A stretch of 38,133 nucleotides of DNA from Clostridiaceae bacterium (lineage in GTDB: Bacteria > Bacillota > Clostridia > Peptostreptococcales > T1SED10-28). The notes under the pieces were generated by a model, which was given only the letters and a program-made list of their open reading frames with translations, searched no databases and had not been told where the DNA came from. The DNA lies in the NCBI GenBank assembly GCA_003553525.1, contig PWEO01000086.1, forward strand, positions 1 to 38,133, read 5' to 3'. Shown piece after piece: positions 1-38,133 of this stretch. Numbering within the stretch: position 1 is the first letter of the stretch; each line of letters opens with the position of its first letter. A program made the translations under genes and the position numbers.

Positions 1-500
1 AAGTTATAGAGGAGCATGAAATGGTGGTCAAACGGCTTCAAATCATTCCTGTGGAGGTTATTGTCCGAAACCTGGCCGCAGGAGGCATGGCAAAAAAGCT
101 GGGGCTTAAAGAAGGCACACCCCTTTCAAAACCCGTGGTGGAGTACTGTTTAAAGAGCGACGCCCTGTCGGATCCGATGATCAATGATGATCATATTGAG
201 GTGCTGGAACTGGCCACGAAAGAGGAAATGAAAATAATCAAAGATACGGCGCTGAAAATCAATGAAGTACTGAAGATATTTTTCCGGGAACGGGAACTGA
301 ATCTGATGGATTTTAAACTGGAATTCGGAAAGTTTAACGGAAAAGTCATCCTCGGGGATGAAATCTCTCCCGATACCTGTCGACTGTGGGACATAAAAAC
401 CGGGGAGCGCCTGGATAAAGACCGGTTCAGACGGGATCTGGGTTCCGTGGAGGAGAGCTATCAAGAGGTGCTGAAACGTGTTACGGGAATGATCAACTAG
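1..500 (+). CDS. purC: SAICAR synthetase, 5'-truncated
   Basis: Phosphoribosylaminoimidazole-succinocarboxamide synthase joins aspartate to CAIR with ATP in de novo purine synthesis. The open frame runs in from the left edge (first full codon at position 3), so the gene starts outside the window. An ATG at 21 is internal, because the residues before it (VIEEHE) continue the family sequence. The visible part carries the family segment KRLQIIPVEVIVRNLAAGG and, further on, the GDEISPDTCRLWD stretch that helps form the substrate site. About 165 residues are present against the usual 235-245, so roughly 75 N-terminal residues are missing. It is the first visible gene of the pur operon; purS follows after 67 bp that hold a short tandem repeat. 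Confidence 0.95.
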   Translation, partial: VIEEHEMVVKRLQIIPVEVIVRNLAAGGMAKKLGLKEGTPLSKPVVEYCLKSDALSDPMINDDHIEVLELATKEEMKIIKDTALKINEVLKIFFRERELNLMDFKLEFGKFNGKVILGDEISPDTCRLWDIKTGERLDKDRFRRDLGSVEESYQEVLKRVTGMIN

Positions 501-546
501 CTAACTTACCAACTGACCAACTTACCAACTGACCAACTGACCAATT
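491..546 (+). repeat. 8-bp tandem repeat between purC and purS
   Basis: Seven consecutive 8-bp units of the form [GT]ACCAACT run from the last purC codons into the intergenic spacer. The central units (507-538) are nearly identical, and the flanking ones (gatcaact, agctaact, gaccaatt) are degenerate. The repeat overlaps the purC stop codon (498-500) and ends just before the purS ribosome site. There are no spacers, so it is not a CRISPR. It looks like a small slipped-strand tandem array. Confidence 0.85.
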
Positions 547-567
547 AAAAATGAGGAGGAGTTATTC

Positions 568-807
568 ATGAAAATAAAAGTATACGTAACCTTAAAGGAC
601 AGTATTTCCGATCCCCAGGGAACAGCAATCCAAGGAGCACTGACAAAGAAAGGCTACGAAGGGGTTAAAAGTGTTCGAATCGGAAAACTGATTGAACTGG
701 AACTCTCAGACCGACCGGAGGCGGAAGCGAAACAAGCGGTGGAAGAGATGTGTGAAAAACTGTTAGCCAATACGGTGATTGAAAAATACACCTACGAAAT
801 TGTATAA
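568..807 (+). CDS. purS: FGAM synthase small subunit PurS
   Basis: PurS is the small structural subunit bridging PurL and PurQ in the three-part formylglycinamidine ribonucleotide synthase of Gram-positive bacteria and archaea. The 79-residue length is normal. The sequence has the usual start (MKIKVYVTLKDSISDPQG), followed by AIQGALTKKGYEGVKSVRIGK and an acidic helix ending in NTVIEKYTYEIV. A strong AGGAGG-type site at about 553-560 sits in front of the ATG. It lies directly upstream of purQ and purL, the other two components of the same enzyme. Confidence 0.97.
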   Translation: MKIKVYVTLKDSISDPQGTAIQGALTKKGYEGVKSVRIGKLIELELSDRPEAEAKQAVEEMCEKLLANTVIEKYTYEIV

Positions 808-841
808 ATTCTAGATAAACCAATTCGAGGAGGAAAGATAT

Positions 842-1513
842 ATGAAATTCGGTGTAATTGTATTTCCCGCTTCCAACTGTGATTTAGATTCGTACTACGC
901 CATTAAGGATATGATGGGGGAAAAAGTGGAATATATTTGGCATGAGGAAGAGAAAATTGAAGAGTACGACTGTATTATCATCCCCGGAGGATTTTCCTAT
1001 GGTGATTATCTTAGATGCGGGGCCGTGGCCCAGTTTTCTAAAGTGATGGACGCCGTGAAAGCCCACGCAGAAAAAGGAAAGCTGGTCATCGGAATTTGTA
1101 ACGGTTTTCAAATATTGACGGAAGCGGGACTGTTGCCGGGAGCCTTAGTTCGAAACAGGGATTTGAAATTCATCTGCGGTACGGCACCGCTCAGAGTAGA
1201 AAACAGCGATACCGCCTTCACCAATAAACTTCAACCGGGCGAGGTTATTGAAATTCCCGTAGCCCACGGAGAAGGAAACTACGTGGCCCAGGATGAGGTG
1301 CTGCAAAAGTTGAAAGATAACGGACAGATCCTTTTGACCTATCAGGAGAACAAAAACGGATCGAAGGAAGATATCGCAGGGATCATTAATGAACAGGGAA
1401 ATGTTCTGGGCATGATGCCCCATCCCGAGAGAGCCTGCGATCCGATTCTTGGGAATACCGACGGAAGAAAAATCTTCGAATCCATGATTTCTTATTTAAA
1501 GGGAGGCCGATAA
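842..1513 (+). CDS. purQ: FGAM synthase glutaminase subunit PurQ
   Basis: This class I glutamine amidotransferase releases ammonia from glutamine and channels it to PurL. The nucleophile is Cys86 in the motif GICNGFQ, and the rest of the triad is visible as His194 and Glu196 in MMPHPERA. The oxyanion-strand motif [14 protein letters not shown] is at about residues 45-58. Length 223 aa is typical of the stand-alone PurQ found with PurS. The start ATG follows GAGGAGG. One base separates its stop from the purL ATG, so the two are probably translationally coupled. Confidence 0.97.
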
Positions 1514-1514
1514 C

Positions 1515-3716
1515 ATGAATCTTTACGAAGAGCTGGGACTGAAAAAAGAGGAATACGAAAGAATTCTCGAACTCCTGGGAAGAGAGCCCAATGAGCTGGA
1601 GTTGAACATGTACGGCGTAATGTGGTCGGAGCACTGCAGTTATAAACACTCCAGAGCCCTTTTTAAGCACTTCCCCACCACGGGAAAACGGGTCCTTCAG
1701 GGACCGGGAGAAAATGCGGGCATCATCGATATCGGCGACAATATGGCGGTGGCCATGAAAATCGAGAGTCACAACCATCCCTCGGCGGTGGAGCCTTATC
1801 AAGGAGCGGCTACCGGGGTCGGCGGAATTATCCGAGACATCTTTGCCATGGGAGCAAGGCCGGTGGCGCTGCTGAATTCCCTGCGATTTGGGGAACTGGA
1901 CAACAGCGAGCGGGTACAGTATCTCCTTGACGGTGTGGTGGAAGGGATATCCGGATATGGAAACTGCATGGGTATCCCCACCGTGGGAGGAGAGACCTTC
2001 TTTAATAAATCCTATGAAGGAAACCCCTTGGTAAACGCCATGTGCGTCGGAGTGATTGAACATGATAAGATTCATCGGGCCAGCGCAAAAGGCGTGGGAA
2101 ATCCGGTGATGTATATCGGTGCTTCCACAGGCCGGGATGGTGTGGGAGGAGCAAGTTTTGCCTCGGTGGAACTCACGGAAGCATCGGAAGAAAAACGATC
2201 CGCCGTTCAGGTGGGAGACCCCTTTATGGAAAAACTGCTGCTGGAAGCCTCCCTGGAACTTTTGGCAACCGATGCCGTGGTAGGCATTCAGGATTTAGGC
2301 GCCGCGGGACTGACCTCCGCCGTATGTGAAACCGCAACCCGGGGTGAGGGCGGAATGGACGTGGATATCAGCGAGGTTCCACGAAGAGAATCGGGCATGC
2401 ACCCGGTGGAGGTTATGATCTCCGAGTCCCAGGAGCGAATGCTTTTGATAGTTCGTAAAGGCCAGGAAGAAACCGTAAACCGAATTGTGGGAAAATGGGG
2501 ACTTCATTCCAAAGTTATCGGAAAGGTCACCGACGACGGCCGACTTCGGGTAAGAGAAGGCGGGGAAATTTTAGCGGATATGCCGGCGGAGTCCCTGGAC
2601 TCTTCGGGAGCACCGAAATACTATAAGGATTATCATGAACCGAAACATATGAAAAAAAGCCGCTGCGAAGATTTATCGAAGATCCCCGAACCGAAGGATT
2701 TAAATAAAACCTTTATGGAGCTTCTAAGAGCTCCGAACATTGCCAGCAAGGAATGGATTTACAATCAGTACGACCATATGGTACGAACCAGTACCGTGGT
2801 AAAGCCCGGCTCCGACGCGGCGGTAATTCGCATTCGGGGTACGGAAAAAGGCATTGCTCTGACCACGGACTGTAACAGCCGGTTCTGTTATTTAAACCCT
2901 CGGGAAGGGTCAAAGATCGCCGTGGCGGAAGCAGCAAGAAACTTAGTGGCGGCAGGGGCAACCCCGGCGGCCATCACCGACGGACTGAACTTTGGAAGCC
3001 CGGAAAAGCCCGAGCGTTTCTATGAATTCAGAGAGTCGGTCCTGGGTCTCAGTGAAGCCTGCCGGGAGCTGGATACGCCGGTCATCAGCGGGAATGTGAG
3101 TTTTTACAATGAAACCGATAAAGCGGCAATCTACCCTACGCCCATCGTTGGGATGGTAGGAGTCTTGGAGGATGTTCGAAAACACATGACCCTGGACTTT
3201 AAAGAGGAAAACAATGTTATTCTGCTTATGGGAGAAACCAGGGACGAGATCGGTGGAAGTGAGTATTTATCAAGAATCCACGGGAAAGAAACGGGAGAGG
3301 TGCCATTTTTGAATATGGCCATGGAAATTCGAACCCAAAGGGCAGTACTTCAAGGTATTGAGCGTGATTTATTCCAGTCGGTCCATGACCTGAGTGAAGG
3401 GGGACTTGTCGTAGCTTTAGCGGAGTCCGCCATTGCAGGAAGTATGGGAGCAAAGCTCGACATTCAAAGTGATCTGGGTCCGGACCGGGTACTCTTTTCC
3501 GAATCCCAAAGCCGCTTTTTAGTATCCCTTAAGGAAAGCAAGCTTTCTTTATTGGAGCAGGCCTTGATTTCCGAGAAAATCCCCCACAGCATCCTGGGAA
3601 AAACCGGAGGAGAAAATTTGCAGATTAAGATTAATGAAGAAGAGGTCATCAACCATTCCATAAAAGATTTAGAGACCAACTGGCGAGGCGCCATTCAGGA
3701 GATCATGGAAAAGTAA
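1515..3716 (+). CDS. purL: FGAM synthase large subunit PurL (small type)
   Basis: The synthetase subunit converts FGAR to FGAM using ATP and ammonia from PurQ. At 733 residues it is the short PurL form that needs separate PurS and PurQ, in contrast to the ~1300-residue fused form. Visible motifs are SEHCSYKHS near residue 40 (substrate and ATP region), IESHNHPSAVEPYQGAATG with the following GGIIRD, and QDLGAAGLTSA. The second AIR-synthase-like half begins around residue 400 and contains ALTTDCNSRFC and VHDLSEGGL. The ribosome site GGGAGG lies within the end of purQ. Confidence 0.97.
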   Translation: MNLYEELGLKKEEYERILELLGREPNELELNMYGVMWSEHCSYKHSRALFKHFPTTGKRVLQGPGENAGIIDIGDNMAVAMKIESHNHPSAVEPYQGAATGVGGIIRDIFAMGARPVALLNSLRFGELDNSERVQYLLDGVVEGISGYGNCMGIPTVGGETFFNKSYEGNPLVNAMCVGVIEHDKIHRASAKGVGNPVMYIGASTGRDGVGGASFASVELTEASEEKRSAVQVGDPFMEKLLLEASLELLATDAVVGIQDLGAAGLTSAVCETATRGEGGMDVDISEVPRRESGMHPVEVMISESQERMLLIVRKGQEETVNRIVGKWGLHSKVIGKVTDDGRLRVREGGEILADMPAESLDSSGAPKYYKDYHEPKHMKKSRCEDLSKIPEPKDLNKTFMELLRAPNIASKEWIYNQYDHMVRTSTVVKPGSDAAVIRIRGTEKGIALTTDCNSRFCYLNPREGSKIAVAEAARNLVAAGATPAAITDGLNFGSPEKPERFYEFRESVLGLSEACRELDTPVISGNVSFYNETDKAAIYPTPIVGMVGVLEDVRKHMTLDFKEENNVILLMGETRDEIGGSEYLSRIHGKETGEVPFLNMAMEIRTQRAVLQGIERDLFQSVHDLSEGGLVVALAESAIAGSMGAKLDIQSDLGPDRVLFSESQSRFLVSLKESKLSLLEQALISEKIPHSILGKTGGENLQIKINEEEVINHSIKDLETNWRGAIQEIMEK

Positions 3717-3746
3717 TTTTTCATTTCAGCCCAAGGAGGGAAACCA

Positions 3747-5204
3747 TTGAAAAATTTTGAGCAGCAAGCGTTCACCGATGAAAAACTGAAAGAAGAATGC
3801 GGCGTGGTGGGAATATATAAAAACGATGCCATGCTTTCAAAATATCTTTATTACGGCCTGTACACCCTGCAACATCGGGGGGAAGAAAGTGCAGGGATTG
3901 CCGTAAGTGACGGAGCCCGTACGGAGTATCATAAGGCTATGGGTCTGGTGCCCGAGGTCTTTAACGACGACATCCTGGGAAAGTTAAAAGGGAATGTGGG
4001 AATCGGTCATGTGCGTTACTCCACCAGTGGAGAAAGCTATGTGGAAAACGCCCAGCCCTTGGTGGTTCGCTACCGGGGTGGGAGCATTGCCCTGGCCCAT
4101 AACGGAAATCTGGTAAACTGTGAGAAAATCCGAAGTTCCTTAGAAGACGACGGTGTGGTTTTTCAAACCTCCATCGATACGGAAGTGATTGTGAATCTAC
4201 TGGCCCGTTACTCCTCCGACGGCACCGTGGAGTCCATTAAACGGACGCTGGATCTCGTAAAAGGGGCCTACGCCTTAGTCATTATGAAGGAAAATGAGCT
4301 GATCGGTGTTCGGGATCCCTTAGGCCTGCGACCGCTGTCTCTGGGGAAGTTTGCTGACGGCGGTTACGTCCTGGCCTCGGAAACCTGCGCCTTTGACGTC
4401 ATGGATGCGGAATTTGTCCGGGAAGTGGAACCGGGAGAGATGATTCGAATTACCAAGGAGGGCCTGGAATCCATCCAATATAAAAAACTTGACAGGCGGG
4501 CCTCCTGCATCTTTGAATATATTTACTTTGCAAGACCCGACAGTGTTCTGGACGGGGTCAGCGTCTATGAGGCGCGATTGAATGCGGGAAAGATTTTGGC
4601 CAGGGAGCATCCGGTAAAGGCGGATATGGTGGCGCCGGTTCCCGACTCCTCCATCCCCGCAGCCCTGGGCTACGCCCAGGCATCGGGGATCCCCTACGGG
4701 GATGCCTTAATGAAAAACAAATATATCGGCCGTACATTTATTCAGCCGGAACAATCCCTTCGGGAGATTGCAGTAAAACTGAAGCTGATTCCCTTTCGGG
4801 AGAACATTAAAGGGAAAAGCATCGTAATCATTGACGACTCCATTGTTCGGGGAACCACCAGCCGACGGATTGTTCACAGCCTGAAAAAGGCCGGAGCAAA
4901 GGAAGTTCATGTTCGAATCAGCTCTCCTCCCGTGGTGGGCAGCTGCTATTTCGGCATTGACACCCCCCACCGTAAAAATTTAATTGCAGCCTCCCAAAGC
5001 GTGGAGGAAATTCGAAAAATCATTGGGGCGGACAGTCTCGGGTTTATAAGCATTGACGGCTTAAGGGAATCCATCGGTACGGATAAAGATCGTTTCTGCC
5101 TGGCCTGTTTTGACCAGAAATACCCCATGGACGTAAAAGAACAGCAGGAAAGTAACGGAGACGGACCCGGATCCGGGAAGACTTTTAACCGGCTGCGGCT
5201 GTAA
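3747..5204 (+). CDS. purF: Amidophosphoribosyltransferase PurF (TTG start)
   Basis: PurF catalyses the first committed step of purine synthesis, PRPP + glutamine to phosphoribosylamine. The start is TTG, set by AAGGAGGG upstream. The catalytic Cys is residue 18 (EECGVVGIY), so 17 residues form a propeptide that must be cleaved, as in the Bacillus enzyme. The PRPP loop reads VIIDDSIVRGTTS. Cysteines in RRASCIFEY, GSCYFG and FCLACF match the four ligands of the oxygen-sensitive [4Fe-4S] cluster of the B. subtilis type. The C-terminal tail past the cluster is polar and glycine-rich (QQESNGDGPGSGK). About 120 bp without a gene follow; no clear terminator was seen there. Confidence 0.97.
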   Translation: MKNFEQQAFTDEKLKEECGVVGIYKNDAMLSKYLYYGLYTLQHRGEESAGIAVSDGARTEYHKAMGLVPEVFNDDILGKLKGNVGIGHVRYSTSGESYVENAQPLVVRYRGGSIALAHNGNLVNCEKIRSSLEDDGVVFQTSIDTEVIVNLLARYSSDGTVESIKRTLDLVKGAYALVIMKENELIGVRDPLGLRPLSLGKFADGGYVLASETCAFDVMDAEFVREVEPGEMIRITKEGLESIQYKKLDRRASCIFEYIYFARPDSVLDGVSVYEARLNAGKILAREHPVKADMVAPVPDSSIPAALGYAQASGIPYGDALMKNKYIGRTFIQPEQSLREIAVKLKLIPFRENIKGKSIVIIDDSIVRGTTSRRIVHSLKKAGAKEVHVRISSPPVVGSCYFGIDTPHRKNLIAASQSVEEIRKIIGADSLGFISIDGLRESIGTDKDRFCLACFDQKYPMDVKEQQESNGDGPGSGKTFNRLRL

Positions 5205-5331
5205 ATATCCCTGGTATCCCTTAAAAGGACAGGACGTATAGGATCCTTCCAAGGTAGGAATACTAAACGCTTTGAAAACAGAGTAATATAATCATAAAAA
5301 TACTAAAATACGATGGAAAAGAGGTGCCATG

Positions 5332-6378
5332 ATGAAAAACACCTATAAAAGTGCGGGGGTCGACGTGGAAGAAGGTCAAAAGGCAGTGGCTCTGATGAAA
5401 AATGCGGTAAAGGAGACCTTTACGAAAAATGTATTAACGGGACTGGGAGGTTTTGGAGGGCTGTTCGAGTTGGATCTGGAGGGCATCAACAAACCGGTAC
5501 TGGTTTCGGGAACCGACGGGGTGGGCACGAAATTAAAACTTGCCTTTATGATGGACAAGCACGACACCATCGGTCAGGACTGTGTGGCCATGTGTGTAAA
5601 CGATATCCTGTGCCAAGGGGCAAAACCCTTGTTTTTTCTGGACTATCTTGCCACGGGAAAACTGAAAGCGGAAAGGGCGGAAACCATTGTCACGGGAATT
5701 GCCAAAGCCTGTAAAGAATCGGGAGCGGCTCTGATCGGGGGAGAGACTGCGGAGATGCCCGGTTTTTACGATGAAGGGGAATACGACTTGGCCGGATTTG
5801 TGGTGGGCATAGTGGATAAGGATAAAATGATCACCGGAGAGGACATCCAACCGGGGGACGCCTTAGTGGGCATTGCCTCCAGCGGGGTGCACAGCAACGG
5901 TTTTTCCTTAGCCAGAAAGATCTTCTTTGAACAGGAAAAAATGAAACCGGAAGAACACAGTCTGCGTTTAGGGAAAACCATTGGAGAGGTTCTTATTACA
6001 CCGACCAAACTTTATGTAAAACCGCTACTTTCAGTGATGAAAACCGTAGAGATTAAAGGGATGAGCCATATTACCGGAGGCGGATTTTATGAAAATATTC
6101 CCCGGATGCTTCCCGAAGGTACAAGTATAGAAATTAAGAGGGACAGTTTTCCGGTACCGGAGGTTTTTAAGATGATCGGTGATCTTGGAAAAATCGACGA
6201 AGAAGAGATGTATAAGACCTTTAATATGGGCATCGGCATGGTGCTTGCGGTTGCGAAAGAAGACGTCGAAAAGACGATAAAAACCCTGAAAGACAGTGGG
6301 GAAGAAGCTTATTATATTGGCAAGGTTATCAAGGAAACCCAAAAGTCCAAGGAATCGGTGGTACTATGGAAAGATTAA
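5332..6378 (+). CDS. purM: AIR synthase PurM
   Basis: Phosphoribosylformylglycinamidine cyclo-ligase closes the imidazole ring of FGAM with ATP to give AIR. The family motifs are present: SGTDGVGTKLKLAF near residue 60, GQDCVAMCVNDILCQGAKPLFFLDY, ALIGGETAEMPGFY and HITGGGFYENIPRML. Length 348 aa is standard. Two ATGs stand in tandem at 5329 and 5332; the second is spaced better behind GAGGTG (5321-5326) and was chosen. The last 13 bp overlap purN. Confidence 0.97.
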   Translation: MKNTYKSAGVDVEEGQKAVALMKNAVKETFTKNVLTGLGGFGGLFELDLEGINKPVLVSGTDGVGTKLKLAFMMDKHDTIGQDCVAMCVNDILCQGAKPLFFLDYLATGKLKAERAETIVTGIAKACKESGAALIGGETAEMPGFYDEGEYDLAGFVVGIVDKDKMITGEDIQPGDALVGIASSGVHSNGFSLARKIFFEQEKMKPEEHSLRLGKTIGEVLITPTKLYVKPLLSVMKTVEIKGMSHITGGGFYENIPRMLPEGTSIEIKRDSFPVPEVFKMIGDLGKIDEEEMYKTFNMGIGMVLAVAKEDVEKTIKTLKDSGEEAYYIGKVIKETQKSKESVVLWKD

Positions 6379-6998
6379 AAATCGGGGTACTTGTCTCGGG
6401 AGGGGGAACGAATCTGCAGTCGATTTTGGATGGAGTCCTGGAAGGGTCCCTTTCGGCGGAGGTGGTCTTCATCGGGGCAAACAAGAAGGACGCCTATGGG
6501 CTGGAACGAGGCCGGGAACATGGAATTCCCACGGAGGTATTTGAGAGAAAGGACTTTGTCACAAAGACTGAGCGGGACGAAGCCCTTCTTAAATTACTGA
6601 AAGCCCACGGCGTGGAGTTAGTGGTTCTGGCCGGTTATCTCGGGCAAATTCCAAGTTTTATGATAGGGGAGTACCCTAATAAAATCATCAATATACACCC
6701 ATCTTTGCTCCCCTGTTTTGGGGGAAAAGGATATTTTGGAGAAAAAGTCCATCAAGGGGTATACGACCGGGGAATGAAAGTCAGCGGCGCCACGGTACAT
6801 TTTGTCAGTGAAGAGACCGACGGCGGGCCCATCATTTTGCAGGAAACCGTTGACATCGATTTTGACGACGGGGTTTCGGACATTCAACAAAAGGTTTTGA
6901 AAATCGAACATCGATTGCTCCCCAAAGCCATTCAGCTGATCGCCGAAGGAAGAATCGAGGTAATAAACGGCCGGGTGAGGATTGATCAAAAGGGATAG
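6366..6998 (+). CDS. purN: Phosphoribosylglycinamide formyltransferase PurN
   Basis: PurN transfers a formyl group from 10-formyl-THF to GAR. The N-terminal phosphate-binding motif is LVSGGGTNLQSIL. The catalytic segment NIHPSLLPCFGGKG supplies the Asn and His, and the Asp lies in the later ETDGGPIILQ. Between these the sequence reads YFGEKVHQGVYDRGMKVSGA, the longer clostridial variant of this loop. Length 210 aa is typical. The gene starts inside the 3' end of purM (13-bp overlap in another frame), which implies coupled translation. A 78-bp spacer leads to purH. Confidence 0.96.
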   Translation: MERLKIGVLVSGGGTNLQSILDGVLEGSLSAEVVFIGANKKDAYGLERGREHGIPTEVFERKDFVTKTERDEALLKLLKAHGVELVVLAGYLGQIPSFMIGEYPNKIINIHPSLLPCFGGKGYFGEKVHQGVYDRGMKVSGATVHFVSEETDGGPIILQETVDIDFDDGVSDIQQKVLKIEHRLLPKAIQLIAEGRIEVINGRVRIDQKG

Positions 6999-7076
6999 GC
7001 ATCTCCATGATTTGAGTCATAAGAGGGTTACAAGAGGAAATATCGGTTTAAAAAGTGATGATAGGAGGCGGTTAAT

Positions 7077-8714
7077 TTGAAAAGAGCACTGATCAGTGTT
7101 TCCAATAAAGACGGCATTTTAGAATTTGCCCGGGGACTGAGCGGGGAAGGGGTCGAAATTATTTCCACGGGGGGGACGGCAAAACTTCTTCGGGAGGGAG
7201 GTTTGAGCGTCAAAGATGTATCGGAGGTCACCCGCTTTCCCGAATGCCTGGACGGTAGGGTAAAAACCCTTCACCCCAAGGTACACGGAGGGATCCTGGC
7301 AAAAAGAGGGGACGAGAGTCACAAAAAAACCCTTAAGGATTTAGACATCGAAGAAATTGACCTGGTGGTGATCAATCTATATCCCTTTAAAGAGACGATC
7401 ACAAAAGAGGATGTGGACCTGGAAGAAGCCATAGAAAACATCGACATCGGCGGACCGACCATGCTTCGCTCCGCGGCGAAGAATTTTGAGGATGTTACCG
7501 TGGTTACGGACCGGCGGGATTATGACCGGGTATTGGAGGAAATCCAAAAGCGGGGAAACACCGGTATTGTGACCCGGTACGAACTGGCATTGAAAGTCTT
7601 TGAAGAAACTGCGTATTACGACGGACTGATTGCAAATCATTTAAGAAAAAATATGAAAAAGCACCTGATAGAGTTGACGGAAAAAAATACAACCGGAAGC
7701 AACGAAGAGATCAACAACAATGAAGGAACCAATAATGAGGATACAACGGACATTGAATATCCCTTAGGTTTGGAATTTCCGGAAAAGCTCACATTTCCCT
7801 ATGAAAAAGTGATGGATCTTCGCTACGGAGAGAACCCTCATCAAAGGGCGGCCTTTTACCGGGAAGCCGCGAATGTACCGGGAAGTTTAGTCAGTGCCGG
7901 GCAGCTTCAGGGAAAAGCCCTTTCTTTCAATAATTTAAATGATACCCAGGGCGCCCTGGAACTGTTAAAGGAGTTTGACCGCCCCACGGCGGTGGCGGTA
8001 AAGCATACAAATCCCTGCGGAGTGGCCAGCAACGAGACCATCGAAAAAGCCTTTGAAAAATGCTATGCTGCGGACCGAAAGTCCATCTTCGGCGGAATTG
8101 TGGCCCTTAACCGGGAGGTTGACGGAAGTACCGCCGAGGAAATGGAAGAGATTTTCCTAGAGGTGGTGGTGGCTCCCGGTTTTACCCAAGAAGCCTTGGA
8201 GGTATTCAAAAAGAAGAAAAATCTGAGGGTTTTAGCCCTTCCTGATATTTTACAGAAGGATCCCGGAATGGATATCAAAAAAGTCTCCGGCGGGATTTTG
8301 GTTCAAGAACGGGATTGCGCATTGATTTTGGAGAATAACGTGGTAACGGAAAAAACCCCCGAGGAGCGGGAACTTGAGGATCTGGAGTTTGCTTATAAAG
8401 TGGCAAAACACGTAAAAAGCAACGGGGTGGTCATAGCTAAGGACCAACAGACCCTGGCCATCGGACCGGGACAGACCAGTCGTATTTGGGCACTGGACAA
8501 TGGAATTCGAAACTCCGAACATGACCTTGCCGGCAGCGTGTTGGCCTCCGACGCCTTCTTCCCCTTTGAGGACTGTGTAATGAAGGCCAAGGAGCAGGGG
8601 ATTTCCGCCATTATTCAACCGGGAGGTTCCATCAAGGATGAAGACTCCATTCAGTGCTGTAACCGGCACGACATCAGCATGGTATTTACGGGAATGCGTC
8701 ATTTCAAACATTAA
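7077..8714 (+). CDS. purH: Bifunctional AICAR transformylase/IMP cyclohydrolase PurH with linker insertion
   Basis: PurH carries out the last two steps to IMP. The start is TTG behind AGGAGGCGG. Residues 1 to ~200 form the MGS-like IMP cyclohydrolase domain ([37 protein letters not shown]). The AICAR transformylase domain starts near residue 235 with [10 protein letters not shown] and holds [12 protein letters not shown], which includes the catalytic Lys-His pair, and [20 protein letters not shown]. At 545 aa it is about 30 residues longer than the usual ~510-515. The excess is a low-complexity Asn/Thr/Glu-rich stretch (about residues 203-227) exactly between the two domains. Both domains look intact. 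Confidence 0.96.
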
Positions 8715-8769
8715 GGGTGAGAATTTTAAGTGAAGCCCCGGTTATAAAAATTTTAAAAGAGGTGAAGAT

Positions 8770-10026
8770 ATGAGAATTCTGCTGATCGGAAGCGGAGGAC
8801 GGGAACATGCATTGGCTTGGAAAATGAAAGAGAGCCCCTTGGTAAACGAGCTTTTCATTGCTCCGGGGAACCCCGGGATGAAGGACCTGGGAGAGTTGGT
8901 CGACGGTTCCCCTGAGGATCTGGAAGGGCTGTTAACCTTTGCTAAGGAACGGCGGATTGACCTGACCGTGGTAGGCCCGGAAGCCCCCCTGGTAAAAGGG
9001 ATTGTAGACCTTTTTCGCCGGGAGGGGCTCAGGATCATCGGTCCCGATAAAAAAGGAGCGGTACTGGAGGGAAGCAAGGGTTTTTCCAAGGATTTTATGG
9101 AAAGGTATCAAATTCCCACGGCAAAATCCCATACAAGTGAGGACTACCGGGAAGCTTTACAAATTATTAAAGAGTATCGGCTGCCCTTAGTGTTAAAGGC
9201 CGACGGACTGGCGGCGGGAAAAGGGGTTTTAATCTGTGAAACCATGGAAGAAGCCAGGGAGGGACTTAAAAAAATACTGAAGGACCGGGACTTTGGCCAC
9301 GCGGGAGACCAGGTGGTCATAGAAGAATTTCTAACGGGAGTGGAGACTTCCGTGATCGCCTTTGTGGACGGAAAAACCATTGCTCCCATGGCAAGCTCCA
9401 GAGACTACAAAAGAATCGGAGAAGGGGACCAAGGGTTAAATACCGGAGGTATGGGGACCTACTCCCCGAATGAAGCCTACACGAAGGAAGTGGAGGCCAG
9501 GGTGGAGGAGGAAATTCTCAAGCCCACTTTAAAGGGAATACAAAAGGAAAACATGGACTACCGGGGAATTATTTTCATCGGCATCATGATCACCAAGGAG
9601 GGCCCCAAGGTTTTGGAATACAACGTACGGTTTGGAGATCCGGAAACCCAGGTGATTTTAACCCGGCTGGATACGGATCTGGTAGAAATTTTTAAGGCCG
9701 TGGAAAATGCTTCCTTAAAGGACATCAGTATTCAGTGGAAAGAAGAAAAAGCGGTCTGTGTGATTCTGGCCTCGCGGGGTTATCCCGAGGCTTATGAAAA
9801 GGGTAAAATAATCGAAGGGCTGGAAAGGGTTGATGAGCAAACGCTGGTCTTTCATGGAGGCACCGGGCTGAAGGAAGAAAAACTTGTCACCAACGGCGGT
9901 CGGGTGCTGGGGGTTACTTCTCTGGATGAAACATTGGAAAAAGCCCGAAAAAGAGCCTATGACAATGTGGACAAAATCCGATTTGAAGGGAAAACCTATA
10001 GAAGAGATATTGCAAAGATGCAGTAA
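8770..10026 (+). CDS. purD: Phosphoribosylamine-glycine ligase PurD
   Basis: GAR synthetase joins glycine to phosphoribosylamine with ATP. It opens with the Rossmann-like motif MRILLIGSGGREHALAWK. The ATP-grasp region includes SKGFSKDFMERYQIPTA, LPLVLKADGLAAGKGV and VIEEFLTGVETSVIAFVDG. The metal and phosphate segment is YNVRFGDPETQVILTRL. Length 418 aa is standard. The ribosome site AAGAGGTG precedes the ATG. It is the last gene of the purine operon; an intrinsic terminator follows 10 bp after the stop. Confidence 0.97.
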   Translation: MRILLIGSGGREHALAWKMKESPLVNELFIAPGNPGMKDLGELVDGSPEDLEGLLTFAKERRIDLTVVGPEAPLVKGIVDLFRREGLRIIGPDKKGAVLEGSKGFSKDFMERYQIPTAKSHTSEDYREALQIIKEYRLPLVLKADGLAAGKGVLICETMEEAREGLKKILKDRDFGHAGDQVVIEEFLTGVETSVIAFVDGKTIAPMASSRDYKRIGEGDQGLNTGGMGTYSPNEAYTKEVEARVEEEILKPTLKGIQKENMDYRGIIFIGIMITKEGPKVLEYNVRFGDPETQVILTRLDTDLVEIFKAVENASLKDISIQWKEEKAVCVILASRGYPEAYEKGKIIEGLERVDEQTLVFHGGTGLKEEKLVTNGGRVLGVTSLDETLEKARKRAYDNVDKIRFEGKTYRRDIAKMQ

Positions 10027-10036
10027 AGGCAAAATG

Positions 10037-10084
10037 AGCCCGGGGAAATCCGAAGAGCAACAGGGGGATTTCTTTGGGCTTTTA
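10037..10084 (+). terminator. Intrinsic terminator of the pur operon
   Basis: The stem is AGCCC-GGG-GAAATCC (10037-10051) against GGATTTC-TTT-GGGCT (10066-10080), followed by TTTAT. The GGG/TTT middle section can pair only as three G-U wobbles in RNA, giving a 15-bp stem with a 14-nt loop. It stands directly after purD, so it most likely ends the purine transcript. Confidence 0.8.
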
Positions 10085-10154
10085 TCGGCTAATAAATAAA
10101 GCACCTCGTAAAAGATCATTAGGATACTGCCGTTTTAAGAGGATAGAGAAAGGG

Positions 10155-10186
10155 TATGATAAAGAGGGTAAGCAAACCGTTTACCC
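10155..10186 (+). promoter_or_regulatory. Possible promoter -10 and operator-like inverted repeat
   Basis: A TATGAT hexamer (10155-10160) is a possible -10 for the phosphoesterase gene; no good -35 is visible. Just downstream, GGGTAA (10166-10171) and TTACCC (10181-10186) form an interrupted 6-bp inverted repeat where a repressor could sit. Only spacing and symmetry support this. Confidence 0.3.
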
Positions 10187-10225
10187 GACGGCAAAATTAG
10201 AAAACGCAGAAAAGGTGGAGAAATG

Positions 10226-11335
10226 ATGAGCAAAAAACTAAACATCCTGGCCATGGGGTTATTTTTTACCGCCCTGTATTTTGGTATGAACTATTATGTG
10301 TACCGCAGTATTCTTCGAGGAATGAACACACCGGAGGCAGGACTTTGGCTCCTTCGGGGCGTATTTATCGTGGTGGGCTCCTTTTTTATTTTCGGCATGT
10401 TTCTTCGTAAAAAGCCCTACATCCACAGGATCGCCTACTCAGGTAATTTTTGGCTGGGTCTTCTGTCCATTGCCATATCCGTATTTTTAATTCGGGACCT
10501 TGCCTATTTGTTTATGGATTTTGATCTTGGGACATCAACAGTGATGGCTTCCGGAGTGTCCATAGTGGTGGTCCTGTACTCATTTTACAACGGAACAAGA
10601 GTACCTGTTGTGCGGGAAGTAACCATTCCTTCATCAAAAATAAAAACACCTTCCCAAGGATTTACCGTTACCCAACTGACCGACATACATATCGGTATGA
10701 TAACCTCGAAAAAATGGCTTCGAAATACGGTGCAAAGGACCAACGAACTGGGCTCGGATATTATTGTGATTACCGGGGATTTAATCGATGATAAATTGAG
10801 TAAAATTCAGGATTTTATGCCGATTTTAAAAGAGTTGGAAGCCCCTAAGGGAAAGTTTACCATCATCGGAAATCACGAGATATACAGCGGATTAAAGGAT
10901 TATAACGAGTTTGTGGTAAAAAGCGGATTAACCCCTTTGAGAAACCGGAAAGTGACAATTTCCAAGCAACTGGAGATCTATGGAGCAGATGACGATACCG
11001 TGGAAAAATACCTGGGGACCCCGGTAAATCTTCAAGAGATCCTTAAAGATACGGATCCCCAGCGATTCTCCCTTTTTCTGTTTCATCAACCGATACGTTT
11101 TGAAGAGTCCGTAAACTTAGGGGTGGATCTTCAGCTTTCGGGACATACCCATAGCGGACAAATCCCTCCCCTGGAATGGATCATAATGTTTTATTTCAGA
11201 TATTCCAAAGGATTGTATAAAAGAAAGGATGCTCATATATACACCAGTCCCGGTACGGGAGTTTGGGGACCGCCCATGCGTTTTTTAACAAAAAACGAGA
11301 TTACAAAGTTTCATATTGTACCCATGGAAGAATAA
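10226..11335 (+). CDS. Membrane-anchored calcineurin-like metallophosphoesterase
   Basis: The N-terminal ~125 residues hold about four hydrophobic segments (roughly residues 7-30, 41-60, 75-92 and 107-122). A cytosolic-type phosphoesterase domain follows, resembling the YaeI/YkuE group. Metal ligands are visible as LTDIHIG (Asp154, His156), TGDLIDD (Asp186), GNHEIY (Asn217, His218), FHQP and SGHTHSG. Related proteins hydrolyse phosphodiesters, in some cases lipid-linked ones; the substrate here cannot be told. Two ATGs (10223, 10226) lie behind AGGTGG, and the second has better spacing. It seems to be a single-gene unit between the pur terminator and the next promoter. Confidence 0.85.
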   Translation: MSKKLNILAMGLFFTALYFGMNYYVYRSILRGMNTPEAGLWLLRGVFIVVGSFFIFGMFLRKKPYIHRIAYSGNFWLGLLSIAISVFLIRDLAYLFMDFDLGTSTVMASGVSIVVVLYSFYNGTRVPVVREVTIPSSKIKTPSQGFTVTQLTDIHIGMITSKKWLRNTVQRTNELGSDIIVITGDLIDDKLSKIQDFMPILKELEAPKGKFTIIGNHEIYSGLKDYNEFVVKSGLTPLRNRKVTISKQLEIYGADDDTVEKYLGTPVNLQEILKDTDPQRFSLFLFHQPIRFEESVNLGVDLQLSGHTHSGQIPPLEWIIMFYFRYSKGLYKRKDAHIYTSPGTGVWGPPMRFLTKNEITKFHIVPMEE

Positions 11336-11368
11336 GTGGGATTTATTAAACAATCGACCTTCCAATTT

Positions 11369-11388
11369 AGGAATTTTTCCTATATAAT
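11369..11388 (+). promoter_or_regulatory. Putative promoter with palindrome in the spacer
   Basis: A consensus TATAAT (11383-11388) lies about 90 bp ahead of the Rossmann-chemoreceptor gene. The -35 at 17-bp spacing is weak (TTCCAA, 11360-11365). Immediately upstream of the -10 is a perfect 13-nt palindrome, AGGAA-TTT-TTCCT (11369-11381), placed where a bound regulator would block or assist RNA polymerase. Confidence 0.45.
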
Positions 11389-11476
11389 ATAGTCTGGATA
11401 TCATTATGAATAGTTAATGTAATGAAGATAGAGGCAGTTTTGCAGTACAAATATATTATTTGAGGAGGAGATTATC

Positions 11477-12148
11477 ATTAAAATCGGAATTATCGGAGGA
11501 GGACAGGGTGGCAACGGCATCCTTAAATCCTTAATAAAAATGCAGTCCGTGGAGGTACAAGGGGTCGTGGATCTACGGGAGGACGCGGAGGCTATGGTTA
11601 CGGCAAAGGAGCACGGAATCTTTACCACCGCCGCCATGGAATCCCTGTTTGACAGAGAAATGGATCTTGTTATTGAGGTTACGGGAAATGAAAAGGTGGG
11701 ACAAAAACTTCGGGAACTGAACACTGAAAACATCGATATCATGTGCAGTAAAAGTGCAGCACTGATGATGAATTTGGTGGATCAGGGCGAGGAACTGAAT
11801 CAGAATCTGGAAGCCCATATTCAGGAGGTAAATCAGTTAAGCGACAACTTAGAGAACTTCATCGCCGAGACCGTGGGTAATATTCAAAAAACCGATGAGA
11901 TAGTGCGTTATATGAATAAAGTCACGAACCAGACCAATATTCTCGGATTGAACGCTTCCATTGAAGCAGCACGGGCGGGAGAGTCCGGTCGGGGTTTTGC
12001 CGTAGTTGCAAAGGAAGTTCAGAGTCTGGCTAACAACAGTGATACCCTGGCAGAAGAAATCAATAGCATTCTGGGAAAGATCAAAGAGGATGTGCAAAGC
12101 ACCCATGCCATGGTTCGGGATCTGAAAAAAGCCGCCCAAAAAGCGTAG
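11477..12148 (+). CDS. Rossmann domain fused to chemoreceptor signalling domain, ATT start
   Basis: This soluble 223-residue protein has two parts. Residues 1-~105 form a Rossmann fold with IGIIGGGQGGNG (G-x-G-x-x-G at 7-12) and an acidic residue at the end of strand 2 (VVDLRED, Asp32), which usually indicates NAD rather than NADP. It recalls the nucleotide-binding halves of dihydrodipicolinate reductase or homoserine dehydrogenase. Residues ~119-215 are a methyl-accepting chemotaxis signalling hairpin with tip NQTNILGLNASIEAARAGE followed by GRGFAVVAKEVQSLA, the CheA/CheW contact region. No membrane segment is visible. The first ATG (11540) would delete the glycine motif. The frame is open back to a stop at 11429 and offers no ATG, GTG or TTG, whereas ATT at 11477 sits 8 nt after GAGGAGG. 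A non-canonical ATT start is therefore inferred. No chemotaxis partner gene is in the window. Confidence 0.75.
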   Translation: MKIGIIGGGQGGNGILKSLIKMQSVEVQGVVDLREDAEAMVTAKEHGIFTTAAMESLFDREMDLVIEVTGNEKVGQKLRELNTENIDIMCSKSAALMMNLVDQGEELNQNLEAHIQEVNQLSDNLENFIAETVGNIQKTDEIVRYMNKVTNQTNILGLNASIEAARAGESGRGFAVVAKEVQSLANNSDTLAEEINSILGKIKEDVQSTHAMVRDLKKAAQKA

Positions 12149-12238
12149 AGGAGCAAGGAACCGAAGGGTTCAGATATTTTCTGAATGATAATAACAGTAT
12201 TGTCGTTGCACAAAGCAGCGTAGTACATAGGAAGCACG

Positions 12239-12278
12239 AAAGAAGCGGATGTTGTTTCTGCTTCTTTTCTTTTTTTTG
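12239..12278 (+). terminator. Intrinsic terminator after Rossmann-chemoreceptor gene
   Basis: AAAGAAGC (12239-12246) pairs with GCTTCTTT (12260-12267) around a 13-nt loop, followed by a T-rich run to 12278. It ends the upstream transcript about 90 bp after the stop codon. Confidence 0.7.
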
Positions 12279-12283
12279 ATATT

Positions 12284-12292
12284 TGCTATAAT
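12284..12292 (+). promoter_or_regulatory. Extended -10 promoter for the kinase operon
   Basis: TGCTATAAT gives an extended -10 (TG at 12284-12285, TATAAT at 12287-12292). The -35 region falls in the T-run of the preceding terminator and is not recognisable, as is common for extended -10 promoters. It lies 70 bp ahead of the histidine kinase start. Confidence 0.55.
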
Positions 12293-12361
12293 GAAAAAAA
12301 GACATTAAAATAATTGTCAAAAAAAATCTGCACCGATAAAACAAGAAATGAGGTGTTTGCT

Positions 12362-14437
12362 ATGGGTCAAAAAACAGAGGGTTTCCCCAAAAAAGAAAGA
12401 CGAAGAGGTTATAAGGAATACCAACGAATTCTTTCCCTGTTTGACAACATCAGTGAGTTGATTTATGTCATCGATCCGAAAAATTATCGAATCATATATG
12501 CCAATAAAACCGTGGCGGATCTCTGGGGGGAAGAAATGGTGGGAAAAACCTGCTATGAAGCCATGCAGAACCTGAAGGCGCCCTGTGCGGTTTGTGAAAA
12601 CCCTTCGTTACTGCTGAATGAAGGGGAAGTCTATCGTTTTGAGACCTATTACGAGCAGTGGGATAAATACTATTTGAAGGAAGCGAAAATGATTGATTGG
12701 CCGGGGTACGATAAAGTACGGTTAGAGGTTGCCATAGATATTACCGAGGTAAAGATCAGCCAACGAATCTTAGAAGAGCGGATTCGTTATGAGACGGAGC
12801 TCTCCAATGTATCCCAACAGCTGTTAAAGGAAAATCATCAGGAGGCGATTCAAGGAGCTCTGATTCATTTGCAAAAAGCCTCCGGCGCCAGTCGAGTCTA
12901 CATTTTTGAAAATTTCGAGGAGTATGACTACAACACAAAAGCGCGGAAGTATTATACCAAATACGCCTATGAGGCTTGCGGAGAGGGAATTGAGCCCCAA
13001 ATTCACAATCCGGTATTAAAACGTTTTGACTATGAGCCGGACTTTCATCGGTGGAAAAAGCAGCTGTCTCAAGGTCTTTACATTGCAGGAGATGTGGAAA
13101 AATTTCCGGAATCGGAAATTGCAGTATTAAAAAACCAGGGAATTGAGTCATTGCTGGTTATCCCTATTTTTGTAGAAAAACAATGGTATGGCTTTTTAGG
13201 GTTTGACGAGGTGGAGAACAAGCGAACCTGGAACGAACAGGATATCAGAATCCTCAATACCGCATCGGATATGATCGGAAGTTATATAGAAAAGAAAAAA
13301 AGGGAAAGCGACATGAAAAACAGCCAAAAAAAACTTCGGGTTGCCATGAAAAACTCCCAGGAGGCCAATCGCCAAAAGAGCGCATTTATTGCCAATATGA
13401 GCCATGAGATTCGAACCCCCATGAATTCCATTATCGGCTTTGCGGAAATTTTAGAGAAGGAGACCCGGAATCCCAAACATCGGGAGTATATTCATTCCAT
13501 TAAACAGGGGGGAGAAAATCTGTTGACCCTGATGAATGATATTCTGGATTTATCTAAAATTGAAGCGGGAGTGGTAAAAATCGAGAGAAAGGAAATCTCT
13601 CTAAGAAATCTGGTGGCAGAAATTCGGGATATCTTTGAACTTCGGGCGAAGGAAAAAAACCTGAATCTTCAAATCGAGGTGGAAGAAAAGACGCCGGATC
13701 TCCTTTGGATCGATGAGACCAGGGTTCGCCAAATATTATTAAACCTTGTGGGCAATGCGGTTAAATTCACGGATAAGGGATTTGTGAAAATCAGAACCAC
13801 TTTCGAGAAAAAAGATCAGCGTCACGGAACCTTAAAGATCGAGGTGGTCGATACGGGGAAAGGAATATCCAAGCGGGGACAAAACGAAATATTCAAGCCC
13901 TTTGTACAGTGGAATCCCAAGGGAGACACTTCTCAGGGGACGGGTCTCGGGCTGTCCATAACGAAAAACCTTGTGGAAATCCTGGAGGGAGAGATTCATC
14001 TTTTTTCCGTCCCGAAAAGAGGCACAAGGTTTGAGCTGATATTCTATCCCGTAAAAATCGGAGGAAAAAATCTTTCTATAAAAAGTGCAAAAAATGAAGG
14101 AGATTTGCCGGGAAATGTAGAACCTAATAACTATAGAATCAAGGGTGATAGAGAAGCGGTGTTGGGATTTATTGAAAATCGGGGAAAATGGGATTACCGA
14201 AGGGTTCGAAACAGTGCTTTCTTCCAGGATATCCAAGACTTTGGAAAGAAGCTGTTAGATCTTGGAGAAGAACAGCAAGTACCGGCCTTAGTGGAATATG
14301 CAAGCAAACTGATTGATAGTACGGAACGATTTGATATTGAAGGGATGAAACATCTGCTGGTTTACTACCCAAATCTTATTCAGCGGATAAAGGAGATTAA
14401 CTATGAAGGAAAAAAAGGGGAAAATACTGATTGTTGA
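12362..14437 (+). CDS. PAS-GAF sensor histidine kinase with C-terminal HPt-like tail
   Basis: A soluble sensor kinase of 691 aa. Domains in order: PAS (about 20-130), with three cysteines at 64, 75 and 78 (CYEAM...PCAVC); GAF (about 150-310); dimerisation/phosphoacceptor helix with His348 in NMSHEIRTPMNSIIGF; ATPase domain with NLVGNAVKFTDKG (N box), VVDTGKGIS (G1) and GTGLGLSITKNLVEIL (G2). The last ~100 residues form a helical tail similar to HPt-type modules, but without a phosphorylatable His motif. The ATG at 12362 was chosen because GAGGTG precedes it; a TTG at 12314 has no ribosome site. No membrane segments are visible, so it senses inside the cell. The final 35 bp overlap the receiver-kinase gene. 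Confidence 0.88.
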   Translation: MGQKTEGFPKKERRRGYKEYQRILSLFDNISELIYVIDPKNYRIIYANKTVADLWGEEMVGKTCYEAMQNLKAPCAVCENPSLLLNEGEVYRFETYYEQWDKYYLKEAKMIDWPGYDKVRLEVAIDITEVKISQRILEERIRYETELSNVSQQLLKENHQEAIQGALIHLQKASGASRVYIFENFEEYDYNTKARKYYTKYAYEACGEGIEPQIHNPVLKRFDYEPDFHRWKKQLSQGLYIAGDVEKFPESEIAVLKNQGIESLLVIPIFVEKQWYGFLGFDEVENKRTWNEQDIRILNTASDMIGSYIEKKKRESDMKNSQKKLRVAMKNSQEANRQKSAFIANMSHEIRTPMNSIIGFAEILEKETRNPKHREYIHSIKQGGENLLTLMNDILDLSKIEAGVVKIERKEISLRNLVAEIRDIFELRAKEKNLNLQIEVEEKTPDLLWIDETRVRQILLNLVGNAVKFTDKGFVKIRTTFEKKDQRHGTLKIEVVDTGKGISKRGQNEIFKPFVQWNPKGDTSQGTGLGLSITKNLVEILEGEIHLFSVPKRGTRFELIFYPVKIGGKNLSIKSAKNEGDLPGNVEPNNYRIKGDREAVLGFIENRGKWDYRRVRNSAFFQDIQDFGKKLLDLGEEQQVPALVEYASKLIDSTERFDIEGMKHLLVYYPNLIQRIKEINYEGKKGENTDC

Positions 14438-15581
14438 TGATGTGGCACAAAACATTCAACTGATTGCCAACTTTTTAAAGGAGGATTATGAACTGGCCTT
14501 TGCCCTTCAGGGAAGAGAAGCGGTGAATCAGGCGCTGAAAACTCCTTTTGATTTGATTTTACTGGATGTTATGATGCCGGAGATTGACGGATTTAAGGTT
14601 TGTGAAATCCTAAAAGAGGAAGAGAAAACCAAAGAGGTTCCGGTGATTTTTTTGACTGCTAAAACCGACACCCAAAGCATCAAAAAGGGTTTTGAATGCG
14701 GCGGGGTGGATTACATTACCAAACCTTTCAATGCGGTGGAACTAAAGGCCCGGGTAAAAACCCATATCAGACTGAAATGGGCCATGGAGACCCTGGAAGA
14801 AAAAAATGACGCCCTGCAGCGAAGCAACCGGATCAAGGATAAGTTTTTTTCGATTATCGCCCATGACTTAAAAAGTCCCTTAAATACCTTTGTGAGCCTG
14901 ACCAGCCTTATGGAGGAGAATTATGAAGACTTCAGCGAAGAGGAGCGAAAGGATTTCTTACAGTCCATGTGTGAACACTCCAAACAGCTAAACAAACTAC
15001 TGAGTAATCTTCTTCAATGGTCTATGCATCAGCAGGGAGATCTGAAAGTACGCCCGGAGGAACTTTTTTTAGAATCGGTTATGGAGGAAAACTTAAAGCT
15101 TTATCAACAGGAAATTTGCCGAAAGAAGATCCGGCTGGAAATGGAAATGGAAGCGGGGCTGAAAACCTTAGGAGATCCCTCTATGATTCAAACGATTTTT
15201 CGAAATCTCCTATCCAATGCGGTGAAATTCACGCCGAATCGGGGGAAAATTGAAATACATGGAAGATTTCAGGAGGACAAGGTCCTGGTGGATATTGTAG
15301 ATACGGGGGTAGGCATTCAAAAAGAGCGAATTCCCCACCTGTTTAGCCTGGATCAGGTAACTTCCACTAAGGGTACGAATTATGAAGAAGGTACGGGACT
15401 GGGACTTGTTCTTTGTAAAGAATTTGTGAAATTCCATAAAGGGGAAATTGAAGTGGATAGTCGGCCGGAGGAAGGAACAAAAATCCGGGTGATCCTCCTT
15501 AAGAAACCGAAATTTTCAACAAAGGATCTGGCGGCGGATAAGGAGGAGAGGAAAAATGAAAATTTTACTGGCAGCTTTTGA
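14403..15581 (+). CDS. Receiver-histidine kinase hybrid
   Basis: This 392-residue protein has an N-terminal receiver domain (1-~125) with acidic pocket Asp12/Asp13, phospho-acceptor Asp55 in LILLDVMMPEIDGF, the conserved Thr in FLTAKTD, and Lys in YITKPFN. A linker helix leads to a kinase core with His154 in FFSIIAHDLKSPLNTF, the N box NLLSNAVKFTPNRG, DIVDTGVGI, and GTGLGLVLCKEFVKFHKG. Such receiver-first kinases commonly take phosphate from a partner kinase and then act on a further regulator. It overlaps the upstream kinase by 35 bp, and AAGGAG gives its own ribosome site, so the pair likely works in series. No DNA-binding regulator is nearby, so the output is unknown. The 3' end overlaps pcp by 26 bp. 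Confidence 0.9.
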   Translation: MKEKKGKILIVDDVAQNIQLIANFLKEDYELAFALQGREAVNQALKTPFDLILLDVMMPEIDGFKVCEILKEEEKTKEVPVIFLTAKTDTQSIKKGFECGGVDYITKPFNAVELKARVKTHIRLKWAMETLEEKNDALQRSNRIKDKFFSIIAHDLKSPLNTFVSLTSLMEENYEDFSEEERKDFLQSMCEHSKQLNKLLSNLLQWSMHQQGDLKVRPEELFLESVMEENLKLYQQEICRKKIRLEMEMEAGLKTLGDPSMIQTIFRNLLSNAVKFTPNRGKIEIHGRFQEDKVLVDIVDTGVGIQKERIPHLFSLDQVTSTKGTNYEEGTGLGLVLCKEFVKFHKGEIEVDSRPEEGTKIRVILLKKPKFSTKDLAADKEERKNENFTGSF

Positions 15582-16197
15582 CCCCTTCGGCGGAGAAAGT
15601 ATCAACCCCGCCTTGCAAGCGGTAAAACAGGTGCGAAAGTCCATTGAAGGATACACTGTGGTGAAAGTGGAGATTCCTACGGTTTTTCATCGTTCCATGG
15701 AAATTCTGAAAGAAAAGATTCAAGAGACGAACCCCGATATTATTATTGCCGTGGGTCAGGCAGGAGGCCGGGCTCAGATCAGTGTTGAACGGGTGGGTAT
15801 TAACATCGATGATGCCCGAATACCGGATAATCAGGGAAATAAGCCTATAGATGAAAAAATTGTTGCCGGGGGAGCCGAGGCTTACTTTTCCAATCTACCC
15901 ATTAAGGCCATGGCAGACAGCATTCGCCGGGGGGGGATCCCCGCCGAAGTTTCCAATACCGCCGGAACCTTTGTATGCAATCATATTCTCTACGGCCTGC
16001 TGCACTTCATTCATACGGAAAAGCCCGGGGCCCGGGGAGGATTCATCCATGTACCCTTTATACCGCCCCAGGTAACGGACAGACCGGGACAACCCTCCAT
16101 GGCCTTGACCGATATCACAAAGGCCATTGAATCCGCCTTAAGGGCTGCGGTGCTTTATAAAGAGGATATTCGATCGGAAGAAGGAAGTTTACACTAG
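15556..16197 (+). CDS. pcp: Pyrrolidone-carboxylate peptidase
   Basis: This cytoplasmic cysteine peptidase (family C15) removes N-terminal pyroglutamate from peptides. The catalytic triad is visible as Glu78 (SVERVG), Cys141 (NTAGTFVCNHILYG) and His165 (HVPFIPPQ), each exactly two residues below the Bacillus numbering. GQAGGR and DARIPDNQG are also conserved. Length 213 aa is normal. The gene begins inside the receiver-kinase gene, behind AAGGAGG. A hairpin terminator overlaps its stop codon. Confidence 0.96.
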   Translation: MKILLAAFDPFGGESINPALQAVKQVRKSIEGYTVVKVEIPTVFHRSMEILKEKIQETNPDIIIAVGQAGGRAQISVERVGINIDDARIPDNQGNKPIDEKIVAGGAEAYFSNLPIKAMADSIRRGGIPAEVSNTAGTFVCNHILYGLLHFIHTEKPGARGGFIHVPFIPPQVTDRPGQPSMALTDITKAIESALRAAVLYKEDIRSEEGSLH

Positions 16198-16224
16198 TGT
16201 TATTCACACTGGTGTTTTCTCTTT
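16191..16224 (+). terminator. Intrinsic terminator overlapping the pcp stop codon
   Basis: ACACTAGTG pairs with CACTGGTGT (one G-U pair) around a short loop, followed by TTTCTCTTTT. The left arm contains the pcp stop (TAG at 16195-16197). Confidence 0.7.
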
Positions 16225-16246
16225 TCTATTGAAGAATTCGCTGAAA

Positions 16247-16252
16247 TATAAT
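16247..16252 (+). promoter_or_regulatory. Putative -10 element for pcrA
   Basis: A consensus TATAAT hexamer lies 44 bp ahead of the pcrA ATG and just after the pcp terminator, where a promoter is expected. A TTGAAG at 16229 is too close (12-bp spacer) to be its -35, and no other good -35 is visible. Confidence 0.4.
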
Positions 16253-16295
16253 AAGATAAGGATAGATTTTACTTATCATCAAAGGAGAGTAAACC

Positions 16296-18443
16296 ATGAA
16301 TATAAATGATTTGAATGACATGCAACGCCAAGCGGTGTGTGCGACGGAAGGTCCCTTATTGGTACTGGCGGGAGCAGGATCGGGAAAAACCCGGGTGCTG
16401 ACCCACCGAATTGCCTATCTGGTAGAAGAACTGGGGATAGATCCCTACCATATTTTAGCCATCACCTTTACCAATAAAGCGGCGAAGGAAATGAAGGAGC
16501 GGGTAGAGGCTCTACTGAACAAGCCCTATTATAATCTTTGGATCAGCACCTTTCATGCCGCCTGTGTTCGAATACTCCGTAGAGAAATTGAAGCCCTGGG
16601 CTATACCAGCAACTTCGGAATCTACGATCCTTCAGACCAATTGGTGGTGATGAAGGAGTGTATTAAAGACTTAAAGCTTCCGGAAAAGGAATATCATCCC
16701 AAGGCTATGCTGGGAGCCGTTGGTCGTGCCAAGGATAAGCTGATTACCCCCGATGAGTACTTGAAAATCGAAGGGGACGATTACCGAAATCAGCAGATTG
16801 AAAAGCTGTACCGGATGTATCAACGAATCCTTCGAAAGAACAATGCCTTGGATTTCGATGACCTGATTATGAAGACCGTAACCCTGTTTAAGGAAAATCC
16901 CAAAATTTTACGGGAGTATCAGCATAAGTTTAAATACATTTTAGTAGATGAGTTTCAGGATACCAATATGGCCCAGTATACCTTAGTCAGTATGTTGGCG
17001 GATAATCATAAAAATATTTGTGTCGTGGGGGATGACGATCAGTCCATTTATGGCTGGCGAGGGGCGGATATTCAGAATATTTTAGGCTTTGAACAGGACT
17101 TTCAAAAGACGAAGACCATAAAACTGGAGAGAAACTACCGATCCACCAATATTATTTTAGAGGCGGCCAATGAAGTGGTGGCCCATAACCTGCAGCGAAA
17201 ACCGAAAAAACTCTGGACGGATAATGATAAAGGCAAGGTGCTGAACTATTATAAAGCGGATCAGGAGCGGGACGAAGCAAGGTATATTGCGGACACCATA
17301 GAAAAACAGCGGGATCAGGGAGAGCGGGCCTATAAGGATTTTGCCATTCTCTATCGAACCAATGTCCAGTCCCGAATCATTGAAGAGATTCTGGTACAGC
17401 GGGGCATTCCCTATCAATTGATCGGCGGCACCCGTTTCTATGACCGAAAGGAAATCAAAGATGTGATTTCCTATTTAAAAGCCATTGAGAACCCCGTGGA
17501 TGATGTGGCCATTAAGCGCATTATCAATGAACCGAAACGGGGCATCGGAAAGAAGACCATCGAAAAAATCGATGAGTATTCCGAAATGGAAAACCAGGAT
17601 TTTTTCCGGTCTCTAAAGGACTACAAATATATTCCGGGACTTACCACCCGGGTGAAAAATAAGATCGGAGAATTTTTAGAAATTATGATCCGTCTTCAGG
17701 ATACAAAAAACACCCTGACCATTACAGAGCTTGCGGAAACCATTTATACGGACACCGGGTATCGGGAGAGCTTAGTGGCCGAGGGGACGATTGAAGCCAA
17801 GGCGAGACTGGAAAACTTAGAGGAATTCAAATCCATTACTATGGAATTTGACAAAACTTCCCAGGAGGGAACCTTAGAAGCATTTCTGGGACAGGCATCC
17901 CTGGAAACCTCCCTGGATCGCAGCGACGAATCGGAAGAAGGGGTACTGCTGATGACGTTGCACAGTGCCAAGGGACTGGAATTTCCCGTGGTATTTTTAC
18001 CCGGTATGGAAGAGGGGATTTTTCCGTCACCGATGTCCATTCATGAGGGAAATGAAGAAGAAGAGCGCCGCCTGTGTTACGTGGGGATCACCCGGGCGAA
18101 GGAGGAGGTTCACTTTATCCACGCCACCATGCGAAACATTTTCGGGAATACCCATGTCAATGACATGTCCCGATTCCTAAAGGAAATTCCCGAGAATTTA
18201 ATCAATATGGAAGACCCCTACGACCGCAGAACCGCCGTGCAAAAACAACGAATGAAAAAGACCTCGGACTTTACCGGAGAATTTCCCATGGACAAAGTTG
18301 AGCCGGGCAGCCAGGTATATCATCCGAAGTTCGGTCAGGGAAAAGTAGTGGGAAAACAAGGCTCCATGCTGACCATTATCTTTGATAAAGCGGGACTGAA
18401 AAAAATCGATCCTGCCTATATCAATCTGCAGATCCTGGAGTAA
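16296..18443 (+). CDS. pcrA: ATP-dependent DNA helicase PcrA/UvrD
   Basis: A superfamily 1A 3'-5' helicase for repair and for clearing replication obstacles. Motifs in order: Q motif LNDMQRQAV, Walker A LAGAGSGKT (Lys31), TFTNKAAKEMKER, Walker B LVDEFQDTN, motif III GDDDQSIYGWRGAD, motif IV LERNYRS, motif V LMTLHSAKGLEFPVVF, and motif VI YVGITRAKEE. The C-terminal ~50 residues (GSQVYHPKFGQGKVVG) form the Tudor-like domain that contacts RNA polymerase in other species. Length 715 aa is normal. ligA follows after 13 bp, the usual Gram-positive pcrA-ligA pairing. Confidence 0.97.
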   Translation: MNINDLNDMQRQAVCATEGPLLVLAGAGSGKTRVLTHRIAYLVEELGIDPYHILAITFTNKAAKEMKERVEALLNKPYYNLWISTFHAACVRILRREIEALGYTSNFGIYDPSDQLVVMKECIKDLKLPEKEYHPKAMLGAVGRAKDKLITPDEYLKIEGDDYRNQQIEKLYRMYQRILRKNNALDFDDLIMKTVTLFKENPKILREYQHKFKYILVDEFQDTNMAQYTLVSMLADNHKNICVVGDDDQSIYGWRGADIQNILGFEQDFQKTKTIKLERNYRSTNIILEAANEVVAHNLQRKPKKLWTDNDKGKVLNYYKADQERDEARYIADTIEKQRDQGERAYKDFAILYRTNVQSRIIEEILVQRGIPYQLIGGTRFYDRKEIKDVISYLKAIENPVDDVAIKRIINEPKRGIGKKTIEKIDEYSEMENQDFFRSLKDYKYIPGLTTRVKNKIGEFLEIMIRLQDTKNTLTITELAETIYTDTGYRESLVAEGTIEAKARLENLEEFKSITMEFDKTSQEGTLEAFLGQASLETSLDRSDESEEGVLLMTLHSAKGLEFPVVFLPGMEEGIFPSPMSIHEGNEEEERRLCYVGITRAKEEVHFIHATMRNIFGNTHVNDMSRFLKEIPENLINMEDPYDRRTAVQKQRMKKTSDFTGEFPMDKVEPGSQVYHPKFGQGKVVGKQGSMLTIIFDKAGLKKIDPAYINLQILE

Positions 18444-18456
18444 AGGGAGGATTTTA

Positions 18457-20562
18457 ATGGATAACAAGGAAAAAGAACAAGAAATTGACCAAGAAGTTGA
18501 TCGGGAAAAGGGTCAGGAAAATATAGATCAGGAAAAGATGGACCGGATGAAAAATCTGGTGGAAAAACTCAACGACTATGCCTATCATTATTATACCCTG
18601 GACAATCCCTTAGTCAGTGACCGGGAGTACGACGAACTCTACGAAGAGTTGGAGGCATTGGAAAAGGAAACCGGAACTCAGTTGCAAAATTCTCCTACCC
18701 GAAGAGTGGGGGGCGAGCCCTTGGATAAGTTTGAACCCCACCGCCATATACGGCCGCTACTCAGTCTTGACAAGTCCAAAAGTTTTAGCGACTTGCGGGA
18801 CTGGGAAACGCGAATGGAGCGGATTTTAAGAAGCGACGCCGAGCAAGATACCGAACCCCTGGAATATGTGGTGGAATATAAATTTGACGGCTTAACCCTA
18901 AGCCTTACCTATAAAAACGGAGAACTGATCCAAGGAGCCAGCCGGGGAAACGGAGAGGTAGGGGAAGGAATTTTAGAGCAGGTAAAGACCATCAAGTCCA
19001 TACCGCTTTCCATTCCCCATAAAGGCACCCTGGAAGTGCAAGGGGAAGGCTTGATGGCCCTATCCACCCTGGAGGAATACAACAAACATGCGAAGAATCC
19101 TTTGAAAAATGCTAGAAACGGAGCGGCGGGAGCCCTTCGGAATCTCGATCCCAAGGTTACGGCCACAAGGAATCTGGATGCTTTTTTTTATCACATCAAT
19201 TATTATGAGGATCAAAAGTTCAACAGTCATATGGAAATGATTCAGTTTTTAAAGGATCAGCGACTGCCCGTGGATCCTCATATTTATCTGTGCAAAAATA
19301 TCGAAGAGGTCATTGAAAAGATCGAAGCCCTGGAAAAGACCCTAAAGGATTTGGACTTTTTAACCGACGGGATCGTGATTAAAGTCAACGATTTAAAAAC
19401 CCGGGAGAAATTGGGATTCACCCAGAAATTTCCCCGCTGGGCCATGGCCTATAAGTTTGAAGCCCAGGAGATGACCACCTTGCTAAAGGACGTGATCTGG
19501 CAAGTGGGCCGGACAGGCAAACTTACCCCCACGGCGATCCTGGAGCCGGTGGAAATCGGAGGAGTGACCGTAGGAAGGGCAACCCTGAATAACTATGGAG
19601 ACATTCAGCGAAAAAACGTTAAAGTCGGATGCAAAGTCTGGCTTCGCAGATCCAATGACGTAATCCCCGAGATTATGGGGGTTGTAAAGGAAAGCTGCAG
19701 TGATGCGGAGGAAATTCAAAAGCCGGTAAACTGTCCGGCCTGCGGTACGGAAGTGGTGGAAAAAGGAGCCCATATCTTCTGTCCGAATTCCCTGTCCTGT
19801 AAACCTCAGCTGGTCTCAAGGATTTCCCATTTTTCCAGTCGGGACGCTATGGATATTGAAGGCCTCAGTGAAAAAATCACGGAGCAGCTCCATGATGAAG
19901 TGGGCCTTCGGGGCATTGCGGATTTATACCGATTGGAATATGAAGATTTAATTAATTTGGAACGATTCGGGGATAAAAAAACGAAAAATATCCTCTCGGC
20001 CATTGAAGACAGTAAAGACTGTGAGCTTTCCCAGTTTGTGTACGCATTGGGAATCCCCAATGTGGGAAAGAAAACCGCCAAGGACCTGGCGAAACACTAC
20101 AAAACCCTGGAAAATATTCGACAGGCTGAGACGGAAGAACTCATAAGCCTCGGGGATATTGGAGAAATTGTTGCCCGCTCCGTAGTGGATTTTTTCCATG
20201 AGGATCGTATCAAAGAAAGCATTGATGCCTTATTGGAAGCCGGGGTAACCCCGAAACCCGAAACCGGACGAACCGGCCAGGGAGAAACCGGGGAAGGGGA
20301 CTCGGCGGATAATAATTTCTTTTGGGGAAAAACCATTGTTATTACCGGAAGCTTTGAAAACTTCTCCAGTCGAAAAGAGATTCAGACCTTCCTGGAAGAT
20401 GCAGGAGCAAAGGTGACGGGAAGCGTCAGTAAAAATACGGATATCCTGATAGTGGGGACAGAGCCGGGCTCGAAGCTCCAAAAGGCGGAAAAATTGCAAT
20501 CCCAAGGGGCGCCGATCGAAATTCTGAAAGAGAATGAATTTATTGAAAAAAAGGAGCGTTAG
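18457..20562 (+). CDS. ligA: NAD-dependent DNA ligase LigA
   Basis: LigA seals nicks in replication and repair using NAD. Domains: a charged extension (1-~27, rich in Glu, Gln and Asp); domain Ia (YHYYTLDNPLVSDREYDELY); adenylation domain with active-site Lys142 in YKFDGLTLSL and ASRGNGEVGE; OB fold (QVGRTGKLTPTAILEPVEIG); zinc finger with four cysteines (CPACG...CPNSLSC); helix-hairpin-helix region; and BRCT domain from about 625 (GKTIVITGSFENFSSRKEI). A Gly/Glu/Thr-rich linker precedes the BRCT. The start is fixed by AAAGGGAGG. The OB segment reads WLRRSNDVIPEI, where most ligases have a small residue-Gly-Asp before VIPE. Confidence 0.96.
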   Translation: MDNKEKEQEIDQEVDREKGQENIDQEKMDRMKNLVEKLNDYAYHYYTLDNPLVSDREYDELYEELEALEKETGTQLQNSPTRRVGGEPLDKFEPHRHIRPLLSLDKSKSFSDLRDWETRMERILRSDAEQDTEPLEYVVEYKFDGLTLSLTYKNGELIQGASRGNGEVGEGILEQVKTIKSIPLSIPHKGTLEVQGEGLMALSTLEEYNKHAKNPLKNARNGAAGALRNLDPKVTATRNLDAFFYHINYYEDQKFNSHMEMIQFLKDQRLPVDPHIYLCKNIEEVIEKIEALEKTLKDLDFLTDGIVIKVNDLKTREKLGFTQKFPRWAMAYKFEAQEMTTLLKDVIWQVGRTGKLTPTAILEPVEIGGVTVGRATLNNYGDIQRKNVKVGCKVWLRRSNDVIPEIMGVVKESCSDAEEIQKPVNCPACGTEVVEKGAHIFCPNSLSCKPQLVSRISHFSSRDAMDIEGLSEKITEQLHDEVGLRGIADLYRLEYEDLINLERFGDKKTKNILSAIEDSKDCELSQFVYALGIPNVGKKTAKDLAKHYKTLENIRQAETEELISLGDIGEIVARSVVDFFHEDRIKESIDALLEAGVTPKPETGRTGQGETGEGDSADNNFFWGKTIVITGSFENFSSRKEIQTFLEDAGAKVTGSVSKNTDILIVGTEPGSKLQKAEKLQSQGAPIEILKENEFIEKKER

Positions 20563-20566
20563 GGCG

Positions 20567-21262
20567 ATGAATCGATGGTTGAAAATTTTACTATACACCG
20601 TGATGGGAATTTTATTGAGTATCGTCCTGTTATTTACTGCAACGGAATGGGTGTCCTTTAATGTGGACCATTACCTGACTCAGTTTGAGCGCTATGACGT
20701 ACCGGAGGTTACGGGAATGGATATGGAAAACCTGGAGTACACCGTTGAGGACATGCATCGTTATCTTCGAGGAGATGACCGGCACCGCCTTGAAACCGAA
20801 GCTTACTTCGGAGACGAACTGCGGCCGGTGTATGGGGAACGGGAAATTCTTCATATGATCGATGTGCGGGATCTTTTTGTTGCGGGAAAAAATATCCGAA
20901 ACTTCGGGGCGATAGCCTTTATTCTGCTGATGATTTTAATGTTCTATAAAGACCATGGATACAAGAAAAATATTTGGAATCTGCTTTTTTACACCATGAT
21001 TGGGAACATTCTTTTTTTCGGGCTGTTGACCCTGCTGATGTACGTGGATTTCAACCGGTACTTTGTGATTTTTCACCTGATCTTTTTCGATAATGATCTA
21101 TGGCTGCTGAATCCCCAAACCGATACCTTGATTCAGATGCTTCCCCAACCCTTCTTTTACAATACCGCATATAAAATTACGGGAATTTATGCGGGGATTA
21201 TGATTTTTCTCGGAGGATTGGGCCTGTTTATGAAAAAGCGACAGCAGACCAAAGCAGGATAA
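20567..21262 (+). CDS. TIGR01906-type (DUF1461) integral membrane protein
   Basis: A 231-residue membrane protein of unknown function. It has an N-terminal membrane helix (about 4-25), then ~75 polar residues with NLEYTVEDMHRYLRGD and REILHMIDVRDLF, the conserved extracytoplasmic segment of this family. Three further hydrophobic segments follow (about 113-128, 137-160 and 205-225), then a basic C-terminus (KKRQQTKAG). The family is frequent in Firmicutes and is recognised by the HMxDV(K/R)xLF pattern. The start ATG is set by AAGGAG ten bases upstream, at the very end of ligA. It is probably co-transcribed with ligA. Confidence 0.75.
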   Translation: MNRWLKILLYTVMGILLSIVLLFTATEWVSFNVDHYLTQFERYDVPEVTGMDMENLEYTVEDMHRYLRGDDRHRLETEAYFGDELRPVYGEREILHMIDVRDLFVAGKNIRNFGAIAFILLMILMFYKDHGYKKNIWNLLFYTMIGNILFFGLLTLLMYVDFNRYFVIFHLIFFDNDLWLLNPQTDTLIQMLPQPFFYNTAYKITGIYAGIMIFLGGLGLFMKKRQQTKAG

Positions 21263-21330
21263 AAAAGGAACAGCAGATAAAAAAAGAGTCAAGCAGAAAA
21301 AAGGTAAAAGAAGATAAAGAAGGTGTGATG

Positions 21331-21633
21331 ATGGAACGCTTGAAAATTGACGAAATCAAAAAACTGAGCCGGCAAAGCGGACTGCGGTTAAAAGATAAAG
21401 AGGCAGTAAAACTACAGGAAGACTTAGAGGAGCTTTCCTGTTATCTAAGCAAACTGGAGGATATTGCAGTTCCTGAGACCTATGAAGCCATAGAAGAGGG
21501 ATACTGGATGCATAAAAACAAAACCCCTCTTCGAAAGGACCGGGTGGAAGATTTTGATCAAAAAGAACGACTGAGAAGGAATGCACCGAAAAGAAATCAA
21601 AACTATGTGACGGTACCGAAAGTTATGGATTAA
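21331..21633 (+). CDS. gatC: Asp/Glu-tRNA amidotransferase subunit C
   Basis: GatC is the small subunit that wraps GatA and GatB in the complex making Gln-tRNA(Gln), and in some organisms Asn-tRNA(Asn), by transamidation. At about 100 residues it has the usual form: an N-terminal helix with KIDEIKKLSRQSGLRL, a second helix, then an extended tail ending in RNQNYVTVPKVMD, the conserved VPKV end. GTG 21325, ATG 21328 and ATG 21331 are all in frame; AAGGTG (21320-21325) favours 21331. The preceding 68 bp are almost pure purine. It is followed by gatA and gatB. Confidence 0.9.
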   Translation: MERLKIDEIKKLSRQSGLRLKDKEAVKLQEDLEELSCYLSKLEDIAVPETYEAIEEGYWMHKNKTPLRKDRVEDFDQKERLRRNAPKRNQNYVTVPKVMD

Positions 21634-21670
21634 TCAGTTAAGATTCTATGGGGAAAAGGGTGAAAAGACA

Positions 21671-23164
21671 TTGGATAATCAGAGATTAACCATCCAACAG
21701 ATACAAAAAAAATTGATTGATAAAAAACTGAGTGCAGAGGAACTTTTTAAGGAAACCCTGGACAAAATCAAAGAAAAAGAGCATAAGATCCGTGCGTTTA
21801 TAAGCCTTACGGAGGAAGAGGTTTTAACAAAAGGCCGGGCACTGGACAGGAAACTTCAAAAGGGCGCATCTCTCGGAAATTTAGAGGGAGCCCTTTATTC
21901 CGTTAAGGATAATATTATGGTTAAAAATCTAAAGTGTACCTGTGCTTCCGAGATGTTGAAAAATTTCATCGCTCCCTATGACGGAGAAAGTGTAGCGGAA
22001 GTTAACAATGCCGGTGGCATAAGCCTTGGAAAAACCAACATGGACGAGTTTGCCATGGGGTCTACTACGGAGCATTCGGCCTTTAAAGTGACCAGAAATC
22101 CCCGGGATTACCGACGGTTAGCGGGAGGGTCCAGCGGCGGTTCTGCGGCGGCCGTGGCTGCCGGTTTCGGGCAGTTCTCCCTGGGGACCGATACGGGAGG
22201 GTCTATTCGCCAACCGGCGGCCCTTTCCGGGGTATTGGGGATCAAACCTACCTACGGACTGGTTTCCCGTATGGGCCTGGTGTCCTTTGCTCCTTCCATG
22301 GACCAAATCGGAATTCTGGCCAATAATGCTTGGGATATGGCCCGGGTGCTGGAAACTATTCAAGGGCCGGCATCCTCCAAGGATTACACCCTGGTTCGAC
22401 GAAAACCGGTTGCCTATCATCGGAGACTGGAAAGTATTGTTGAAGATCAGGAATCGAAAAAGGAAAAACTGTTAAAGGGAATAACCATCGGTATTCCCGG
22501 GGAGTTTTTTGAAATCCCCTTGGAAAAGGACGTGGAAAAAGCCCTGAATCAAGGAATGGAAAGACTTAAGGACCACGGGGCAATATTGATTTCCCTGTCG
22601 ATCCCTCATTTTCACTATAGCCTATCGGCCTATCACGTTTTAACCATGGTGGAGGCGGTATCGAATTTGGCGCGGTTTGACGGAGTGGCTTACGGTAATC
22701 GGGCTTCGAAATATGAAAGTATTATCGATGTAGTTGAAAAAAGCCGAGGGCAGGGCTTCGGTGATGAAGTGAAAAGGCGATTGATTCTGGGGAATTATAT
22801 TTTGAGTAAGGAAAAGGTCTCTTTGGCTAGAGCCAAAAGAGTGCAAGAGCTGTTGAAAAGAGATTTTCAAAAAGCTTTTCAGCAAGCGGATCTGCTGTTT
22901 ACACCGACGACCCACGTCACAGCTTTTAAGCCGGGAAAAAGGAGTAATAGCCCGGTGGATATGCAACTGTTGGATCAATTGACGGTTCCTGCCAGCCTTG
23001 CGGGATTGCCTGCGGTTTCTGTACCCTGCGGGAATCCGGAGAACCTTCCTGTGGGAGGGCAACTGATCGGAAATTATTTTGATGAGCCGGTGCTTCTTCG
23101 GGGAGCCTTAGGAATTGAGACGCTCTCTGAGACAATGGATCCGGAACAGATAAAAGTGAGGTGA
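21671..23164 (+). CDS. gatA: Asp/Glu-tRNA amidotransferase subunit A (TTG start)
   Basis: The glutaminase subunit releases ammonia from glutamine for the GatB reaction. It is an amidase-signature protein with the Ser-cisSer-Lys triad at Lys79 (YSVKDNI), Ser154 (AGGSSGGSAA) and Ser178 (GTDTGGSIRQPA), the same residue numbers as in the well-studied Staphylococcus enzyme. Length 497 aa is a little above the usual ~485. The only reasonable start is TTG, behind AAGGGTG. Its stop lies 5 bp before the gatB ATG. Confidence 0.95.
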   Translation: MDNQRLTIQQIQKKLIDKKLSAEELFKETLDKIKEKEHKIRAFISLTEEEVLTKGRALDRKLQKGASLGNLEGALYSVKDNIMVKNLKCTCASEMLKNFIAPYDGESVAEVNNAGGISLGKTNMDEFAMGSTTEHSAFKVTRNPRDYRRLAGGSSGGSAAAVAAGFGQFSLGTDTGGSIRQPAALSGVLGIKPTYGLVSRMGLVSFAPSMDQIGILANNAWDMARVLETIQGPASSKDYTLVRRKPVAYHRRLESIVEDQESKKEKLLKGITIGIPGEFFEIPLEKDVEKALNQGMERLKDHGAILISLSIPHFHYSLSAYHVLTMVEAVSNLARFDGVAYGNRASKYESIIDVVEKSRGQGFGDEVKRRLILGNYILSKEKVSLARAKRVQELLKRDFQKAFQQADLLFTPTTHVTAFKPGKRSNSPVDMQLLDQLTVPASLAGLPAVSVPCGNPENLPVGGQLIGNYFDEPVLLRGALGIETLSETMDPEQIKVR

Positions 23165-23169
23165 TAATC

Positions 23170-24612
23170 ATGAACTTTCAAACGGTAATCGGACTGGAGA
23201 TACATGTGGAGCTCAACACAAAAACCAAAATCTTTTGCGGCTGCAAAAATGAGGCTTCCCGAGAGCCCAACGAAAATATTTGTCCAACCTGTATGGGATA
23301 TCCCGGATCATTACCGAGGCTGAATCAAAAAGTGGTGGACTATGCTTTGAAAGCCGCTATGGGTCTAAACTGTGAAATTCAGCGAAGCACCCATATGGAC
23401 CGAAAACATTATTTTTATCCTGACCTTCCTAAAGGATATCAGATCACACAAGCCGCAAAACCCTTAGGAATAAACGGTCAGCTGTATTTGGAAAAGGCAA
23501 AGAAAACCGTAAGGATACAACGGATTCATATGGAAGAGGATACGGCGAAAATGATGCACCGCAAGGAAAGCACGGAGATCGATTACAATCGCAGCGGGGT
23601 TCCTTTAATTGAAATTGTAACGGCACCGGACATATCCAATGAGAAGGAATTATTGGAATTTCTTGAGGAATTAAAAAATCTGCTGAGTTTTTTCGAAATA
23701 TCCGATTTGAAAATGGAGGAAGGTTCTCTTCGTTGTGATTTAAATATTAATGTGGTGGATCAGGACCGGGACATTAAAACCCCGGTGATGGAAGTGAAAA
23801 ATCTAAATTCCTTTAAAGGGGCGGTAAAAGCATGTTTGTATGAACAGAGGCGTTTGCTGGAAACCCTGGAAACAGGCTGTGAGCTGACAAAGGAGACCCG
23901 GGGATGGGACCAGAAAAAAGAGGAGACGAAAACCCTTCGGAAAAAAGAGGATTCATTGGAGTACCAATATTTTATCGAGCCGGAAATTCTCCCGCTTCAG
24001 TTATCGGAGGGAAAAGTTCGTAACACCGCCAGTCGTATACCTGAACTGCCCCAAAAGAAAAGAAGCCGTTTTAAAGAGCAGTATGATCTTCCGGATTACG
24101 ATGTAAGAATTCTAACGAAAAACCCTTACGTGGCGGATTTTTTTGAACAGACGGTATTGGTTTGTTATGCCCCTAAACGGATCAGTAACTGGATTATGAC
24201 CCAATTATTATCGGAAATGCCGAGGGGGCTTGAAGGATTTAAAGAACTCCCATTAAAACCGAAGGACTTCGGAAAGCTGATGGCTTTAATGGAAGGGGGA
24301 AAGATCCCGAAAAAAGTCGGCGAAAAGATTTTAAAGGAAATTATAATAACCGGGGAGAATCCAAAAAGAGTCCTGGAAAATCGGAATCTCGGTCCTATTA
24401 CTGATGAACAGGAGATTCGAGAGATTGTGAAGGAGCTGATAAACAAGCACCGGAAAGCGTTACAGGATTATCAAAAAAAGCCGGGTAAAACAATAAACTT
24501 CTTTATGGGAAAAGGGATGGAAAGAACCGGAGGGCGACTGGACCCCTGCAAGCTAAGAGAGGCTATTAAACAGGAATTATTATTGATAAATCAACAAAAA
24601 AAGGAAGAATAA
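23170..24612 (+). CDS. gatB: Asp/Glu-tRNA amidotransferase subunit B
   Basis: GatB phosphorylates the misacylated tRNA's Glu or Asp side chain and aminates it. The signature is VIGLEIHVELNTKTKIFCGC near the N-terminus, with zinc ligands in FCGC and ICPTC. DRKHYFYPDLPKGYQIT and YNRSGVPLIEIVT follow. The C-terminal helical YqeY-like domain contacts tRNA (PKDFGKLMALMEGGKIPKK). Length 480 aa is standard. GTG 23161 is in frame but lies within the ribosome site GAGGTG, so ATG 23170 was chosen. The gene ends just before the feo promoter. Confidence 0.95.
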   Translation: MNFQTVIGLEIHVELNTKTKIFCGCKNEASREPNENICPTCMGYPGSLPRLNQKVVDYALKAAMGLNCEIQRSTHMDRKHYFYPDLPKGYQITQAAKPLGINGQLYLEKAKKTVRIQRIHMEEDTAKMMHRKESTEIDYNRSGVPLIEIVTAPDISNEKELLEFLEELKNLLSFFEISDLKMEEGSLRCDLNINVVDQDRDIKTPVMEVKNLNSFKGAVKACLYEQRRLLETLETGCELTKETRGWDQKKEETKTLRKKEDSLEYQYFIEPEILPLQLSEGKVRNTASRIPELPQKKRSRFKEQYDLPDYDVRILTKNPYVADFFEQTVLVCYAPKRISNWIMTQLLSEMPRGLEGFKELPLKPKDFGKLMALMEGGKIPKKVGEKILKEIIITGENPKRVLENRNLGPITDEQEIREIVKELINKHRKALQDYQKKPGKTINFFMGKGMERTGGRLDPCKLREAIKQELLLINQQKKEE

Positions 24613-24616
24613 ACTA

Positions 24617-24646
24617 TTGACTTTATCTTTCGAACTATGATATTCT
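24617..24646 (+). promoter_or_regulatory. Promoter of the feo operon
   Basis: The -35 TTGACT (24617-24622) and -10 TATTCT (24641-24646) are separated by 18 bp. The -35 starts 4 bp after the gatB stop. The predicted start of transcription (about 24653) falls at the edge of the Fur box. Confidence 0.7.
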
Positions 24647-24655
24647 TTATACAAA

Positions 24656-24674
24656 GATAATGAAAATTATTATC
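24656..24674 (+). promoter_or_regulatory. Fur box upstream of feoAB
   Basis: GATAATGAAAATTATTATC matches the classical 19-bp Fur consensus (GATAATGATAATCATTATC) at 17 of 19 positions. It sits over the predicted transcription start of feoA, where iron-loaded Fur would block transcription when iron is plentiful. Two further GATAA copies follow within 25 bp. Confidence 0.88.
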
Positions 24675-24722
24675 AATGATAAAAAGTGATAACAGATAAA
24701 GAAAAATCTTGTAAAGTTAAGT

Positions 24723-24736
24723 GAAAATATATTTTC
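24723..24736 (+). promoter_or_regulatory. 14-bp palindrome in the feo leader
   Basis: GAAAATATATTTTC is a perfect 14-bp palindrome in the untranslated leader, 38 bp ahead of feoA. It could be a second operator or simply AT-rich symmetry; the sequence alone does not decide. Confidence 0.35.
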
Positions 24737-24774
24737 GGAGTGAGAACCTATAGCTGTTATGAGGAGATGAGATC

Positions 24775-24990
24775 ATGTCACTGTATGCCATTAAAAAAGA
24801 ACATCGATGTATTATCGAAAATCTACCGAAAATCGGACTGCTCAAGTCCCTGGGTCTTCGAGAGGGGATCAATGTTGCCATAAAGTCCAAGCAACCCATG
24901 GGCGGACCGGTAATTGTTCAAGTGGGCAGAAGATGTGTAGCTATTGCTCAGGACATCGCGAAGGATATTCAGGTGAGGGAGGTCAACTAA
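24775..24990 (+). CDS. feoA: FeoA-type SH3-like protein
   Basis: FeoA is a small cytoplasmic beta-barrel protein that assists the FeoB iron transporter. The 71 residues contain the family pattern: CIIENLPKIGLLKSLGLREGINVAIKSK, then GGPVIVQVGRRCVAIAQDIAKDIQV. The ATG follows GAGGAG. Its stop codon directly abuts the feoB start with no spacer, so the two are translated together. The Fur box upstream indicates iron-dependent repression. Confidence 0.9.
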   Translation: MSLYAIKKEHRCIIENLPKIGLLKSLGLREGINVAIKSKQPMGGPVIVQVGRRCVAIAQDIAKDIQVREVN

Positions 24991-26766
24991 GTGGATTGTC
25001 ACAACAAAAGTCCCGAAGTTCAGGTGGGAAAAGATACGTTGAAATTCTTACTTATGGGAAATCCCAATGTAGGAAAAAGCGTGGTCTTCTCCAAACTTAC
25101 GGGAGTAGAAGTGCTCGCCGCAAATTACACGGGTACCACCGTGGGTTATACCAAAGGAAAAATTCGAAATTTAAAAAAAGAAGGAATATTAATTGATGTA
25201 CCGGGAACCTATGGCCTTGAGGCTACTTCTGAAGCCGAAGAAGTAGCCGTTAGTTTTGTAAAGGAGGGGGCCGATGCCATCATCTGTGTCCTGGATGCCA
25301 CAAACTTGGAGCGAAACTTAAACTTCGCTTTGCAGTTGAAAAAATTTGATATCCCCATGATCTTTGTCTTGAATCTTGTGGATGTAGCGGAGCAGCAGGG
25401 AGTGATCATTGACTCTGAGGCGTTAGCGAAAGAACTGGATGCTCCGGTAATACCTACGGTTGCTGTTCGAAACGTGGGGCTTCGTGAACTTATAACTGTA
25501 ATGGAGAAAGTGGGAAAACGACAAAAAGAGGTTTGTTATACTGCAGAAAAAGAACTGGTGGAAGAAGAGGAAACCCGGTGGAAAGAAATCGGCCGTATTG
25601 TGGAAAAGGTTCAAACCTTAGTAGAAAGGGAACCTTCCTTTACGGAAAAACTGGGCTATGTTTCGATGCAGCCTTGGCCGGGAATTCCCCTGGCGATTCT
25701 TGTGTTGGTATTGGTCCTTGGATTTGTAGTCGGTGGCGGAAAAGCCATTCGAGGAGTGCTTCTGCTTCCCTTCGTGTACAACGTGTATGAGCCGGCGATG
25801 ACGGCCTTTATCGGAGGATTTATCACAGAAGGGACTATCTTTTACAACGTTCTGGTCGGGGATTACGGGGTGCTGATTAAGATTATTGAATGGCCCTTTG
25901 CCTTGGTTCTGCCTTATATTACCCTGTTTTATATTGCGCTCTCCATCCTGGAAGACAGCGGATACCTTCCGAGAATCGGTGTGCTGATGGATGGAGCCCT
26001 GCGTAAGATCGGAGTTCAGGGAGGAAGCATTGTTCCCTTTATTATGGGTTACGGATGCGCCATACCGGCGATTTTAGGCTCGAAAGCAGCAACCACCCAT
26101 AAGGAACGGGTAATCGTTGCAAGTCTTGTTTCACTAGCGGTCCCCTGTACGGCACAGACCGCAGCTTTTTTTGTACTGCTGGGAGACGAGTCAATATGGA
26201 TGTTGGTCGGGGTGTATGGACTTTCTATCCTTGCCATGATCATCGGGGGATCGGTGCTGAACCGGATGCTTCCGGGAAAAGTGGATCCCATGCTGTTGGA
26301 AATTCCCAATCTGTTAAAGCCTGATGTTAAAACCGTAGTGCAAAAGATAAAAATACGGGTAAAACATTACCTTGTGGAAGCCCAAATCCCCATGGCCCTT
26401 GGAATTCTCTTTGCGGCCATTATCGCAGAAACCGGCCTGATACACGGAATCAGTGATTTCTTAAGCCCTGTGGTTACAGGATGGCTGGGACTTCCCGGAG
26501 AAGCGGGGCTTGCTCTGATGCTTGGAATCGTTCGACGGGAGCTGGCTGTACTGCCGCTGCTGGATATGAACCTAACAAGTTTACAGATTTTCACCGGTGC
26601 CACCGTGGCGCTTTTTTATCTCCCCTGCTTATCGGTACTGGCTATACTTATTAAGGAGTTTAAGTTAAAGACGGGACTTGCCATTGCAGGGACCACTTTA
26701 GTGGCAGCGTTTCTAATCGGGGGCGCAATCAATCAAACCGTTCGTTTTATCAGCAGTATCCTGTAG
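24991..26766 (+). CDS. feoB: FeoB-like ferrous iron transporter, short divergent form (GTG start)
   Basis: This protein has an N-terminal GTPase domain (about 15-175) joined to a polytopic membrane domain with two Gate repeats. Seen: G1 GNPNVGKS, G2 Thr in TGTTVGYTKG, and G3 DVPGTYGLE. G4 appears as LNLVDVA, where classical FeoB has N-M-x-D. Gate 1 reads GYGCAIPAILGSKAATTHKERV, followed by AVPCTAQTAAFFVLL. The second half has GLIHGISDFLSP and IVRRELAVLPLLD. At 591 aa it is shorter than most FeoB proteins (about 650-770). GTG is the only start consistent with GGGAGG and the abutting feoA. Fe(II) import is likely from the Fur box and feoA, but another divalent metal cannot be excluded. Confidence 0.88.
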   Translation: MDCHNKSPEVQVGKDTLKFLLMGNPNVGKSVVFSKLTGVEVLAANYTGTTVGYTKGKIRNLKKEGILIDVPGTYGLEATSEAEEVAVSFVKEGADAIICVLDATNLERNLNFALQLKKFDIPMIFVLNLVDVAEQQGVIIDSEALAKELDAPVIPTVAVRNVGLRELITVMEKVGKRQKEVCYTAEKELVEEEETRWKEIGRIVEKVQTLVEREPSFTEKLGYVSMQPWPGIPLAILVLVLVLGFVVGGGKAIRGVLLLPFVYNVYEPAMTAFIGGFITEGTIFYNVLVGDYGVLIKIIEWPFALVLPYITLFYIALSILEDSGYLPRIGVLMDGALRKIGVQGGSIVPFIMGYGCAIPAILGSKAATTHKERVIVASLVSLAVPCTAQTAAFFVLLGDESIWMLVGVYGLSILAMIIGGSVLNRMLPGKVDPMLLEIPNLLKPDVKTVVQKIKIRVKHYLVEAQIPMALGILFAAIIAETGLIHGISDFLSPVVTGWLGLPGEAGLALMLGIVRRELAVLPLLDMNLTSLQIFTGATVALFYLPCLSVLAILIKEFKLKTGLAIAGTTLVAAFLIGGAINQTVRFISSIL

Positions 26767-26865
26767 ACAGATATAAAATTAAGCGTTATGGGAATAATAT
26801 TTTACAATAGCAAGTATCCCCGGAAGTTCCCGTAAATATACTCAAAAAAAAAAGGAGCATGTAAA

Positions 26866-27495
26866 ATGATCCCGAAGTTTACCCGATGTTTAGAAAAAAC
26901 CCTATGTCATTTCCCGGGATTGGCGAGATTATGTATGAATTATTATAATAATATCGTAAAAGAGGAAATTAACTTAGCCCAGATTAAGTCGGAAGATCAC
27001 GTGCTTTTTATCGGAGGGGGAGCTATACCCAGCACCGCTTACCGTATTCATCAATACACCGGGGCAAAAGTCGATGTTATTGATAAGGACCGCTGTGCAG
27101 TGAAGCTGGCGAAAAAACTTACCGGTCTTTTGGGTCTGCAAAAATCGGTTCATGTATTTGAGGCCGACGGCAGGACTATCGACACCAAAAAGTATTCGGT
27201 AATTCTCGTAGCCCTGCAGGCCTGTCCCCATCAGGATATTTTAGAAAATGCCCTGGGAAAAGCGGCGGCGAATACCCGGGTGGTGACCCGATGTCCCGCC
27301 CACGGACTCCAGGCTTTTTATGATAAGTCCCCCGGGGACTCCCAATGTTATGCCAATGTTCAGGCCATACAGGGAAGTCCTACGATGGAGGCCAGTTTAC
27401 TGTTTATAAAAAACGAAAGAAGTGGTATTGATGAAAAAAGCCATCCTGTTATTTGTCGGGATTCTCTTAATCGGACTTATCGTTCGCTTTGCTGA
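26866..27495 (+). CDS. Nicotianamine-synthase-like SAM-binding protein
   Basis: A 209-residue Rossmann-fold protein. Residues 44-75 contain VLFIGGGAIPSTAYRIHQ followed by GAKVDVIDKD. This has the Gly-x-Gly-x-(I/L)-Pro-(L/S)-(S/T) form typical of nicotianamine synthases rather than of ordinary methyltransferases. Further on, ILVALQACPHQDILENALGKAA and TRVVTRCPAHGLQAFYDK parallel the plant and archaeal NAS segments around 'RSAHGxRxFLYP'. Nicotianamine synthases condense aminobutyrate units from SAM into a metal chelator. That this one does so is inference; it could be a related aminobutyrate or methyl transferase. The ribosome site is AAAGGAG. It lies 99 bp after feoB (a TACAAT at 26803 could be a second promoter) and overlaps the next gene by 65 bp. 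The residues past LLFIKNERSG look like read-through into that gene. Confidence 0.65.
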   Translation: MIPKFTRCLEKTLCHFPGLARLCMNYYNNIVKEEINLAQIKSEDHVLFIGGGAIPSTAYRIHQYTGAKVDVIDKDRCAVKLAKKLTGLLGLQKSVHVFEADGRTIDTKKYSVILVALQACPHQDILENALGKAAANTRVVTRCPAHGLQAFYDKSPGDSQCYANVQAIQGSPTMEASLLFIKNERSGIDEKSHPVICRDSLNRTYRSLC

Positions 27496-28465
27496 TACGG
27501 GGGAGATCCTTCGTCATCTGGAAAATATTTCTATCGGACAAATTGCATTTCTATGTGCACTGCAATTGCTAACGATTTTTCTAAACAGTTTTCAGTTGTA
27601 TACTTTGGCCAATCTTTTAAATGTACCCGTAGCCCTTCGTAAAATCTTTTCCGTTTATATGAGCGGCACCTTTGTGGAGAGTGTTACCCCATCGGTAAAG
27701 GCGGGAGGGGAAGCCACGAAAATATATTTGTTGACCAAAGAGCTGGACATTCCCCTAGGGGAGAGTTCAGCTTTAGTTGCGTTGCAGAAAACCATCAGCT
27801 TCTTGGCCTTTCTATCAATTAATGTATTTACCATGACCTGGTTTATTATTCATCTGGGAACGGAGGCGGATCAAAGTCGATTGCTGATGGGAACCTTCGG
27901 ACTGCTGCTGCTGATTTTTGTGGGAATTCTGAGTTTGATTTTCTGGCCGAAAAAGGAATACGGATTTCTTGGGAAACTCCCATTAAAAGAGTGCCGACGG
28001 GACAAATTGGCGGGGGCCTTAATAAACTTTGAGAAAAATTTTCGAAAAATCCTTGCCCGGAAAAAAGCCATGATCTTTCAATTTCTCCTGGCTCTTTTTA
28101 TCTGGTCGTTTTTTGCTCTGAAGGCATATCTGGTGGTGCTTTTTTTAGGAATTTCCTTAAGTTTTATTGAAATTGCCGTGGTAACGTACCTTACCTATAT
28201 GGTGGGAATGCTCCCCTTGCTTCCCGGAGGATTGGGAACCTTTGAAGGCAGTATGGTGTTCTTTGTAGCGCCTCTGGGAATCGGGGTATCTTCGGGAATC
28301 ACCCTGGCCATTGTCCTCCGTTTTGTCACCTTCTGGTTTGTTTTTCTGGTCAGCGCTCTTTTCCTTCTGGGAAAGGTGCTGTTGGAAGGAAAGCCCTTCC
28401 ATGGTATAATAAAGCTGGAAAGTCTTTATAACCGCCGGAAAAATCCCGGTAGGGACAAGCGTTAA
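27431..28465 (+). CDS. UPF0104/YbhN-type membrane protein (lysylphosphatidylglycerol synthase TM family)
   Basis: A polytopic membrane protein of 344 aa with about 7-8 hydrophobic helices. It shows the family hallmarks: YMSGTFVESVTPSVKAGGEATKIYLL in the first third and LPLLPGGLGTFEGSMVFF near the C-terminus. Members include the membrane part of MprF (lipid flippase) and many stand-alone proteins thought to move or flip polar lipids or small molecules. No aminoacyl-transferase domain is attached. In-frame GTG (27422) and TTG (27428) precede the ATG; the ATG at 27431 gives the best placed start. It begins inside the NAS-like gene, implying a joint function or at least joint expression. Confidence 0.8.
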   Translation: MKKAILLFVGILLIGLIVRFADTGEILRHLENISIGQIAFLCALQLLTIFLNSFQLYTLANLLNVPVALRKIFSVYMSGTFVESVTPSVKAGGEATKIYLLTKELDIPLGESSALVALQKTISFLAFLSINVFTMTWFIIHLGTEADQSRLLMGTFGLLLLIFVGILSLIFWPKKEYGFLGKLPLKECRRDKLAGALINFEKNFRKILARKKAMIFQFLLALFIWSFFALKAYLVVLFLGISLSFIEIAVVTYLTYMVGMLPLLPGGLGTFEGSMVFFVAPLGIGVSSGITLAIVLRFVTFWFVFLVSALFLLGKVLLEGKPFHGIIKLESLYNRRKNPGRDKR

Positions 28466-28517
28466 AACTGACGTGTTTTATCCAAGCTTGAAATCCATGT
28501 AAAAAGGAGTTTAGCAG

Positions 28518-29501
28518 ATGAAAATCGGAAAGATTCCCACGGAATTATTACAAGAATTGATTTTTTCCAATATTAAACACAAACGAAAGGAAGTGCTGAT
28601 GGGTTCCGGAGTGGGGGAGGACTGTGCCGTTGTGGACTTCGGAGATTATATCGGGGTACTGAGTACGGATCCCATAACCGGAGCTTCATCCGAGGTCGGC
28701 AGCCTTGCGGTACATATTTCCTGTAACGATGTGGCCTCCAACGGTGTGGAGCCTGTAGGGCTGCTGCTGACCATCCTTGCTCCTCCCGAGACCACGGAGG
28801 AGGAGTTGAAACGAATCATGGAGGATGCCAACCGGACAGCCTGTGAAGTGGATGTGGAAATTATGGGAGGACATACGGAAATTACCGATGCGGTAAACAA
28901 AATTGTGGTCTCCACCACGGCCATCGGCAGGCAGCCGAAAAACGGCATGACTTTCTCTAAGGGAGCAAAGCCTGGGGATCGCCTGATTATGACGAAACAC
29001 GCGGGACTGGAAGGGGCTTCGATTATTGCCCATGATCTGGAGGATAAACTGAGGGGTAAGGTATCGAAGGAAGCTATCCTTGAGGCGAAGACCTATTCCA
29101 AAGAAATCAGCGTGGTAAAGGAAGGTAAAATCGCCGGAGCCTTCGGGGTAAACAGCATGCATGATGTTACCGAGGGAGGCATTCTCGGAGCCCTGTGGGA
29201 ATTGGGAGCGGCCTCATCCTTAGGGGTCAAAGTCTATGAGGAGGATATTCCCCTTCGGGAAGCCACCAAGGAAATTACCGAAAGTCTTGGAATTGATCCT
29301 TTGCGGCTGATTTCCAGCGGAGTGATGATTATGTCCGTTGACCCTTCTGAGAAAGAAGGGTTATTAAAGGAATTTTACAAAAATGGGGTGGAGGCCAGAG
29401 ATGTGGGAGAAATCATATCCGGAGACTCCTATTTATTAAAGGGGGACCACCGGGAACCTCTGGGACCGCCGGATGTGGATGAACTGTATAAAGTGATCTG
29501 A
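28518..29501 (+). CDS. AIR synthase-related protein, HypE-like
   Basis: This 327-residue protein of the PurM/ThiL/HypE/SelD superfamily binds ATP at a dimer interface. Visible: GSGVGEDCAVVDFGD near residue 31, VLSTDPITGASSEVG, HISCNDVASNGVEPVGLLLTI, MGGHTEITDAVNKIVVSTTAIG, and HDVTEGGILGALWELG in the C-terminal half. It resembles HypE most, but lacks the PRIC-type C-terminal cysteine of genuine HypE; the protein ends in PDVDELYKVI. No hydrogenase-maturation genes are nearby. A phosphotransfer or dehydration role on an unknown substrate is likely. The ATG follows AAGGAG. Confidence 0.8.
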   Translation: MKIGKIPTELLQELIFSNIKHKRKEVLMGSGVGEDCAVVDFGDYIGVLSTDPITGASSEVGSLAVHISCNDVASNGVEPVGLLLTILAPPETTEEELKRIMEDANRTACEVDVEIMGGHTEITDAVNKIVVSTTAIGRQPKNGMTFSKGAKPGDRLIMTKHAGLEGASIIAHDLEDKLRGKVSKEAILEAKTYSKEISVVKEGKIAGAFGVNSMHDVTEGGILGALWELGAASSLGVKVYEEDIPLREATKEITESLGIDPLRLISSGVMIMSVDPSEKEGLLKEFYKNGVEARDVGEIISGDSYLLKGDHREPLGPPDVDELYKVI

Positions 29502-29554
29502 AATTCAAAAGCATCACAAGCAAAAGGTTGTAATATCACAAGGAGGCAGATAAT

Positions 29555-30079
29555 GTGTTAGTGTTAGTACTTAGTTACCTATTAATTTTCTTCGCCCGGG
29601 TCATTGATATTTCCCTGGCTACCATTCGAATGATTATGGTGGTTCGGGGAAAAAGAACCCAGGCAGCCCTGATCGGATTTGTGGAAGCCCTGGTGTTTGT
29701 TGTAGCCATCGGCAGGGTACTGAACCATATGGATGATCCGATTAATATTTTAATGTTTGCTTCGGGTTTTGCTACGGGGAATTACGTAGGTATGTGGGTC
29801 GAAGAAAAAATGGCCCTTGGAAACATCATTGTGCAGGCCATAACCCCCAGTCATTACCAGGATTTGACCGAGCTCCTTCGGGAGGAGGGTTTTGGAGTAA
29901 CCATTGTTCAGGGTTACGGTATTAAAGGAACCAACAACCTGGTAAATATCACCCTGCAACGAAAACGACTGAATAAACTTATGCGAATCATCGACGATTA
30001 TGATAAGGAGATATTTGTAACCGTAACCGATGCCCGGGCGATTAGAGGCGGTTATTTTTCTGCTTCCAAGCGCAAATAA
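29555..30079 (+). CDS. UPF0316 membrane protein (YebE-like, GTG start)
   Basis: A 174-residue protein with three N-terminal hydrophobic helices (about 2-20, 32-50 and 58-75), containing the conserved ARVIDISLATIRMIMVVRG and GNYVGMWVEEKMALG. A cytoplasmic C-terminal domain follows (HYQDLTELLREEGFGVTIVQGYG, then LVNITLQRKRLNKLMRIIDDYD) of the DUF2179 type, seen in other small membrane proteins and often suspected of binding nucleotides. The function is unknown. An ATG at 29553 runs straight into a stop, so the GTG at 29555, 8 nt after AGGAGG, is the start. Confidence 0.82.
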   Translation: MLVLVLSYLLIFFARVIDISLATIRMIMVVRGKRTQAALIGFVEALVFVVAIGRVLNHMDDPINILMFASGFATGNYVGMWVEEKMALGNIIVQAITPSHYQDLTELLREEGFGVTIVQGYGIKGTNNLVNITLQRKRLNKLMRIIDDYDKEIFVTVTDARAIRGGYFSASKRK

Positions 30080-30098
30080 AGGGCAGGTAATATAAAGA

Positions 30099-30122
30099 GG
30101 ATTCCGAAAAATCGAAGAATCC
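30099..30122 (+). other. Hairpin in the UPF0316-rph spacer
   Basis: GGATTC-CGA pairs with TCG-(AA bulge)-GAATCC around an AAAA loop. It is followed by an A-rich, not T-rich, tract and so is not a standard terminator on the plus strand. The rest of the ~190-bp spacer holds only a possible TACAAT -10 at 30165-30170 without a convincing -35. Confidence 0.3.
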
Positions 30123-30270
30123 AAAAAATCCGGGGAAAAACATGAAACTAAAACAAAAGTATGATACAATCGAAAAGTTGAAAATCATGGAAAGATTATG
30201 GATCCCTAGAATGGATTGAAGATCGGCAAATAATTATTCCAAAGAATTACAACAAGAGAGGATGTTTAAA

Positions 30271-31026
30271 ATGAATCGAATCGATAACCGAAAGCCCGAT
30301 GAACTACGGGAGATGAAAATGATCAAGGACTATATCAAACATCCCCAGGGATCTGTATTGATTGAAATGGGAGAGACGAAGGTAATCTGCTCCGCCACCG
30401 TTGAAGAGAAAGTGCCCTTTTTTCTTAAAAATTCAGGAACCGGATGGATTACGGCGGAGTATTCCATGCTGCCGGGAGCCACTCACACAAGAAATATACG
30501 GGAGTCCAGCAAAGGGAAAATCGGGGGAAGAACCCAGGAAATCCAACGATTGATCGGCAGGGCCCTGCGTTCCGTAGTGGATTTGAAAGCCTTAGGGGAA
30601 AAAACCATCTGGATCGACTGTGATGTAATCCAAGCCGATGGAGGTACCCGTACCGCCGCTATTACCGGAGCTTTCGTGGCACTGACTATGGCCATGGACA
30701 AGCTTTACCGCCAAGGGAAAATAAAGGTGTTCCCCATTAAAAATTATGTATCCGCCATCAGCATCGGTGTGATAGAGGGAACCGAATTACTGGACCTTTG
30801 TTATGAAGAAGACTCCAAAGCCCATGTGGATATGAATGTTGTCATGACCGATCAGGGGGAATTCATTGAAGTTCAGGGAACCGGAGAAGAATCACCTTTT
30901 TCCAAGGAGCAACTGTTAAGCTTGTTGACTTTGGCGGAAAAAGGGAATCAAGAGCTGACCCGGATGCAACGGGAAATCCTGGGTCCTATCGGCGAGCGGA
31001 TCGGAGAGTCGAAGGAGGAAAAGTAA
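30271..31026 (+). CDS. rph: Ribonuclease PH
   Basis: RNase PH is a phosphate-dependent 3' exoribonuclease that trims tRNA precursors, and six tRNA genes lie 1.3 kb downstream. Motifs: [17 protein letters not shown], then [18 protein letters not shown] and [20 protein letters not shown], and the phosphate-site region [20 protein letters not shown]. Length 251 aa is normal. The ATG at 30262 touches its own ribosome site, whereas the ATG at 30271 is correctly spaced behind AGAGAGG and was chosen. The stop is immediately followed by the next gene's GTG. Confidence 0.95.
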
Positions 31027-31647
31027 GTGGAAGATACGAAAACCTTAGTGATTGCCACGGGAAATCCTAATAAATTAAAGGAAATTCAAAGTTTATTAAA
31101 GGATTTTCCTATTACGATAAAAAGCAAGGATGAGGCCGGGCTGAAGTCCGTAGAGATCGAAGAGACCGGCACAACTTTTGAAGAGAATGCCCTGCTAAAG
31201 GCGAAGGGGATTCAACAATATACGGGAACCATGGTCCTTGCCGATGATTCAGGAATAGCCGTGGACGCCTTAGAAGGAGCTCCCGGGGTATATTCCGCCC
31301 GTTATGCAGGAGAAGAGGGTAATGATCAAAAGAATAATGAAAAGCTGTTAGAAGCCTTAAAAGAGGTTCCAATGGAAGAGCGGGGAGCGGTATTTGTCTG
31401 TGCCATTGTCCTGTTGTTTCCCGATGGAAGAGTTTTAAAAGCAAGGGGAGTGACTCGGGGACGAGTCGGATTTGAAAAAAAAGGGCAGGGGGGCTTCGGC
31501 TACGACCCCTTATTTAAGCTGCCCGATGGAAAAACCATGGCGGAGCTGACGGCGAAAGAGAAAAATGCCATCAGCCATCGGGGAAAAGCTCTGAGAAAGA
31601 TTAAAGAGCTTTTGGAGGAAGAATTCGCTAAAGAAATTAAAGAATAA
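31027..31647 (+). CDS. rdgB: XTP/dITP diphosphatase (RdgB/HAM1 family, GTG start)
   Basis: This enzyme clears non-canonical purine triphosphates (XTP, ITP, dITP) by hydrolysis to monophosphates. Family motifs: VIATGNPNKLKEI (1st strand and P-loop), TGTTFEENALLKAK (metal-binding Glu), LADDSGIAVDALEGAPGVYS (catalytic Asp), GFGYDPLF and ISHRGKALRKI. Length 206 aa is normal. The start is GTG with zero spacing after rph; AAGGAGG within the end of rph is its ribosome site. The rph-rdgB-phosphodiesterase order is common in Clostridia. Confidence 0.95.
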   Translation: MEDTKTLVIATGNPNKLKEIQSLLKDFPITIKSKDEAGLKSVEIEETGTTFEENALLKAKGIQQYTGTMVLADDSGIAVDALEGAPGVYSARYAGEEGNDQKNNEKLLEALKEVPMEERGAVFVCAIVLLFPDGRVLKARGVTRGRVGFEKKGQGGFGYDPLFKLPDGKTMAELTAKEKNAISHRGKALRKIKELLEEEFAKEIKE

Positions 31648-31733
31648 AGAGAATAAAGGAACAGTAAGAAATAAAAAAAACAGAAAGAAATAAATCTTAT
31701 AAGAGCCATAGAGAAAATTTAGAGGTGAAAATC

Positions 31734-32222
31734 GTGAAAATCGCAATACTGGGGGATAGTCATAATCATTTAGGTATACTGGATCGTATGCATGAGCAAG
31801 GCCGATTTCAAGAGGTGGAACTGATTCTTCATACGGGAGATATGTGTAATGACGGAAGTTATCTTGAAGAAATTACAGGAATTAAAGTAATCGGGGTAAA
31901 AGGCAACGTTGATCCGGTTTACAGTCCCTGCGAATCGGAGATGGTTTTAGAGCTGGAAGGTTATAAAATCTTCTTAACCCACGGGCACCGCTACGGTGTG
32001 AAGGGTACAAATGACCGGCTTTTTTATCGGGGCAAGGAGATCGGAGCGGATATCGTGATTTTCGGCCACAGTCATATTCCCTTAACCATAGAGGAAGAAA
32101 ATATGTTGCTGCTGAATCCCGGAAGCATCAGTTTTCCCCGGGGACTCAGTAAAAAAAGTTATGCAATCATGACCCTAGGAAATGATATTAAGGTGGACCT
32201 GGTGGAAATGGACGAGGTGTAA
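31734..32222 (+). CDS. YfcE/MJ0936-family phosphodiesterase (GTG start)
   Basis: A small calcineurin-like phosphoesterase of 162 aa. Metal ligands are seen in LGDSHNH, HTGDM, VKGNVDP (Asn), LTHGHRYGV and FGHSHIPL, the complete single-domain set. Family members hydrolyse model phosphodiesters with Mn2+ or Ni2+; the natural substrate is unsettled. Two in-frame GTGs exist (31725, 31734). The first overlaps the ribosome site AGAGGTG, so the second was chosen. The 86 bp ahead of it are nearly all purine. A strong promoter for the tRNA cluster begins 66 bp downstream. Confidence 0.88.
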   Translation: MKIAILGDSHNHLGILDRMHEQGRFQEVELILHTGDMCNDGSYLEEITGIKVIGVKGNVDPVYSPCESEMVLELEGYKIFLTHGHRYGVKGTNDRLFYRGKEIGADIVIFGHSHIPLTIEEENMLLLNPGSISFPRGLSKKSYAIMTLGNDIKVDLVEMDEV

Positions 32223-32288
32223 AAATCCTGGTTTCCAAAGTCGCCCAGGAATTTGGAAGAAGAAAAAAAGAAAATATAATAAAATCTA

Positions 32289-32317
32289 TTGACATAGTCC
32301 AAGGATGATGATAATAT
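32289..32317 (+). promoter_or_regulatory. Promoter of the tRNA cluster
   Basis: A perfect -35 TTGACA (32289-32294), a 17-bp spacer and a -10 TAATAT (32312-32317) lie 26 bp before the first tRNA. This is the strongest sigma-A-type promoter in the window, as expected for stable RNA. Confidence 0.8.
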
Positions 32318-32343
32318 TATCTAGGTCGCAAGGTAATCGATAT

Positions 32344-32417
32344 GCGGGTGTAGTTCAGTGGTAGAACTTCAGCCTTCCAAGCTGATAGCGAGGGTTCGAT
32401 TCCCTTCACCCGCTCCA
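32344..32417 (+). tRNA. tRNA-Gly (TCC)
   Basis: The acceptor stem GCGGGTG/CACCCGC, anticodon stem TCAGC/GCTGA with loop CTTCCAA (anticodon TCC), GGTTCGATTCC T arm and encoded CCA are all present. First tRNA of a six-gene cluster. Confidence 0.95.
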
Positions 32418-32424
32418 CAAATAT

Positions 32425-32501
32425 GGTGGGTGTAGTCAAGGGGTTAAGACACAGGATTGTGATTCCTGCATGCGTGGGTTCAAATCCCATCACCCACCCC
32501 A
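32425..32501 (+). tRNA. tRNA-His (GTG)
   Basis: The acceptor GTGGGTG/CACCCAC is preceded by G at 32425, which pairs with the discriminator C (the G-1:C73 identity pair of histidine tRNA). Anticodon stem CAGGA/TCCTG with loop TTGTGAT gives anticodon GTG. CCA is encoded. Confidence 0.95.
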
Positions 32502-32545
32502 TTTTTTTAAAAACAAAGGATGTACTCTATGTACTTCAGAACTTT

Positions 32546-32621
32546 TGGGGTATAGCCAAGTTGGTAAGGCAGCGGATTTTGATTCCGTCATTCGTAGGTT
32601 CAAGTCCTGCTACCCCAGCCA
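32546..32621 (+). tRNA. tRNA-Gln (TTG)
   Basis: Acceptor TGGGGTA/TACCCCA, anticodon stem GCGGA/TCCGT with loop TTTTGAT (anticodon TTG), GGTTCAAGTCC T arm, and encoded CCA. In GatCAB organisms this tRNA is first charged with Glu and then amidated; gatCAB is present 8 kb upstream. Confidence 0.95.
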
Positions 32622-32628
32622 ATAATAT

Positions 32629-32703
32629 GCGGAAGTGGCTCAGCGGTAGAGCATCGCCTTGCCAAGGCGAGGGTCGCGGGTTCAATTCCCGTCTTCCGCT
32701 CCA
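32629..32703 (+). tRNA. tRNA-Gly (GCC)
   Basis: Acceptor GCGGAAG/CTTCCGC, anticodon stem TCGCC/GGCGA with loop TTGCCAA (anticodon GCC), GGTTCAATTCC T arm, encoded CCA. Second glycine tRNA of the cluster. Confidence 0.95.
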
Positions 32704-32711
32704 AAAAACGC

Positions 32712-32788
32712 GTGCTCATAGCTCAGTTGGATAGAGCATCGGCCTTCTAAGCCGAGGGTCCGGGGTTCGAATCCCTGTGGGCACGCCA
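32712..32788 (+). tRNA. tRNA-Arg (TCT)
   Basis: Acceptor GTGCTCA/TGGGCAC (one T-G pair), anticodon stem TCGGC/GCCGA with loop CTTCTAA (anticodon TCT, reads AGA/AGG), GGTTCGAATCC T arm, encoded CCA. Confidence 0.95.
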
Positions 32789-32818
32789 TTTAAATTTCAA
32801 CATCGCATAGATACCTAT

Positions 32819-32895
32819 GCGCCCTTAGCTCAGCTGGATAGAGTGACTGGCTTCGAACCAGTAAGTCGGGGGTTCGAATCCCTCAGGGCGTGCCA
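32819..32895 (+). tRNA. tRNA-Arg (TCG)
   Basis: Anticodon stem ACTGG/CCAGT with loop CTTCGAA gives anticodon TCG. The T arm GGTTCGAATCC and CCA are present. The acceptor GCGCCCT pairs with AGGGCGT, making the first pair G1-U72, a wobble instead of the usual Watson-Crick pair. Last tRNA of the cluster; a terminator follows 6 bp later. Confidence 0.92.
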
Positions 32896-32901
32896 ATCAA
32901 A

Positions 32902-32934
32902 AAAACACCTAAATCATTATGATTTAGGTGTTTT
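32902..32934 (+). terminator. Bidirectional intrinsic terminator
   Basis: A perfect 15-bp inverted repeat AAAACACCTAAATCA / TGATTTAGGTGTTTT (32902-32916, 32920-32934) with a 3-nt centre. The arms carry T-runs on both strands. It ends the tRNA transcript on the plus strand and the converging dihydroorotate-dehydrogenase-like gene on the minus strand (stop 33 bp away). Confidence 0.92.
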
Positions 32935-32967
32935 GCGTTGTGAAAGGTTATTTTCAGGAATTTCCGA

Positions 32968-33960
32968 TTATAAATTTTCCTTGGATAACAGCATCTTAAT
33001 ATATTGACTTCGTTCGTAAGCCCAGGGATCCTTCATGTGATCCTTCGCCATGTTTCCTCGGAAGTCTTCAAGGCTCTGATAGCCTTTCGCTTTCATCCAC
33101 TCTTCCAATTCTTTGGTTAAGACTTCAATCTGCTGCATACCGTTTTTATAAAGAGTACTTACCACCTGTACGCTTTGGGCTCCTGCAAGCAGCATTTTAA
33201 TCATGTCCTCCCCTTCGATGATTCCCTTACTGCTGATAATATCACCCTTAAAAACAGGGCTCAAAAGGGCGGTCCACCGCAGGGATAATAAACTGTCCGA
33301 GGACTGGGAGAAATCAAAGGAAATATTTTCTTCCTCTTCATGAATATCAATCTCCGGCTGGAACAGTCGGTTAAATAGAATTACTGCATCGGCCCCGGCA
33401 TCATCCAAACGCTTAACGAAGTTTGCCATATTGGTGTAGTAGGGACTGAGTTTAACGGATATCGGAATGTTTACCGCCGCCTTTACTTTCTGCAGCACTT
33501 CGATTTTTTCCTGTTCAATAGCCTCGGCAGTGGTATCGGGATTTTGGGGAAGTTCGTAGAAATTCAGTTCCAGTCCGTCCACACCGGTTTTTTCAATAGC
33601 CTGTGCATACTCAACCCAGGTTTCAAGGTTGTGGGCATTCAGGCTTGCAATAATGGGCACATGCACTTTCTTCTTGGCTTTTTGCAACCAGTATAAATGT
33701 TCTTTGGTTCCCTTATAATCGATATGAGGATGGACGGAGGTCATCTCTGCATGAATATGATCGAATGCTTCCATTTCCTCTTCGAATTTAAAACGGGTAA
33801 GCTCAATTTCCTCTTCAAACAATGACTTCACTACAATAGCCCCTACTCCGGAAAACTCCATGCGTTTAAGATTTTTCATGTCGCTGGATAATGCACTGGC
33901 CCCGGCAACAATCGGATTTTTAATCGGAATTCCCATATACGTGGTTTCTAAATTTAACAA
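32968..33960 (-). CDS. Dihydroorotate dehydrogenase-like flavoprotein lacking the catalytic Cys/Ser
   Basis: A 330-residue TIM-barrel protein related to PyrD (COG0167 type). It begins with NLETTYMGIPIKNPIVAGA and has the FMN-site segments PISVKLSPYYTN, DAVILFNRL, ISSKGIIEGEDMIKMLLAGA and QVVSTLYKNG. In true class 1 dehydrogenases the catalytic base sits in NxSCPN. Here the matching stretch reads LELNFYELPQNPD, with neither Cys nor Ser, so dihydroorotate oxidation is unlikely. Such proteins are often annotated 'dihydroorotate dehydrogenase-like' with unknown substrate. An ATG at 33973-33975 lies within the ribosome site ATGGAGGTG; the TTG at 33958-33960, 6 nt after it, is the more likely start. 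It is the only minus-strand gene in the window and a single-gene unit. Confidence 0.8.
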   Translation of the reverse strand: MLNLETTYMGIPIKNPIVAGASALSSDMKNLKRMEFSGVGAIVVKSLFEEEIELTRFKFEEEMEAFDHIHAEMTSVHPHIDYKGTKEHLYWLQKAKKKVHVPIIASLNAHNLETWVEYAQAIEKTGVDGLELNFYELPQNPDTTAEAIEQEKIEVLQKVKAAVNIPISVKLSPYYTNMANFVKRLDDAGADAVILFNRLFQPEIDIHEEEENISFDFSQSSDSLLSLRWTALLSPVFKGDIISSKGIIEGEDMIKMLLAGAQSVQVVSTLYKNGMQQIEVLTKELEEWMKAKGYQSLEDFRGNMAKDHMKDPWAYERSQYIKMLLSKENL

Positions 33961-34044
33961 AATCAACACCTCCATAGTTTTTATGTATTGCCTTTATTCT
34001 TCTTACTACATGTATACCAATTAACTGCGGGATTAATCAGAAAA

Positions 34045-34082
34045 TTCCGGATCCTTCCCGGAACAATGTAAAAGGGAAGGAT
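34045..34082 (+). promoter_or_regulatory. Two mutually exclusive hairpins in the divergent spacer
   Basis: Hairpin A is TTCCGG (34045-34050) with CCGGAA (34058-34063). Hairpin B is ATCCTTCCC (34051-34059) with GGGAAGGAT (34074-34082), followed by TTTC. They share bases 34058-34059 and cannot form together. They lie between the divergent dehydrogenase-like and ytxH-like genes, about 85 bp before the latter. An attenuator is possible, but the T-run is short. The rest of this ~205-bp spacer shows no clear promoter. Confidence 0.35.
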
Positions 34083-34165
34083 TTTCAGAAAAAACAACAA
34101 AAAACGTTTCAGCTGCCGCATAATGGGTAGTAAGTATAAGAAATAAGATGAAGGGGAGTGCTATA

Positions 34166-34744
34166 ATGGATAAAAAAGACTTAAGCAAAAAAATTGAAAA
34201 CCTGAAGGATCGGTTTAACCCGAAGAAACGTGAGGAAGAAAAGGCGAAGGAACATCGTAAAGGTGTAGCAAAAGGAGCGGCTGCCGGAGGAATCCTGGGC
34301 GGATTAGCCGGGGTTTTATTTGCGCCGGATAAAGGGGAAAATACCCGTAAAAAAGCGAAGGAAGAAATTGAGAAAAATACGGAAAAGGTTAAAGAAAATC
34401 TAGGGGAAACCAAGGAGAATCTGGAGAAAAACTTTGAAGAAACCAAACTGAAGGCTAAGGATTTTTATCATGAAAAAAAAGAAACCGTAGAAGAAAGTGT
34501 GGAAAAGGCGAAAGAGCGATTCAGTAAAAGCAAAGAGGAACTGGAAGAGGAATTAGAGGAGAAAAAAGAAGAATTAGAGGAAAAAAAGGAAGAAGTGGAA
34601 CAAAAGGCGAAGGACGCCAAGGAAAAAGCGGAGAAGCAGAAAAAAGCAGTGGAGAAGGATGCAGAGGAGATAAAAAAAGAAGTGAAGGAAAAAGCGGAAA
34701 AGCGTAAAGAAGAAATTAAAAAAGATGTCAAGGATACAAAATAG
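34166..34744 (+). CDS. YtxH-domain protein with long Lys/Glu coiled coil
   Basis: A 192-residue protein. A basic N-terminus (1-35) is followed by a short Gly/Ala-rich hydrophobic segment (GAAAGGILGGLAGVLFAPDKG, about 38-58), the mark of the YtxH family. It is long enough to dip into or span the membrane. From about residue 60 to the end the sequence is almost only Lys, Glu and Ala in 7- and 11-residue periods (KEKAEKQKKAVEKDAEEIKK), predicting a long charged amphipathic helix like LEA or apolipoprotein repeats. YtxH-family genes often respond to general stress; the molecular role is unknown. The ATG at 34166 follows AGGGGAG; an upstream in-frame ATG (34148) has no site. Confidence 0.8.
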   Translation: MDKKDLSKKIENLKDRFNPKKREEEKAKEHRKGVAKGAAAGGILGGLAGVLFAPDKGENTRKKAKEEIEKNTEKVKENLGETKENLEKNFEETKLKAKDFYHEKKETVEESVEKAKERFSKSKEELEEELEEKKEELEEKKEEVEQKAKDAKEKAEKQKKAVEKDAEEIKKEVKEKAEKRKEEIKKDVKDTK

Positions 34745-34778
34745 ATTTATATAATAAATAAACCGCATAGAGGTTTGC

Positions 34779-34820
34779 ATCTCCAATAGGGAATTTACCT
34801 GTTGGAGATTTCCTTGTATA
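34779..34820 (+). terminator. Terminator after the YtxH-domain gene
   Basis: ATCTCCAATAGG (34779-34790) pairs with CCTGTTGGAGAT (34798-34809), one T-G pair, around a 7-nt loop, followed by a moderately T-rich TTTCCTTGTATAT. It separates the ytxH-like gene from the ABC operon. Confidence 0.65.
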
Positions 34821-34863
34821 TAAAGGGGATTCCCATCCATCCCTACACCGAGGGATTAAATTA

Positions 34864-34872
34864 TGGTAAAAT
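34864..34872 (+). promoter_or_regulatory. Putative extended -10 promoter of the ABC operon
   Basis: TGGTAAAAT gives a TG-extended -10 (TAAAAT at 34867-34872) about 40 bp ahead of the ABC ATPase start, directly after a terminator. The -35 region is weak. Confidence 0.4.
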
Positions 34873-34911
34873 AAAGACAAATATAAATATAAAAGAAAAA
34901 TGAGGGATGTT

Positions 34912-35658
34912 ATGGGTGTCATAAAAGCGGAACATATCCACTATGGATACGGCAAAGAAGAGGTTTTAAAAGACCTCAGTTTCGAGGTGGAAAAAGGAGA
35001 AATCCTGGGAATTCTAGGGGATAACGGAGCGGGGAAATCCACCCTGCTCTCCATACTGGCGACCCTTCAGGATCCGGAAAAAGGTAAGCTTTATTATTTT
35101 GGTCAAGAAAAAAAAGCCTATCCCCTTCAAAAACTTCGGGGAATCATCGGCTATGTACCCCAGGAAGTGGCTCTATACCCCGATGAAAGTCCCTATGAAA
35201 ACTTAAAAATTTTTGCAAGACTTCAAGGCCTTCGGGGAAAGGAACTTAAAGAGAGGGTCCAAAGCACCCTGGAAGATCTCGGGCTCACAAAAGAGATGAA
35301 CAAACCGATTAAGAACTTATCGGGAGGCATGAAAAGGCGAACGAATTTAGGGGTGGCCTTAATGCATGGGCCCAGCCTGTTAATTCTGGATGAACCTACC
35401 GTAGGGATCGATTTTATTTCCCGAAAAGCAATTTTAAAAGTCCTGAGGAACCTTGCTGAAAAAGGACATACGATTATCTATTCCACCCATGCCCTTGAAG
35501 AAGTGCAGTATGTCTGTGATCGCGCCCTGGTAATTGAAGAGGGAAGCATTCACCGGGTATTGTCTATAAACGGAGAAGAAAAGGGAGTGTTTAAAGAAAA
35601 ATCAATGGAAGAGGTTTTTAAAGCCTGGTTTAAACTGGAAAAGGAGGAAGGCCAATGA
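34912..35658 (+). CDS. ABC transporter ATP-binding protein
   Basis: A 248-residue nucleotide-binding subunit of an ABC-2 type exporter. Walker A GDNGAGKST is near residue 39, the Q-loop is in GYVPQEVALYPDES, the signature is LSGGMKRR, Walker B is LLILDEPTVGID, and the H-loop is YSTHALEEV. A C-terminal tail of ~40 residues follows, as in NatA/CcmA-like exporter ATPases. ATG 34900 is in frame, but the ATG at 34912 is better placed behind GAGGG. Its stop overlaps the next ATG (ATGA), and two permease genes lie further down, so it should power that exporter. The substrate is unknown. Confidence 0.93.
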   Translation: MGVIKAEHIHYGYGKEEVLKDLSFEVEKGEILGILGDNGAGKSTLLSILATLQDPEKGKLYYFGQEKKAYPLQKLRGIIGYVPQEVALYPDESPYENLKIFARLQGLRGKELKERVQSTLEDLGLTKEMNKPIKNLSGGMKRRTNLGVALMHGPSLLILDEPTVGIDFISRKAILKVLRNLAEKGHTIIYSTHALEEVQYVCDRALVIEEGSIHRVLSINGEEKGVFKEKSMEEVFKAWFKLEKEEGQ

Positions 35659-36728
35659 ATAGAAATAAGCGATGGGTAATAGGAGCTTTGTTAGTACTGT
35701 CCCTGTTGGTTTTTGTGGGGTGCAGTAATGACGGGGAAGAACTCAGTGATATGGAAATCTTTGAAAAAGCCTTTATGCAAAATTTAGAAAGACACAGCTT
35801 TGAATTTACCGGAGAGATGGGTCTTAAGATGGAGGATTTATCCACACAGAACCAAGCCCTGGGAAGTATGATGGGGATGTTTAATAATATCGGTATGAGC
35901 TTTGAAGGAATGATCGATGGTGAGGATCAATTAAATCCTGAAGTATACATGTCGGGGCAAATCAACGCCGGTGGTTTCGGTGTGGCCTTAGAGATGTATA
36001 TGTTAGAGGAACAGATCGCCATAAAAGCTCCGATGATGGCCCAGTTTATGGGAGATCAGCGTTTGGCCGAGGGGTATTTGCTGATAGATTTAGACGATGA
36101 TTTTTATAATCAAGAGGGTATGGAACAAATGGATCCCCAGGACCGGGAAGAGCTCTTGGGAATGTTTAAACAATTTGGAGAAATCTATATGGAGATTGTA
36201 GAAGAAGAGTTTATCACCAATAATGGAGAAACGGAAATCACCATAAATGATGATGACGTGGCTGTAAAGGAATTTGAGGTTTATATGGGTCGAGCAGAGA
36301 TCAGAATGGTACTGGAGAGTATTCCTGAAATATTAGAGGATGAATCCTTCAGAGAACTTATTTTTGAAACGGTCCGTATGAGTGATACAGGAGTTTCTCC
36401 GGAAGAAGTTGAAGCGGAAATGGACGAATTTATGGAGGATTTTGATCAGGATAAAATTGATGAGTTAATGGAAGAGCTGGACCGGGTTCTGGACTTTGAG
36501 GAAAGTTATTTTTCCATGACCCTTTATATTGATGAAGATTATCGCATCGTAAGAGAGGAATATGATGCAAACATCGTATTTCAACAAGATCAGGAAGCTT
36601 TCAGCCTCCAGATTGCGGGAACCATGGATTACTGGAATATCAACGAAGATATTAATATTGAAGCACCGGAATTTACCGATGAAAACAGCGTGCCTATGCA
36701 GGAATTAATGTTTGCACCGGGATTTTGA
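35655..36728 (+). CDS. Acidic lipoprotein in ABC exporter operon
   Basis: A 357-residue protein with a lipoprotein signal: basic start MNRNKRW, hydrophobic core, then VFVGC with Cys23 as the lipidation site (Phe at -3 is less usual). The mature part is very acidic and Met-rich and has no recognised domain. It alternates predicted strands (FEFTGEMGLKMEDL, YMSGQINAGGFGVALEMYML) with acidic helices (EEVEAEMDEFMEDFDQDKID). The overall pattern resembles surface lipoproteins of the LppX/LolA-like half-barrel type, but that is a guess from pattern alone. It overlaps the ATPase stop by 4 bp, so it is translated with it and is probably an accessory of the exporter or the receiver of its cargo. Confidence 0.7.
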   Translation: MNRNKRWVIGALLVLSLLVFVGCSNDGEELSDMEIFEKAFMQNLERHSFEFTGEMGLKMEDLSTQNQALGSMMGMFNNIGMSFEGMIDGEDQLNPEVYMSGQINAGGFGVALEMYMLEEQIAIKAPMMAQFMGDQRLAEGYLLIDLDDDFYNQEGMEQMDPQDREELLGMFKQFGEIYMEIVEEEFITNNGETEITINDDDVAVKEFEVYMGRAEIRMVLESIPEILEDESFRELIFETVRMSDTGVSPEEVEAEMDEFMEDFDQDKIDELMEELDRVLDFEESYFSMTLYIDEDYRIVREEYDANIVFQQDQEAFSLQIAGTMDYWNINEDINIEAPEFTDENSVPMQELMFAPGF

Positions 36729-36806
36729 ATACTCGATGAGTATCCTTCGGGTTAAGTATTAATCGGTTAGGAATTAAGCGGTTATTAATTAATATCCCGT
36801 GGGATA
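36729..36806 (+). repeat. Degenerate 15-bp tandem repeat and short palindromes
   Basis: Between the lipoprotein and permease genes lie three tandem 15-bp units of the form GGTTA-NNN-ATTAA-NN (36750-36764, 36765-36779, 36780-36794). They are flanked by a 6-bp hairpin ATACTC-GAT-GAGTAT (36729-36743) and an inverted repeat TATCCC-GT-GGGATA (36793-36806) just before the ribosome site AAAGGAGG. Confidence 0.6.
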
Positions 36807-36820
36807 AAGGAGGAAAAACC

Positions 36821-38059
36821 ATGTTTGCATCTTTAGGGAGAGGATTTCGTGTAGCGGTGGAAGAGTTGAAAAAATCCTTGCGTCATAAGAAAAAAACCAT
36901 GGGAATGATCGTGATTCCCCTGGTTTTTATTTTTTTGTTAACCGCAGGCTTCGGAAACTATTTTGAAGAAGGCCTGTTTATTGAATCTTTTTCCGTAGCG
37001 GTGGTGAATGAGGATCATCATCCCATGGCGGATCTTTTGATGGATCAAATACGAGGGGACGAGGGTCTTCAGGATTTGATAGAAATTTTAGAGGTCAGCG
37101 GTGCCGATGAAGCGGAAAAACTGGTAGAAGGGGAAGAAGTCTTTGCAGGTGTGATCATTCCTGAAGACTTTGTAGGAAGTCTGGAGCGGGGAGAATCCCG
37201 GGAACTTCTTCTCTATACAAGCCCGGGGGATCCATTCAAATCCCAGGTGCTGCAAGGGGTTATGGAGAGCTTTATGTACAGCGTATCTGCGGGACAAAGC
37301 GGAGTGAATACGGTTTGGGACTATTACCGGGAACAGGACATTCCCATAGAAGAGCGCCGGGAAAAGATTGATCCCGTAATACGGGATATTACTTTTCGTG
37401 CATTGAATGCCCGGGATACCATGATGGCCCATGAACAGGTGGAAGGGATAAACACCATGGATCCCGGGGTCTATTATCTTCATTCCGTGGTTTTCAGCCT
37501 GTTATTGTTTACCGCCTTATTTATGGGAAAGGATCTTATAGAGGAAAAACAGTTGGGAATATTTCGCAGGATTCCTTTTACCGGAACCATTATGGGTGAG
37601 TATTACGGCGGAAAAATTTTCGGACACAGTTTGCGAATGGTTTTTTACGGAGGGGGTTTTTTGATCGCGGTAGAATTTTTGTTTTTAAATGGAGTGACTT
37701 CTTCATTGTTCGTTGCGATTGGATATTTAAGTCTCTGGGTTTTTCTGATCTTATCCGTGGTCGGTTTGTTGGCTTTGGTGCTGAGAAATACAGATGTTTA
37801 CTTTACCCTTGGGAATTTTGCAGTGTTTGTTTTAATTCTTCTGGGAGGGGGATTGATTCCCTATTATTATCTTCCTTACGGATTGGATCAGTTTGCGCGA
37901 GTACTTCCTCACTATAACTACTTACAGAGGGTCCAGCGGATTACACTAACAGATTATGAAGGTCTGGGGTTGGAATCTTTAGGGATTGTATTGGTAAGCC
38001 TTTTGCTGCTAGGCCTGGGAATAACAATCGTAAATCGACAGGCAGGTGATCAAACATGA
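36821..38059 (+). CDS. ABC-2 type transporter permease
   Basis: A 412-residue membrane subunit of the exporter. It has an N-terminal helix (about 27-45), then a large extracytoplasmic domain of ~170 residues (SVAVVNEDHHPMADLL, VFAGVIIPEDFVGSLERG, LLLYTSPGDPFKSQVL). Five further hydrophobic segments fill the C-terminal half (about 225-240, 270-292, 303-330, 335-355 and 385-405). This arrangement is typical of the ABC2_membrane_3 / YhgE-like permeases that export drugs, peptides or lipids. AAAGGAGG precedes the ATG. Its stop overlaps the following permease gene start (ATGA). Confidence 0.9.
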   Translation: MFASLGRGFRVAVEELKKSLRHKKKTMGMIVIPLVFIFLLTAGFGNYFEEGLFIESFSVAVVNEDHHPMADLLMDQIRGDEGLQDLIEILEVSGADEAEKLVEGEEVFAGVIIPEDFVGSLERGESRELLLYTSPGDPFKSQVLQGVMESFMYSVSAGQSGVNTVWDYYREQDIPIEERREKIDPVIRDITFRALNARDTMMAHEQVEGINTMDPGVYYLHSVVFSLLLFTALFMGKDLIEEKQLGIFRRIPFTGTIMGEYYGGKIFGHSLRMVFYGGGFLIAVEFLFLNGVTSSLFVAIGYLSLWVFLILSVVGLLALVLRNTDVYFTLGNFAVFVLILLGGGLIPYYYLPYGLDQFARVLPHYNYLQRVQRITLTDYEGLGLESLGIVLVSLLLLGLGITIVNRQAGDQT

Positions 38060-38133
38060 AAATTTTTACGGTGACGCTGATGCAATTAAAAGGATTTTTC
38101 AGAAAAAAAACCGCCTGGTTATTGCTTATTTTA
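38056..38133 (+). CDS. Second ABC-2 type permease, cut by window edge
   Basis: The reading frame opens at an ATG overlapping the previous stop by 4 bp and runs without interruption to the window end (26 codons). It begins MKIFTVTLMQLKGFFRKKTA followed by WLLLIL: an amphipathic basic start leading into a membrane helix, the usual N-terminus of ABC-2 permeases. It probably pairs with the preceding permease. Confidence 0.65.
   Translation, partial: MKIFTVTLMQLKGFFRKKTAWLLLIL

Follow-up and report, generated by a model that had tools for sequence, protein, structure and literature searches.

What a chemoreceptor that begins with a Rossmann domain and lacks a membrane segment may sense, and whether such a fusion is real, are the questions raised by a gene of a Clostridiaceae bacterium (contig PWEO01000086.1; the whole stretch analyzed, 38,133 nucleotides, is called the window hereinafter). 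A sequence-only reading suggested an ATT-initiated cytoplasmic receptor of unusual domain order, reporting the state of NAD(H) or a related nucleotide to the chemotaxis array. The features of the gene are collected in Table 1.

Table 1. Features of the receptor gene and its upstream region (positions in the window)
Feature	Position	Strand	Basis
Shine–Dalgarno AGGAGG, 8 nt before ATT 11477	11463..11468	+	sequence; kept in congener L012
Tandem ATT ATC ATT, non-canonical start region; ATT 11477-11479 best placed	11471..11479	+	upstream codons, alignment
Cytoplasmic chemoreceptor gene, 223 aa: Rossmann sensor domain + short MCP hairpin	11477..12148	+	Pfam, AlphaFold2, homologues
Rossmann domain, residues 1-104	11477..11788	+	AlphaFold2, structure matches, profile matches
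Glycine loop GGGQGG, residues 7-12	11495..11512	+	conservation in homologues
Asp32, end of strand 2; contact with NAD adenosine ribose expected	11570..11572	+	conservation
Thr69-Gly70, cofactor-site loop after strand 4	11681..11686	+	conservation
Last Rossmann helix (from Ser91), unbroken into descending signalling helix, residues 91-150	11747..11926	+	model
Codons 120/121, place of 21-residue (three-heptad) loss vs relatives	11834..11839	+	alignment, arm lengths
Receptor tip NQTNILGLNASIEAARAGE, residues 151-169, CheA/CheW contact region	11927..11983	+	Pfam MCPsignal, structure matches
Ascending signalling helix, residues 170-223; ~21 residues shorter than relatives'	11984..12145	+	alignment

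Domain Organization and Predicted Fold

The elements named in the sequence-only reading were all found in the sequence and the model: the GGGQGG loop, Asp32, the tip NQTNILGLNASIEAARAGE, and a single frame of 223 amino acids, closed by TAG at 12146–12148. Neither the sequence nor the AlphaFold2 model contains a membrane segment, which places the protein among the cytoplasmic (soluble) chemoreceptors. The model (pLDDT 84.8) features an intact Rossmann fold at residues 1–90, with strands at residues 2–6, 26–31, 64–67, and 87–89, followed by a long helical part; the chemoreceptor hairpin occupies residues 105–223. From residue 91, within the cofactor-site loop (Ser91/Ala94), a single unbroken helix extends into the hairpin. 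The pLDDT is lowest (66–67) at residues 81–100, i.e., at the junction of the Rossmann domain with this helix, and the pTM of 0.46 makes the domain arrangement uncertain.

The fusion is not a matter of chance, as both parts match known folds. Thus, residues 1–104 superpose on the NAD domains of Gfo/Idh/MocA proteins, acetaldehyde dehydrogenase, and inositol dehydrogenase (1.8–2.5 Å over about 92–100 residues), and residues 103–223 on the hairpins of Tsr, Tm14, and YfmS (1.1–1.9 Å). The tip region matches the Tsr core unit (6s1k/8c5v) and the YfmS–CheW model 9a72; together with the Pfam MCPsignal match (93.3 bits, E 2e-26, over the cut-off of 34.6), this supports a soluble receptor whose tip is of a good CheA/CheW type.

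By both fold and profile, the N-terminal part is closest to NAD-dependent enzymes, i.e., acylating acetaldehyde dehydrogenase (4lrs/1nvm), aspartate dehydrogenase, and the Gfo/Idh/MocA family, several matched structures of which were solved with NAD; the nearest folds were aligned at Z 10–12 and 1.8–2.5 Å over 82–102 residues. In the profile comparison, acylating acetaldehyde dehydrogenase was matched by 21/21 members and came top in the PDB, aspartate dehydrogenase was also near, and CoA_binding was touched by some members. In Pfam, the receptor scored 21.8 bits with NAD_binding_3 and 21.6 bits with GFO_IDH_MocA, both under the 24-bit cut-offs; the latter cut-off is exceeded in some relatives, e.g., in Alkaliphilus (26.2 bits). 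Since these scores lie just under the cut-offs, the assignment of the domain to one enzyme family is insecure, and for the same reason proteins of this kind show up as MCP fragments with no sensor or as activators with PAS domains only.

Genomic Context and Distribution of the Family

The hairpin part is matched by nine further proteins of the same genome; the sensor domain occurs there once only, two other matches to its profile being weak (E 1e-4 and 6e-4). The CheW-domain proteins encoded in the genome are two of CheA-like size (708 and 695 aa) and three of CheW-like size (167–183 aa); two CheR are encoded as well. No che or redox gene adjoins the receptor gene, which stands by itself. It is directly followed by the gene of a PAS/GAF sensor histidine kinase (12314–14437, +) and that of a response-regulator/histidine-kinase protein (14403–15581, +), an order also seen in the congener (L128).

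In the relatives from the order, the gene lies near purH/purD, a metallophosphatase gene, and a 70-aa gene, often with an aspartokinase gene in the same shared synteny; no functional partner emerged from this synteny. Several genomes of the order harbor, near the receptor gene, runs of up to four small proteins with two SLLFFFLLLVIIFCNC repeats each (L129, 1444–2595 and 7020–7208; also L131 and L137). In one clade, a conserved protein of 66–79 aa bearing the motif NPQDIIDETYNxRDYxI...NSYVMPLDMVKD is encoded divergently beside the receptor gene (L129, 5439–5651; L130, 5408–5614; L133, 4436–4645).

The sensor part was matched in 37 of the 148 genomes of the order at E<=1e-3 and in 32 of them at 2.5e-8 or better. 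Accordingly, the domain order is not unusual, as had been thought: the combination of the Rossmann domain and the hairpin is common in Clostridia (at least 32/148 genomes of the order), and homologues across the order and the phylum rule out a one-off fusion. The typical homologues comprise 256–268 aa, all with the glycine loop; the named carriers include Tindallia sp., Alkaliphilus transvaalensis (two copies), and a Peptococcaceae genome. A wider search with the sensor-domain profile (A2), covering 398 genomes of a single phylum (Bacillota), found the domain in 110 genomes and in 85/267 genera at 1e-12.

Among 140 distinct sensor domains, 103 are attached to chemoreceptor hairpins (92 short, 7 long with an extra sensor region, and 4 mini), and about 27 to sigma54 activators (17 with one PAS domain, 9 with two, and one without PAS); 7 are labelled PAS-HTH, one belongs to an HD-GYP protein, and 2 are unclassed or cut. 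These counts are not frequencies, since the sample was picked partly by score and ORF length. In the domain tree, the output types are clustered (5 changes vs 33 in shuffles), with few well-supported forks, the number of columns being insufficient for inferring the order of events.

Some branches deviate from the typical architectures. The mini receptors (L186, L187, L188, and L196; 225–246 aa, one in Candidatus Frackibacter) possess the same Rossmann domain and a degenerate tip; judging from the latter, they are possibly no longer ordinary CheA/CheW partners. The Rossmann-PAS-HTH proteins of ca. 298 aa (L192, L193, and L266–L270) resemble sigma54 activators from which AAA+ has been lost and coexist in some genomes with full-length relatives. 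A Rossmann-PAS-GAF-PAS-HD-GYP protein of ca. 711–780 aa (L197) ties the same sensor to c-di-GMP turnover.

The Same Domain in BkdR and Other Sigma54 Activators

A search with the profile of the receptor domain retrieves BkdR, one of the two-PAS activators, from Metabacillus halosaccharovorans (4e-24), Peribacillus loiseleuriae (2e-25), and Vulcanibacillus modesticaldus (9e-26); at the level of sequence profiles, the N-terminal domain of BkdR is thus homologous to the Rossmann domain of the receptor. In the Bacillaceae, BkdR was identified by the adjoining bkd operon (ptb-bcd-buk-lpdV). As read by eye, bkdR of M. halosaccharovorans and P. loiseleuriae is followed by genes for leucine dehydrogenase and butyrate kinase and by lpdV, the locus of M. 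halosaccharovorans also containing a phosphate butyryltransferase gene; in the sampled Bacillaceae, bkdR lies near spo0A (gene names likewise read by eye). One protein labelled PAS-HTH (L229) is in fact a BkdR-type activator with a Walker motif.

In two BkdR-type activators, two PAS domains, Sigma54_activat, and HTH_8 score over their Pfam cut-offs, and the N-terminal domain yields only DapB_N at 20–22 bits, under the cut-off of 25.6. For B. thuringiensis, where the bkd promoter needs bkdR, a published survey gives BkdR only two PAS/PAC domains, a Rossmann domain not being listed (PMC4428206). The one-PAS activators adjoin methylmalonyl-CoA mutase-, fumarase-, succinate dehydrogenase/fumarate reductase-, succinyl-CoA synthetase-, and malic enzyme-like genes (by eye and by clustering). 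Overall, the neighbors of the activators represent the catabolism of acyl-CoA, propionate, fumarate/succinate, and branched-chain keto acids, i.e., pathways loading NADH and CoA thioesters.

These findings lead to the tentative suggestion, to which we assign slightly less than an even chance, that a family of Rossmann domains sensing NAD(H), so far without a name, forms the common front end of chemoreceptors, of sigma54 activators (BkdR among them), and of HD-GYP proteins throughout Bacillota. If so, one type of redox/metabolite signal would steer swimming, catabolic gene expression, and second messengers, and through this unannotated sensor, common among anaerobic Gram-positives, cells might adjust both their swimming and their gene expression to the metabolic state inside. 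A conserved pocket common to the receptors and BkdR, in a domain of about 105 residues, opens both the energy-taxis signals of these anaerobes and the ligand of BkdR, a textbook example of a sigma54 activator, to direct testing. The ligand of this pocket would be informative for a receptor family present in about a quarter of the sampled genomes of the phylum and for several catabolic regulators. A description of Rossmann/NAD chemoreceptors or of Rossmann sigma54 activators, BkdR included, was not found in the open-access literature, which is no proof of its absence.

The Cofactor Site and the Putative Ligand

The positions conserved most strictly in the domain are G7, G9, G11, G12, D32, T69, G70, and A94, all invariant or nearly so; they represent the glycine loop, the acidic residue closing strand 2, and the loop that follows strand 4, where NAD of the relatives sits. 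The four glycines are invariant in 21 domains and retained in 97–100% of the 92 short receptors. Asp32 is Asp in 99% of the latter and in 100% of the one-PAS sigma54 activators, and Thr69-Gly70 is found in 100% of the short receptors and 94–100% of the sigma54 activators. By fold and motif (GxGxxG, Asp at the end of strand 2), this is an NAD-type Rossmann domain with a nearly invariant cofactor site.

An Asp at the end of strand 2 favors NAD over NADP in Rossmann folds; at the same time, CoA, nucleotide sugars, and SAM are also among the possible ligands of such folds, and binding may be lacking altogether. With the pocket conserved, a helix path leading to the tip, and Che-type proteins encoded in the genome, we lean towards a cytoplasmic receptor whose Rossmann domain would bind a dinucleotide, most likely NAD(H), and report the redox or metabolic state to CheA/CheW. 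Two protomers would pair via the hairpin as in other receptors; binding of NAD+ or NADH, or a change in their ratio, would shift the helix starting at the pocket; and the shift would alter the activity of CheA at the tip, directing the swimming toward a better internal state (energy or metabolism taxis). In the model, the path from the pocket to the tip is direct, along a continuous helix without HAMP or PAS, though the pLDDT of the joint is only 66–67.

The strongest competing explanation, which we regard as unlikely but deserving attention, retains the same receptor and replaces NAD(H) with coenzyme A, acyl-CoA, or another adenine nucleotide. In acylating acetaldehyde dehydrogenases, one Rossmann domain serves both NAD and CoA, and it is this enzyme family that lies nearest by profile (in all members compared and at the top of the PDB matches); the contacts of some members with CoA_binding point in the same direction. 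So does the position of the activators beside ptb/bcd/buk/bkd, methylmalonyl-CoA mutase, or succinyl-CoA synthetase genes, as they control acyl-CoA pathways. However, Asp32 and the classical GxGxxG loop make up the NAD pattern, and the acetaldehyde dehydrogenases themselves carry Gly where Asp32 aligns.

Less probable still is the view of the domain as a structural or protein-interaction remnant which lost nucleotide binding and contacts a partner, e.g., a metabolic enzyme. It is in line with the absence of a catalytic domain after the Rossmann domain and with the partial loss of glycine-loop and Thr-Gly residues in the PAS-HTH and mini-receptor branches. Still, nothing in the domain of the 92 short receptors is conserved more strongly than the cofactor-site positions, and a mere scaffold would not need that.

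Translation Start and Integrity of the Gene

Between the upstream TAG and 11477, the frame reads TAG AGG CAG TTT TGC AGT ACA AAT ATA TTA TTT GAG GAG GAG ATT ATC ATT and contains no ATG, GTG, or TTG. In the congener (a second species of the genus, 82–83% identical), TAG GAG GAG ATT ATT ATC is found there, with the same AGGAGG, so AUU or AUC must be its start unless an internal ATG is used. Codons 2–21 of the two genes are under purifying selection (dN 0.03, dS 0.50), which speaks for their translation. In most homologues, ATG occupies the aligned start position; the nearest canonical starts of the other receptors are ATG (77), TTG (16), and GTG (5). Besides the congener, only a distant receptor gene (L153) looks non-canonical, with ATT ACG ATT after GGGGGAGGG, and could possibly represent a second such start in the family; two further rows of this appearance are artefacts (a cut end and an alignment offset). 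Hence, the ATT initiation proposed earlier holds insofar as the start is non-canonical; the exact triplet is narrowed to the tandem ATT/ATC/ATT, ATT 11477 being the best candidate by spacing and alignment. A start of the AUU/AUC kind points to a low level of expression.

The window protein and its congener also differ from their relatives in the hairpin: exactly 21 residues are missing from the descending arm (the tip Asn is residue 159, not 180), and the C-terminal arm is shorter by about the same number (65 residues from the tip Asn to the end vs 83–88). Judging from the alignment, three heptads have been lost from each arm, a symmetric shortening which keeps the hairpin pairing. A 3' truncation by frameshift was ruled out: the stop of the congener lies at the same codon, and conservation does not extend beyond it. 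Neither a strict nor a relaxed methylation consensus was found in the two receptors; the strict one occurs in 22/92 short relatives. Methylation sites are not required of every receptor, and known soluble receptors may lack them. As the hairpin is too short for the usual methylation region and contains no strict consensus, adaptation would come from elsewhere or be absent. The filing of the protein in the MCP superfamily rests on the tip and the hairpin, and "methyl-accepting" is not claimed.

The non-canonical start, a length about 42 residues below that of the relatives, and the lack of a match in three other genomes of the genus (98, 79, and 63% complete) could together signify a gene decaying in the genus, its ATG mutated, its hairpin shortened, and its product little expressed or non-functional. 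This appears quite improbable, however: the frame is intact in two species, with dN 0.076 and dS 0.90 (0.03 and 0.50 for codons 2–21), the perfect Shine–Dalgarno sequence is retained, and the symmetric two-arm loss preserves the hairpin. Translation from ATG 11540, the first canonical start codon of the frame, which would leave the glycine loop outside the protein, is hardly credible and was rejected, given the ATC that the congener has in place of ATT 11477, the purifying selection upstream of 11540, the Shine–Dalgarno sequence placed before ATT 11477 and absent before 11540, and the homologues, whose ATG/TTG starts lie at the glycine-loop end and none of which begins at that ATG without the loop.

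Comparison with Known Systems

In being membrane-free and in having a sensor domain followed by a short hairpin, the receptor resembles short soluble chemoreceptors such as YfmS of Bacillus subtilis, although its arms do not reach the length found in its own relatives. The hairpin superposes on the YfmS–CheW model 9a72 at 1.1 Å over 121 residues (residues 134–254 of 9a72). The likeness is limited to the hairpin, the Rossmann domain being unmatched there; identity with YfmS was ruled out, as the match covers only residues 103–223 of our model and the short soluble receptors of Clostridium and Paenibacillus retrieved by the genome scan have a different N-terminal domain. Tm14 of Thermotoga maritima (3g67, 3g6b), the best match to residues 110–223 (Z 12.9), is soluble and essentially a hairpin; unlike the receptor, it lacks the Rossmann sensor.

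Among enzymes, the N-terminal domain of acylating acetaldehyde dehydrogenases (DmpF, BphJ, and MhpF) is the closest by profile and fold; in the receptor, their catalytic domain is absent and Asp replaces Gly at the end of strand 2. In the way it may work, the receptor is comparable to the redox repressor Rex, whose Rossmann domain senses NADH/NAD+ in Gram-positive bacteria. However, the output of Rex is DNA binding and its Rossmann family is different, a weak Rex match being obtained in 3/21 members only. A counterpart with a different output is BkdR of the Bacillus bkd operon: it shares the N-terminal Rossmann domain with the receptor, but there the domain precedes a PAS-PAS-AAA+-HTH module, making the protein a transcription activator.
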